Below, piece after piece: positions 1 through 64,000 of a DNA stretch of 64,000 nucleotides. Source of the stretch: Craspedostauros australis. Taxonomy: Eukaryota > Bacillariophyta > Bacillariophyceae > Mastogloiales > Achnanthaceae. The notes under the pieces were generated by a model. That model did not search any database. It was not told the origin of the DNA and worked only from the letters and a program-made list of their open reading frames with translations. Each line of letters begins with the position of its first letter. Position 1 is the first letter of the stretch. The stretch is taken from positions 62,001 to 126,000 of the forward strand of contig JAMXDE010000043.1 in assembly GCA_026770025.1 (NCBI GenBank), in the 5' to 3' direction. A program made the translations under genes and the position numbers.

Positions 1-876
1 AACGATCTGTCCTTGCTCGCCTGCCTCCCACACGACAGAAGGCGATGACAAACAACAGAACAGGACGGATTGGTTCGCTTTTGGCAGAGGTGTTGCCGTC
101 CGAATCTGGAGAGTCTCGTCGACGATGGCAGCGGCTGGCACGTAATAGGTATGTTGGGGAGGTGCTTTGTGTCCTCTTGTTGCTCCTGCGCTTGCGTGTT
201 TGCTTTGTTGTCTCCGTCACTATCTCCTCTCTCAAGGGAGGTCGAGTATGGAGCGTGCGTGGTGTGTGTGATCCGTGCGGCTATGACAGAGAATGATTGT
301 GGATGTGCTCTGTGGCGCGAACGGTGGTGGCTGGGAGCGCTGTTGATTTGTGCCATGCATTACTACGCGAACACGCTGTTGCGCTTTGTCGTAGCGCCCT
401 CGCACAACGTTGTTGCGTATTGCGTCGTACGTGTTGCGAGCACAAACCCACCAGTACGGTTTTTGCTCGCGAGCCTTTGGTGCATTCAGCAGAATCGCTT
501 TCGTTACGGTTATTTGTTGCTTCTTTCTCCGCGTCCCCACTGTCGTTGTCAGTTTCCACACTATGGCCCCGCCACTAGGATGCTTTCCGAAGCTTGTTGT
601 CACAACCGGTGTTTTGCATAGCCAATTGTACCCAATTGTACTCCACTAGCGAACTGGTTTGTCGCATTCTTCTGGGAAACTTCAGTGCCACGACCGTCGC
701 AATCGCGCTTTGGTGGCAGTGGACGCGAGGGATCCACGTCACCTTTCCACGTCGATAGAGGCCAGTATAAGTACATATTCTATGTTCGTTACGCTATTTA
801 CAATGTGTGGCACTTTCCTCAGCAACACATACCAATACAGAGGACAGGGCCGCGCTGCCGTGCGCTGCACTTCTTG
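1..876. other. No gene recognised
   Basis: Several overlapping open frames of 80-180 codons occur on both strands, but none shows a recognisable motif, a membrane pattern or a splice layout that favours it. I see no RNA gene or repeat here. Confidence 0.4.
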
Positions 877-1878
877 TCAGCGCTCTCCCACCTCAGCAAC
901 ACAACTGCAGGTGCGAGTGCAGGTGCAAGTGTGAGCACATCTGCATTCATCACTCCGCACCGACGATCCCCCACCCACAAGGTTTGGCAACTGCACAGAC
1001 TGCACATCGCCGTTGGGATGGTACAACTCGACGTAGTTCAGGTGTCCATCTACAATTGCGCGTTGCCGACACTGCGCCGACAGCTGCTCGGAAATGCTAG
1101 AGATCCGTTGCTCATCGCAAGCCAAGCGGGATGCCTTCACCAATGCAGATCGGATGTCACGTTGCGATGCCTTGCGCTGCGAGGCAAAGTGCTGCAGGTG
1201 CCGATCGGCGGCTTTTGGATCTTGGCTGCGCAGCTCGTAGGCGGCTTGCAGCTTCAACATCAGCAGCTCGCGTCCCGTGTACCATAGCTTGGATCTTTCA
1301 CTGTGACATGCCCGGTCGGCGCTGCTCTTTTGCAGCTTGTTTCGTGTGGTTGCATGTTCATGACATCGTATCGAGGCTTGCATCGCTTCTTGGTCGAACC
1401 AGACTCGTTTGGGCGCTTTCTTGTTGGGACCGTGCATTGGTATGCTGTGGACTTGCTGGAGATGCTTGTTGTGATGAGAGTGGTTTGGTGTGTGCAAGGA
1501 ATGCTTGTTCGACGTCCTCTCATGACGATGGACGCATGGCTTGCGATGGTTACGTTGCGCCGATGCATCGTGGTGTGCATGCGCGATGGTTGCTGCGTGA
1601 CTGCTCAGCATTCGAAATCCATTCGATTGTGGATGCTGCACCTGCAGCCCCCGCTGTTGGAGCTGTCGTTGCTGGTGAACGCGCAACTGGAGAAGCTGAC
1701 GTAGCCATTCGTGCTGGAGTCCATGTTCATGATGCTGCACGTGAGTCTCGTTGTGGTGGTTGGTGTGATCGTTGCCATGCTGTTGCTGCGGGAGATTCAT
1801 GGCTGTGCTTGCCTCGAAGGCAAATAGCAGATGTGAGTGACAAAGTAGTGCGAGTATGTATGGCACAAGTACGAGCAC
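877..1878 (-). CDS. Hypothetical protein with WY-x-R-E-L-L block (diatom-type family)
   Basis: This 333-codon frame has unknown function. The N-terminal half is rich in His, Gln and Asn and looks disordered. The C-terminal half holds an ordered, charged helical region beginning KRVWFDQEAM, followed by LWYTGRELLMLKLQAAYE and an Arg/Ala-rich helical stretch ending near LSAQCRQRAIVDG. The WYTGRELL block matches WYSARDIL in the protein at 28212-29108, so the two look like distant members of one family; I recall similar WY-containing hypothetical proteins from diatoms. The first Met is followed by a hydrophobic stretch that could pass for a signal peptide, but that may be translated leader sequence; the next Met, at 1800, would give a wholly hydrophilic protein. 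The C-terminus ends in Cys/Thr repeats from a low-complexity GCA/GTG tract. A 256-codon frame on the other strand is a shadow. I am fairly sure that this is a gene and unsure of its start. Confidence 0.6.
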   Translation of the reverse strand: MLVLVPYILALLCHSHLLFAFEASTAMNLPQQQHGNDHTNHHNETHVQHHEHGLQHEWLRQLLQLRVHQQRQLQQRGLQVQHPQSNGFRMLSSHAATIAHAHHDASAQRNHRKPCVHRHERTSNKHSLHTPNHSHHNKHLQQVHSIPMHGPNKKAPKRVWFDQEAMQASIRCHEHATTRNKLQKSSADRACHSERSKLWYTGRELLMLKLQAAYELRSQDPKAADRHLQHFASQRKASQRDIRSALVKASRLACDEQRISSISEQLSAQCRQRAIVDGHLNYVELYHPNGDVQSVQLPNLVGGGSSVRSDECRCAHTCTCTRTCSCVAEVGER

Positions 1879-1927
1879 AGTACCAACCGAAGAATGAATG
1901 AGTCAACAAATGACAGTGCAGTGGCTG

Positions 1928-1953
1928 AATGAATGAATGAATGAATGAATGCT
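1928..1953. repeat. (GAAT)n microsatellite
   Basis: About six and a half perfect copies of the tetranucleotide GAAT. Confidence 0.9.
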
Positions 1954-3625
1954 GGCCTGCCTACCTTCTCTTGTCTCGTGATGATGATTCATCCAGATTG
2001 TGTGATCCTCAGCGCTTTCCCTCGTTCTTTTCTTGCGTTCCCTAGCTGAATTACTCGTCAAGTGGCTGGGGCGCTCGTTGGTTCATCAAGATCGCAGCTG
2101 CACCACGCCTACTCGTGCGCCACCGCAACTGTGTTTGCAACTGATGAGCGCTTCGACGCGACGACCAGCAAGGACTCCGTCAGGCAGCTCTTGTCTGATC
2201 TTGTCTTTGATGGTTATGGAATACTTGTTGTCGCCTGATGTGAAGTGCGCAGCGTCGATGTACAGGTTCCGCCCTGAGTTCGAGCGCGTTCCTCTCTTCT
2301 TTCTTCGGTCTCTCTGTTGGTCTCTGTTGGCCTCTATTGGTCTCTCTTGGAATCCATTACGTTGTTTCATTTCGTGACGCGCGTGATACGCTCACATCAA
2401 CATGCTTGTGTGGAACCTCGCACACGACTCCTCGTGGCTTGGAATACCATTGAGCGTCGCGAAGGTCATCAGAACGGTTTGGATTCATTTGGGATCACGA
2501 AGAGACCAGCCCCCGAAGAAAAAGAAGCCGTGTTCTTCTTCCTTCGTCAGGAACATGTGTTCCCTCATTCTCTAGACATTTCCGGAGTATTCCGCACGTA
2601 CAGCGCGTTATTCACAAAAAAGGTGTTTGCGTCCGCCACAACCCAATATCTACTATTCAAGCATAGACCGCGACTCAGCATCGCTCTGTGTCGCCAGCCA
2701 TTTGCTCTCCCCCAAATAGGTCACCTCCCCCTTTTCGGCAAGGCAAAACAGAAAGACTCAAACACACAGCAACGCAATTCTGTTCCTCACAGTTGCTGTC
2801 CACCCATCTCTTGAGCTATCTTTGTGCACGAGTGCGCAAGAGGATCGCCAGCCTCGAAAAGCAAATGGCAACCCCCGCATGGACTCTATTGCACTTCATG
2901 GTCTCCTTCTGCACGGCGGGGTGAAAGCGTAGCTCAAACCACGGCCATCGAAACTACGATTCGAATCATCTCTCTCTAGATTCGATGATGCTGACTAAGC
3001 CAGCAAATATCGAAGGTGGAACTTCTGGCGAAGTACGTCATCTCACGTTCGACAAACGTCGACGACTGAAATAGGCCGGTTGGTTCTGTTTTGCTACTGA
3101 CGTCTGGAAGACATGGCTTGTCCGCATTTGATTGGTTCGGTGACGCACGGCATCTGTTTCGATGTCTTCCTTGTTCTGTGCCATTTGCTCAACTCGCCGT
3201 CTTTTGTCGTTTCCCACCATGGTGATGTGTGTGCGTGTGGAGATGTACGACCTGGTCTGTACTCGTGCCAAGTACTGCAGCCCGAGATCGCGTTGTCATC
3301 TGCGAGGAGAGTTCGTCGTATCCACCAGCACAGCACATCCTCGGTGCCTCTTACCATACTCGTGCCGCAGCGCCGACAAGAGGGACCCGCAATCCAGAGG
3401 CCCGTATCGTTCGGCATCCCAACGAACTCATGCACCATCCATCACCTGTGATCCACTCAGCTAGATCCTCCCCCGCGACTCGAAGAACCTCACAAACGAC
3501 CACTGACACCGCCCACTTCCCGTCAGCTCTTGCAGTGTAGCACATTCATGGAATAGAGCACGAGTAGTCGACCACAATTGAAGGGTAAGTGGATCCTCAC
3601 ACAGTTGCAAACATACTCGTACCGT

Positions 3626-3668
3626 ACACACACACACACACACACACACATACATACACACACATACA
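3626..3668. repeat. (CA)n / (CATA)n microsatellite
   Basis: A run of about twelve CA dinucleotides passes into interrupted CATA units. Confidence 0.9.
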
Positions 3669-4370
3669 TGCACGACAAGCATCAGTGCTTGCTGCAACAA
3701 CAACAGCGGTTCTGCGAACCTCGATCAGATAGATATCTACCGAATCCATCCTTGTTGCACCTTTGCGCATGCTATTGCAATAACGAAGATCGCGCGTGTG
3801 TGAGTGAGTCCATGAGTTTGCAAGTCGATGAGTTTGCGAGGTTGAGTGCGAGGATCGCGAGGACCGTGATGATGGACTGAGGTAATAGTCCACTGCTCAT
3901 GGGCAGCGCGATGGCAAAAAGCAGATATAATATGTTGCAAGGTGCCTGCTTGTTGGCTGCGTGTGATTGACGGAAGGGAATTGGGAGCGTGGACTTCCAA
4001 CAGCCACCACCACACAAGGCTTGGAACACCTCAACGTTCCGTGCTACTCCACGAGTACGCTGTGCTGGTGCAACATGAGCGAACATTACCGTCACTACCC
4101 GTGCATCATGGTCTTCTAACAATACGCATGCTCTGTTCTGTTCTGTTCTCTGTCTTGCTCTGCCACAATTGTGCCATTCTCTACTCGTATCGGGTCGACT
4201 CTGATCTGGAAACTGATGTGTTCTGTAATGCAATACAATACATTATTCTATATTCTATGATGATATTCTACACTTCATGTCGGACTGCGCGAAACCATCT
4301 GCGATAGCCAACTACACCTTACCATACGATATCATACCAGACCATCGAATTTGTAGTTCACGAGCTTAGA

Positions 4371-5240
4371 ATGTGCCAAACCAACGGCGATCCGAGCAAC
4401 CAACCCAACAACGACCAAAATCCCAGGCACGACCCGATGCAGGAACAGAAGCAAGAGCAAGAAGAGAATCATGCGATGATGGTCGATGCCGTGGCCATGT
4501 CCGCGCGTGACAAGAGGTCGCAACCGCACGGTCACTACCAGCAAGAGAAGAAGGAAGAGTCAGACCTGGAGCTTTTCGAGAGAATCTTGGGTACCTTGAG
4601 GCGCCGGCATGCCGAGGTTCCTTTGTTCCATGACTTCGCACGGCTGGATGACTGTCATCAGATCGTGACACGCACGGACATGGGTTCTGGGGGCGCCGGT
4701 CAGAAGATTCCGGGTGGTTCGTATCCCTGCCAACACCTTGACACCGCCCATGGGTCTGTCAACGCGTGCGACTTTTCCTCGTGTCAAGCGCCGGCGAATG
4801 CCAGGCTCCTCTCGACCCTCCCACCGGCCCTGACGCTGCCGCGCGGCCCCATCCAGCTGCGGCGGCTCTCCTACCGAGTCTTCCAGCGTGGCCCAACATC
4901 TCTTTCAAGCGACGAGGCAGCCAGTGTGCCTTCGCCAGGCTTTGAAGCCGTCTTGGATGCGCAGAGAGATAGTGTCGCGAACGCGATGCTCGCCCTGTAC
5001 GCCAGTGACCCTGCCAAGAACGACGGCGATGACATCATGGACGGTGGCTTGGAGTTCATATCAGGCTCTCATCATCGTCGAAGAGATACCATGCCCGAGA
5101 GTTCCGTCGAGACTGGCGATGCTAACAGCGACAGCAACAGAAACGGCAGCCGGGGGCGCTCCAACGAGAACGGCGCCAAGAGAGACGTAGAAGTCGATCT
5201 TGATGCTGGCGACTGGCATACGATCCCGCTAGATCTATGA
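4371..5240 (+). CDS. Hypothetical protein, mostly disordered
   Basis: This 289-codon frame has no recognised family. The N-terminal 65 residues are rich in Asn, Gln, Glu and Lys. A short, more ordered segment follows (LELFERILGTLRRRHAEVP, about residues 65-83), then a Pro/Ser/Leu-rich middle. The tail is Asn/Ser/Arg-rich and ends in a short acidic stretch. There is no signal peptide, TM segment or Cys pattern. The frame is long relative to its surroundings, and its codon choice (many GCC, AAC and GAC codons) resembles the confident genes, which is the main reason for calling it. It could still be a chance frame. The nearest confident gene is the membrane protein 3.6 kb downstream on the other strand. 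Confidence 0.45.
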   Translation: MCQTNGDPSNQPNNDQNPRHDPMQEQKQEQEENHAMMVDAVAMSARDKRSQPHGHYQQEKKEESDLELFERILGTLRRRHAEVPLFHDFARLDDCHQIVTRTDMGSGGAGQKIPGGSYPCQHLDTAHGSVNACDFSSCQAPANARLLSTLPPALTLPRGPIQLRRLSYRVFQRGPTSLSSDEAASVPSPGFEAVLDAQRDSVANAMLALYASDPAKNDGDDIMDGGLEFISGSHHRRRDTMPESSVETGDANSDSNRNGSRGRSNENGAKRDVEVDLDAGDWHTIPLDL

Positions 5241-8200
5241 TCGATTGATGTGATAGACCTAGGACGGAGTGTGGCCCTCTATTGCACTTCTGCGCCGCCA
5301 TTCGGCGGAGACGAGAGAAGGCCAATTTTAAGTCCACGCAAAACGTAGGTTTTATCATGTTTGGTTCTATCCTCGGAGTTCTCGTGCCATGATACAAGTT
5401 GCGCCACACGTTTGTGCTTGGCGCGGCAGAATGGAACAGGTTGGGCACTGGCCATCACTGCGCAATTGTTGTAAGTGATGATCGTGTAGTGGTATCAGAT
5501 CCGAGGTCTGGAAGGTATGGACTTGGCGAGATGTCTGCATGCGCCCAGCAGAGGTAGTGTTGTACGCTTGTGCATTGTCTTCGTGGCTGCTGGTGGCGCG
5601 CCAGACTCGGATACGTAGAGCAATATATTCATTACCTTCTGAACTCTCCGCGTGGTATGCTGCCTTGAGCCAATTTCGCGGCTTGATGCCAAAGCGCGCT
5701 TGGCTGCTTACATCGTCAAATACACGTACATGGATGGCTGTTGGCTCGGCTCGATGCTTGTATTAGTTGAGTGGCCGTGGGTTCATATTGGAGCATGTGA
5801 AACATGCAATATGTAATGTTAGTCGAGTTAGGTTGGAGCACTGGAGCGCTCGAAATCCGACGCCGTCGGAGTGTTGACACCAATTAGGTTTTGGCATCAA
5901 TCACACTTCTGAGACAATCAGAGGGGTGGCATGCGAGCACACGTTTCTTGCACGCACAGCATCGATTCCAGTAACATACTCGTACTGGCTCGTCGTAGAC
6001 TCCAATACTGTTTTCAGAACAGGGGAATTGCAAGCCTGGCAAGAGGGTGTGAGACTTCAAGGATGATAGGATCGCGGAAGCAGGAAATGGGGCATTCGAT
6101 TGTAGGGTATGCCATCGGTATGATAACAAACATGTCTGGTTTACGAGTCGAACCGAATTTCGCAGTTGCCACCACGTGCTAGAATACTCACTGAATAGAT
6201 CCGGCGAGATGTGCTCAGACTACTCGTACTGGTACGAATAGGTGTCCCATTACTGCCAGTCAGATGAAAGCGTTCGTGGCATTGCGCAAAAAGTGCACGT
6301 CGCGATTATATCGTGATTGACACCGCTGTTTTGTTTGCCCTTGATTTGGGTTGGGCTTGTTGTTGAATTCGGTGTGGGCCATCATCGAAGTTTTCACGAG
6401 ACGCTTCTCGTGTCCGCTTTTGCAACCAAACTGCCTGGTCAACATCTTTGGCCAATGATTATCGCAACGGCGTTGAGAACCGATTGGTTTGGTTGCTTGG
6501 CTCAACTGCTGGCTTGATAGGTCGACCTGTTGTTCGCCTGCCTGCCTGCCTACCTACCTGCCTACCTGCCTGCTTGTTTTCTTGCTTGGCACGGGGTACG
6601 GTCCAACAGCGACGGTGCTTTTCTATTGAGGAGGATGCGGCAAGCGTCCGCAGTGGTGGATAATGGTAGTAGCTCCAGATTCTCCCCTGCTGCTGGTGTT
6701 TCCTACATGTTGACCAATTGGCCATGCATGGTATTGGTACGGAGAGCAAGCGAGGCTGGTGCCAGCGAGTGTGACTTCAGCCTCCAGTTTCATGATCACA
6801 TTGTATCATGGTGATGGAAGCATGGTGCCCCATGACTGGATGTGTTGATGAAGGGCTTGGGTTGATGTGAATGACGATCTGGAGAGGCTTCTCATGGATG
6901 TGCCGAAAAGCGTTCGATTGTTGCATACCCGCATAAGTGTGTGACGTACGAATGGGGAGTCATCATGAGCTCGTTGTTGTCGTTGTTGTTGTTGTAATTG
7001 TTGGAATGGAATGAACGTCAAGTAACATCACTGCTCACCCACAAACACCATCAATCCAACTAACGCCAACTCATCGTGTCACCGCCAAGAGAACAAATCG
7101 CGATCGCAATCTCAGCCAAAGAGACGCGAAAGGAGACAGCGAGTACAACCCATCGAGACGTCACCATCCTCCTCGCACAAGCACAAAGATCGTTCTGACA
7201 CCACTTCATGTCACATCGTCCACAACAACAAAGCAACAACAACAAGGCAACAGGAACAGTCGGGAGAAAGTTCGACTTGGTGTCTCTGTCCAAAACTCTT
7301 CGATTTTGTGAGCACGACCTGATGTTCGCCTTGGGTTCTGACGTGACGAACGCAAACTGTATGTGTTCCCATTGGTTGAGACGCGTCATAATCGTGATGA
7401 GTCAACAGAAGGCACCGCGTGCGCACTGACATCTTTGCAACACGCAAGCGACCACGTCAACAGGCAACAACACGATCTGAAAAGCGAGCCAAATGTGAAT
7501 TAGCACGTTTCCAAAAAAAGGTACGATACCACACGAAAGTAGACGACCCAACACAACTCTAATCTATTCTACATATTCTGCAATCACAGACAACACAAAC
7601 CATGCCACACTTCTCTATTCTCTCTCGAGTGCATCCACAGGCCATGACTATAATTGCAAACCAACACACGGGATTGTGGAAGCCTGCTCACGAACTTCGA
7701 CGTCAACCATTCCCGTCAAGTCTGCTTTGTGCAGAATCACGTTTCAAAAATGCGACAGCAAACTTGAAATGAACCTCAGATGCGCATATTCAATTGAGAG
7801 ACGAGAATATCCTGAGTGCTCACGAGCATGTTGATCATCTTGGTCTTGTCCTCACTCGGGGAGAGCTCAAGCACGGGCGCAACGAGCTGTGTTGTCTCGA
7901 GCACCCGACACTTGGCCCTGTTTCGTTTCGAGATAGTTTGCCACACGTTCAGTCTGCAAAAGCTCCGACAAGTCAATTCCTGGAAATATGGGGTATGCGG
8001 TAAAACGTATTTGGAATGGTTACATGAATACGTTGATCGACCTTGCCGATGTCACATAGTACGTCTGTCAGTGTACGTCGCATACAACCGTCAACATGTA
8101 AGCTACGGTTAATACTTCTTACCTTTGTATTATTCATGCACATGATTGGACGGACTATATATGGCCGATAAAATAACGAACAATATTTGCGAACATCTTG

Positions 8201-8900
8201 ACACGACTCAATACAATCGAATCAACCCAGTCTTACCTGGAAGGCTGCTTCGGGAGAGCCACCGTCCCCGCACATACCTGCGCGTTTGCATGTGTGTAGG
8301 ATTATGCTGCGGTAGACCCTACCAATAGGTCGTGCAGCAGCACTGCATTGTTTGCAATGTAACGATCTTGTCTGAGACCTCTCCAGAGAGAGAGAGAGAG
8401 AGAGAGGAGAATTGCATGGACAAAGGTCACTGAGCTACTACTACTCGCACAAGACTTGTTCGATTCTCTGGACATGAGTAGTATAATATGGTACAGCATC
8501 ACGTTCTGAGCACACTAGGGCAACGGAGATACACCAGCGACAAGATGAGAGATGGTCTGGAGCTTAGAGCGCTCTACTTTCTCTGGAGAGATTATTCGAT
8601 GTGTGCATTCTACTCCAAATCCCCGATAGCATTTGGAGGTGGCGTTCGAAAATCTCTCCCAACGAATGCCTCTGTGTTCGTAGCCGGGCACCATATTCTC
8701 GGGCCAGAATGTACCACGCTGTAGTGCCTTCGGCTGCCCATCGCCGCGCCTGCTGCCTGCTGTTGGCGGTGGAATGCTGGTGCGACGGATGGTGTTCGTA
8801 AGTTATTCGAGAAATGGAGACCGACGTGAAAGGAGAAGCTTGTTCATGCTTGCTCGTGAACTCCCAAAACTTGAATGCCCCATTGTGGAAGGAGATGGCA
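5241..8900. other. Intergenic, no gene recognised
   Basis: This 3.6-kb stretch holds only short frames without motifs. A CCTG/CCTA-type tetranucleotide tract lies near 6538-6585 and an AG run near 8384-8406. I see no RNA gene or terminal repeat. Confidence 0.4.
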
Positions 8901-10160
8901 TCACGCGCCCGGTGACGTTGGACATTCCTCGGAAGGTATTGGCACCTTCGATCGCATCAACCCGCGCGCATCCGAAATGAAGTCGATCTGCGAAGCGCAA
9001 TCTGCCATGCGATACATGACGCAGGCACAGTTGGATCTCCAGCTGTAGTCGTCTGGTTGTGGGAGGACGTCCAAGGTATGGATGAAGTGGATGTACGCAA
9101 CGACATCTGATCCATAGTAAATATCACAATGCTGGCCGCACGATACGTCTGAGAAGGATCCACCGTAGCTCCACATGAGGGTGTCGTTGCTACCGATCGG
9201 AAGCGGGGAGTCGGGCAGTTTGAAGACAGCTGTGTTTGAGTAGTTGCCCCAAACGACGGGCCTGTGCCAGTAGCCATCGTCGAGAGCTACGTCCAGGACG
9301 CCAGTGACGATGAAGACGGCTCCAATCGCGATAATGAGACAGGCGCCGTAGCAGACAGCGAGGCCCATGCGATTGCTTCGCCTTGTCGCGGGGTCGGACT
9401 GGCGTTCACGTGCGACCGAGACCACGGAGAGGCCTCCATCTGAGATCCGGATTGTGATGTTGTTGGCGACGCCGTTGTCCGTGCTGGCAGGGACGCTCTC
9501 ATTCGCGTTGGATTCGGTTGTGAGGCTGGCGGACCTTGTGTCCTCCGTGCCTGACGGCACATCCCGGCTGACTCCCATGCAGTTCTCGTCGTCATCGATG
9601 CCCACAGCAAAGATAGTGACATCTCCGTTGAGGATGTGCGAAAGATGGTGCTCGGAACCTGTGTTTTCAGATAGCAAGGCAGCTTGATGATTCTCGTCTG
9701 GTGCCTCATTGTGGCCTGCAGGGAGTGGTTGAGGTGCATCCTGGGGTGCCGCTTGTGGCACAGTGCGCAGAGCACTTCGTGTGCTCGTATCACGCGACGA
9801 AGCTAGATCTGATTGTGTCTGCTGCTGTCTGTGCTGCTGTGGGACGTTGGATTGGGCGTTTGCCTCAATGTCACTGTTGATGTTGTCATTGGTTTCATCA
9901 TTCTGATCAGTGTGATCATCGTTGTTGTCATCGTTGTTATTGCTATCGTTGTTATTGCTATCGTTGTTATTGCTATCATTGCTGTTGGCACTGACAACAC
10001 CGAAGGCAAGCTCTGCATGTGGTCGATCTGGAGCTGTCTGCGCTTGAGGAATGCAATCGTCAGAGTGGATGAAGATGATCGGGATCTCAACATCTCCATC
10101 TCCATCTCCATGGGCGTCTGCGTGCGCATGTCCACAAGCACTCGCACATGTGCCGCTCAT
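8901..10160 (-). CDS. Single-pass membrane protein with Asn/Asp-rich N-terminus
   Basis: This 419-residue protein has unknown function. Residues 1-60 include a His/Asp-rich stretch. Residues 60-90 hold a repeated Asn/Asp/Ser hexamer from an 18-bp tandem repeat in the DNA. Residues 90-270 are polar. One strong TM segment (LAVCYGACLIIAIGAVFIVTGV, residues 272-293 approximately) separates this from a roughly 125-residue C-terminal domain with N-glycosylation sequons (NYS, NDT) and several Cys (VSCGQHC, NCACVMY, ADC). There is no N-terminal signal peptide, so the C-terminal domain probably lies outside (type II topology). The layout of a disordered cytosolic N-terminus, one TM and a Cys-containing ectodomain resembles the N-terminal part of some diatom receptor-like proteins, but no LRR is seen. 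A further 3' exon beyond the stop cannot be ruled out. Confidence 0.6.
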   Translation of the reverse strand: MSGTCASACGHAHADAHGDGDGDVEIPIIFIHSDDCIPQAQTAPDRPHAELAFGVVSANSNDSNNNDSNNNDSNNNDDNNDDHTDQNDETNDNINSDIEANAQSNVPQQHRQQQTQSDLASSRDTSTRSALRTVPQAAPQDAPQPLPAGHNEAPDENHQAALLSENTGSEHHLSHILNGDVTIFAVGIDDDENCMGVSRDVPSGTEDTRSASLTTESNANESVPASTDNGVANNITIRISDGGLSVVSVARERQSDPATRRSNRMGLAVCYGACLIIAIGAVFIVTGVLDVALDDGYWHRPVVWGNYSNTAVFKLPDSPLPIGSNDTLMWSYGGSFSDVSCGQHCDIYYGSDVVAYIHFIHTLDVLPQPDDYSWRSNCACVMYRMADCASQIDFISDARGLMRSKVPIPSEECPTSPGA

Positions 10161-10990
10161 TGTTCGAATGCTGCTTCAATGAGTCCCTCCAGCTGCGAGA
10201 TCTGGCACGGGTGTGGTGGAGGACGACCTTCAATACGACTATGGTAAAGCGCGGCTATGGTGCACATGCAATTGTTGTGCTTGTCGCATGTATTGTATTC
10301 TACTGCTATTATTATTAGAGTGATGAGACTTCAACACCAACATGAAAGACAAGAGCGCAGAATGAAATGAAATCCAACAACGTCAACAACCACAACAAAT
10401 GAACTCACATGATCTCCATCCACCAACAAAACTGCGAAACAAAACTGAAGTACGTGCAACTTCTGCGCAAACAACGGCACCAGGGAGACCCACAACACCA
10501 TTCTGCTCGCAGTGCGCACGCGACAACCTCAACGCGCGTCACAATTCTGCCGCCGAAGAACAAGCAGGAAAGCATTGGACATTCCGACTTGCGAAACACG
10601 ACTTAACTTCCGCGAAGCAAAGATTCTGATCGTGCTGGATGAACGAACAGTCGCCTGAATCGACAAAAATGTAGTTCGTGATTCACCAGAAATGGAGTCT
10701 TGTGTCGAGGACCAACCATTGAACGATGGCGCCAGTTCCGTCTACCTTCGTCATCTGTCCATTCCCAACCAACAACCACGCAACAACACAATCACTTTCT
10801 TGTGGATGTGGAGACCATCATCCATTGATGCACCAGACCGCAAGCAGCCCTGCATACGGTGGACCTCCGAGTGCAAGAAGAGCCAGGCCAGCATTATAGT
10901 TACGGAGAGTGTGGACAACAACCTCGATCTCTTCACTGTTCCATTCTCACGCGCTGAGTTGACGTTGCAGATCCACGATCGTGTCTCACG
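10161..10990. other. Divergent intergenic region
   Basis: This 830-bp stretch lies between the divergently transcribed membrane-protein gene and the TFIP11-like gene and presumably holds both promoters. No specific regulatory motif was identified. Confidence 0.4.
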
Positions 10991-13900
10991 ATGGCATTCG
11001 CTGAAGCCGGCTCTGCGAGATCCAAGAAGAAGAAGAAGAACCGCAGCAAGGGTCGCAGCAAGAATCGCAAGAAGAACAATGCTGAGGCCGACAGCAACGC
11101 CAATAGAAACAGCATTGCCAACACCAACGGCAAGTCCAAACTCAGATTCCTGGGAGAGGAGGCTGGAGGTTACGAACACTTGGATGAAGGCGATGATGCC
11201 AGCGTCATTCACATGGACAGCGACGATGATGATGATGTGATGCACGATGATGATGTCGACATTGGCTTTCGCAAGCATCATTACTCCAACAACAGCAGCA
11301 GCAACAACAGTGGCAACAGCAGGAAGAAAAGGAGGCAGCGATCCAAGGAGGAGGCCATCTACGGTGTCTTCATGGGTGGTGGTGACAATGATGACAATCG
11401 CAATCATGCCAACAGCACCAACAGCAGCAATGTCATGCCAACAGCGCCCCTGTTCGTCAAGTCCAAGACGGCCATCAAGGAGGAGGCTAACCAAGCAGCA
11501 AAGAGCGATATTGCGGGCATGTTCCAGAAGGCATCCAAGCCGGATGCGGGTGACAAATCGGCAGCTTCCGCAATGACCTTCCACAAGGCGAGCAAATCGA
11601 CGGATGAAGAAAAGAAGGAAGGTGACGCCACCACCAATGGCAACAATGACAACAATGACAATGAACAGAAGAAAGTGGAGGAGGAGGAAGAGGATCGCAA
11701 GACGGAAGCGGAGCAAAAGGCGGCGGACGATCGCTTCCTCTCCCTCCTCAACAAGGCCACGGCCCGGAGCAAATCCAAGGCGTCGGCCAAGCTTCGGGAG
11801 ATCCCACCTACGCCGATGCTTTCCACCGATGCGCGCGCGTCCGCAGCAACGGCTCCTGCCATGCCGCCAACCTCCTTCGGTCAGCAGCCCAAACAGCCGG
11901 CCTTCGTGTTGTCCAAAACCAAGAACAAGCCACCCAATCCAAACCTGGGAAAGTGGGAGAAGCATACGAAGGGCATTGGGATGAAGCTCCTGTCCAAGAT
12001 GGGATACGGCGGCTCGGGAGGTTTGGGTTCCGACAGGAGAGCCAGAAGGAAGCTGCAGAAGCTCAAGGAGGAGCAAGCCAAGGGTCCGCAAACGGACGCA
12101 GCAGCAACTGCGGATGCCAACAACAAGGACGCCAAACCAGAAGGCGAGGGCAAGACGGAGCTGCAGCAGCAGATCGAAGCCCGGTTGCAAGCGCAGAAGG
12201 CGGCGGCCGAAGCCGCAGCAACCCAGTCGGCGGCACCGACCATCATCGAGGTCAAGAAGGGAATTTCGCGTCCCATCGAAGTCGTCGTGCGTCCGGCCAA
12301 CATGGGATTGGGCTTCGGAGACTTCAAGGAGGCATCCCAGCTCAAGTCCAATCGGAAGATCGAAGCGGAGGTGCGTGGCATGGAGGGCGAACTGGACGAC
12401 AACAAAAAGAAGAAGCAGCAGCAAAAGAAAAAGAAACGAAAGCGTCGAACCCAGCGGGGTGACGATCATGATGATTCCGATCATGTCGACATGGATAGCG
12501 ATACTGATGACGAAGACGGTGATGATGAATTCGACGAGGACGGCGACGAGGGGATCGAAAGTTCGGCCTACATGAAGGATGTGGACGACATGATGGCACA
12601 GCAGCAGTGGAAAAAGCGCCAGCGGAAGAACCCCAACAAGAAGGCCAAGAAGCGAAAGGCCAAGATCGTTTCCATCACCGACGGTTGGGGAAGGAGTGCC
12701 GGCGAGGGCGCCAACGATGCCGATGGGGCCGTCGTCGTCGACATGACGGGAAGCAAGCAGTTCGGAGACGCTGCGTCGCGGGAGCCCGTCCCGCTGGGTT
12801 CCGAAGTGCTGCACAATATCTCCTTCCTGATGAGCACGTACGAGACCAAGATGAGCTCGTCGCATCACTTCATCCAATCCAGCGACCGCAAGATCGAACA
12901 CTTGCAAGGCGAGGTGGAGGAGATGAAGCACAGGCTGGATGAGATCAAGGACAGACGATCCAAACTCACGCATATCACGGACACGATCGATGCCATCGAG
13001 CAACTCCTGGAGCAGTCCTCGCCCAACCGTGGTGTTGGCACCAGCGACGCGGCCTTGGAACGGAAGGCCCGATCCATGGTTTGCGAATTGGCATCCAAGC
13101 TGTCGCCGAAGGAACGTCAGGAGCTGAATTTCTGGCAGATGCTGGCGCCGTCATTGCTCAGTCCCGTCATCGAACGCAAGCTGCGACGTTGGAAGCCACT
13201 TACGGACAACTTGGAGACCAGCCGCAAGCTCATCCATTCCATCATGGCATTCGCATCGACGGATGCCGCAGCCGAAGGCGAGATGGCCAGCTTGGAGAGC
13301 GTCGTGTTCGGCATGGCCGTGTTCCAGAATCAGCTCATCCCCATGGTGCAGAAGGAACTTGATTCCTACAAGTGGGTGCCGCACCAGCAGGTCGACCACG
13401 TCGTGGATCTGTACGAATTGATCTACAAGTCATCGAAAGAGTACAGAACCCGGCAAAAGCACCAACGGCGTACAAACAACAGAAAAATACAGCAGCGACA
13501 AGGCGGTGCCGCAGGTGACGGTGCCGCAAGCGATGATGAGGTTCAGGTCTTCCCCATGGGCGATGTCAGCGAGGACGAAGATCACGATGAACATGACATG
13601 GATGTCGACGGCGGCAAAGGAGGTTTGAAGATGGGTCATGAGTCATCCACGCGGTTGCCGGATCTGGCCAAGGTGGTTCGGGATCAGCTCCTGCACAAGA
13701 CGATCTTCTCCAAGCTGCTGTCCGCCCTGGGGAGTTGGCGACCGAGCTTCGATGGTGCGGCCTCCTACGGCAGCAGCAAGACCAACCACCGTCTGGATCT
13801 CTGGATCCTGCCGTGGTTGATCCATCTCAACCCGCACGGCGAGGTTCCGATGCTCTTGCTCGAATGCAAACCCAAGATCCGATCCGCCTTGGTCGGTCTG

Positions 13901-14602
13901 CAGCGACATCACTCCAGCAGACGAGCTGCGCCAGGCAGCAGCGGTGGGAGTGACGACCAACAACGCAAGCAGGCGGGCGAATTCTTGAAATCGTACACTG
14001 AGATGCTGCGGCCATGGTCCAAGATGATCTCCTCCAAGACCTTACAGGAGTGGACTACACCCATTGCTCTGCAGCAGCTCAAGCTCTATTGTTCCAGGAC
14101 ACCGGTGTCCCTGCCAACCGACGACGACGACGGCAAACAACAGGACTGGTCAGCACTGCAGATGACGTTCGAATGGCATTCAATCGGCCTCATATCGAAC
14201 GTCGACTTCGTGACTCTGATCGAAACGGAGCTGTTGACCAACTGGTCCATGGCTATGTTCGAAACGCTTTCCGAGATCGACAACGTTGAGGAGGGCAGAA
14301 CACTGGCCGCGAAGAGCTACTCCACCTGGAAGTCTCGGATCCTTTGCAATCCCTTGGCACGGCAGCAGAAGGTCTCCAAGATCAAGACCGCCCAATCCAT
14401 CGAGATGCTGCGACAGGATCCCGTCATCTGCCGCATCTTCTACTCCGCGCTGCGCATGATCCAAGCACTGGCGGATGGTAATGGGAAGAAACAACAGAAG
14501 TCGAGTGCGGGCATGTTGCTCGAAGACGCGTTGCATCCGAAGCAAACCACCTTCTCGGAAGCCGTAACCAAGAGGATTGAACGCAGCCGGTTGGTGAAAT
14601 AG
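10991..14602 (+). CDS. TFIP11: TFIP11/Ntr1-type G-patch splicing factor
   Basis: This 1203-residue single-exon protein belongs to the tuftelin-interacting protein 11 / yeast Ntr1 family. In other eukaryotes these nuclear proteins use a G-patch to activate the DEAH helicase Prp43/DHX15 during spliceosome disassembly. After a Lys-rich nuclear-localisation-like start, the TIP_N region has an acidic tract followed by KEEAIYGVFMGG (about residues 118-129). The G-patch is at about 318-350 (KGIGMKLLSKMGYGGSGGLG, with its spaced glycines). The family-specific segment RPIEVVVRPANMGLGFGDF follows at about 425-445. The second half is the GCFC-like helical domain, including LWILPWLIHLNPHGEVP and an ERKLRRWKPL helix. 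Several Lys/Asp/Asn-rich low-complexity inserts make it longer than the human protein (837 residues). A 750-codon frame on the opposite strand is a composition artefact. Confidence 0.92.
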   Translation: MAFAEAGSARSKKKKKNRSKGRSKNRKKNNAEADSNANRNSIANTNGKSKLRFLGEEAGGYEHLDEGDDASVIHMDSDDDDDVMHDDDVDIGFRKHHYSNNSSSNNSGNSRKKRRQRSKEEAIYGVFMGGGDNDDNRNHANSTNSSNVMPTAPLFVKSKTAIKEEANQAAKSDIAGMFQKASKPDAGDKSAASAMTFHKASKSTDEEKKEGDATTNGNNDNNDNEQKKVEEEEEDRKTEAEQKAADDRFLSLLNKATARSKSKASAKLREIPPTPMLSTDARASAATAPAMPPTSFGQQPKQPAFVLSKTKNKPPNPNLGKWEKHTKGIGMKLLSKMGYGGSGGLGSDRRARRKLQKLKEEQAKGPQTDAAATADANNKDAKPEGEGKTELQQQIEARLQAQKAAAEAAATQSAAPTIIEVKKGISRPIEVVVRPANMGLGFGDFKEASQLKSNRKIEAEVRGMEGELDDNKKKKQQQKKKKRKRRTQRGDDHDDSDHVDMDSDTDDEDGDDEFDEDGDEGIESSAYMKDVDDMMAQQQWKKRQRKNPNKKAKKRKAKIVSITDGWGRSAGEGANDADGAVVVDMTGSKQFGDAASREPVPLGSEVLHNISFLMSTYETKMSSSHHFIQSSDRKIEHLQGEVEEMKHRLDEIKDRRSKLTHITDTIDAIEQLLEQSSPNRGVGTSDAALERKARSMVCELASKLSPKERQELNFWQMLAPSLLSPVIERKLRRWKPLTDNLETSRKLIHSIMAFASTDAAAEGEMASLESVVFGMAVFQNQLIPMVQKELDSYKWVPHQQVDHVVDLYELIYKSSKEYRTRQKHQRRTNNRKIQQRQGGAAGDGAASDDEVQVFPMGDVSEDEDHDEHDMDVDGGKGGLKMGHESSTRLPDLAKVVRDQLLHKTIFSKLLSALGSWRPSFDGAASYGSSKTNHRLDLWILPWLIHLNPHGEVPMLLLECKPKIRSALVGLQRHHSSRRAAPGSSGGSDDQQRKQAGEFLKSYTEMLRPWSKMISSKTLQEWTTPIALQQLKLYCSRTPVSLPTDDDDGKQQDWSALQMTFEWHSIGLISNVDFVTLIETELLTNWSMAMFETLSEIDNVEEGRTLAAKSYSTWKSRILCNPLARQQKVSKIKTAQSIEMLRQDPVICRIFYSALRMIQALADGNGKKQQKSSAGMLLEDALHPKQTTFSEAVTKRIERSRLVK

Positions 14603-17361
14603 AAAATCAGACAGCACTCCCAGCCAAGTGCACAATAGCCTATTGCAGCACCTGCATTACAACTGGAGATGCTTTTGTGCCTGTCATGTCGGTCGCACAG
14701 CAGCACGGTACCACCCTGTTGTTGCAAGTTAAGATACGATGGATGTAATGTTTGCGGACGTGAATGTTGGATGATAGCGTCCACAATGTATCCTGGCGGC
14801 AGGGCAACTTGATGCCCGCGAATTGGCGAATGATCGACATGACCATGATCACGCATGGTTGACAAATGTTTGCATCGCCCAAGAGGTGCGATTGCACCAG
14901 GCCCCAAAGCAGAGCCGAGACATGTACGCAGAGTCGTACGAGTATGTATGACATCCGCGAGGACGGTAGCACAGCACAATCCTGTGCAATGATGGAAAGC
15001 ATTAGGGTCGCCCTTATTCGTACTCGTAGTTGAAGATCTTCTACGGTTCTGGCTGGCCGCGACATCGTCGATCCGGCAACGCACAGGGGAACCCGCACTC
15101 TCTAGAGAGCTTGTGCAGGTATTATTGATCGTACTTGCAGATCGTAGAGAGGCAAGAGTGAGTCGACGGTTTCAGACGAAATCTAAACGGCAGCCCGGAG
15201 TGCTGATGGGGTGCTGAATTCCCCCCAAAAGAAGACACCAACTCGAGGGATCGATGCGGCGCCTCGCGACGATTCCGACCAGCCGCCGTTACCGCCGGAC
15301 AGTCGACGCGCAATGCCGCGATGCGCTTCTGTATACATGCCGCCTTGTGCTCGCCTTGGCGAATGTTATCACTGAGGAGCGCAGCACAGTGATACGTGTA
15401 TGTATCCACAAAGTGATGGAGGACTGCTGGGGATGGAACAAATACTCGCCATCAACCGCAACCACCACCACCATCGCCACTTGGCAAATCTCTGGCCCGC
15501 ATCAAACAGGAGGATCATACAATCTCATACAATCTGGTGCCTTTCCTTTCCTCCTGCCTTTTTGCTTCGTTGATTGTGATTGCGCCGAACTCATCATCCC
15601 GTGTTCTGGATCGTGGATCTTTGGCCCCGCCGATGACACGTGAGCCTTACCAGGAGCTGCGTTTTACGCGTCCGCATCAAGGAAAGTGCGGAAAGTTCCG
15701 GATACGCAACTCTCTCTCTCTTTGGTCGTTGACGCCATAATGCGTTAGTTTGCGCCAGTTCGCCAAATTTCACGCGATGTCTCTGTGATCGTTACGAGTA
15801 CCATGGCGACGCCGCACTCGTTGATGGCACGAGCAGGAGCGACGGGATGATGTTTGCGATGCACCGCCATGGCGTTGTGTTGCGCTGCTTCCGTTTGGCC
15901 ATGGTCGCCTCCGCTGTCACCATCCGATTGACGATTCTTCATTCTGTGCTCCGTGGAGATCGTGCATTGTGAAGGTTGACATAGCCGCTGCGAGCAGATG
16001 ATATTTTTCTCTGATCATTCTCCTCTCGCGAGAGACGTGGCGCGTCTGTTGGTTTGGAACAATATCACAATGCCCATAGCGTCCAGACGGGGCATGTGGT
16101 TTGCTCTTGTGGCATCTTGTGTCACCGCGGGTGGAAGGCTGTCAGAGCAACACGGCAACAGCAACGGCAACAGCTGAATGAAACAGCAACATCAACCGCA
16201 AGGAAAGCGTCTGTCCCGTTGGTTTTACCATTGCCATTTCTCCATCCCCAGAGTGACGAAGACGGGCGAAAGCTGCTTTGCGTATCTGGTGATGGCGGCA
16301 GAGTGCGAGAAGGTGCGCGAATTGTCGGCAAGAGTGAACCATTAGAGGATTCTCGCATTCGGATTATTTTACCCCAAGTACGTGTCACATTGACATTTTG
16401 GGCCAATTTGGGCCAGAACTGCACAGGACTCATCCGTGACAAATTCCTGCTTAGATTGGTTCGACTCCTGTAGCGTTCGCAATAAAATCGAGGAATGCGA
16501 ACAAGCAAACTTGATGGAGGGGTTCGATTCGCTTTTCCATCGTGACGGCTGGCGACCCCAGCCAATCAAAGGGATTTAAATATATCGCCAATGCGAACAA
16601 GCCATCCCATTGAAGGGCGAATTGAGGGGAGTTTTGAAGATTTATCCCGAGCTTTGTTGCCCTGGGGTTCTCATTTGGAACCGTGTGACGCAATCGATCT
16701 GTTCCCTTCATGGAACGATTCTCGTTGCTGGCGCTGAGACAGGCAACAATTCAGTGGTGGGACTGCGTGGTTGGTTTCGCACAAGGATTTGGGCAACTTC
16801 CACAATTTCTAAGAAACCACGGTATGGACAAATAAACTGTACTTATTTCCTTGCGGTATCTGCGTACGAGTACCTCGAAGAGAGAAATATCATTGCCGTA
16901 TCTCCTCCGACTTTCCAACCAATACGTTTATGGTATCATTGCGATGGGACTATCAACTGTTTCGCGTTGTTGTGGCTCATCACAAGTACCTCCAAAAGAA
17001 TTCCGATTCATGTGGAAAATTGACAAAAATAGTTTTTGCAAAATTCCAACAACGAAACAAGGACGGAAGTGTTCCTTTGATGTGAACCATGACGCAGCGC
17101 CATCAACAATGCAAACATCAACACTAGGATTGGCATTGACAAAGACAATGATATCAACTCTGCTATTGAGTCCAACTGTGCACAGGCTTGTGCTATCGAA
17201 TAGAATCAACCCATGCACTGTATAGTGCTTGGAACGACGACGTCCTGGACACATTTAACCAAGATTTCAATGATACACATGCAAGGGCGCACATCCAACA
17301 ATACAGACCCCACCTGCTTCATTGGAGGTGATGGCAACAGCAAGATTGCCAGTTGTATGCA
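14603..17361. other. Intergenic, no gene recognised
   Basis: Only short frames without motifs are present. A 26-bp segment at 16343-16368 recurs, inverted and identical, at 26359-26384. No RNA gene was recognised. Confidence 0.4.
16343..16368 (+). repeat. 26-bp sequence repeated inverted at 26359-26384
   Basis: The segment, centred on TTCTCGCATTCGGATT, matches the reverse complement of 26359-26384 at all 26 positions, 10 kb away. The similarity stops at both ends. Neither copy lies in a recognised gene. Confidence 0.7.
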
Positions 17362-18173
17362 TGTTGGCAAGTTCCGCTCACAGAAGCCTATGATCGTGGA
17401 AGATGGTATTGGTTGATAGTTGTTTGTTTGCTATTTCATTACGTTGGCACTCCAATCCTCTTGGTGTCTGTTTGTTCTCTTGCTCGATGTTCTCGGTGCT
17501 TCAATCTGTTTTGTAGATTTGGTCGTCCAACTATGAGTTGGTGTGCAAGATGCTCTCTCGCTGCTCTTTGTATTCTCTCTCTCTCTGTCTCAGCATCATG
17601 CACTTCGTGCTACACCATGCTCCATGTTCGATGCGTACTCCGCATTTGACACTCTGTTCATTCAGTACTGGCTCCTACTCCATGAGTACTTACCATTTGA
17701 AGTTCACCTTTAGTATCCATGATCTTGATGCCCTTTGGTCATCGGATCTTTGCCTCCTGCTCTGACTTGGAAACAGATGTCGACGTGGTGACATGATGAC
17801 ATCCTGTCAACATCAGTAGGCATCCTTCTGCTCTCCAGATGTCACGTTCCATTGGTGATGCAGCAGTCTGCCAGATGATATCGTCATCTGAGGTTTAGTT
17901 GGGAAGTACCTCGAGATTCTCTTGGTACCATACATTTCTCTTGATGGATGGACGGACGATATTTCCAATTCTCTCAGAAATCGTCGATTGCAAATTTCCT
18001 CCAGAAATTCTGCTCATTTTTGTGTGTTCCATTTCTGCTGTAATTCTGACGAATCACAGCATACTATTGACACGAATGTAGTTATACCGTCCAAGTGCGT
18101 ATGAGGGAATAACGGGTGAACGATGCACATATACACGTACATCTCGACATATGCTCACATGTACATCTCGACA
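17362..18173 (-). mobile_element. Copia-family LTR, inverted relative to the neighbouring element
   Basis: This 812-bp segment is the reverse complement, along its whole length, of the LTR at 23512-24300, with roughly two-thirds to three-quarters identity by eye. It begins TGTTGGCAAG and ends CTCGACA as read on the plus strand. Because it points the opposite way to the adjoining copia coding region, it cannot be that element's own 5' LTR in its original arrangement. More likely it is a solo LTR from another insertion or the product of an inversion. No matching target duplication was found around it. It is an old fossil. Confidence 0.75.
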
Positions 18174-21100
18174 CAAGGAGGGAAGGCGTACGTTGACGAC
18201 TTCCAAGACAGTGCTTCAAAGAGCAATGATGCCAGGTTTGCAAGCACCAGCAACTTCAAGGGAACATGCCATAACTGTGGAGTGTATTGGCATCGATCTG
18301 CAGATTGTCCTGAACGGAAGAAAACGAATCACAAGAAGAATGGTAACAATAGCAACATCAAAAAGAACGGAAACCGAAACAACAAAGGCACAGGAAATGG
18401 ATTCAATAGGAAATGCAACTACTGCGGCATCTTTGGGCATTGTGAGGCGGAGTGCCAAAAGAAGAAGTTCAATGAGAAGAAGAAGGCTGACGAGCAGACC
18501 AACACAGCGAAGGAAAGACACGACAAGAGCGGCCACGAGATGGTGCTCTCAGCAAGAGACACGCCGCTCTGCATGGAGGTGTCCGACGACATCGAGGACT
18601 CATTCTTTGACAACTTCCAACACTTCAAGAACGACGACGAAGTATGCGACGGCGAGGTCATACCAGAATGGCTCAGCGAGGAGCCAATCATCCACGAGGT
18701 GTATTGGAACGTGGTGTGTATCGATGATGTGTTCTGTTCTACTTTTGGGGATTATGAGCCTAACGCTCCTACTTGTGTTTGTTCCTGCTGCTGTTGTTGT
18801 CACGACCACTGCCGTGTGTTTGTTTTGTTGTTCTCGTTCTTGTCGTCACCGTCGTTCCTTGCTGTCGTTCCATTCGACTCATTTGACTTCATTCCCGTCG
18901 CCTACGCTCCAATAAGGTGGACCCACGCCGTGAAGTCAGCTACGAGTGCTGCTTCAACGTGAACGACATCATTCATCCACCCAGCGACGGAGCCGAGATG
19001 GGAACAGAGGCCATTGATATCAAGATCGAAGCAGCCACGAACGCAGACGATGCCGGCGCCAACAAGAACGGCGCGGATCGTGACAACGAAGACGTCTCCG
19101 GCGACGAGACGAACAGCGGCGAGGCGCCGCCTCCTCCAGCAGCGGGGAACAATAGAACAGGCATCGTTGACAAAGACAGCAGCAACAAATCGGTAGAGGA
19201 AGACCGGTTCAATCCAAACAAACAGGTCATCTACCCAATGGACATCCAATTCCCACCAGTTGCAGATCCCAGAAGATCGGACGACATCTATTGACATGAC
19301 ACAATCCCATACCCAACAGTGACAGCAGAGACAGTGCAATGACAACTCATCCATGATGCAGTGATGGCAGCAGGGATGCATCTATTCCCAGGGATCGCCA
19401 ATGGAGGATTACTACACGTATGGACAAGCATGATGGGCACCATACTGTCCGAGAACTTCAAATCAATCGAGGAGATCCTCGCCAACTCAGTCATCATCAA
19501 CCGTTTGTTGGAAGGAGTGAATGAGGAGCCCATTCCAGAGACGGAGTTGCACTACATTCTTGGAGGGTGCGTGCAGGTGCTCCTACGCGAGCGACCACAA
19601 GTCACACCCTACGATCTGGTGACAGGAACCCACCAAGAAGACACATGGCCAGCAGCGGTCACAGAGCCAAACTACTATGGCATGGATGATGAAGACGGGA
19701 ATCCCTACAACGAAGATGGAGTCCATGAAGACGACATGGCAGCGGCTGCCATGAAACAGCTCCATGAGCTGAGCACCAAGTACAAGGACAAGGTCATCAA
19801 GGACACCTGGCTTGCTGACAGCGGAGCTTTGTGTCACATCGTGAATTCAGACGCTGCCCTCTTCAACATGCAGCACAACAAGTCCTTCATACAAGTGGGA
19901 GACAGCACAAAGCTGGACTCTCCCAAGATTGGGTCCATTTGCTTGAAGGTCAAGCAATGAGACAACACATGCCACATCATCCGACTTGACGATGTGAAGT
20001 ACACACCCAAGATGTGGGTGAACCATTTCTCTACGAACAAGGCGCTGTACAACGGCTACCAGATTGGTAACGACGCCATTGTGATGGACATCATCAATGG
20101 ATCCAGAAAGAAGATCATCTTCAATCGTGTCTTCCCCACATCCAACGGATTCATCATGGGAGTGCATATGCATCCCATCATGCCAACCAAGGACGATAAG
20201 GCTTCCAAAGCCATTGTCAAGAGTCCATCCAAGGAGGTGAGCGCGAGGAACTTGCACTGAATGCTCGGTCATGTGCAACTCAAAACCATGAAGCGGACAG
20301 CCGCCCAATACGGATGGAAGATCATCGGCGAGATGCCGGTATGTTGCGACTGCGCGGTCGCGAACGCGAGAGTGAATAATATGTCAATGGCCAGAATCAC
20401 ACGAGCGACTCGCCACAGCAAACGCTTCTTCATCAACATTAGTTACACTAAACACATAGCTTCGGAGATAAACGCTACTGGACCCTGATCGTGGACGGCT
20501 GCATGGACCACTGCTGGAGTTTCTTTCTCAAGAACAAGAGTGACCAACCAGGGTACATCAAACAATTCGTCCACACGATCAAATCACAGACAGGTGATCA
20601 ACAAATCATCTTCCGAGGAGACAACAGCGGAGAGAACAAATCCACACAGGATACTCTCATCGATGCTGGACTGAATGTGAAATTCGAGTTCACGGTGTCC
20701 AACACGCCACAGCAGAACAGTAGAGTGGAGCGCAAGTTTGCATATCTCTACACCAAGATCCGTTCCATGCTCAACAGAGCACAACTCAATGATGAGTACA
20801 GGCATGGATTGTGGGCAGCAGCTGCGAGCACTGCCACTGCCATTGCCAACATCACTATGGCGAAGAACCAGAAAGCATCGCCACATCGCCAATTCTTCGA
20901 CAGCGATCCACCATATGCCAATTCACTTTGAACATTCGGAGAGGTGGGTGTTGTGAAGACTACCTACAGCAGGATCACTGCCAAGCTCAAGAATAGAGGT
21001 GAAGAAATGGTGTTCATTGGATATGCACACAAACATGCATCAGGAGTGTACAATATGTACAGACCATCAACCAATTCACTGGTCTGTTCCTGCAACATCA

Positions 21101-23511
21101 AGTGGCTCAACCAATCATACAGACAGTTCCATGGCTGAGCACAAGCACCAAACACACTCAACGATGTAGTAATGACGGACACAGACGGCTTCACAACCAT
21201 TGGATGGAAGGGAGCAACACCAAGGACAACAATGCGTCGAACATCAGAAGCGAAGAGAGTATCCTATGCAGACACAAACAGGTATCATATCCTATCAGAC
21301 AGTGATGATGAGGGTGATGAGGATGAGGGGGCAGCGACTGAACTGCTCGAGAACAAGGAAGATCGGAGCGAATCCGACCCAGAGGATGTCAACATTCCAC
21401 CATCCGGCGACGAAGCCAACGACGACGTGGATGTCACTCCACAGAACACTCCAGCGAGGTATACGCATGGCACAACATATAGACTCCTACCGACCAAACC
21501 AAGCAAGTGTGACATTGACAGAAAGGAGCGACTCCAACGCCACGAAGCAAGAGGCAGGAAGGGACAGAACAAATCCAAGCTTACCACAGGGGAGAAGATT
21601 CCCAGAGCACTGTGCGCACTCGCAGACTACAACATACCAGGTCAAAAAGAACGAGATGATGAGGGCAAATCATCATCGAATGAGGAGAGCGACGAACTCA
21701 GTGACGAGCTAGCCGACAAGTCGAACAATGAAACGAGTGATGACAATGAGAACACAGACGATGAGGAAATTGTAGACAAAGTAGAAGAGATAGAGGTTGT
21801 ACATCACAGCACGAGCGGATTATACAGGATGAACGCAACCATCGCCAAGACACCAGCGATCAACATCTGATTGTCGAAGCAGAACCAGAATGAAGAATCC
21901 GAGAAGCACATCGAACCAACAACATTCAATGGAGCGTTCAACCATCCGGATTCCATCCACCAAAAGGGATACCAAGCAGCCATCAAGAAGGAGTTCAACT
22001 CCATGGATACACGCAAAGTGTACATCAAGATCAGACGAAACGCCATCCCACGAGGCCACAGATGCTGCAAGTGCAAGTGGGTATTCAAGTTGAAACGCGA
22101 TGGCACACATCGAGCGAGACTCGTTGCATGTGGCTACTCACAAGTTGCAGGAGTAGGCTTCCAAGAGCACTACTCACCTGTCATCCATGACGTGACCTAC
22201 AGAGTCATGATGCTGATCAAGCAGATGGACTGCGCACTCGTTGATGTTGTAATGGCATTCCTACGTGGAGACCTCGACGAGGAGATCTACATGAACTGTC
22301 CCAACGGGATGGATCATCAAGCAGACGAAGCCCTGACCCTGCACAAGCCAATCTACAGACTTGTTCAGAGCGCCAGGCAGTGGTTTAAGATGTTGGTGTC
22401 GACCCTCAAGAACATCAACTTCGAACAGAGCGCGGCAGATCCGTGCCTGTTCTATCAAAAGACGAACGAAGGAAGTATGATCGTGGCCATCTACATGGAC
22501 AATTGCTTCTGCTGCGGGGACTCCAAGGCATTGGAGAGATTCCTGAAGGACATTCAAGGCAGCAAGTTCAAGGTGACAATCGAGCGAGGACTTGGAGATT
22601 ACCTCAGGTGCAATATCGAACTGGACTATGACAAGACCAGAGCAATGCTATGCCAACCACACCTCATCCAACATCTCATCAAAGAGTTTGGAGCCAAGGT
22701 TGAGACGATGCAACGCTACGCGACACCGGGAACCCCGGGTCAAATCATTGTGCGGCCATCCGAAGATAACGGACTGCAGAAGGTCGGACCAAAAGAACAT
22801 GCCGAATATCGCTGAGGCGTCGGTATGCTGCTCTTCCTCATCAAGCACTCGCAACCAGACATCGCGAACCCTGTGAGGGAACTCTCCAAGGTATTGATCG
22901 GGCCCACCAAGGCCGCAATGAAGGAGATGTATCAAATCATCAAATATGTGATTGATACAAAGGACAATAGATAGAAGATCCATCCAGCATGTTCAGACGA
23001 CGATGGCTGGGACATGGAGCTCTTCTACAATAGCGAATATGCAGGAGACAAGAACACGAGAATCAGCGTAGGAGGGTTCATCCTATACCTGTGCAAGGTG
23101 CCAATCCTTTTGGCAATCCAAGGCACAGAAGGCTGTCACACTCAGCTCATCCAAAGCAGAATACGTTGCCCTTTCCAAAGCGGCAAAAGACATCTTCTTT
23201 GTCATGCAGCTACTTAAAAGTGTGGGCGTTCCAGTAAAGACATCGATCAAGGTCCGCGTGAACAACATCAGAGCAATCTTCATCGCCAAGAACCCATCAA
23301 CATCTCAACGATCGCGGCACATCGACGTGCGCCATCACTACATGCGGAACATGGTAACCAACAAGAGCATCGAAATCATGTTCGTCAAATCCGAACACAA
23401 TACAAGCGATGGCTTCACCAAGAACATCAAGTCCGACTTGCAACAAGAGCATGAGAAGTCGTACCTTGACAAATCGAGAACATTCCAGTGACTGAATGCA
23501 TACAGGAAGGG
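18174..23511 (+). mobile_element. Ty1/copia retrotransposon, internal region (fossil)
   Basis: The parts occur in the Ty1/copia order. Gag-type CCHC zinc knuckles lie near 18.25-18.47 kb (CHNCGVYWHRSADC is one of two), an aspartic protease segment near 19.8 kb (DSGALCH), the pre-integrase and integrase regions near 20.27-20.75 kb, RVT_2 reverse transcriptase near 22.0-22.6 kb, and RNase H near 23.0-23.45 kb. A purine-rich tract just before 23512 fits a polypurine tract next to the 3' LTR. The copy is clearly broken, with about ten interruptions across its length, and looks old. The family resembles the copia-like elements common in diatoms. Confidence 0.92.
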
Positions 23512-24300
23512 TGTTGGGATGTACATGCGTGTATGTGCATTGTTCACCCGCTATTCTCTCATACTCATGTTCGGACGGCATAACTATGCTCGTGTGGATA
23601 GTGAAATGTGATTGCCGAAATCACATCACGAATTTGGACACACGAAAACAATCAGAATTTTGGAAGGAAATTCGTGAACAACGATTTCTGAGATCATCAG
23701 GAATCTCGTCCATCCATCAACCAACTGAAACATGTGACATCGAGCAAGAATCGATGTACTTCCCAACAAAACCTCAAATGACAATATCCTTGCCAGACCA
23801 TTGCATCATCAATGGAATATGGAATCTGAAGGACCATGGAAGGCAACAGCTGACATTGACAGGATGTCATCATGTCACCACGTCATCATCTGTCTCCACA
23901 TCAGATCAAGAAGGTGAAGATTCAATGACCGAGGGACATCAAGATCGTGGATATACAAGGAGGAGTTGAAGATAAGACATTGGCAATTAATCGTGGAGTT
24001 GTGGGCCAGTAGAGAATGAACTGACGGAGTATCAAATATGGAGCACGTATCGAGCACGGAATATCCCGTGGTATGAACATGGAATACTGAGAGAGAGAAT
24101 ACGAACAATAGCAAGAGAGCATTTTGTGTGCCAACTCATGGTTGGGCAGACCAACAAAAGACTCCAAGAGCATCGGACCAACAGCAGCAACTCCAAGAGC
24201 ATTGGAGTGCCAACATAATGAAATAGCAAACAGAATTGTAACAACAACCATCACCATCTTCCATGATCGCAAGGGTATCCATGAGTGGAACTTGCCAACA
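23512..24300 (+). mobile_element. 3' LTR of the copia element
   Basis: This 789-bp LTR starts TGTTGGGATG directly after the purine-rich tract that follows the RNase H region and ends CTTGCCAACA, giving TGTTGG...CCAACA inverted ends. Its position and orientation fit a genuine 3' LTR. Related copies lie at 17362-18173 (inverted), 44868-45566 (inverted) and 50632-51391 (same direction). Confidence 0.85.
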
Positions 24301-24956
24301 CAGACAACTCCAAGATATGTGAGCCTGGCCTATTAGCACCATCCCCGCTGTGCTGAAACCACTGTGGAGTAAGCCGCCACTGCAGGACCAACTCCTGGCA
24401 CAAATCATTTGGGTTCAGGCCATGCGGCAAGGCCTCTGCAATGCTGCACCTCCAGCCATGAAGGTGCTCCTCAACTGGATGCGCACCCACTGCAGGCAAG
24501 CCCAAGTGCCTGCCCCATGCAGCCTGACAACGCCAACGCAGGCAGCCCGTCCGCACCATTGGCCTACACATGCCACCAACTAAGACACTACACAGCATTA
24601 GATCCGTTCCTGCTACGTGCGCCCACGTAGAATAAACAAGGCAAAATGAAAGCGCCCCTGGTGCATGACTTAACAGTTATCATCAGTGTGGTATATATGT
24701 GTCGGAATGTGTGTACTCGGATGTGTATGCATCAGTCACACTTGCTTGCCATCATCTAGACTATTTGGTGGCGGAATCACGACACAAAACTATGATGTCA
24801 CAGCGATACCATCGCTGTACCATGAGAACACTGCGATACTACGGCGCCAGGATACCGCGATACCAGCGGATACCACAGTATCCACCACACGTGACGCCAC
24901 ATCGAGACCTTACCTACCAGGTCTACAGGAATGAAATATGTTTTGAACATTCCATC

Positions 24957-25101
24957 AGATTCGATCAATCATCAGATTCGATCAATCATCGGATTCAATC
25001 AATCATCAGATTCGATCAATCATCAGATTCGATCAATCATCGGATTCAATCAATCATCAGATTCGATCAATCATCAGATTCGATCAATCATCGGATTCAA
25101 C
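24957..25101. repeat. 17-bp minisatellite with 51-bp higher-order unit
   Basis: About eight and a half copies of a 17-bp unit occur (AGATTCGATCAATCATC, with every third copy changed to GGATTCAATCAATCATC). This makes three 51-bp higher-order repeats. The period of 51 keeps all frames open, which explains the repetitive open frames on the plus strand here. Confidence 0.9.
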
Positions 25102-26358
25102 AAAACCAGAGAGACGACAATGTTGACAATCAAGTCAACATCAACGAGCAACATGAGAGCAATGTGCATGGAGGTGCAAGAGGATTGCACCAAGCAATGA
25201 GAGCAAAGAAGAGATGGATCAAGAGAGCATCTTGATCATCTCATTCCCCACGCTCGCTCATCAACAATCAATAGCAATAACAGTAACAGAAACACTTTGA
25301 GAAAGAGTGTTGACTACTACCGATTCTCCGTGCGCGGAGCCTTCCAACATATATGGACGTATGTGTTGTTGATGTCGATTGGTTGGCAAAACTTGGGTGC
25401 TTTGCCTGGCGTGCTTGTTGTTCCATTGTCGATCCCACTGTCACACAAGCTACATACTTGCTCTGCAGATGAAGGTGAGTTGAAAGGAAGGGAGGAGGCA
25501 GCATTGATTGGCAGTCTTGTCAACGAGTGTCTTCATGTTTGTGTTGAGGGTCGGGTGTGGATCATAACACACAAGAATCCAACGTTCTTGGTCATCGCTA
25601 CCGACATGAATGGCTCACAGACCAAAGCATGTAGTTATTGGCATTATCGTCCCTATTTTGTGTACTGGTTGATGTTTGGACAGAAAGCAACAAGAAGAGG
25701 CAGGAATCATGTGGTGGCTGGCGCACAGGAGATGCGAAAAGAGATTGATCTCAACAATCGAATCAACCATTTTCCTTCAGAATTGAAAAAAAACGCGAAA
25801 CCATTGTTGGTACCATGCGGAAACGAGCCGTTTGATGAAAAAGTGCGGGACCTGACACATGACGAACGTGCGCGAGGAGTGTTGGACGAATCGCAAAAAT
25901 AAGTCTTGTTTGAGTAATCCATCGCAGCTGTCGTGGGAAAACACGAATCGTGACGACACATGGGCATTGCGAAGACCTTAATCCTCGCGAAAGTGAGCAT
26001 CTCCATCGCGAACACTCAAGCCTCCAAAACGGGGCTCCCCCTGTAAGACGGACCACGCATAGGTTTATGGTGGCGCTTTCTGGGGGTAGCGGCAGGCGCG
26101 CGCGCGAGCCGAACTTAGTCGAAGCAGACGACGTCAACAAATGGACACACACGACTACAAACTGGCCAATGAAAACGCTGTGTTGATTGCGCACATTTCA
26201 CCTACGCGTGGAAGTTCGCTTTTGGCAGGACTCAGAATTGGGTGCCGTTTCCGATTTGGGGCACCAAATCGAAGTTGAAGTTCAATTTCCGAGGGGGAAG
26301 TTCGGATCCCGCCCCCCTCAGTAGTGTCTCTATCAGGTTATTTTGTACCGTGGGACTG

Positions 26359-26384
26359 AATAATCCGAATGCGAGAATCCTCTA
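26359..26384 (-). repeat. 26-bp sequence, inverted match to 16343-16368
   Basis: This is the perfect reverse complement of the segment at 16343-16368; see that entry. Confidence 0.7.
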
Positions 26385-28211
26385 TTGTCTCTGGCCTCTT
26401 GTCTTGTGTGGATGTCTGCTGGTGTGCCTGGCACGTTTGCATTTTCGGCCCATCGGCCTCCCTGGCACCGTGACTGGCACGGTGATTGGCTGATTGGTTG
26501 ATTGGGGAGATGGATGCCTTCCGAGGAGGATGCGACAAGTAGTCCTTTGTCAATGCGACGACATGTCTCCCCGAAACCAGAAGGCATCCAAGCAATTCTT
26601 CCGTCGCCCGGAATGTTTGTGATAGTGGATGGAATGATCGTTGGTGGAGCAGGGCGTGCATGGGGTGACAGAATACGAGGTTGCTGACCACTACGTCCAC
26701 CCCGTTTGTCACGTCTGTGATACGAGCGCAAAAAGTATTCGTATTCGTGCCAAGGTTTGTAAGTAGACGGCAGTGCCTGACGAAGGCTGATGCCGTTGTG
26801 ATTGCTGCTGCGCACCATCGTCGTCGAGGAACATGGTCTCTTGAGAACATGGAGTTGTCATGATGGCGACCAAGACGATGAATAGAGGGACGGCGAAAGC
26901 TCTCATTGAGGTGAACAGAGATGGAGGCTGATGGAGAGAGACTCCCAACTGCAAGCTTACGCAGAGATAGATGGAAGTTCAACGAAAGGTTCAACGAAAG
27001 AGAAAGAGAGACAGGCAGAAACAGACACTCCAAGGGCGCAACTTGGCATCATCCGTAATGTTCAAGGTGCGAAAGATGTCACGGACCTCCTGCTCAAAAC
27101 GTGAGCTTGATTTTGGTGCCTGGCGCTGGTCTGCCTTTTTGTGTGCCGGTGTGATTGGATGCCGTTGTGCGCACGTTCTCCTGTCGATTGTTAGATCGTC
27201 GTCTGTCACCATTGGGGTATTCGACTCTACTTAACGAATGACACTTTGCAACAAATGACATTCTCATCGAGGATCATCCATGCACTTGTCACTACTATTT
27301 GGTACCAGATTGCATTGAACAATGGAAACAAGGAGACAAGAGATGGACATGGAGCGTCCGTTGGAACGTGTTCGTATCTCCGATCGACTGATACTTCAAG
27401 CAGTGACCGCTGACAGGTAGAACACGGCTTCTGTTCCTGGACGCACACGCGAAATGACGTGCTGCGTTGTGATGTTGGTGGTGTGCAATCAGCCCAAGAT
27501 CAACATTTGGGGCAGATGTTAAATGTCACGGTGACAGCGCCAAGGAACAGTCCCACCGGACATGATCATGCGTATGTCATGCACGAGGCACAATGTCAAT
27601 GACTTCTCCATGCGGCATCTGCCAAGGTTAAGAAGCGTTCTTCGGCAAAAACTCCGTGACACGCTGTTTGTTTCGCTCTCGGATCGGAATCCTTCGTGTT
27701 CGTCAGCCAGGTACCGTGTTGCTGCCTGTTGGAGTGGCACTGTTGTGCTACCTCATCGTACCAATGCGCGTGCACGCCTCAGGAGTGGCTGAATGGGCGT
27801 GGATGTGAACCTCAAGTTACAGAGAGCGTTCTGTAGCTATTCCTGTCGTGATGTAGCTGGATGTGGTCTTGTTTCTGCTCGTTTCTGTCACTTCGTGCCA
27901 TGACTCTGTGCACTCGCATGGATGAAGTTTGCGTGTAGTTTTGTGTCACATTGCGTGTCGGCGTTTGCTGCACAGCGGTGGGTTGTGCGACTCAACGCGT
28001 GCTCGAACATCTGCTGCCCGACCAGCCGGTATCGGTGCCTCCCTTCTCTCTCGCTGCGCTGTCCAACGATTCATCATAAAAATACATCCACAACCCAGAG
28101 AACCCAAGTCAAGAACAACTGATCGACTCTGCACTCTGTCTACACCATCTCCACACTTTATCCGCACCCACTCAACCCATCAACAACTCGATCCCTCTGC
28201 TCAACAACACC

Positions 28212-29108
28212 ATGTGTCTCCCAGCCACACTCACGTCTACATCCGCATCCACATCTGATGCAAACACGCCATGCCATGCATGTTCAGAATGTTCAGCATG
28301 CACAATGTCCTCGGAACCCATCATGAAGCAAGCAGGTGACGCGCTTGCCTGCTCTTCCGCTCTCCCCTTCTTCTCCGCTTCCAGCAGCAGCAGCCGCAGC
28401 AGCAGCAGCCACACGAGAGATAGCAATGCAATCGCAGCACAATCACAAGCGCAAGCAAGAACACAGCAACGAAGACAGCGTCGCCTGCGATTCAGCGCAG
28501 ATGTGGAGGCGAAGGCGGACAGCAAGGTCGTCACCAAGTGCAAGCCATCTCCCAAACAGCAGCAGCAGCAGACGCCGTCCGAAACATGGTACTCCGCACG
28601 CGACATCCTGAGCTTCCGTCTGCACGCGCGCAACATCGTCCTCTTCGGCAATCCCAACAACGAAGACACCAGAGGTCTGGAACGTTACGATATTGAGCGC
28701 GCGCAGCAGAAGGCGCTCTACGCCAAGCTCATCACCAAGGCATCGCGCGCCTATCCTGCGGACAAGGTCGCCGCCATCGCCCACAACCTCTCCACGAGAT
28801 CCAGAGAGCTGGCCGCAGCGCAGGCCCTGCAGGACTTGTTTCAGGTATACCTCATGGTGGACATGAACGCAAGCATGCACACGAGTGTCAGCGTCGAATC
28901 AAACAACAACACTAACACGTGTACTGATGCAAACATGAACAATGACATCAACAGCAGCAACAGCAGCAGCCACAACCGCACTGAAGCCCAGTCACAACCA
29001 CAACCACAGGCAATCAAGCCTCATGCAGCCATCTGCGGTGCCAAGCGCACGCTCGTCGTCGATGATCTTGAGAGCGACAGTCGCCGGGTCCGGGCGAGAT
29101 GCGCCTGA
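28212..29108 (+). CDS. Hypothetical protein with WY-x-R-D-I-L and RGLE motifs (diatom-type family)
   Basis: This 298-residue protein has unknown function. Residues 1-90 are Ser/Thr/Gln-rich and probably disordered. A conserved-looking core follows at about residues 95-215: RLRFSADVEAK, a Gln-rich spacer, ETWYSARDILSFRLHAR, the EDTRGLERYD motif, then a helical stretch with AAIAHNLSTRSRELAAAQAL. The combination of a W-Y/F-S block, an E-x-RGLE motif and a helix ending in repeated Ala is one I associate with a large set of diatom proteins of unknown function. The WY block also matches that of the protein at 877-1878. The C-terminal 80 residues are Asn/Ser/Gln-rich, with a final basic KRTLVVDDLESDSRRVRAR segment. 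The first ATG is used; a later one at residue 32 is also possible. No signal peptide or TM segment is seen. Confidence 0.65.
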   Translation: MCLPATLTSTSASTSDANTPCHACSECSACTMSSEPIMKQAGDALACSSALPFFSASSSSSRSSSSHTRDSNAIAAQSQAQARTQQRRQRRLRFSADVEAKADSKVVTKCKPSPKQQQQQTPSETWYSARDILSFRLHARNIVLFGNPNNEDTRGLERYDIERAQQKALYAKLITKASRAYPADKVAAIAHNLSTRSRELAAAQALQDLFQVYLMVDMNASMHTSVSVESNNNTNTCTDANMNNDINSSNSSSHNRTEAQSQPQPQAIKPHAAICGAKRTLVVDDLESDSRRVRARCA

Positions 29109-30440
29109 ATCCCTGGAACACTCCTGCAACGACTGAAACCAATTTTGCGCTGTCAACCAAGCAACCAATCAATCAATCAATCAATCATGTCCCAACCATA
29201 AACGGGATCTCTCCAGAGAGACATACCTATTACAATAGAACACAGTTTTGCAACATCCACCAACGCATCATTCCACGCAGAGCGAGCATCCACAGACTGC
29301 GCCTGTTTCCAACACAGTGCTATACGCACGCGCACCAGAGCGTTCTCAAGAGACAAGCGCAGCCCAGAACACGTCCCCTCCTGTCCTGAGACTGCGCGTA
29401 CAGGTGTCATTCGTCTGGCGCCGTTATCGATAAACCCCTGCTGTCCAACACACATGCTCCGCCTGTTCGTACTGCCCGTGCATTGGCCATCACACGGCGC
29501 TGCTCTACGACCCACAACCATCGGAAGTCTCACTCCCGCATTCGCAACTCTACTGAACCAGTGGGATGCGATTGTATGGTATTATACGACTCCTATAACC
29601 ACGTACGACCAAGTCCTGCCGGAACGAGCATGATCGTGGTTGCAGCCCTTGTCTTGGTTCTTCGTCGCGCCCCTTCGAACAAGTCCACTTCCGCATGCCC
29701 CTGCTTTCTTTTCTGTTGCTCTCTGGGCACACCAACATGAGCCACAATCCCGTCATGGGTCTTCTCGTCGTGATGTAATCCTTCTCCACCATTCCGATGC
29801 AGTTCCCCGCAGATGCTGACATGCTTCTCATCCTGACCATTTGTGCTCTGGATTTATTGTGAGGTCATCCCTCCTGTCGCGGTATCGAAGGGTCAATTGC
29901 GGGCTTCTCAACGCGCTTCGGTGCGACCTTCGATTGCTCGTCATGTGCCAGCGTTTCCCATGGGCCTGGTGTCAATCTTCTACCCACAATGCAAATGCCA
30001 TGGTATACTCACCACAAATTCAAGATCCTCACCATCACATGATACGGGGAAATGAAGTCCATGTTGCAAAAGTTTAGATTTGATAATAGGAATATGAACT
30101 GTATGTTTACTCTATAATGTGATGGTAAGGATTCTCAATATGTGGTCAGGTTTTCATGCACCGAGAAACAGTTGACATGCTTGGCTATGGGCTGCAGGCC
30201 GACTCACTCGGCTGAGATCATTAGTACATGATGTCAGCATTGAGTATGACAGCGCAGCCCTGCGCGATCGCACTCGTACAGCAAGTCTTCTTGTCTGGAA
30301 GTCGATTCCGCCAACCACCCACCCACCCACTCACACGCACCCGCCATTCTGCCATCGTCTTTTCGTGTCTGATCCCCATTTCCCCCTGTGTGCACCCTTC
30401 GTACAATGCGTTCGACGTCTGGAAAGCACACCAACACCAT
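29109..30440. other. Intergenic, no gene recognised
   Basis: This stretch lies between the WY-block gene (+) and the 3' end of the cenH3 gene (-). Only short frames without motifs are present, plus a short CAAT run near 29165-29185. Confidence 0.4.
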
Positions 30441-31076
30441 CTACTCGCGATGCTGTCCTCGAATTCGTCTGGCGAGCTGCATGTCCTTCGGCATGATCGT
30501 CACTCGTTTCGCATGGATGGCACACAAATTGCAATCTTCAAATAACCCAACGAGGTAGGCCTCCGCGGCTTCTTGCAACGCCAATATCGCCGTGCCTTGC
30601 CAGGCGTACCGACGCCGCGTCAGCTCCTGCTGGATTTCACGCACGAGCCTTGCGAATGGCAGCCTGCGCAACAGCAGGTCCGTGCTGTTTTGCAGCCTGC
30701 GGATTTGGCGCAGCGCCGCTTCGCCTGTTGTCAGCATACATGCGTCCATCGGTGAGTATCAGTATATTGATATGTGGCAACATGGCGTATTGCAAGTGTG
30801 CGTTTGTGCGTTGATGAGTTGAAAGGAAGGCAAGAAAGAACATGCATGTTTGTTCATTGTGACGTCAGACACTGCGCGAGTGAGCAATGATGCGCCAATG
30901 GTGAAGCGAACGGCTGCAAGATGGTCTCACAATGCATCCATCCATCCATCCCGTCCTCGTACGCCCAAAAGGAAAACAAGAAAGCAAACGTACGTACCAG
31001 GTCGTGCTCTTCTTCGTCCTGCTGCAGGCCGTCCCCTTGCGACGCTGCGTCTTGGTGGACCTCTCGCTCTCACCAT
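30441..31076 (-). CDS. cenH3: Centromeric histone H3 variant (CENP-A/cenH3-like), two exons
   Basis: Exon 1 is 30998-31076 and exon 2 is 30441-30724, with a 273-bp intron (donor GTACGT, acceptor ACAACAG). The join restores the H3 motif R-P-G-x-A-L-R and gives a 120-residue protein. An in-frame stop lies just upstream of the ATG. The histone fold is unmistakable: [61 protein letters not shown] and QLARRIRG. Two features mark it as a centromeric rather than a canonical H3: loop 1 ([10 protein letters not shown]) is one residue longer than in H3, and a Trp stands where H3 has Phe84, as in CENP-A. The tail is only about 26 residues long, is arginine-rich, and contains no lysine, so none of the usual H3 lysine marks can exist on it. 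It presumably forms centromeric nucleosomes in the nucleus. Confidence 0.9.
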
Positions 31077-31726
31077 GCTGATTTCACTTTTCTATCCGAA
31101 TTCAACGGAGGCTTGCAGTGAATAACCTTGTCTCTGCCTCTCCCTTTCTCTCTGGACGTCTGTACAGAGGATGCGCCCAGAGTGCTTTGCCTTGTTCTTA
31201 TCGCGTCGTTGTCGTCGTCGTTGTTGTCGTCGTTTCGAAAAAGATCGAGCGGCGTTGATGTCGTGTGAATGATGATGTAATGCTGAGGACAAAGAGAGGA
31301 GTCTGAAGGAATGGTCCGATGAAGAATCATCCACTGCGAGCACCTTGACGACGACAGTGACGATGACAGAACCGTCGATGATGATGGTGATGATGAGTTC
31401 TGGCGAGTTCTGGCGAGTTGAAGCACCATCGACAGAACCAGCATCAGCAGTCACAACATCAAGACGAAGAACGCTTCATTTCGCCTTTCGACACCATGTT
31501 CTTCGCTGTTTTGCCGTTTTGTTGCTGGTGTGACGATCGCTTCATTTTGTGATGCGAATCCAGTCGTGCACTGATTTTGGCGATCGTGGCCGTTGGAAGG
31601 TGTTCGTGTCGCGTTGGGGGAGAATTGTAGTCCAATCAGTCAAGCCGCTTGTGCGCTTTGGCAAAGAGCATGACACCTCCTTCTTACGAGACGAGGAATG
31701 TGACACGAAGTATCCTTGGTTGATAG
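31077..31726. other. Intergenic, no gene recognised
   Basis: This region is upstream of the cenH3 start on the minus strand and ends at the left terminal repeat of the next element. It contains trinucleotide-biased sequence (GTC/GTT near 31203-31235, GATGAT near 31373-31395) and overlapping low-complexity frames on both strands. Confidence 0.4.
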
Positions 31727-31999
31727 TATTGGAGCCACGACCGCACGAGCCGGAGACATGGAGCTACGATCGCATGAATCGGAAACACAAAAGATACGAC
31801 GACCACACAGCAGCGATCAAGACGCAACAGCAGAGAGAAATGAGAAGGCAAACATCGAAATACGTGCACGAACGCTGATGGAACAGAACAAAGCGAAACA
31901 CAACAAAAGTAGCGAGGTATGCCTCATAATTCCCTACACAACACAGTTAGCACACACACTGATCATCCACAGTCGTTACCATCAGCCCAGATTCCAATA
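31727..31999 (+). repeat. Left terminal repeat (273 bp)
   Basis: Identical in sequence and orientation to 33492-33764. It begins TATTGGAGCC and ends GATTCCAATA, and is preceded by GATAG. Confidence 0.95.
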
Positions 32000-32206
32000 G
32001 TTTATCAGGACCTTCGACTCACTGATCGTTCCCGGACGCTTGCTGTTGCCGTTGCCGCCGCCGTCGCCGTTCGCCGTTTGATTGAGGCATTGAGGCATTT
32101 TGGGGCAGTTTGGTTTTGAGGCACTTCTTCGCGCGGAGGATTCGACTGTTGGGGGGGATACCTGGCGCTATCTCGAACTGAGACTGCTACGCACTGCGCT
32201 TGCATC

Positions 32207-33469
32207 ATGATGGCTCGCTCTGTTGAGGGGATTGTCACCACATCCGGTTTCCGGATGCCCCGCGAGCCGCCTGACAAGACAAAGCAAACCGTCGAATTCC
32301 TCCGCACCGTCCTCGGGTTTTCCGAACCCTTCATCTACCTCGCCCCGATGTTTGAGACCAAGCAAGCACGCGATGGCCTGGATATCAAACGCGTCCTCCG
32401 GAGGGTGGGATTCCTCTCACGTCTACAGACTGGATCTATATTGATCCACCTGCGATGCCCCGCCACAACCTGCTCGCTTATCCCAGACTTGATTGCGCTC
32501 CATCGCTTTCGCGCGTACATCGAGAAGGATTTGGAGACCATCGCTCCAAATCAAGTTCTTGAACCAGATCCTGACGACATAACCAAGGATGCATATGCAG
32601 CTTTTTGTGACACAGTGCTGTCCCCAATACAGGACATCACCAAGGCAGTCATCTCACACGACAAGCACGCACAGAAGAACTCTGCGACATGGTTCGGTAT
32701 CCCTGAACTCACTCCGACCGCATGGCTCAAGTGCATGAAAGGGGGTTATGACAGTAACTTCCCGCCAGAAATATATGGCGACTTGGCCACTTTGCCATCA
32801 CCTCCAGCCATCAACATCATGACACCATGTACTTCCGACGCTCCACCTCCGCAGCCATTCCCCATGCGGACAGCAATCAAGCCATTCGCAACCAAAACCA
32901 GTGACCCACACAGAGCTGCGTATCGTGTTCCCTTGCGACCCCCAGCACCTGTTCCAGATACAACCAGACATGACGTTCCTCCCAGTGACAATGTCCGATC
33001 ACCACCGACCGTACTGCCTGTCCTCGCTCCTGTTCGTACTCCAGGTCCTGGTCCGCCTCCTTCTGTCCAGGGGCGCCACATCCAGCCCAGCCGTCCGTCT
33101 GTGATAAAGGGGCGCCAATCATCTCATCTTTGGTCGACCCTGACACATCGCTGCGGATCTTGGGTGAAACATGCTCATCACGCAACTCCCATCCTTCGCA
33201 TGCCACCAGATATCCCTGTTGCTGCACTGCGGCCGGAACCAAAGCCACCACCACCACATTGGCTCAAAGCAGACACACTGACCAAATCGCTCAGCAGATC
33301 CGTATTCATGAGGCTGAGACAGCTGTCTCTTTTCTGCATCCATCCCCATCTGATCGAAGCCAAAACCTACTGTCCGGACGATCCACAACCAGCTGAGCCT
33401 ACTACCCATGCTGAAAGAAGCACACGTGAGTTGCCCTGTGTCTGGATTACAACCTCACGTGCCCATTGA
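32207..33469 (+). CDS. Gag-like protein of the terminal-repeat element (unrecognised family)
   Basis: This 420-codon open frame fills most of the interior of the element. Residues 1-190 look ordered and mixed helical, with segments such as TVEFLRTVLGFSEPFIYL and AWLKCMKGGYDSNFPPEIYG. Residues 195-310 are strongly Pro-rich, and the C-terminal 100 residues are basic and Pro/His-rich. There is no CCHC zinc knuckle and no DSGA, DDE or YxDD motif. A structural Gag-type role is inferred only from its position between the terminal repeats and from the fold-then-proline-rich layout. I do not recognise the family. Confidence 0.55.
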   Translation: MMARSVEGIVTTSGFRMPREPPDKTKQTVEFLRTVLGFSEPFIYLAPMFETKQARDGLDIKRVLRRVGFLSRLQTGSILIHLRCPATTCSLIPDLIALHRFRAYIEKDLETIAPNQVLEPDPDDITKDAYAAFCDTVLSPIQDITKAVISHDKHAQKNSATWFGIPELTPTAWLKCMKGGYDSNFPPEIYGDLATLPSPPAINIMTPCTSDAPPPQPFPMRTAIKPFATKTSDPHRAAYRVPLRPPAPVPDTTRHDVPPSDNVRSPPTVLPVLAPVRTPGPGPPPSVQGRHIQPSRPSVIKGRQSSHLWSTLTHRCGSWVKHAHHATPILRMPPDIPVAALRPEPKPPPPHWLKADTLTKSLSRSVFMRLRQLSLFCIHPHLIEAKTYCPDDPQPAEPTTHAERSTRELPCVWITTSRAH

Positions 33470-33491
33470 CAAGTGAGGTTATAAAGGGGCG

Positions 33492-33764
33492 TATTGGAGC
33501 CACGACCGCACGAGCCGGAGACATGGAGCTACGATCGCATGAATCGGAAACACAAAAGATACGACGACCACACAGCAGCGATCAAGACGCAACAGCAGAG
33601 AGAAATGAGAAGGCAAACATCGAAATACGTGCACGAACGCTGATGGAACAGAACAAAGCGAAACACAACAAAAGTAGCGAGGTATGCCTCATAATTCCCT
33701 ACACAACACAGTTAGCACACACACTGATCATCCACAGTCGTTACCATCAGCCCAGATTCCAATA
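33492..33764 (+). repeat. Right terminal repeat (273 bp)
   Basis: Identical to 31727-31999 and followed by GATAG, the same five bases that precede the left repeat. Confidence 0.95.
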
Positions 33765-34151
33765 GATAGAACATGTACGACATCCGCGCCTTCCCGACCA
33801 TGGGGAAGTGCGATCCATCATCTCGTTATGTCCACCGGTCAATTGGGAATGTGACCATTCCGTCCTTCTTTGGTGTGCAACGGAGAGGGATGTCAGAAGT
33901 ATCGGTGACTTGAGGTTCACCAAATCCGCTTTGTTCCCTTCAAGAGACGGGCGTTCGGCAACACCGTGTCTATTGATGGCTCGCACGTACGACGTGTATT
34001 ACTTCCTCGCGGGTCGTATGGTACCATGATGAGATACGATCCTCACATACCTCTTGAGGCATCGGCCACCGCTCACTTTCGCTGCTGCAATACTCATTGA
34101 TTTCGTTCAGAAGTCGCTGCCTCCGTCTGCACGAAACCCAAAGAAATCAGC
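33765..34151. other. Upstream region of the EF-hand membrane gene
   Basis: This 387-bp stretch lies between the young terminal-repeat element and the start codon of the next gene and probably contains that gene's promoter. No specific motif was assigned. Confidence 0.4.
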
Positions 34152-35365
34152 ATGGCTTCTCACTTTGTCCTCGCGGGCGCCGCCGTCGCTGCGATGATGA
34201 CAGCCAACACGGTCGCCGGTGCCAAATGCGGCGATCCGTGGCGTGAACCCTGCCTCTCTGATTCCGACATCCGATACAAAGAAAACAACGACTACGATAT
34301 GGAAAGTCAGAACAGCATTTGGGTGAGTTGAGTGGAAGATATGGTGCGACTCTGCACGAGTACACCATGATTTGAGTCTAAGCGAAGGCCGTGGTTCGGC
34401 ACGCCGCATCCGCTATGTCGCATGATCTGCGTATCGAGAGTACATCTGCTCACTCAATTGTTCGCCACGAGCCATGCAACGCCCGATTTGTCTCCATCCA
34501 ATCTGCACAGAGAGCGGTCTCCGGATACTTCACGTGCGACACGTACACATTCGGCGCTGATAATCAACCCATCGAAAGATTCACGATTGATACACCGGAT
34601 GGAGGAGTGCTTCAAGTTGGAGCTTTCCCATACAGGGTCTTCAGCAACTACTCTGTCCGAGGCACCAGGAGCAGCAGTCACCGATACACCATCTTCCCAC
34701 CAGTTGAGGGGGGCTTTCCCGTTGGTATTGCTCGAGCCTTCGATGTGTACGGGACATCAAGCTTCGAGCTGGATGGTAGGGCGATCACCTTGCCGTTTCA
34801 GACCGCATTCAATATCACAGAGGAATCGTTCTCCATCACGGACACGTCGGTCACTTCTCCGGTTGGCGACGACACCCTCTTCACCAAGAGTTTTCGAGAA
34901 GGTGAAGAAGGCAATTTCTTAGCTACATCGATCACTTGCATCGACAAGGAATGCGATAGCATTCGTGAACAGAGCGTTACTTTCAGTGGCGGCAACTTCT
35001 CCCTCACCCAAGGATGCACCCTCAGGCGGATCACAGAGCAAGAATTCATCGACGGTATCGTGGCCATCTACCAGGAGTTCAGGGTCCCACCGGCTGCCCA
35101 AGTCCCAGTCCCAATGACAGGTTCCTCTGCCGCGGGCTTCTTTCCGACGGAAGAGCAGTGGTGTCAGGTAAGTTCAGCAGCGGAGAGAAAACGATCGACC
35201 AGCCTGACGATGTTGCTCGTACCGATTCCAAATGTTTCACTTCATGATTTCGTGAAATTGTGGCGATCGCGCCATTCGCTCTGTCGTTCTCATCACCTCT
35301 CGATCATTATTTGCTGATTCGCTCCATTCTGTTTCCTCCTTTCGCCTCTTTCTCTAAATCATTCC

Positions 35366-35403
<38 letters not shown>

Positions 35404-36301
35404 GCATGGACGACACAGTTCGATCCCAACTGCGCCACAAACCCATACCAAGAGCCAACCACACCCGTCAAGTCAGGAGTCATCGCTGGATTCACCATCG
35501 GCGGTGTCCTCTTCTTCCTCATCATAGTCGCCATCGCAGTCTACATATACAACAAACAACAGGCAAAGAGATACCGTGCCGTATTCGCCGCACGTGTTGC
35601 ACAGACCATGAGCATCCGCGTACCGGCCAGACGCATGGATGCTGCGGCATTGGCCCGCGAGTTCCAGAAGATCGACGCCCAATCCACGGCCAACAAGAGT
35701 GACCGACGTGCGAGCTCCGTTGGCAACATCACGAAGGAGGGCATGTGGGAGTTCTTGAGCTCCGGAAAGGCGGTCGAGATGAACCGCCATGACTTCGAAG
35801 CGTTGTGGGCAGTGATGGATGCCGATGGCAGCGGATATGTTGACTTCCTTGAGTTCTGTGCTTTCATGGGTCAGGTGAGTGTGCTTCCTGTTCTATGGGG
35901 CGGCGCGGTGTGTTTCATTTGGTATGCGTGGATGGTATGCGCAGCTGGTATGGTGTATCTGTTTTGCCAACCATTCAGCCATCCATCCATCCATCCATCC
36001 ATTCATTCATTCGCCATGCTATCGTACTCGCATCTGACATGATGTCTTTGTTCCAAAACCATCCATCCCTTTCTGCTGCGATCTTTGATTTGCTTCTTCG
36101 ACTGTGCAGTGTCATGAGGAATATGACAATGCTCGCGACAATCGCACGTTGATGGCGGAGCGTTTGTCCCGTCGCTTCTCCATGCGCCTGTCGCAGATCG
36201 AGGAAGACGCTGCAGGTCAAGCTGCTGATGCTGCAGCGACAGCCGATCCTGAGAATCCTGGAGAAGAGAAGGAGGAAGAAGATGTGCCAGGTAGTGCTTA
36301 A
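34152..36301 (+). CDS. Secretory single-TM protein with cytosolic EF-hand (paralogue A)
   Basis: Four exons (34152-34322, 34511-35167, 35419-35874, 36110-36301) join in phase 0 at every junction to give 491 residues. All introns are GT-AG. Residues 1-24 form a signal peptide ending AGA, followed by a Cys motif (KCGDPWREPCL) and an ectodomain to about residue 290 with sequons and Cys pairs (YFTCDTYTFG, SITCIDKECD, EEQWCQ, DPNCATNPYQEP). A TM segment (VIAGFTIGGVLFFLIIVAIA, about 296-315) leads to a basic stop-transfer KQQAKRYR. In the cytosolic part one canonical EF-hand loop, DADGSGYVDFLE (about 410-421), should bind Ca2+. A degenerate helix-loop precedes it, and an acidic C-terminus ends the protein. 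The family is unrecognised. The paralogue at 41698-43782 has the same exon layout. A Ca2+-linked surface or secretory-pathway role is inference. Confidence 0.85.
35371..35403. repeat. (CAAT)n run in intron 2 of paralogue A
   Basis: About eight copies of the CAAT tetranucleotide lie just before the exon 3 acceptor. Paralogue B has only two or three copies at the same place. Confidence 0.85.
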
Positions 36302-38866
36302 TCGTCAGTTGAGGAATTCACCATCATAGATCAACTGGGGATGCTCTGTCAAAGACCAAAATTCGAGTCGATGATGAGGCAACCAGCTGGTTGCAAGGGG
36401 TGATGGCAAGATGTCGTTTCATGGCCACACGTTGGGCAAAAGCGCATGCGCAGCTGAATGCGTGCACATTCCGCAATGGGAAGTTCTTGGAATATAATAG
36501 TGGAATAGACAAGTCAAGTCGAGGCATTGAATCTACACCATTTTTCTATTGCGACTATGCGCCACCGCGTCTTCGATGTCACGTGATGCGAAGCCATTTG
36601 AAGTGATGCCTTGGTGATGTGGGCCGCAAACGCCCAAGGCACCACAAGATCGCGCTCGTTGATATCCGAACCCGAAGTTGGTCGAAGTAGTCAATACTGG
36701 ATCTTCGACAATATCGTAAATGCGAACACGAAGGAATCGTTGGAATTCAGCAGGGACAGACTACCTCCACACTTATGGTGTCCCACCTCGATGTTCGAAA
36801 TTAGCATGACGGAAACATTCTGACCCTGATGACCACAACACCTGCCTCCTTCTCCTCTTCTTCATTCACGAATCATTGTCTAACTCCATACCATGATCGA
36901 CTCGATTCAAATTGTTCTGGGTGCTATGCTCTTCAGATCCTTTGAATTGCAAACCTCGATTCCTTCTTTGACTATGGCAACGATCACATTGTCACAGTAA
37001 TGCCGTAGAGATCTAACCTGCTTCAACAAGAGCAGAGAATCCAACTGTGCATTCCAACAACAACTGCTGCTGCATCTCCTTTGGAACTTCAACAGAATTC
37101 TGAGCTGTTATGCTCTACATTGCAAAGCAACAGCAGAAGTGGAAAGAGGAGTAGAAGAAGCAAACAATGCCTGTCCTCAACACTGAACCATGAGGATCAG
37201 TGCAGAGTCATGTGCACCGTGTAACATCATTTCTTCATCCTACTACTACAACAAACTAACTCATACAACACAAGCACAAGATTAGTACAACAAGCATCAC
37301 TCTTAATCATCGTTCTATTACTCTATTTCGACAAGCTCACTCTGTGTGAACCGCATCGAATGGTTATCCTGAAACCGGCAGTTTGCAAGACTTTTCTCAC
37401 CAATTCGTGTGAACAGACAGCGCACAAATCCAACTGTTGGAAATCCAGGGTGGTGGTGATAGTAGAAAACTAATCGTTTGTTAGAATCTACTTCTCTGAA
37501 CTGTGAGCTCTTCATTGCTCTCAACTTCCAAAGTTCGATCTCCTCCTGAGATCTCCATGACTGCATCTATTAGATCAGCATGCATTCATCTTGCATCCAC
37601 CATGATTGTGCATGCTTAGCAATGTTACCCATCTCCATGAATTCATCTTGTTGTCTTGCCTCCAATAGTTTTGTTAGCATAGACAGCGTTGATTCACAGT
37701 CGTTGCCAACTTGTTCCATTCGATTGGATTGCCATCTCCATGTTAAAAAACAGCTTGGGCGATTGCTCCTGCAGTTTCTCATCTTGGGACAATCTCTGAT
37801 CCTCTCCAACCATTCACTGGTTTGCCATCAGGGATTTATTCACAGGCCATCTCATACTTCATCACACCGGCCATCTCGAATCCTCTTTTCTTGTTCGTTG
37901 CGACATAGGACTGTAGTCGCGTGTATCGTGATGCTGGTCACAAATCCAACATCGCCGCCCCCTGCAACATACACGTGTGACTCCCATTCGTGCATTGAGG
38001 TCACAAACGTCATGATCTGGTTCGCATCCGTCATGCCATGTTCTTCGCCTCAAACGTGCAGCTCACATTTTTTGGTGTCACACAACGATCCAGATTGGGA
38101 GGTGCGGTAATGTTGCGTTTCATGACGCTCGATCATCCGCACGCATGGGAGATGCGGCAATAAGGTGTTTCAGAACACCCGATTCCTGACATTTGCGAAC
38201 GTGCAAACCCTGAATGGTGTCGTATGCAGTAATTTTCATTTGCAAGCCACCAACGATCGCCACAGGTGCGTCACCGTCGCGGCCACAAATCGTGTTTCGT
38301 TGGCCGGGCGAAACCAAACCAAACCAAATGATGACGGGCGTCCATGCGTGCTCGCTGTCGATGCATAGAGACAAGCCGCGAGCACGCGCGTGTACTCTAT
38401 GCTCCATCACGCAATCTCCACACAACGTGATCTTGTCACAAGCGCGCACCGGCACGAACAGCAACTGTGCCAATCAAAGCTCTTTCCCTTTCCGAGACTC
38501 AATTAGCCATCGCAGACCGCCAAGTAACACCATGTGAGAAGTACAAAAAAGTGGCCTCCTCCCAGCTTCTTCGTCACAGGCTGGCAACGATGGATAGTCG
38601 TACATCTTTCTCATCACCGTCGCGACACTCGCTTCTTTGCAAATCCTCCTCCTCTATCCATCTCCATCAGGCAGGAGATTGGTGCTGGCCGGCACGGAAG
38701 AAGGGCACCAACCACTCGGAGAGATGCCGGCGAGGGAATGCCGAATTCGTCACACACCACTCACATTTCATAAAATCAAACACCAACAAAAGAAAACGCA
38801 AACGCCAAAACAATAACAATAACAAACACAAAAGCAAACACAAAAACAAATCACCGAAGATCCAGC
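36302..38866. other. Intergenic, dispersed repeat; no gene recognised
   Basis: This stretch lies between paralogue A and the peroxidase gene. It contains a segment (37166-37430) related to 50018-50285. A 176-codon frame on the plus strand at 37580-38110 has no recognisable motif. Confidence 0.4.
37166..37430 (+). repeat. Dispersed repeat, related to 50018-50285
   Basis: The two segments share CACTGAACCATGAGGATCAG and, in the same order, TTTCTTCATCCT, ATACAACACAAG/ATACACAAG, TAGTACAAC and CCGGCAGT. Identity is perhaps 65-70% by eye over about 260 bp. Weaker similarity continues about 150 bp upstream. It could be part of an LTR or leader of an old retroelement; no ends were found. Confidence 0.65.
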
Positions 38867-40381
38867 ATGAAGACCAGCCTCGCAACTCTCCTCGCAACCA
38901 TTGCTGCCGCACAGGCATGCCCATACCTCGGATACACCGCGGGCGGTGACAACCCCCACGACAGCGATGCTGCCTCTCCACGCACAGACAATGCCGTGAA
39001 TGGGTCCGCCCGTCGTACCCGTGGATTGAGCCAGGATGCATCTGGCCGAGCCACTGGCGATGATGTCACCCCGCTCAACTTCCCGACCCCACGCGACGCA
39101 GTCAACGCGCTGCGACAGGATATTGTTGACCTTATCGCAAGCAACTACCGCCTTGCACCTCAACTCATTCGTCTCACCTTCCATGACTGCGTCGATGTGT
39201 GTGATGGATGCATCGACCTTTCCAACAAGGACAACGGCGGATTGCTCACTCCAGTCGAGGCGCTTCGTCCGCTCGTGAAGACGTACTCCCAATACCTCAC
39301 CCGCACAGATATCTGGGGGCTGGCTGGATTGGTCGCAGCGGAAGGGATGCAACCCAACAACAACTTCGAGTACCGATTTGATTACTTCGGTCGGCCAACA
39401 TGCGATGCTGCTGCAGGTTACACCGACGTCGCAGGTCCACCACGGGAAATGCCAGGACTGGACTTCACCACCGAACAAACTGTCGCCTACTTCAAGAAAC
39501 ACTTCGGTCTCACCGCTGACGAGACTGTCGCCGCTATTGGAGCACACACAATGTAAGTTGAGCTTCCTGTTCTAGTGAGAGTTTGAATGCGCACTGTAGG
39601 TACGAGCTCTGCCGACATCCTTGCAAGCATCCATCTACCTGGAGCACACATGCATGTCATGTGCACGACACAAGCGTCTCGCTCACCATTTCTGCCTCCA
39701 TCGACTCTCGACCAACCAATAATTTATTTCCATCTGTTGTCCATCCATCCATCCATCCATCCATGTACGCACCAACAACGCAGCGGACAAATCACGGTTG
39801 CGCCGTCCGGCCCCATCACCAGCGCCCGTTGGGTGGCCGACCCAACGACGTTGGACAATGCATTCTTTGAGAGTGTGCGGGATGGAGATTTTAATGTGGC
39901 GCAGGCGCCCAACGGGGTCGCTATCTGGCAGTACATTGGAAACAGCGGTATCTACCGTGACGGCACAAGCCGCAACCTGCAGGTGGGCGACTTCCTCGTC
40001 TTCCTCAATTCCGATCTCGGTTTGGCCTACGATTTCGATGGATTCATGGATGCCGGCGGCGTCGTGAGCTGCAACATGCCTCAAGTCAATGCCACCCTCG
40101 GCGCTGTGGACTGCCCCGTCGCCAGCACCAGCAGCAAGCTGAACGAATACGTGAACGACAACGAGCTGTGGATGGAGGATTTCCGCAACGCCTACGAAAA
40201 GATGGCCAACAGCGGCTTCAACATGACCGACTTGACTGCTGTCGGCACAGCTGCTACGGGGGCCCCGTCATCGTCGCCCACATCGACCCCGACAGCAGCT
40301 CCGACATCGTCATCGTCACCGCTGGTTGGGTTGAGCACTCTGGTGGCCCTCCAATCGATTGTATATTTGCTCTTTGTTTGA
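38867..40381 (+). CDS. Secreted haem peroxidase (plant/fungal-type fold)
   Basis: Two exons (38867-39552 and 39784-40381; GTAAGT donor, GCAG acceptor, 231-bp intron) give 427 residues. The join recreates the proximal haem motif AAIGAHTIGQ, with His227 as iron ligand. The distal motif is LIRLTFHDC, with Arg102 and His106. Both are diagnostic of the non-animal haem peroxidase superfamily, which oxidises substrates with H2O2. Residues 1-17 are a signal peptide (MKTSLATLLATIAAAQA). The DIWGLAGLVAAEG helix resembles that of class I enzymes, but the secretion signal and Cys residues (CVDVCDGC) do not fit class I cleanly. The C-terminus is a Ser/Thr/Pro/Ala-rich spacer plus a final hydrophobic stretch (VALQSIVYLLFV), as in GPI-anchored or tail-anchored surface proteins. 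The gene sits between the two EF-hand membrane paralogues. Confidence 0.9.
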
Positions 40382-41697
40382 TCATGACGAAAGCTCAAAA
40401 ATGACCAACATGGCGAAGGCGAAGCCACGATCAACTACCTGTAAACATGAACTAATAGGCTTTTACCGTAACCCCGTATCTATTCGCGTGTTCACGAATC
40501 ACGGTTTCTGGCGTGAGGTGACAAACATCGGCACAGCGATGGATGTGTGACTTGGTGTGCTAGTAACACATCACAGAACGATTGTGCATTCGAGGTGCGA
40601 ATGCTCACTGATTGCTGGAGCTTTGTTCGGTCTTGTCTCTTCCCGCTTTGTCCAGCCTCCAAGGAGCGCAAGTACCGGTTAGTCGAGAGTTGACGCCATG
40701 TCCTGTTGAAACAGGTCTCAATCCTGTTGCTCATGTAGACCGGGTGGGGCTACAATTGGTTCACTAAGTTAGTTGTTCTGTTATCCCGGGTTTGTAGGTT
40801 GGTGATTCCTCTTTCTCTGCGATTTATGAGCTCGACTTGTCTGTCAAAAGTCAACTCATGTCAATCTCCAGTTGCCCTGCAAACTCGTGTAGTTCTGACT
40901 CCTATTGAGTCAGATCATTTCCTAATTCCTAACGATCCACCGCGATGTGAATCCTCGACCTGCGCCAGTTTCCCGCAGTTCGTCGTGTTGTTGTCTTATT
41001 TGGTCTTGGTTGTGTCAGACAGAGATTCAGGAACTCGATTGCGTCAGTCTCTAATCCTGACGTCTTACCTAAGTGGTTCCTCTCATCCATATATATCTGG
41101 TCTTGCTCCTCTGCTGACGTTCATGCTCTGCTCCTCACGTTCCCGCTGACGTTAGATTCCTCTCGGCTCGTAGATTATTTGTTTCTGAAGATTCCGAGAT
41201 TCTTTCGTCATATTCGAGGATTCTGCTGTAAATTTCCGTTTTCGGGTTTGGAACATTTGATCGTGAGAAGGAGTTCTGGACAAACAAATATGTGTGAGCA
41301 GTCATTTGCGCAACTGTGACCCCTACCGGGTCATACACGAATCTGAATATTCGTCATGTTCCAACAATGTCCCACCATGACGGAGCGTTGAAGACAGGGG
41401 GAATGAGAACAGTGGACACGGATTTGCTGATTCAATTTCTTCTTGTGATGGGTGTCTGGCTTGTGCTGCACCGCTCTGCACAGACGCGTGTATGTGTGTG
41501 TACGCGCTATTGGCATGATGGGCGTTGAAGCACGGTCACAATGGCAGCCGCAGCCGCAGCTGATGGACCACATCAAGACCACAACGAGTTGTGGGCAAGG
41601 CGCATTGAAGCTCCGCAGGTGGGAAACGAACTGTCGATGTTCTCACAAATTCTGATCTGGCCAGAAATTCAGCCTCCATGAGATCAATGAATTCAGC
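40382..41697. other. Intergenic, possible LTR fragment
   Basis: No coding region was recognised. The stretch 40734-41337 has the look of an LTR; see that entry. Confidence 0.4.
40734..41337. repeat. Possible solo LTR (weak)
   Basis: The stretch begins TGTAGACCGGGTGGGGCTAC and ends TGACCCCTACCGGGTCATACA, so its ends are imperfect inverted repeats with TG and CA termini, as in many LTRs. I found no target duplication and no second copy in the window, so the call is tentative. If real, it is a broken, old fossil. Confidence 0.3.
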
Positions 41698-43782
41698 ATG
41701 ACCTCTCGCTTCCTCATCGCAGGTATCGCCGTCGCCGCCGCCATGACGGGCAGCATGGTGGCTGGTGCCAAATGCGGCAATCCATGGCGCGAACCCTGCC
41801 TCTCTGATTCAGATCCTCGTTACAAGGATAATGCCAAGTACGACGTTGCCGATCAGCCAGGAATCTTGGTACGTCTTCGCAACGCAACCATGGAGCTTGA
41901 TCATGTTTGCACCTCTGCCAGTACTGCCCACTTTCTTTGTCCTTGCCTCACCTTTCGTCCTATTCTCCGGTGTGTGGCCAATTTGCTGCTTGGCATATCC
42001 CGGCGCATATCAATCGCATACTTCTGCATCTCTCTCTCTCTCAAGCCTGCCTTTGCTGGGTTCTTCGTCTGTGATTCGTACACTTACGGACCAGACTCCC
42101 AGCCTCTCGTGGTGGAAGCAACCCCCATCGCTGGACTAGGAACATTCTTGACGGGTGGGTTCCCATCAAGGATGTACAGCAACTACACACGCTCAGGAAC
42201 AAGAACATTCCTTCATCGATACAGAATCCTGCCCCCAGCACCAGAGGTCGGCACAATCGGGCTGGCGCAGGCCTTGGACGTCTTTGGAACGTCAACCTTT
42301 GAGCTGGATGGGAGAACTGTCACCTTGCCCTTTCAACAAAACCTGGATTTCCCTCGCCGCCAGGCAGGTGAAGAAAACACGATCACATACCCAGTTGGAA
42401 ATGACACCACTGTGACCAAGGGAGTTGTGGCAGGTCGGAGATTCTTGACCGCTGTGACCACAATCACATGCCTCGATGAAGCCTGCAGTGCTCAAAGAGA
42501 GATTAGTTCTGTTTACAACAGCTCCAAGTTGCTGTTTTTTGTGAGCTGCAACAGCCAGCGCATCACAGAAGACGAGTTCATTGTGGGAATCAGGAGCGAC
42601 TACAACAAGTTCGCTGTGCCTGAAGCATTCCGCATCGAGGTGCCCATGACCAACACTTCGCTCACTGGTGTATTCCCATCGGAGGAGCAATGGTGTGAGG
42701 CAAGTACATCTATTCTGTATTCTACAGATACCAAGGCTTATATTCGGAGTGCAGTTGGCATCGGCGACCTTTTTGACCTCACATATCTGCCGCTGCTTCC
42801 CCCCTCTCACATTCCTGATCTTCTTTAATTTTCTATCTCTCCCTTCCCTCCATGCATTCCACCAATCAATCAATGCATGGACAACACAGTTCGATCCCAA
42901 CTGCGCCACAAACCCATACCAAGAGCCAACCACACCTGTCAAGTCAGGAGTCATCGCTGGATTCACCATCGGCGGTGTCCTCCTCTTTCTCATCGTAGTC
43001 GCCATCGCAGTCTACATATACAACAAACAACAGGCAAAGAGATACCGTGCCGTATTCGCCGCACGTGTTGCACAGACCATGAGCATCCGCGTACCGGCCA
43101 GACGCATGGATGCCGCTGCATTGGCCCGCGAGTTCCAGAAGATCGACGCCCAATCCACGGCCGACAAGAGTGACCGACGTGCGAGCTCCATTGGCAACAT
43201 CACGAAGGAGGGCATGTGGGAGTTCTTGAGCTCCGGAAAGGCTGTTGAAATGAACCGTCATGACTTCGAAGCGTTGTGGGCGGTGATGGATGCCGATGGC
43301 AGCGGATATGTTGACTTCCTTGAGTTCTGTGCTTTCATGGGTCAGGTGAGTGTGCTTCCTGTGGTATGAGTGGGTGGCATGATGATGCGCACGTATGGTG
43401 TATCTATGTTTCCAACCATTCAGCCATCCATCCATTCATTCATTCATTCATTCATTCATTCATTCATTCATTCATTCATTCATTCATTCATTCGTCACAC
43501 TATCGTACTCGCATCTGACATGATGTCTTTGTTCCAAAACCATCCATCCCTTTCTGCCACAATCTTTGGTTTGCTTCTTTGACTGTGCAGTGTCATGAGG
43601 AATACGACAATGCTCGCGACAATCGCACGTTGATGGCGGAGCGTTTGTCCCGTCGCTTCTCCATGCGCCTGTCGCAGATTGAGGAAGACGCTGCAGGTCA
43701 AGCAGCTACTGAAGCAGGCGCAGGTGCAGTGGAATCGACCGAGAATGTCGGAAAAGCCAAGGAGAATGACGAAGAGGCCTAG
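41698..43782 (+). CDS. Secretory single-TM protein with cytosolic EF-hand (paralogue B)
   Basis: Four exons (41698-41868, 42046-42699, 42890-43345, 43591-43782) give 490 residues, with the same phases and almost the same exon lengths as paralogue A (171, 654, 456 and 192 nt). A signal peptide ends in VAGA before KCGNPWREPCL. The ectodomain (FFVCDSYTYGPD, TITCLDEAC, EEQWCE) shares roughly 45% of residues with A by eye. From the end of intron 2 to mid exon 4 the two genes are almost identical, including the TM helix and the EF-hand loop DADGSGYVDFLE. Intron 2 appears to use a GC donor (GAG|GCAAGT) where A has CAG|GTAAGT. The last 20 or so residues differ from A. The family is unrecognised. Confidence 0.85.
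43427..43492. repeat. (CATT)n run in intron 3 of paralogue B
   Basis: A few CCAT units are followed by about 14 perfect CATT units. Paralogue A has a shorter CCAT/CATT tract at 35979-36010 in the matching intron. Confidence 0.9.
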
Positions 43783-44720
43783 AGCGATCCAAGATCTCCA
43801 AAACACTAACAACGCGAACAAATGTTTCCAACACATCAGCGATCGCAGTACTGTTTATTCATGAAAGCATCCAATGGCACCGAATCATGACTACCATGCT
43901 GGATGGAATCTGCGGCGGCCCGATTGCGATGTCCAACATGACGAGTATCTTATTTTCGCTAGCCATGGTCGTGCGGCACGAAATCCATTTTCCATTTCAT
44001 CAGTGAATGTGTGTGCTCGGATCAACTTTGTGTACGAGGACAGCAGGCGATGTGCATGTCACCAAGAGCCCCCAGTCCGTTGGAACTTCGATAGCCAAAG
44101 CATAAGCTAGATGCAGAGAGTACTCTTGTATGCACATGTCATTCTGAGCTTGCTGCGCTGAATACGATGTCTCTCTCTCTCTCTCTCTCTCTCTCCTCGT
44201 TGTCTCAAAACAATCCATCGTGTCACTGTTTCTTGGATCCGTGGGTGCAGGTCGCCAAGAGCGACAGGTGAGTTGTCGTCCGACTGGCGCGTTGAGCGTT
44301 AAATTCGAATTTGTTTTTCCGCCACACAAACGTAAATTCCATCAAACCTCCTCGCTGCCTGCGCAACGTCCATGACGCAACATGAATCCTCGTCGAGCCA
44401 TGCATACTAACGACGACACAAAGGGAAGAGCTCCACAATTCGGCAAAGTCAGGCTGAAACAAGATGCTGCAATCAGCGACGTGATGTGCATTTTGCTTGA
44501 GGCAGATCCAAGCGCAATAGATCCAGTCTGGGCTGAAGGGGGAAGAGCTGAAGGGAACGAGAAAGCAATCACCTGGCTTTCCGAAGACACCAATGGACTC
44601 GTCGGTGTCGCTCCTTGCGCTTGAACTGTTCATTTCACACTCGTTCCTGTTCGGAAAGGGCAGAGTGGGGAAAAGTGAGGATGTTCGCACCCGATGTAAC
44701 GCCGTCGCCGCCGCCACCGC

Positions 44721-44753
<33 letters not shown>

Positions 44754-44867
44754 TTGCTACAAAATCAATTTGAGACAATCCCAAAACCAGATTTCAACCA
44801 CTCATCGCACATCCCACATCCCACAATCATCCAACAGTGCACCAAACATCAATCCAAGAATATTGTT
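43783..44867. other. Intergenic, simple repeats only
   Basis: A CT run near 44170-44194 and an ATC run near 44724-44752 are present. Frames of 80-176 codons occur on both strands, but none shows a motif. Confidence 0.4.
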
Positions 44868-45566
44868 TGTTGGCAAGTTCCACACATGGATGACTCTTGC
44901 ACTGTAGACGATGGTAGTGGTGGTGTTTTTATTTCAATTGCTATTTCATTTCATTGTTGTTCCAATAGCCCAACTATGAGTTGGCACGTGAGATGCTCTC
45001 TCTCCGTTTCTTGTATTCTCTCTCTCTCTCTTTCTTGCATGTTGGTACTACGTGATACTCTGTATTCGACATGTACTTGGTTGTCTCATCTTCTCCTAGC
45101 CCCTACTCTGCGTGGAGTTGCTAAAGCCTCATTCAAACTCCTCTTTGCATATCCACGATCTCCATGAACCCAACGTCAAAGAATCTTTGGCTTCTTGTTC
45201 TGATGTGGAGTCAGCTGTCAATGTGGTGACATGATGACATTGTGTCAACACCAGCTGTCATCATCTTCCACGCTCCTTGAGATTTCATACTCTGTTGATG
45301 ATGTAGATGCAAGGCAAAGGTGATGTCATTTAAGGCATAGTTGGGAAGTAGGTTGGTTTGGATTCAGTGTCACTTGTTTCTGTCAAATAGATGGACAGAC
45401 CAAATATCTGAGGCTCTCAGAAATTGTGAACACATTGGCACACGTAAATTCGTGATGTGATTCACTCAATCACACTTCACTGATGACCCAAATGTCAGTA
45501 CTGTTTGCGCGCCGAGTGAGAGAACAATGGGTGAGCGATGCACATGCACATATGCACATTCTGACA
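44868..45566 (-). mobile_element. Solo copia-family LTR (inverted)
   Basis: This segment matches, in reverse orientation, the LTR at 23512-24300 along its length. On the plus strand it starts TGTTGGCAAGTTCC and ends CATTCTGACA. It is shorter than the others (699 bp) and diverged. No coding region of the element adjoins it, and no target duplication is visible. It is an old fossil. Confidence 0.75.
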
Positions 45567-46251
45567 CCCAAAGGGGGCACCAGCCAGGGCTGCAGAGCCA
45601 CTGCCACAACCTGAAGGAGACGAATGAGAGGCAGAGTGGATGGCCCCAAAGTCAAAGACTGTCATGGCAGGAAGAGAGGCAGGCTGAGGGGAAAGGAAAG
45701 TGTTCACAGCAAGGAAGGATGGGTTTTCCATGATCAACCATGAAACCACGTGCTGGCTTGATGCTCGATGTGGTGGATGTTGCAGTTGTGGAGTGATGAG
45801 ATGTTTCTGTTGTTTGCATCCTTTCTCTCTGCTTGCAGTCCTCGCCACTGCACTATGTCAGGATCTGTCTTGGTGTCCGAATCCAGATGTGTCATTCAAT
45901 CTGGTTCCAATGCATGTCAAGAGGAGTCTAAATCAGTTCTTGTTTGTTTGTGGCCTGTCTCATTCTCTTCCCTTAGTTGAGACACGAGCGGCGATCAAAT
46001 CCAATCCAATCCAATCAGACTGAATGCAACCAGATCACGCCAACAACAACACCAAATCTGAGACACCACAACCACGCCCACAACTGCCATCGGAATAACT
46101 CACGCCGACATCATCTCCCGATCAACACATCCACTCCCACAATAATCAAATCAATCAAACCAACAAACCAACACGGCATCCCCCTCCTCCACAACTATTC
46201 CACGAGACCATGCATACTCGCACAAAAAATAACAATATAATACACTTCAAG
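45567..46251. other. Intergenic, no gene recognised
   Basis: This stretch lies between the solo LTR and the YeeE/YedE-like pseudogene. The last 250 bases are rich in A and C, like other 5' leaders in this window. Confidence 0.4.
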
Positions 46252-47383
46252 ATGTTCGACAGCTTCACACCCATCATCGGATTCCGAGGCGGATCCATCA
46301 TCAGGATGTCCGCCGCGACCCTTCTCCTCTTCAACGGCGACATCATGGGAGCATCCGGAATCTTTTCCACCACGGCGCTCAACCCCAAGAAAGTGCTCAC
46401 CGACGGGACGCAGATATAGAAGCCAGTCTTCATCTCATCTTTCCTTGTGACGTCATCCTGGATGTTCGGGACCGCCGCCACGATCAACTCCCCGGAGGCG
46501 CGCGTCCCAGCCCCATCCACCCTTGCATTCACCCTGGGAGGACTGCTTGTCGGTTTCGGTACGAAGCTCTCCATCGGACGCGCATCGATCCGCGGCGTCT
46601 GCAGACTGGGACTCCGCAGTGCGTGCTTGTTGGCGGCCGTCCTCACCTTCATGTCGTCGGCCATCGCCACGGCGTACATCACATCATCCGAGGTTGCGTG
46701 GTCATCCATGGCGCAGGCGCTGCGGACCTCGTCGAACAATTCGAATGCTTCGGAACCGACGACGGGCTTCGTGTTCACCTCCCTGTTCGTCGCGCCCACG
46801 ATGCTGGCATCGACGAGGCTGGCATTGCGCAAGGACACAGCTGCCGATGGACAGCAAAGCAAAAACTCCATCGCTGCCATTTCCAGATCCATGTTCGCGG
46901 ACGGTTTGGCCATCAGCCAGATGGTGCTCAAGACCAAGCTCTACGGATTCCTGGATGTTGTCGTTGGGATCGAGAAGGGAGATTGGGACCCCACCCTTGC
47001 CACTGTCCTGACTGGCACGCTACTCGTGAGTACGGTGCCATACGAATTCGTGAAAGCGCACGGGATGTGCAACCTGAGCGTCGCGCAGGAGCGCTCCTGC
47101 GCCACTCTTGCACCAACACCGCCCAATGCTATCTCCGCCGATGCTTCCAAAGACGCACCCGCTGCGAAAGTCCATGTTCTCTCTGGCAAGACCATCGACG
47201 GCAAGCTCGTCGCTGGCGCTGCGATGTTCGGAATGGGGTGGGGTATTAGCCTGTACTGTCCCGGGGCCCGCGCTGTTCCTTGCAGCGATAGGAGACACGT
47301 CGATGGTGTATTTCTGGGTACCTGCCGACATCGTTGGGGCATACGCTGCACAGAAGCTCAAGGAATCCAGTTGGCTTCCATAA
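46252..47383 (+). pseudogene. YeeE/YedE-type membrane transporter pseudogene
   Basis: The translated region resembles the YeeE/YedE (DUF395/DUF6691) family of multi-pass proteins, bacterial members of which import thiosulfate. Recognisable blocks are FTPIIGFRGGSII, LLLFNGDIMGASGI, LLVGFGTKL...GVCRLG, LAAVLTFMSSAIAT, and GKLVAGAAMFGMGWGISLYC followed by PGPALFLAAIGD in another frame. Three faults mark it as dead. There is an in-frame TAG at 46417-46419. A +1 change in the G/C run near 47266 moves the CPGPAL segment out of frame. The family's GNGCTSGHG motif, whose Cys matters for transport, reads SIGRASIRG here. With the shift, the whole region spans about 377 codons, normal for a fused two-half member. 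A sequencing error could explain the frameshift but not the other two. Confidence 0.75.
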
Positions 47384-47677
47384 ATGGTGTGCGCAAAGGG
47401 GTTGTCGCCGTCAGCTCTGTTGCGTGCTTACAGATGGGGCGCCCCGATTACGTTGTAGAGAGAGGAACAATGCTCTCGAGAATGTACGATGCATAATCGG
47501 TATTGTTAGAGTATATCATTTACCGTCTCCAATTCATGGTCTTTCCTCCAATTTAAATCCGAGGCGCTGTTGGCGTATCCTCAATGTTGCCAATCGCTCT
47601 GTTTGGGAATTCTGGCTTTGCTCGGACGCAAACATCGAAGGCCCCAGCATGTAGACTTCCACTGCCAAAGTGGATGC
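47384..47677. other. Short gap between convergent genes
   Basis: This 294-bp gap lies between the pseudogene (+) and the 3' end of the P450 gene (-). Nothing was recognised in it. Confidence 0.5.
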
Positions 47678-49129
47678 TCAAACCTTCACCCTCTTCACAC
47701 GAAGCTTGGCATTGGCGTATTTCATCGTCATGAAGTAATCCAACTTGCCTTCCGCCACCAATTCGAACTCGTACTTCGACAAGACGCTGGGCAAGACCGA
47801 GTCGAGTTCAGCAATCGCCAACGATTGGCCAGGGCAATTGCGGTTGCCCACAGCGAATATCAGCATGCTCTGCGTCATTTCCTCTGTCGGATTCTCCCAT
47901 CGACCAGGTTTGAACTGAGTAGCATCTTCGAACACCATCTCGTCTCTGTGGGCCGTGATCTGTGGAAGGATGATGGTGGCACCTTTCGGGATCTTGACCT
48001 TGTGATTGGAAGGCTCATCAACCAAGATGAAGTCGCGGTTGGCGAGACGAGCAGACCCTATGGCAAAAACGGGGGTCACTCGTTGAGATTCGGTGATCAC
48101 GCGCTTGAGATGATCCTTGGATTGTGCCGGACCATCCTGCAACAACGATTGTTGCAGGTCTCTCATCTCCTTGGGATGTTTGGCCAGCAACACGAGGGTG
48201 TTGGCAAGAGTGTGTCCTGTCGTTTCAAAACCGGCAATGAGCAAGATAAGCAGCTCCGCAATCTTCTCTTTCTCGGACATACTGTACGGGTTTGATTCAA
48301 TCACCTTGATCAACGTGGTATGTTCCGATTTGTTGGGATTCTCGCGATAGGCCGTCAAGACCTTCTTCGCAAAGTCGTGCAAAGCGGAGCAGGATTTGCG
48401 CGCCACCCAGACCTCTGGGATCATGAAGCCGAATACTTTCCGCAAAGGATTGACGGCTTGACTGATGGCGAACTCACGTGCAGCCACCTCGAAATTGGAT
48501 GTGAACAGATCGAAGTCTTCGGGAGTCGATTCGTATTCGAAGGCTGCCTCCATGAGGGATTTGAACACGATCTTTGGCAACTCCGTGGATGGATCGAACG
48601 TGGCGTCGGTGTCTGCCAGCTTCTCGAGGAAATCAGTTTCCCATTGCTTGGCGTACTTCGTGCAAATGGAATTCATCCGACTGACTTCGCGAGAGGAAAA
48701 CGAATGCGCAACTGCCTTCTTCATTTTCTTGAAACGCAGGTCGAGCGTTGGACGTGTCCCCATTTGTTTGTGTCCAACCATACCATCGAAGCCTGTGTAT
48801 ATGGCCATCGGCTTGTCAGTCGTCTTGTCGAGCAGAACTTCACGTTGATCCTTCGCGGAGCAGAGGACATACATGCCACCAGGGAGGGGGATGTTGTGCT
48901 GGAAGATAGACGATCCCAAAGATTCTCGAAGCTGGACATGCCAATAAGGTGCTTCGGATGACGTTAGCATCTTGATAGACTCCATGATCCCAACAGGGCT
49001 CTTCACGGGAGCATCCTTGGCGGGTGGTCTACTCAAGGCGACGACCAACCATCCGATGGCAAGCGCCAGCGGGAGAAGAAGCACCGATGTGATGTTGTCT
49101 CGCAATTCCGTCGTAATGTCGAAGTCCAT
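47678..49129 (-). CDS. Cytochrome P450 monooxygenase
   Basis: This 483-residue single-exon P450 has all core motifs. The I-helix oxygen-binding segment is IAGFETTGHTL. The K-helix ExxR is ESQR. FKPGRW is the PERF-type segment. The haem loop is FAVGNRNCPG, with Cys432 as thiolate ligand. An N-terminal hydrophobic anchor (SVLLLPLALAIGWLVVAL) suggests attachment to the ER or a plastid membrane. I chose the ATG at 49129 (MDFDITTEL). The open frame continues upstream to 49453, but that part is a poly-Thr stretch from an ACGACC simple repeat, preceded by translation of a dispersed repeat (49375-49418). With this start the length is typical for a P450. The substrate cannot be told from sequence; sterol, carotenoid or fatty-acid oxidation are all possible. 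It runs convergent to the YeeE/YedE-like pseudogene. Confidence 0.92.
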   Translation of the reverse strand: MDFDITTELRDNITSVLLLPLALAIGWLVVALSRPPAKDAPVKSPVGIMESIKMLTSSEAPYWHVQLRESLGSSIFQHNIPLPGGMYVLCSAKDQREVLLDKTTDKPMAIYTGFDGMVGHKQMGTRPTLDLRFKKMKKAVAHSFSSREVSRMNSICTKYAKQWETDFLEKLADTDATFDPSTELPKIVFKSLMEAAFEYESTPEDFDLFTSNFEVAAREFAISQAVNPLRKVFGFMIPEVWVARKSCSALHDFAKKVLTAYRENPNKSEHTTLIKVIESNPYSMSEKEKIAELLILLIAGFETTGHTLANTLVLLAKHPKEMRDLQQSLLQDGPAQSKDHLKRVITESQRVTPVFAIGSARLANRDFILVDEPSNHKVKIPKGATIILPQITAHRDEMVFEDATQFKPGRWENPTEEMTQSMLIFAVGNRNCPGQSLAIAELDSVLPSVLSKYEFELVAEGKLDYFMTMKYANAKLRVKRVKV

Positions 49130-49215
49130 CGTGGTCGTAGTCATTGTTATCGTGGTCGTTATTATCGTGGTCGTGGTCGTGGTCGTGGTCGTTGTCGTTG
49201 TCGAGATTGTGGGGA
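49130..49215. repeat. Imperfect GTC/GTGGTC simple repeat upstream of P450
   Basis: This GTGGTC-type tract with GTTATC variants reads as ACG/ACC on the coding strand and encodes the unlikely poly-Thr extension of the P450 frame. It most likely lies in the 5' leader. Confidence 0.75.
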
Positions 49216-49374
49216 TGATCTTGCTCTTGTTTTTCTTGTTGTTCGATTTATGAGATGGTGTGGAGAATGTGAATGATTTCCGGAATGTGTGGGCGACAGA
49301 GAGGTGGCTGGAGGAAGCGGCGCACTGTTGCAGCCAGCAGATCACGAAAGTCGGGATAACGCAAGACATGATTA

Positions 49375-50327
49375 CTCTTTTCTTCTCTCCCACTGGTCCC
49401 GTTGCGACCAACGATAACTCTTTTCTGTGAGAGTCTGTGCCAGATGGAGACACAGAGAATTCATGAGGTCATTCTGCTGTTGTGGAGAAGCCAGACACAG
49501 CTGTGCCAAACTGACGTCGGCCAGACAATGACATTTTCTTCTCTCTCACTGGTCCCGTTGTGACCAACGATGACAGTTGCAGTTCAACCAAGAACCGACT
49601 TCTTTCCTTCTTAGAGTGTCCCGTGTCATTTCTTGAAATTGCTGTTGGCGCGCAATTGCCCAAACCCGACAACGGAAAGACATTTCCTTGTCCCCCCTCT
49701 TTTCTGTCACGAACCATTCCCGGTTCCCATGCTACGGTTCATCTAACCAATCAACATACGTGGGAACTATAGGCTCCCCAGATCCTGTCAGATGGGCTTC
49801 ACCTGGATTCCTTTCCACTGCCACGACATCCGCTGACTATGCCGGCTCTGTCGTGGACAATCCAAGCTGCTTCAACCTCAGCAATGAAATCCTGACGCAA
49901 GTCCAAGCCGCTGACACCTGCTGCATTGCTCCTATCGCTTCAACCACTGCTGAACCCACAAGACCATCTGCATGACGTCATCAGCAATCAAGAGGAGAAG
50001 GATTGAGGGAAAGTGCAGTCTCTTCTCAGCACTGAACCATGAGGATCAGTGCAGAGCCGTGTCAATACATTGAACATCGTTTCTTCATCCTGCCTACGAC
50101 GACACTAACCCATAATACACAAGTTCAGAATAGTACAACACTACTACTCTATTCATCATTACAATTTCTAATAGCCAACGGCGTTTAAGCCCAGTGAACT
50201 GCATCAATCGGTCTTCATCTGAAGCCGGCAGTCCACAAGGCCTTCTTCGGTTCGTCTACGAGACGTACACGAATTCCATCTAATGATCTTTTCTTCTCTC
50301 CCGCTGGTCCTCCCTGTTGTCACCAAC
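49375..50327. repeat. Three diverged copies of a ~43-bp motif
   Basis: Copies at 49375-49418, 49532-49574 and 50286-50327 share the core TTTTCTTCTCTC, then ACTGGTCCCGTTG (changed in the third copy), then ACCAAC. Copies two and three also resemble each other for some 60 bp downstream. The cluster overlaps the other dispersed repeat at 50018-50285, so it may all be debris of one element. Confidence 0.65.
50018..50285 (+). repeat. Dispersed repeat, related to 37166-37430
   Basis: Same order of short shared blocks as at 37166-37430; see that entry. Confidence 0.65.
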
Positions 50328-50631
50328 AAAAGGGGGCTTCCGCATTCAGCTCCCTCGGGTCCTGTGTCATGTCACAGTTCCCATTGACTCTCAAGTAGTG
50401 AAACTGCACAGCACTGTTTCGTGGCAGAATCCTGTTTGGATTAACTCGAGCAATATTGAGTCTGTGCCATGACTAAGGTATCTAATGCGACATGTTCGCT
50501 TCGACTCCTCAAGAACATCACATTTTGGTGGCGTCCATGTCAACACATCATCTCCTTCCAGTTTTCATTGCTGCATGATGGGTTTCCTCCCTGCTAGACT
50601 TGGGTCTACACTTTCTGTTAGCTCCATTCTT

Positions 50632-51391
50632 TGTCAGGATGTGCATATGTGTATGTGCATCGTTCACCCGTTATCCTCTTATACTCATGTACGGACAGTA
50701 CAACTACATTCGTGTCGTGAGTGATCTGTGATTGATCGAAATCACATCGCGAAATCGGACACACAAAAACAATCAGCATTTCGGAAGGAAATTTGTAAAC
50801 AATGATTTCTGAGAGTATCAGGAATCCCGTCCATCCATCAACCAACTGAAATGTATGGTATCAAGAAAGGCTCGATGCGTTTCCCAACTAAACCTCAAAT
50901 GACGATATCCTCGCCAGACCACTGCATCATCAATGGAATATGGAATCTGAAGGTCTGTGGAAGGTGACAGCTGACATCAACAGGATGTCATCGTGTCACC
51001 ACATTGACATCTGTCTCCACATCAGATCAAGAAGGTGAAGATTCAAAGACCAAGAGACATCAAGATCATGGATATACAAGGAAGAGTTCAGACAAGACAT
51101 TGATGATTACGTGTGGAGTAGTGAGCCAGTAGAGGACGAGATGACAGAGTATGTTTCAAATATGGAGTACATATCAAGTACAGAATATTGCATGGTACAA
51201 ACACTCAACGTTGAGAGAGAATAGAAGCAACAGCAAGAGAGCATCTCGCATGTCAACTCATAGAAAGGCACATCAACAGAAGAGACCAAGAGCATCGGAG
51301 TGACAACGTAATGAAATAGCAAACAGAATTGTAAACAACCAACACCATCTTCAGCAGTTGCAAGAGTATCTGTGAGCAGAACTTGCCCACA
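50632..51391 (+). mobile_element. Solo copia-family LTR with target duplication
   Basis: This 760-bp segment is related along its whole length to the LTR at 23512-24300 and lies in the same orientation. It starts TGTCAGG and ends CCCACA. ATTCTT occurs immediately before it (50626-50631) and immediately after it (51392-51397), a 5- to 6-bp target duplication. No internal region is present, which is the usual product of LTR-LTR recombination. It is diverged from the other copies and therefore old. Confidence 0.8.
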
Positions 51392-51622
51392 ATTCTTCTA
51401 CCTTCATCTTGCCATTACATGCTCACTCATTCTCTGTGCACTAGCTAATTTCCAAATCATGCCCATGGTTCTAGATTCTTGGAACACTCTCCCTGAGAGG
51501 TAGGCTATGGAGCAAGCCCATTGTAGATTTGTGAAGGCTGTCACCAAGCTTTTGCAGAATATATGCAGGGTCTGGATTATGCCGGCACCATTCTTCTGTA
51601 GCACTACAGCAACATCGTTGCA

Positions 51623-53435
51623 TTGGGCTGCCATGTGCTGGAGATGCGGCAGCTCTATCTTGGTCCGTTGGGTCCTCCTCCTCTGTACACCCATCGAAAC
51701 ATCGCCATTGCAGAATTGGTGTACACTGAATCCGTGCCATGTTTCCGCTTCCAAGAATGCTACCTGCAATGCTTGGCCAAACATCTCTGGCCAAAGTTCC
51801 AGGCAGTGTCCGGTGAGAATGACCCTGCTTGCATTCAAGTGAAGAACAGATACACCCTATCGTACGAAATGGGATTGCTTGTGATGCTGCGCCATCTTGT
51901 GCATCGTGAACGATTGGGCGACATGGAGGATAGATTCAGCATGGACAGCATCTGCATATCCAACATTCTCCATACTTTCTACACTTTCTTCTACACCATC
52001 TCCAGGCCATGCCTGGGCAATATTGGTTTGTTCCATCCTTGTTTCCCTCAATATGCACAGAATAACCAGCATCTCACCCACAGCTTGGTAGATGATGTGT
52101 TCACTTACATTTGTTGGAAATCCGGGGTATAGATACTGTAGTTTAATGTTTATCAAACTGTACCGTTTTAGAACTGTGAGAACAACACATTCATTTCTCA
52201 AATCCTTGACTCGTTTGTCCATGATGCTGATGGCCTCTTGTAGTTGCCCCTCACAATCATCATTGCAAACTCTCTCCATCATGCACAGCTTATTGCTCAT
52301 GACAGGTGCATTTCACCATGCTGGTCTGTTGAGGTATCCATCTACACTCCTTGGGATGCATGCATGCCGATGCTCGATTCACTCTTCTTCTCATCAGGCA
52401 TCCATCATTCATTCAGTACACTCTTCCGTGTTGTTCACTCACTCTTCTCACATGTTCACCGACAATCACACTTGGTCAGAACATGGAGTTCTGGCACGAT
52501 CAGTCCAGTCCTTCGATGTTGTTCCAGTCCGCGCTTTGTTCTCCTTTGCTGGTTCTCTGTCAGTCACGTAATCATGTTCTGGGTTCCGAGCGACTCAACT
52601 GTGATAGCGCTTGCGCATAGATGTTTCAGGTCAACCGGTTTACACTCATGCTTGGAACACTTCGGTGTTCCAGTCTCCCTTTCACATCCATCATTCGCCA
52701 TGCTAGTTCGTCAATCCCCTCAAAACATGTCACATCATTAGTCTGTCCTTCATCCGTCATACTCTTGACACACAGAGGAGGAGGTCCACAATCGACTTGG
52801 GAGTGTGTCCGACTTTGGTAGATCGGTCAGTCTATTTTTGGTATTATGGGAGGTGCGGCAATCTAGGATAACACGACATAGTTGCACCCTCGATTCCTGA
52901 CATACATTGATGGTACTTTCTGGAAAATGTGTCATCCCACAGAGAATCAAAGTGACCTATACTCTGGTTGCAAACACAGGCATGGCTTCCACCATCAGGG
53001 CATCATCGTGCCAGATGGCTTGCTCATCCACTACTTTGGGTTGATTACAGGTAGACATGGTGACGGATACATGTTCTCCAAAAGCCGTATGGAGGAGGAC
53101 CTTGAAGCGTTGATGCCCATGGATGACAACAATCCACCTTTCTGTCTATACGGTGATCCTGTGTATCCCAAATTGCCAGAGGTGCAGTGTAATGCAGACA
53201 TAGCATTGGGATGCATCTGTGTTGAGTGGGAGTTCAAGGAGATCACCAAGATTTCCCTTTGGTGACTGTCCGCAGTGCCAACAAGACTATTCAGAATATT
53301 GACACACACATTCACTATGTCGTTGTCTTTCTCCCCAACATTCATTGCACCATGAACGGAAATGAGCAGCCCACGAGATACCTTTCTCGCAAGCTCACAT
53401 TCGAAGAGTTCATCAATCTCATTCCGTGAGAACAC
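51623..53435 (+). pseudogene. Degenerate DDE_Tnp_4 (Harbinger-like) transposase
   Basis: Two blocks of a decayed DNA-transposon gene are recognisable. The first (51623-52132) holds the N-terminal helical region (CFRFQECYLQCLAKHLWPKF, then LLVMLRHLVHRERLGDME). The second (52881-53265) begins at the catalytic block YIDGTFWKMCHP and continues through QSDLYSGCKHRHGFHHQGII, PDGLLIHYFG, GRHGDGYMFSKS and the second-Asp block LYGDPVYP to VEWEFKEI. The rest follows in another frame to 53429, so there is a frameshift near 53230. About 750 bp without similarity separate the blocks. It belongs to the IS5-like DDE superfamily but is a different lineage from the Harbinger elements at 58.7-64 kb. No terminal repeats were located; the left side abuts the solo LTR. 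Confidence 0.7.
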
Positions 53436-53640
53436 AGAGAGATGGACGGAGGTGGTGTGGTTTCATGCAACGCGTATTACATGTTGGGAATCACAGATAC
53501 TATGAAACTGTGTGAAGAACAGCTGCATGTCAGTGGCACACTAGGTGAAGAGAATTGTATAAGTGGAACAGTGTATGAATACAAAAATGGAGATGGAAAT
53601 TGTGTGACAAGATGGAAATCTTGGTCTCATAATCTGCCAT

Positions 53641-53730
53641 CGAGAACAACAAACGAGAACAACAAACGAGAACAACAAACGAGAACAACAAACGAGAACA
53701 ACAAACGAGAACAACAACAACAACAACAAA
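53641..53730. repeat. 13-bp tandem repeat
   Basis: About five copies of GAGAACAACAAAC pass into an ACA trinucleotide run. Confidence 0.9.
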
Positions 53731-53954
53731 ATAAAGCACAATTTGTGTGAAACAAGGACTCTCAATTTACGCCAAGTGGATTTCTTAACACTCCTGTGCA
53801 AGTTGGCTTCAGGCCACACATCTGGATCCAGTGGTGCATGCAGTTCCGTGCTGGCTGACATCCTTGCCTTGTTCAAGCAGGCAGCAAGGATCTGGTGAAG
53901 ATGGATGCCCAGCATGTCAGTCAGCCAATTGATGAAGTGGTTCTGCTTCATGCT

Positions 53955-56900
53955 TCACAGAGATGAGGAGGGCTGGAAGTGGCCAAAACTGCAGCTGTCA
54001 TCATTGCTTTGGCTCATTGTGCTGTTGTGGAATGTTGTTCGTATTTCATGGTCGCCAAGGTCATTTTGTTGTTGTAGTTGCTGCTGCTGCTGTTGTGAGC
54101 ATTGATTCTCGTCTTGGAGCCAAGGTCGACCTTGCGATCTGCGAGTATCGCCAACATCGGGACGGCTGGTCTGCCCTTCTTTTGCTGTGGCCAGGCTGGC
54201 CTGATGCACAATGTCGTCAGCTACATGTGCGCCATTTCTGGCCATGCCATTGCTGTCCACGCCAGTGGTGCTTGTGTCAGTGTTGCTGGCGCCTACACCA
54301 CCACTATGGTAACTGCTTTCATGAGTGCTGTGCACATCGGAATCCGATGGATTGGATGTTTGACTGGTGGAGGAAATCTCATCCACAACATCGTCTCTTT
54401 CAGCAGCGTCGGTGTTTGCGCTACTTCTTTTGGAGTCCTTGTCGTCCGAGCGATTGGCGTAGATCTTTCTCGACGATGTCGCGGACGCCAACCAGAACGT
54501 CTTCATCAGCCCCTTTCCTTTTGCGTGGACCTCGTCCTCACGTTCTGTCAGCCAATGCGACTTGCAGGCATCCCTCAGTAATGCTGCGGTCGCCTCTGAC
54601 ACTTGGATGCGGTTCTTGTGCGATGTTGATTCCATACGTGCTGCTGTGTTCACCGTGTCACCGAACAGCTGGAATCTCGTCTTTTCACCTCTCAGCACAC
54701 CGGCCGTCACCTGACCGCTGTGCATGCCGACGCGCAACTGCAGATCGCCTGTGTCAGGACCCAAGCGGCTTTCCAACATCCGTGTCTGTGCACGAACCTG
54801 CGTCATGCAATCGCGGGCGAATCTGCACATTCGCACGGCATGGTCGAACTGTGGATCTGGAAGACCGGTCACGGCCATGTAAGAGTCGGAGATTGTTTCC
54901 ACTTTGAACACGCCGCGCTTTCTCGCGATCGCATCCATGGTTTGGAATACGCATTCGAGCAACGTGAAGACCTGATCAAGACGAGCAGATCATATGTGCA
55001 TACGCACGAGTACCGTACAATCCCGGTGTGTTGTTGGCAATCATACGAGGGTGTGCGGCACAACATCGTAAGGATGGACGGGTTAGGCGAAACAAACGGC
55101 GAGATTGATTGTGTGTGAGAGAGTAGAGTAGCGCAGATTACGAGTACTTCGAGAGCGGAGTAGAGTCTTTCCTTCCTCCCTTCCTTTCACATGTATGTGG
55201 CGGTTGTATCTGCACGATCGTGCTATTGCAAGTCTCGCGCTACCATTGTCATCATCAGAACAATCAGCATCATCACTATCGTCATGGATCAATCATGAAA
55301 GGGACACGCCTTCCGCGTCCATAGCAACTCACATGTTCTGGATCCCGCTCAGAGCTCCAAGCACTGAATCCGGATATGTCCGCAAAGCAAACGGTGCACC
55401 TTAGGAAGAGGTCGGCAATCGGCGTTTCGTTCAGCAGCACCTTCATATATTCTTCATCACGAGCGCCTACTCTGGACTTGCCCTTCCCATCCCCGCTCGC
55501 GCGAAGATCCTGGTTCGATGCCTTGTGGCGAAGCTGTCGCTGGCTCTTCAGACCGCGAAGCTGATTCCTGGGATTCAGCGGCTGATTCTGTTGGTAACCA
55601 TCGGTGCCTTTGCTAGATGCCAGTCCTTCCACGTCGCAAGACATCGCGCCGATGCTGTCATCATCAAAGCTGGTGTTGTGCATGTTCCGCATGAGGGGCG
55701 CCATCACGCGCTTGGTCCTTCGCAGGTACCCGCGTTGCATCAATTGCTTTCGGAATTGTTCCGGAAAGAGCTTCGAAATGACCTCCTGGTTCGTTTGGGA
55801 GTCGTCCCAGATCTGCTGGACCTTCCACCGGATCGCCCAATCGTAGCTGTTGAGGCAGGAGAAGAAGATGACGCAGAAGAGAAGGAAACCGAATGCATAG
55901 TACACTGGCTCGTTTGTGATGTAGTGATTCTGCAGTTGGTCGGTTGGATAGATATGCATAATGTAGGGACAAAAGCCAATATCGATGCTTGGCGCCTGGA
56001 GCGTGGAGTGGTCGCCGGTACTTCTTGAACAGATTGTGCCTTGCGTGAAGCCCGGCGTGGATTTGCGGCAGCCCCTGGTTAATATCGTCCTGCGCAGGTA
56101 CTCGTACGCACGGTCATGGTGATCGCCAACACCAACGTAGTCAGCTTGCCCTCCATTCAGCGCGAAGGAGTACGACATCAATTCGTTCGTCTTGGGGTCG
56201 ATGTTGCATTCATTTTGCAGAACGACCATGACGCTCTTCTCTACTGACATAGGTAGGATGCGCTTCAGATAGTGTTCCCACGAAATGATAGCTGCCAGAA
56301 CCCCGACCATCCTGCGCTGTGTCTTGGGCCGGTCGCTGTGCGCAGCGTCGACATCATCGTCTTCTGCGTTGGTCGGAAATGAGTCGAATATGGGATACCC
56401 GACCCACGAGGTCGGTTCGTCAGTGTAGGTGGCGTTGTACCGAGAGTAAAACAGGCCGTTATAGAGGGCGACGTATCCCTCCTTCTCGGATTCCGGCAGG
56501 ATGCTCGGTTCGTCGATGTGACCCAGAACTGCATTCCCCGTTTGCAGGACTCTCTGCATCAGATCTCTCGTGTCGGGATGGTCCAGAAGATCGAGATTGG
56601 CAAGCCAGTCGTTGAGCGGGACGTACTGCCACATTGGCAGGTACTGCCCGCTTTCACTTTGCTGCACTGCAGCGACGTTGGAATCATCGTCGATGGTCCA
56701 AAGGAAAGGAATCTGGAATGGCAACGAAGGAGCGGGGGTTGCCGATTGGTTGGACGCAGTTGCGTTGGTGCCGCTATCGCCAGAATCGCCCGGGGTTGTG
56801 GACAGATCGGATCGTTCGAAAGCTTGTGTCAACCACGATCCCTCCTCGTAGATGTAGCTCTGCTCCCATACGTTGCGTTGTTCAGTGCCATTCAGCAGAG

Positions 56901-57879
56901 GCATGTAGGACAGGAGGAGCGAGTTGCTGAGCTGCAGGCCCACGTAGCCATGCAGATCGAAGTCATCGACGGTGATGTACGGCCAAGCTGATTGGTTCTT
57001 GTAGGCTGGCATCCCGTTCGTCGTGGCGGTGATGCTGAGGCCGTCAAGCGCCTTGAACAGCGTTGCGACCTGCTCCCTCGTGGAGGATCCCACCTTGTCC
57101 ACCAAGGTTTCAAACGCCACCTCCATCTGATGACGTTGGTATGCGTGCGTCAAAGTGAAGATTGCGAAAGGCGCTCCGATGGCGATGTACACAAACATCA
57201 CTCCCATGAACTGTCGCAGGAGGTTGGAAAGGAAGGTGGACGACGCGTGCCGCAGTCTGCCTTTCCCGGTTTGGCATCCGGAGTCACGATCATCGAGGGT
57301 TTCCCTTGATGCGAGGCTTTCATGGCCGTCCTCGGAGTTGGCGTAACGCAGGTCGTCGCTGTCCACTTTGGACGACGATTGTCGTTTGAGGGAGAATGGT
57401 GACTTTCGCTTCTTGGCCCTTCGAAAGGACAATGCCTTGCGCTCAGAATTCTGTCCAATGTGGCCAGAAGTGGAGCCGAGGGATCTCTCATCGGCGGAAT
57501 TGCGAGACACTGGCTCCGCCTCGCTGCCCATCACCACGCTGCCGATCATGCGTCGCTGGATCATCTGCTCTTCATCTTCCTCGCTGCAGAGAGAGTCGCC
57601 GTCTAGCGAAAGTCTCTGGCTGCTGCATTCCCGCCGCGGACCTCGTCTGTTGCTGCCTTGGCGCTGCTGCAACTGTCGTTGCTGTCGTTGTACATGTTGC
57701 TGATGTTGCCGCGGATCATGATGATGGAGTTCTTCGGAGTAGGATGATGCGGACGCATCAACGCCGTGGACTTCGGACATCAACATGCCTTCGTCTCCAA
57801 GATGCATGGCATCATCGTCACGTTGGGTGCTTCCAAACCGAAGATGCTTCTTCGTGGCAGACGACACCCAGCGAAACAT
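53955..57879 (-). CDS. Receptor-type class III adenylate/guanylate cyclase
   Basis: Exon 1 (55333-57879) and exon 2 (53955-54971) join in phase 0 (donor GTGAGT, acceptor ATCAG), reading RDPEH|VFTLLE, and give 1187 residues. Residues 1-220 are disordered and cytosolic. TM1 lies at about 222-246, and a 410-residue ectodomain with sequons and Cys extends to about 658. TM2 lies at about 659-676, with the catalytic domain at about 825-1015 and a Ser/Gln-rich tail after it. The ectodomain end (VGVLAAIISWEHYLKRILP ... YVGVGDHHDRAYEYL) resembles stramenopile receptor cyclases. The catalytic domain keeps both metal Asps (FADISGF, KVETISDSY) and the transition-state Asn/Arg (NTAARM). Specificity positions are Glu (KVETIS), as in guanylate cyclases, and Gln (RFQLFG), where guanylate cyclases have Cys and adenylate cyclases Asp, so cAMP versus cGMP is open. 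No phosphodiesterase domain follows, unlike several diatom relatives. It probably signals at the plasma membrane. Confidence 0.9.
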
Positions 57880-58676
57880 AGTGGGCTGCGTTTACGTAGA
57901 GAGATTGACTGTTGCTGTTGTTGTTGTTGTCGCGAGTATGTGAAGGTGCAAGCGTGTGCGGGTCGAGCGGAGAAATGTGATTGTGCACGTCCAACTTGTG
58001 AAGGATGTGATGTGTTGTTATGACGACGACTGACAGAAGTGCGGGAATTTGTGGGGTGAGTGTATGGCTATCGCTTCTGATCTACCGTGGTTGCTGTTGT
58101 CTTCTTTGTCATCCCTGTTGCTTTCGCTCTTTGCATCCGTTTCTCTCAGGGATGTCATCATCCTCTTGCGTCACGGCATCGTGATGTCCTGTCGCCAGCA
58201 GCGGCGCAGCAATGCGCCACGTTTCTGAAAGGGTGGTCTTGGTTGCGCATTACCATGCATTTGGTGCGTGCGAGAGAGCACTCCCACACTCGAATTGGTG
58301 GCCACAAAGTTGATTTGCATCGCCTTTTCGCAGTCGACGCGAATGTCATTCTTCTCACTCTTCATGCGAGAACTTGTAGGGCGCGAGCTTCGTCGTCGGT
58401 GATATTCACTGTTGGTCCCGAGTTCGCCGTTGACACCACTATCACTTAGGGAGGTTGGCACAGATTGATACTTTGTCCGGCCCGCGACTATGTTGGAGTC
58501 GTGAGATGACAAAATACCCTTGTTCGTTGAACATTCAAAGTGAAGTTCATGCCACAAATTGGGAAGTGGTGGATCCGCGCTGGCTCCCTGGATTGGCCAA
58601 CCAGGTGAGTGCTGATGGAGAAGTTTTGCCACTCACCTCAGCATACTCGCACAGTACTCCCGACTCCAACACCCGC
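57880..58676. other. Upstream of the cyclase gene; no gene recognised
   Basis: This 797-bp stretch is upstream of the cyclase start codon and runs up to the left end of the Harbinger relic. A GTT run lies near 57912-57930. The frames on both strands have no motif. Confidence 0.4.
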
Positions 58677-58712
58677 CAGTGGAGGTGGTTGTAAGGGTCA
58701 TAATTTCATAAT
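58677..58712 (+). repeat. Left terminal inverted repeat of the decayed Harbinger
   Basis: It pairs with 60854-60891 in inverted orientation with one or two mismatches. It is also similar to the left end of the next element at 60897-60935. Confidence 0.85.
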
Positions 58713-59106
58713 CTGGGCCTCTCAGCCAATCATATCGCTTCATTTAGGGCACAAGATACCTTTCGGCTCCTCATTGAAATGGGGGTCAACGTCCACATAA
58801 CGTCAATCGAAATAATTATGAACTCATTGTCCGCGAATATGAACGCTCCTCGGAGACCGTTCATAATTTCATAATCTCTCTGACGAGTCGTGGTAGTCCA
58901 AAATTCGTTCTCAACGGCTGCATCGGAGCAAAACTTTGTGCTCACACCAGATTGATCCGATGTGCTCTACTGCAAGTTGATTATTCGTTGCCACCCGTTG
59001 CATTGCAACTCTCTGTTGCAGTTCAATTCCTTCTTTACATGCACCTAGTGTAACTCTGCATTTATCATCTGATGAACTCTAGCGGATCATATCTTCCCCT
59101 ACCATC

Positions 59107-59552
59107 ATGACGTCCACCCTCCAGTATCATCGCCGGCACCAGGCTGCCTTGATTTCCATCATCCTTGTCATTCTCAAGCATCTTGCTGCACAGCAGCGCC
59201 TCCTCATGTGTGCTGTGGCACACTGCATCCTCAACACCATGCCAACAAGTGTGCGAAGGGGTCGGTACCTCAGCTCAAGCATCTTCCATCATCAAGCATT
59301 ATCTTTCAGGTCTTTGATTTGAGAGTATAGTGACTCCATGGAGTTCTACGACATCATCAGGCTTACCCGGCCATCGTTCGATTGATTGGCATAACTGCTA
59401 TAGCCCGGCATCGAAGCATTGCCCGTCGATCCATGAGACACGGCGCCACCACAACCATCATATATTCACTGTTGTAAGTTTGACTACATCAATGTCACTG
59501 CCATTGCAATGAAGCATCTGACTTCCAAGTCAGAATTGAAGACCCATTTCTG
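59107..59552 (+). pseudogene. Harbinger transposase relic
   Basis: The translation resembles the N-terminal 150 residues of the transposase at 61388-62545: LAAQQRLLMCAVAH against LLAQQRLLTFAVAD, SVRRGRYLSSSIFHH against ALCRGRYKSSGVFSR, MEFYDIIRLTRPSFD against MEFYNFVGITRESFV, and YINVTAIAMKHLTSKSELK against HIDVTAIVLKYLTSKAELK. The relic changes frame, contains stops, and ends before the DDE catalytic region. Both genes share an ATC-ATG start context, which supports the start chosen for the intact gene. Confidence 0.85.
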
Positions 59553-60002
59553 GTAGGATTTGCCTTTGTTGGAACGCCGGAAGAGATCTTGGAGGACGTA
59601 GGGAGCAATGGACATGGCAGAGGCTGAAGTTGAGGCAATGGAAGAGCACTCTCGCAAAACAGGGACTATGGATGACAATTGTAACCTGACATACAAAGCG
59701 ATGGCTCTTGAGAAGAAAGCAAAGGAAGATGTGGAATGCATCAACGATGCCCAGAAGCAAAGAAGGTGCAAGTGGGAAGCTACAATGGCCATTTGTATCA
59801 TCAAAGCATTGACAATGAGACGATTGATGAGCAAACAATTGCACTGAATGCTGCGATGGTTGGGATAGGTACGTTGAACGTTCAATGAATGAAGGAGTGG
59901 ACACCAGCAGCACAGCCAATAGAGAAAGGAAGACAGGGGAAGCAGGAAAGTGGCAACGCAAAGTGAATAGTATGGAGATGAACTGCGGATGGTGAGGAGC
60001 AA

Positions 60003-60073
60003 TACATACATACATACATACATACATACATACATACATACATACATACATACATACATACATACATACATAC
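60003..60073. repeat. (CATA)n microsatellite
   Basis: About 17 nearly perfect copies of CATA lie inside the decayed Harbinger element. Confidence 0.95.
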
Positions 60074-60853
60074 ACATCCATCTGGTATATGGCAGTTGAA
60101 AACTGCACTTGGGCAAGACACATGTATTTGTGAATGTGTGAAGCAGCAAGAGATGTGTGAAACTGAAGCTGTGGATGTGTCAGCATACAGCCCCATTCAG
60201 CGAGGTCGAGTATCATCCTGCCGATATTGAATTGGACAACACAACATTTTAGCAAGCTATGTGACATGTTGTCCACTAGGGTTAGATATTTTTAGATAGA
60301 TCTTTTGACACAAGCACATGGCTTGTGCTCACTGTGGATGGAACTAATGCTGTTGTTGTTGGTCGATATCAGGCTGCGATGGTATCTAACAGTGTGGGTC
60401 ATGATGTTATGACAGCTTCGGTGTTGCGTTGATTCCTCACGTTGTGGACGATTGGGCTCTGTTGTGTGCTTCCTCCCTTGTGTGTGTTGTGTCAAGTAGC
60501 ACAGTGTTGTTTGTGGCATCCCTACATGCCCACGTTTACGGCAACAGCAACACTTGCGAATACTATGCAGCATAATATTATATAATACAATGGAGCACAG
60601 TGACTCATCCTATGGTATGAGAAGTATACTATACTCTCCACAATATAATAGGATGTACATCATGCTTATCTTAACAATCCGCAAGTGATGACATGACAAC
60701 CCTGAACAGGGTGATACGAGGAAAATGGTCGTGGAGAGAAATGGTGATGCATGGAAGGACCCAATGGATTGACGGGCACTGATTTAGTCTTGGGGGCAGA
60801 TTTGTGTACGGGACTGATGGTCGTGACTTGAAATCGGGGTGAACGAGGCTGAC

Positions 60854-60891
60854 CAGTTATGAAATTATGACCCTTACAACCACCTCCAGTG
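60854..60891 (-). repeat. Right terminal inverted repeat of the decayed Harbinger
   Basis: Reverse complement of the left end at 58677-58712. Confidence 0.85.
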
Positions 60892-60896
60892 TCGCC

Positions 60897-60935
60897 CAGT
60901 GGAGGTGTTTGCGTGGCTCATAATTTCATAATATC
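60897..60935 (+). repeat. Left terminal repeat of the second Harbinger
   Basis: Similar over about 38 bp to 58677-58712, with a few substitutions. It starts about 5 bp after the right end of the first element. Confidence 0.8.
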
Positions 60936-61387
60936 GGCTTCTAAGCCAATCAGATCACTCCATTATGAACACAAGATACCTTTCGAACAGGGGGTGACCA
61001 AGACCGAAACGATCGTATAACGTCAATCGAAAAAATTATGAAATCCTGGAGTTGAGTTATGAACGCCCCAAAAAGACCGTTCATAACTCAACTCTCACTT
61101 TTCGTCGAGATCTCATCTCGTGCCTTCGTCTCAAATCCCTTCTCCAACGGCAATTTCGAGTCGATGTGATTTCTTCCCTCACAAGCGTTGGCATCAGTTT
61201 TTATCGACCTCTGTCGGTCAAGTATCGTCACGCGACCCTCCACTTCCTCCCTTGCATGCACCATCAATCTGTGTCGATTGTCCATCTCCTTTCATGCACG
61301 TCGTGGCCTTCCTTCATGTAGCTTGTTCCAAGAGCTTGTGGTATGATTAGCGTTTTGTGTTATATTATTGGCATCTGCTCTATCATC

Positions 61388-62545
61388 ATGGATTACTCCT
61401 CTTTCCTCCGACGACGCCGCGAGGTAGCCACCGCTACCGTCCTCATCATCATCGCCGAGCAACTACTGGCACAGCAGCGTCTTCTCACGTTCGCTGTGGC
61501 TGACTACCTCCATGACAGCTTGCCCACTGCTTTGTGCAGAGGTCGCTACAAGAGCTCAGGGGTTTTCTCGCGTGATACTGGCACCTTCTGGCAAAACATT
61601 CTGGAACATGGTGATGCCATGGAGTTCTACAACTTCGTTGGCATCACCAGGGAGTCCTTCGTCCACCTCGCTGCTGTCTTGAAGCCATCCATCGAGGCTC
61701 TTCCGGTCAACCAACGATCTGTGGCCCCGCGTCGATGTGATTTGGCACGTCGCAGATTCACACACATTGATGTGACAGCAATCGTTTTGAAGTATCTCAC
61801 TTCAAAGGCCGAGCTCAAGAACCTCTCGCCCCAATTCGGTTGCATCGTTAGTGTCTTCCATGACTACCTCAACTTGGGCATGGACGCAGTCCTAGAAGCA
61901 CTAATCATGCATGACCTTGCCAAGGTGTTCTGGGATAGAAGCGATGACGCCCTCGATGACATGAAGGACATCAGCAAGTCCTTCCCTGCTGCGCCTGGCG
62001 TCGTGGCAGTGATTGATGGCCTGAAGCTCATCAGCCACGCACCAGCGCTTCCCGCCGAGCAGAACCGCGACTTCAACGGGTGGACCAAGGACGTCAACCG
62101 CAATCTCGTGCTGGTTTGGAACTTGAAAGGGCGAGTCGTCGACTGTGCGGTCAACACTCCTGGCAGCTTTCACGATTCCACGTCCTGTGTCTGGGCGCAC
62201 ATCTACGAGCACATCATGAAGCTACCAAAGGAAACAGCTGTCGCTGCAGATGTCGCCTTCAGCACTGCCAAGAATCTGAAGGGCAAAGTGATCAAGGTCA
62301 AGAAGAGCAAGCAACACAAGCACTCTGCATACAACTCTACTCTCACACACTTGCGTCAGTGCGCAGAGTGGGGCAATCATACCCTCACAGCGACCTTCCG
62401 CCGCCTCCTCACTCCCCTTCCTACTGATAACATCCGACGCGGCAGGATCATGTGGTCTTCTATCCTTCTCCACAATTGGAAGACCGAGACCTGCGATCGC
62501 AATCAGATTCGTACCTACCTCAGGGACGTCTCCTCCAAGCTCTAG
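61388..62545 (+). CDS. PIF/Harbinger transposase
   Basis: This 385-residue DDE transposase catalyses cut-and-paste transposition in the nucleus, in this superfamily together with the Myb-like partner encoded downstream. The N-terminal half is a helical DNA-binding region (LLAQQRLLTFAVADYL, ITRESFVHLAAVL). The catalytic residues are Asp210 (VAVIDGLK), Asp288 (AADVAF) and Glu327 (LRQCAEWGN), with the family's PGSFHDS motif between the Asps and a final FRRLLTPL / WSSILLHNW pattern. The frame opens at 61343, but I prefer the ATG at 61388 because the decayed copy at 59107 starts at the equivalent point. The gene is convergent with the SANT gene, with a 376-bp gap. No disabling change is seen. Confidence 0.9.
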   Translation: MDYSSFLRRRREVATATVLIIIAEQLLAQQRLLTFAVADYLHDSLPTALCRGRYKSSGVFSRDTGTFWQNILEHGDAMEFYNFVGITRESFVHLAAVLKPSIEALPVNQRSVAPRRCDLARRRFTHIDVTAIVLKYLTSKAELKNLSPQFGCIVSVFHDYLNLGMDAVLEALIMHDLAKVFWDRSDDALDDMKDISKSFPAAPGVVAVIDGLKLISHAPALPAEQNRDFNGWTKDVNRNLVLVWNLKGRVVDCAVNTPGSFHDSTSCVWAHIYEHIMKLPKETAVAADVAFSTAKNLKGKVIKVKKSKQHKHSAYNSTLTHLRQCAEWGNHTLTATFRRLLTPLPTDNIRRGRIMWSSILLHNWKTETCDRNQIRTYLRDVSSKL

Positions 62546-62921
62546 GAGGACTACTTGTAAATAACAGTAATGAACAGTGAAGTTGTAAGTATGAATAGTA
62601 CTTGTACAGGTGTCACTGTGCACATCAGAAACATAGTCCAAATGTTCTTGTCATTGTTCTGCAAAATGCCTGCGTATCAATTTCGAGCGGTGTGCTCCAC
62701 GCGATTGGATTATGTCATATTTTTCGCCAGGTCTGTTTTGCTTCTGTATCACGAAATTTGTGTTGGGATCGACATGCGATAAATGCACAACCATTTTTAG
62801 TGTCACATTGGTTTCACAACAATCACTACAACTGTCACATGCATGCATACACAACTTCAGAATGATACTAGAAATGGTGACTATGATGTTTACATGTACT
62901 GTTAGGAATAGGAAGGTTGGC
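62546..62921. other. Gap between convergent Harbinger genes
   Basis: This 376-bp stretch presumably holds both 3' ends. Nothing else was recognised. Confidence 0.5.
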
Positions 62922-63944
62922 CTAGTTGTTCTTCATGTAGTCGAACATGGCATTGAGTTGTTGAGAGAGGCCACCACAAGCGACCTTGAGATCGGAGTTG
63001 GCCTCCTTCAACTCTGTGCACGTTTTTTCGAGCATGGCGCACTTCCTGCCCATGGCATCAAGGCGCTTGTTGCTATCATCAGTGCTGTGGTTTGGAGGAG
63101 GAGCCTTCATCACACTGATGAGCTCCCCAAGGCACCCTGAGAGCTTGTTCGACAACTCATTTGTCGAGTTATGCATGTCGAGCATGGTCGATGCCAGCAT
63201 ATCGGCCTTGCGCTTGCGTGGAAGGGGACGAACTGGAGTTCCTTCAGCAGAGAAGAGACCCGTTGCGATACGGGCCCTGCTGAGCTTGCCAGCCTGCTTC
63301 TCGACGAGCTCCGCGATGGAGGCTGCGGTGTTGCCTTCGATGGTGGTGGCAGTGGTAGCAGCGACGGTGTTGTCCACCTCGTCAGCAATGCGCTCAAACT
63401 CCTCATCATTGAGGCCAGAGAATCCGATCGATTCCTTTGTTCGGATATTCTCATGAATCTGTTGCGCCCACTGCACATCACCAGGGATGTGCGATGATCC
63501 GGTTGGCTTGGTGCGAAGCGCAAGCAGATGGAACTTGCGCTTGCACCCTGTGGCGTTGCGTCGCCACGTAGGGTCAATCCCAACACACTCTGCAACGACT
63601 GCGTCCCACATGTCGCGTCCCACAGGGAGGATGCGGCCCACCGTCGCGAGTAAGAGGTGGATTTCTTTGTCGGTCCACTTGGTGGATCCGATCTTTCGAC
63701 CTTTGGGTCTGGAGAGATCTGCGCTGGCCACAGGCGCTGTGATGACAACTGGCACATCCGTATTGCCAGACTCACTGGGAGCGGAGCACCAAGAAGATTC
63801 GGATGTGATGGATGCTGTTTGATCGGCTGCTTGCCAGAGTTGGGCTGCAAGGGTCGACGGTAGAGCAGAGCATCCAGGCCAGAGCTTCTTCTGTGGTGTC
63901 ATGCGAAGGGAGGCGAGGATGTTGCTGCCACGTTCGTCTTCCAC
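62922..63944 (-). CDS. Harbinger-associated SANT/Myb-like DNA-binding protein
   Basis: This 340-residue protein has a trihelix SANT/Myb-like domain at about residues 88-150: STKWTDKEIHLLLATVGRIL, then PVGRDMWDAVVAEC, then CKRKFHLLALRTKPTG. In PIF/Harbinger elements this second protein helps the transposase enter the nucleus and bind the terminal repeats. The middle is Ala/Thr-rich, a KRKAD basic patch near residue 244 may be a nuclear-localisation signal, and the C-terminal 70 residues (CAMLEKTCTELKEANSDLKV) look like a coiled coil for oligomerisation. The pattern of W-T-D-K-E, the I/L-P-V-G segment and C-K-R-K-F is typical of SANT proteins from oomycete and diatom transposons. It lies within the second Harbinger element, convergent with the transposase. 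No break is seen. Confidence 0.85.
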   Translation of the reverse strand: MEDERGSNILASLRMTPQKKLWPGCSALPSTLAAQLWQAADQTASITSESSWCSAPSESGNTDVPVVITAPVASADLSRPKGRKIGSTKWTDKEIHLLLATVGRILPVGRDMWDAVVAECVGIDPTWRRNATGCKRKFHLLALRTKPTGSSHIPGDVQWAQQIHENIRTKESIGFSGLNDEEFERIADEVDNTVAATTATTIEGNTAASIAELVEKQAGKLSRARIATGLFSAEGTPVRPLPRKRKADMLASTMLDMHNSTNELSNKLSGCLGELISVMKAPPPNHSTDDSNKRLDAMGRKCAMLEKTCTELKEANSDLKVACGGLSQQLNAMFDYMKNN

Positions 63945-64000
63945 GCCTTCACAGTGATTGATACCAGCGATGACCCGCTCAAGTGGTGGTACCTCCTTCG

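Follow-up and report, generated by a model that had tools for sequence, protein, structure and literature searches.

A short LTR element of the diatom Craspedostauros australis carries a single frame matching three parts of a Ty1/copia-type polyprotein

Results and Discussion

The element at positions 31727-33764 of the window (the whole stretch of 64,000 nucleotides analyzed here, C41:62001-126000 of the Craspedostauros australis assembly) is very probably a young insertion of a non-autonomous Ty1/copia-type LTR family, which would have originated by deletion and be mobilised in trans. This LTR insertion is 2038 bp long and has the following features.

31722..31726 (no strand): target-site duplication on the 5' side, GATAG, read from the sequence
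31727..31999 (+): 5' LTR of 273 bp, TATTGG...CCAATA, same as 33492-33764 and found at further genomic sites
32000..32020 (+): post-LTR stretch GTTTATCAGG... at the position of the primer-binding site (putative); its GTTTATC is common to the relatives
32207..33469 (+): p420, a predicted mini-polyprotein frame of 420 codons, open in 8/8 full copies
32207..32806 (+): putative N-terminal pre-capsid domain of p420, about aa 1-200, from the alignment and domain order of the relatives
32960..33235 (+): proline-rich piece of p420, about aa 252-343, probably related to the integrase-RT hinge by a match to the C11 element L020; the least certain of the three pieces
33254..33454 (+): putative RNase H tail remnant of p420, about aa 350-416, from a match to the larger element of the composite on C1
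33483..33491 (+): polypurine tract AAAGGGGCG; GGGGCG also precedes the 3' LTR in 12/12 larger elements
33492..33764 (+): 3' LTR of 273 bp, same as 31727-31999
33765..33769 (no strand): target-site duplication on the 3' side, GATAG, read from the sequence

The two LTRs are identical at 273 of 273 bp, and the raw exact match extends to 275 bp, as both LTR copies have a G on either side; the length computed for an exact repeat by chance in 64 kb is about 16 bp. The first-pass annotation described identical 273-bp direct repeats, a GATAG duplication and a purine-rich tract before the right repeat, all of which are borne out by the sequence, and its reading of a recent LTR-type insertion gains from further copies with duplications of their own (see below). 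It also described an interior without polymerase genes and with a single 420-codon protein, which agrees with the listed interior frames, the longest being 420 aa and the next longest 126 aa.

The LTR termini are TATTGG...CCAATA, and thus lack the usual (not strict) TG...CA. Among 20 tRNA genes, drawn from 63 listed, no convincing primer match to the post-LTR stretch was found, the best being 8 nt at offset 9. The initiator-tRNA pattern occurred on C90 only, in an organelle- or bacteria-like form. Self-priming was rejected, the longest complement between the LTR and the post-LTR stretch being 5 nt. Contigs C83 and C89 have the same tRNA run at shifted coordinates, and are perhaps two versions of an organelle genome.

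Elsewhere in the window, inspection by eye suggested another copia-like element at 18123-22815, with CCHC zinc-knuckle motifs and RT-like frames and split into several frames, and a Harbinger-type transposase-like frame at 61343-62545. Two similar genes at 34391-36042 and 41698-43369 have the common stretch NAWTTQFDPNCATNPYQEP... and, by eye, an EF-hand-like end, and appear to be a local duplication.

Copies in the assembly

The genome searched was a 74.8-Mb assembly of 90 contigs, and the copy counts are lower bounds. The LTR search found at least 20 matched pieces: 14 form the LTR pairs of seven full copies (2034-2038 bp each), two are the outer LTRs of a composite on C1, one is a near-identical solo LTR on C12, and three belong to two divergent LTRs, on C5 and C3. 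With the interior, at least eight full-length matches were obtained (the seven ordinary insertions and one inside the composite), together with one partial match on C11. All seven ordinary copies are flanked by exact 5-bp duplications (GATAG, ACGAT, GCTTC, GCAAC, CGGAA, ACACT and GTTGA), as is the solo LTR (ACTGT). The divergent C5 LTR has no evident duplication at its ends as listed, and no polyprotein match was found in the 4.2-6 kb around the C5 and C3 LTRs, or around the C18 and C19 relatives of the middle LTR of the composite. The first-pass annotation had proposed a genome-wide count of the repeat and regarded a one-off segmental duplication as the alternative; the count stands at no fewer than seven ordinary full copies, one near-identical solo LTR and one composite, and since the copies are dispersed and have differing 5-bp duplications, such a duplication is excluded.

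The window copy and two others (L011 and L012) are identical over all 2038 bp, and the remaining pairs among the seven ordinary copies have 10-25 differing columns. The LTR pairs are identical in six of the seven, with one difference (site 269) in L014. Across these copies eight LTR sites are variable, and at each of them both LTRs of a copy are in the same state; this agreement is directly explained by reverse transcription and not by duplication at the DNA level. The copies carry the mark of reverse transcription. In the empty-site search of this assembly, the 471 bases left of the window insertion matched that place alone.

Larger copia-type relatives

Twenty stretches were taken and 17 analyzed, and an LTR pair was detected in 13, one of which is a derivative on C9 (see below); there are thus 12 larger elements. 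Their 5' LTR begins with TATTGGAGC in nine, like that of the short element, and with TAACGAAG or TAATGAAG in three, and AATA ends the LTR in all 12. GTTTATC follows the 5' LTR, as in the short element, and GGGGCG directly precedes the 3' LTR, again in all 12 of these elements with a detected LTR pair. The aligned LTRs are 100% identical in ten, 99.5% in one and 93.6% in one. The first-pass annotation had suggested looking for a larger element with the same ends and polymerase genes. Polymerase-bearing elements with similar ends do exist, but none with the exact LTR of the short element at both ends was found in the LTR search of the assembly.

The intact-looking relatives are single frames of 2254-2635 codons, in which the order is N-terminal domain, capsid-like domain, protease-like motif (found in six of seven relatives examined), integrase-like region and RT. 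The larger relatives are assignable to the Ty1/copia type by RVT_2 (E 9.2e-18 against Pfam in the larger element of the composite) with the integrase-like region upstream. The label "capsid-like" (A2) is inferred from position and general look, and this region had no credible match in Pfam or among solved structures. The integrase label comes from D,D(35)E-type spacing seen by eye in the larger element of the composite and from weak Pfam rve matches in four of seven relatives (best E 0.021); against solved structures the integrase-like region had no match. Its text presumably resembles that of CoDi-type diatom copia elements.

Protein searches combined gave at least 28 loci with the N-terminal domain in the assembly. 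An integrase match lies within about 6 kb downstream in 16 of the 28, one of them decayed; the other 12 are the eight family copies, C9, C1:501 kb, C11:1597 kb and C28:307 kb, in a census that scored 115 of 626 candidates and therefore does not prove the absence of integrase. The C11:1597 kb locus has a frame length of 1674 and no match to the integrase stretch of L022.

A further integrase lineage (C19:607 kb, C50, C70, C71 and others), about 55-58% identical to the integrase of the C25 element L021, lies in very long single frames, often of 3555 and at most of 3594 codons, and had no N-domain match in the protein searches. Between integrase and RT, at about aa 1806-1895, the L021 polyprotein looks chromodomain-like by eye, and this part is kept in the C9 derivative; the corresponding part in the composite's larger element had no Pfam match.

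The composite on C1

The composite on C1 comprises 10.1 kb between two LTRs of the short element's type, first a larger copia element, then a middle LTR that differs from these two (228 bp), and last the interior of the short element, and a single CACGA duplication surrounds the whole. The outer LTRs are one base apart, and the short-element half is one base from the three identical ordinary copies. Elsewhere in the assembly the middle LTR has only partial matches, of 78% and 75%, and no second close copy of the RT region of the larger element was found by DNA search, the next best being 69%. The change-overs fall where the 3' end of the LTR passes into the first part of the post-LTR sequence, and both elements share a short stretch there. 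One possible explanation is a single crossover in which the larger element, as a circle or as cDNA, recombined with a short copy already in place; homologous recombination of cDNA is known in yeasts. Alternatively, an already joined unit may have transposed, or the composite may be an assembly fault. Near the composite, positions 1 to about 960 of L009 contain a very long trinucleotide repeat (homopolymer translations).

Relationships of p420

Against Pfam, p420 had no family at E up to 1. In the protein search of the assembly it matched at least 32 places, including the eight copies and the larger element of the composite, which at 41% identity is the nearest larger frame, so that no close donor of p420 was found in the assembly. 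The other matches are weaker, cover mostly N-terminal or C-terminal parts, and lie mostly inside long frames. The protein of unknown family in the first-pass annotation is thus still without a Pfam match, but it has relatives among the larger elements of this genome.

As judged from these comparisons, p420 matches three pieces of a Ty1/copia-type polyprotein and would be composed of the pre-capsid domain, the integrase-RT hinge and the RNase H tail. The N domain and its linker occupy aa 1 to about 250, the hinge lies at about 252-343 and the RNase H tail at about 350-416. One reading frame spans all three, as in the larger polyproteins, and the capsid-like, protease, integrase and RT parts of the relatives are lacking. 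The N domain has 48% identity to that of the larger element of the composite (first 140 alignment columns), and the RNase H tail 42% over 69 aa to the tail of the same element. The hinge piece is 49% identical over 82 aa to L020, a decayed element, where the match sits just behind the integrase part and in the frame of the end of that part; the hinge of the composite's element gave a weak match (E 0.001), and this assignment is the least certain.

The protein had been called gag-like, which does not hold if a capsid is meant: residues 1 to about 200 match the domain preceding the capsid-like domain, and nothing in p420 matches the relatives' capsid-like region. The profiles of the N domain and of the capsid-like domain (A2) aligned with a probability of only 0.6% in hhalign; on this comparison and on the domain order in the relatives, a capsid reading of the first 190 residues was rejected. 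A structure prediction for these residues, also suggested earlier, was run with AlphaFold2 on the single sequence, and the resulting model was unusable (mean pLDDT 33). Neither Pfam (three families, each hitting one of 12 members; best E 0.16) nor the solved structures (best E 0.86) provided a credible match to the N domain, and among the viral contigs searched no relative of p420 was confirmed.

A second derivative family

In two further elements, L030 (C9) and L031 (C1:501 kb), inner parts of the L021 element are missing. Compared with L021, L030 is 95% identical in the N domain, 73% in the hinge, 88% in the next stretch and 98% in the stretch from the RH tail into the LTR. Its frame has 682 codons, and by coordinate arithmetic every piece keeps the frame of L021. 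The 5' LTR begins with TATTGGAGCG and ends with CCGTTA, identity between the aligned parts of the two LTRs is 97.4% over 190 bp, and the target duplication is AGCAC. The 3' LTR of L030 is interrupted by an insert with the inverted ends CAAGACACGGGAA...TTCCCGTGTCTTG (reverse complement, 3333-3770), perhaps a small DNA transposon. L031 has junctions in common with L030 and shorter frames, and its 3' LTR was not detected. Retro-copied splice products were rejected as the source of the deletions, since by eye the junctions of L030 and L031 relative to L021 have no consistent GT-AG. The breakpoints of the C9 family differ from those of p420, and therefore the two families look independent in origin. 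Alternatively, they may have an ancient shared origin followed by recombination.

Does the p420 frame have a function?

It is quite possible, if somewhat short of an even chance, that the frame is a functionless leftover, and that the element is a plain LARD/TRIM-like parasite spreading by its recognised ends after a recent deletion, the donor being lost or unassembled. Among the eight copies, p420 has 14 variable sites, 11 nonsynonymous and three synonymous, and about 10 and 3.5-4 are expected without selection; purifying selection is therefore unsupported by these SNPs, which fits a leftover. Similarly, changes are so few that about 0.4 stops are expected, against none observed, and therefore the open frame in eight copies proves nothing at such a shallow depth.

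Comparison with the relatives gives a different picture for the two ends of the protein. This test used eight of 12 aligned elements, the near relatives L026, L031, L037 and L039 being left out. In the RH tail (32 columns), p420 deviates at five of the 12 sites invariant in seven relatives and each relative at 0-2, a relaxed appearance that also suits a leftover. In the N domain (first 140 columns), p420 deviates at one of eight such sites and each relative at 0-3. Pooled relatives deviate at 4/53 sites in the RH tail (Fisher p 0.008) and at 6/55 in the N domain (p 1.0), these p-values being a guide only since the pooled rows share ancestry. With a 6-of-7 rule, p420 deviates at 5/16 sites in the RH tail (others 0-2) and at 3/16 in the N domain (others 2-8). 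The loss of invariant residues in the RH tail but not in the N domain, a contrast of 12 with eight columns, would fit a selection that acted on the N domain once the deletion had occurred and argues against a mere leftover, as does the C9 family, in which a long in-frame mini-polyprotein still includes the N domain. Furthermore, variable sites among the copies are less frequent in the N domain (3/600) than in the LTR and leader (14/480; Fisher p 0.002); this point is ambiguous because the N domain is not clearly poorer in them than the remainder of the frame (11/660; p 0.06), and there are few synonymous changes as well. These observations are weak evidence that the N domain of p420 may still work.

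A bolder reading, to which we give a rather low probability, is that the pre-capsid domain is a selected module: losses of the capsid-like domain, protease, integrase and RT would recur in this genome, an in-frame mini-polyprotein would be retained each time, and the domain, translated from the RNA of the element itself, would mark or recruit that RNA for the particles of a relative. If true, this would define a class of non-autonomous elements by a retained adapter and not by a retained capsid.

It is improbable that the mini-polyprotein is no packaging aid and interferes with the larger relatives as a trans-dominant competitor. A truncated Gag restricts Ty1 by a comparable logic, and p420 has one end of the structural part but neither the capsid-like domain nor the protease or enzymes; however, an element that depends on a helper would itself pay for such interference.

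Origin and mobilisation

In the explanation that we prefer, the short element would have arisen by internal deletion from a relative now lost or unassembled. Its RNA may enter the particles of larger relatives that have end motifs in common with it, and their enzymes would reverse transcribe it and integrate the cDNA with a 5-bp target duplication. The N-terminal domain might still act in this process, for example in packaging or assembly, and the hinge and RNase H tail might be passengers or hold needed 3' sequence. Mobilisation in trans by the larger relatives is plausible because they share the post-LTR motif, the polypurine tract and mostly the LTR ends; as a group the twelve larger elements could supply the enzymes, none being singled out. 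The suggestion in the first-pass annotation of a non-autonomous element dependent on another family thus stands as to a non-autonomous, multi-copy element, and since no larger element with the exact LTR at both ends was found in the LTR search, its dependence is something that we infer.

Two other explanations have next to no probability. Segmental or other DNA-level duplication in place of retrotransposition might be suggested by the three identical ordinary copies and the composite half one base off, but each ordinary copy has its own flanks and exact 5-bp duplication, LTR variants agree within copies, and the left flank of the window copy is single in the assembly. An autonomous element with polymerase genes missed on another frame or strand might be suspected from a single frame without a Pfam match, but no other listed interior frame exceeds 126 aa and the intact-looking relatives are long single frames.

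Comparison with known systems

LARD and TRIM elements keep their ends and cis sequences, have lost the enzymes and are moved in trans, and they are classed as non-coding. The short element similarly has kept its ends and lost the enzymes; in contrast, it has a 420-codon frame open in 8/8 copies and predicted to be coding. From Ty1/copia elements it differs in having no RT and integrase of its own, and it is linked to them by the end motifs and the three polyprotein pieces. BARE1 and BARE2 are different elements, with a different missing part from that of the short element. In this pair one element is thought to use the proteins of the other (PMC8704663), a reliance on another element's proteins as proposed here.

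The short element is a known kind of biology, a non-autonomous LTR element, with an unusual retained part, and TR-GAG, the terminal-repeat retrotransposons that have a GAG domain, is the nearest kind found. In the report on these elements, a copia TR-GAG transposed, a potentially autonomous element of its subfamily was similar, and the TR-GAG encodes GAG itself, of 562 aa (PMC8704663). Both are LTR elements whose one frame comes from the structural part of a copia polyprotein, and both lack a polymerase (PMC8704663), whereas the short element has no capsid-like domain and its frame links a pre-capsid domain to a hinge and an RNase H tail. The CoDi Ty1/copia elements of diatoms have the order PR, IN, RT, RH, and three of 26 CoDi families are without TG/CA termini (PMC2806351); the copia order and the occasional non-TG/CA termini are the same here, a likeness by description. 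Among the literature matches listed (titles and beginnings of abstracts), neither the element nor the three-piece layout was described.

Conclusion

A defective copia-type element appears in a recent wave beside larger relatives, many of which have identical LTRs, and in the composite a larger relative would have recombined with the short element where LTR and post-LTR stretch meet. The same pre-capsid domain has stayed in frame in two deletion families, which poses a testable question: what is the role of the extra N-terminal domain of these polyproteins, and must a dependent element retain it?
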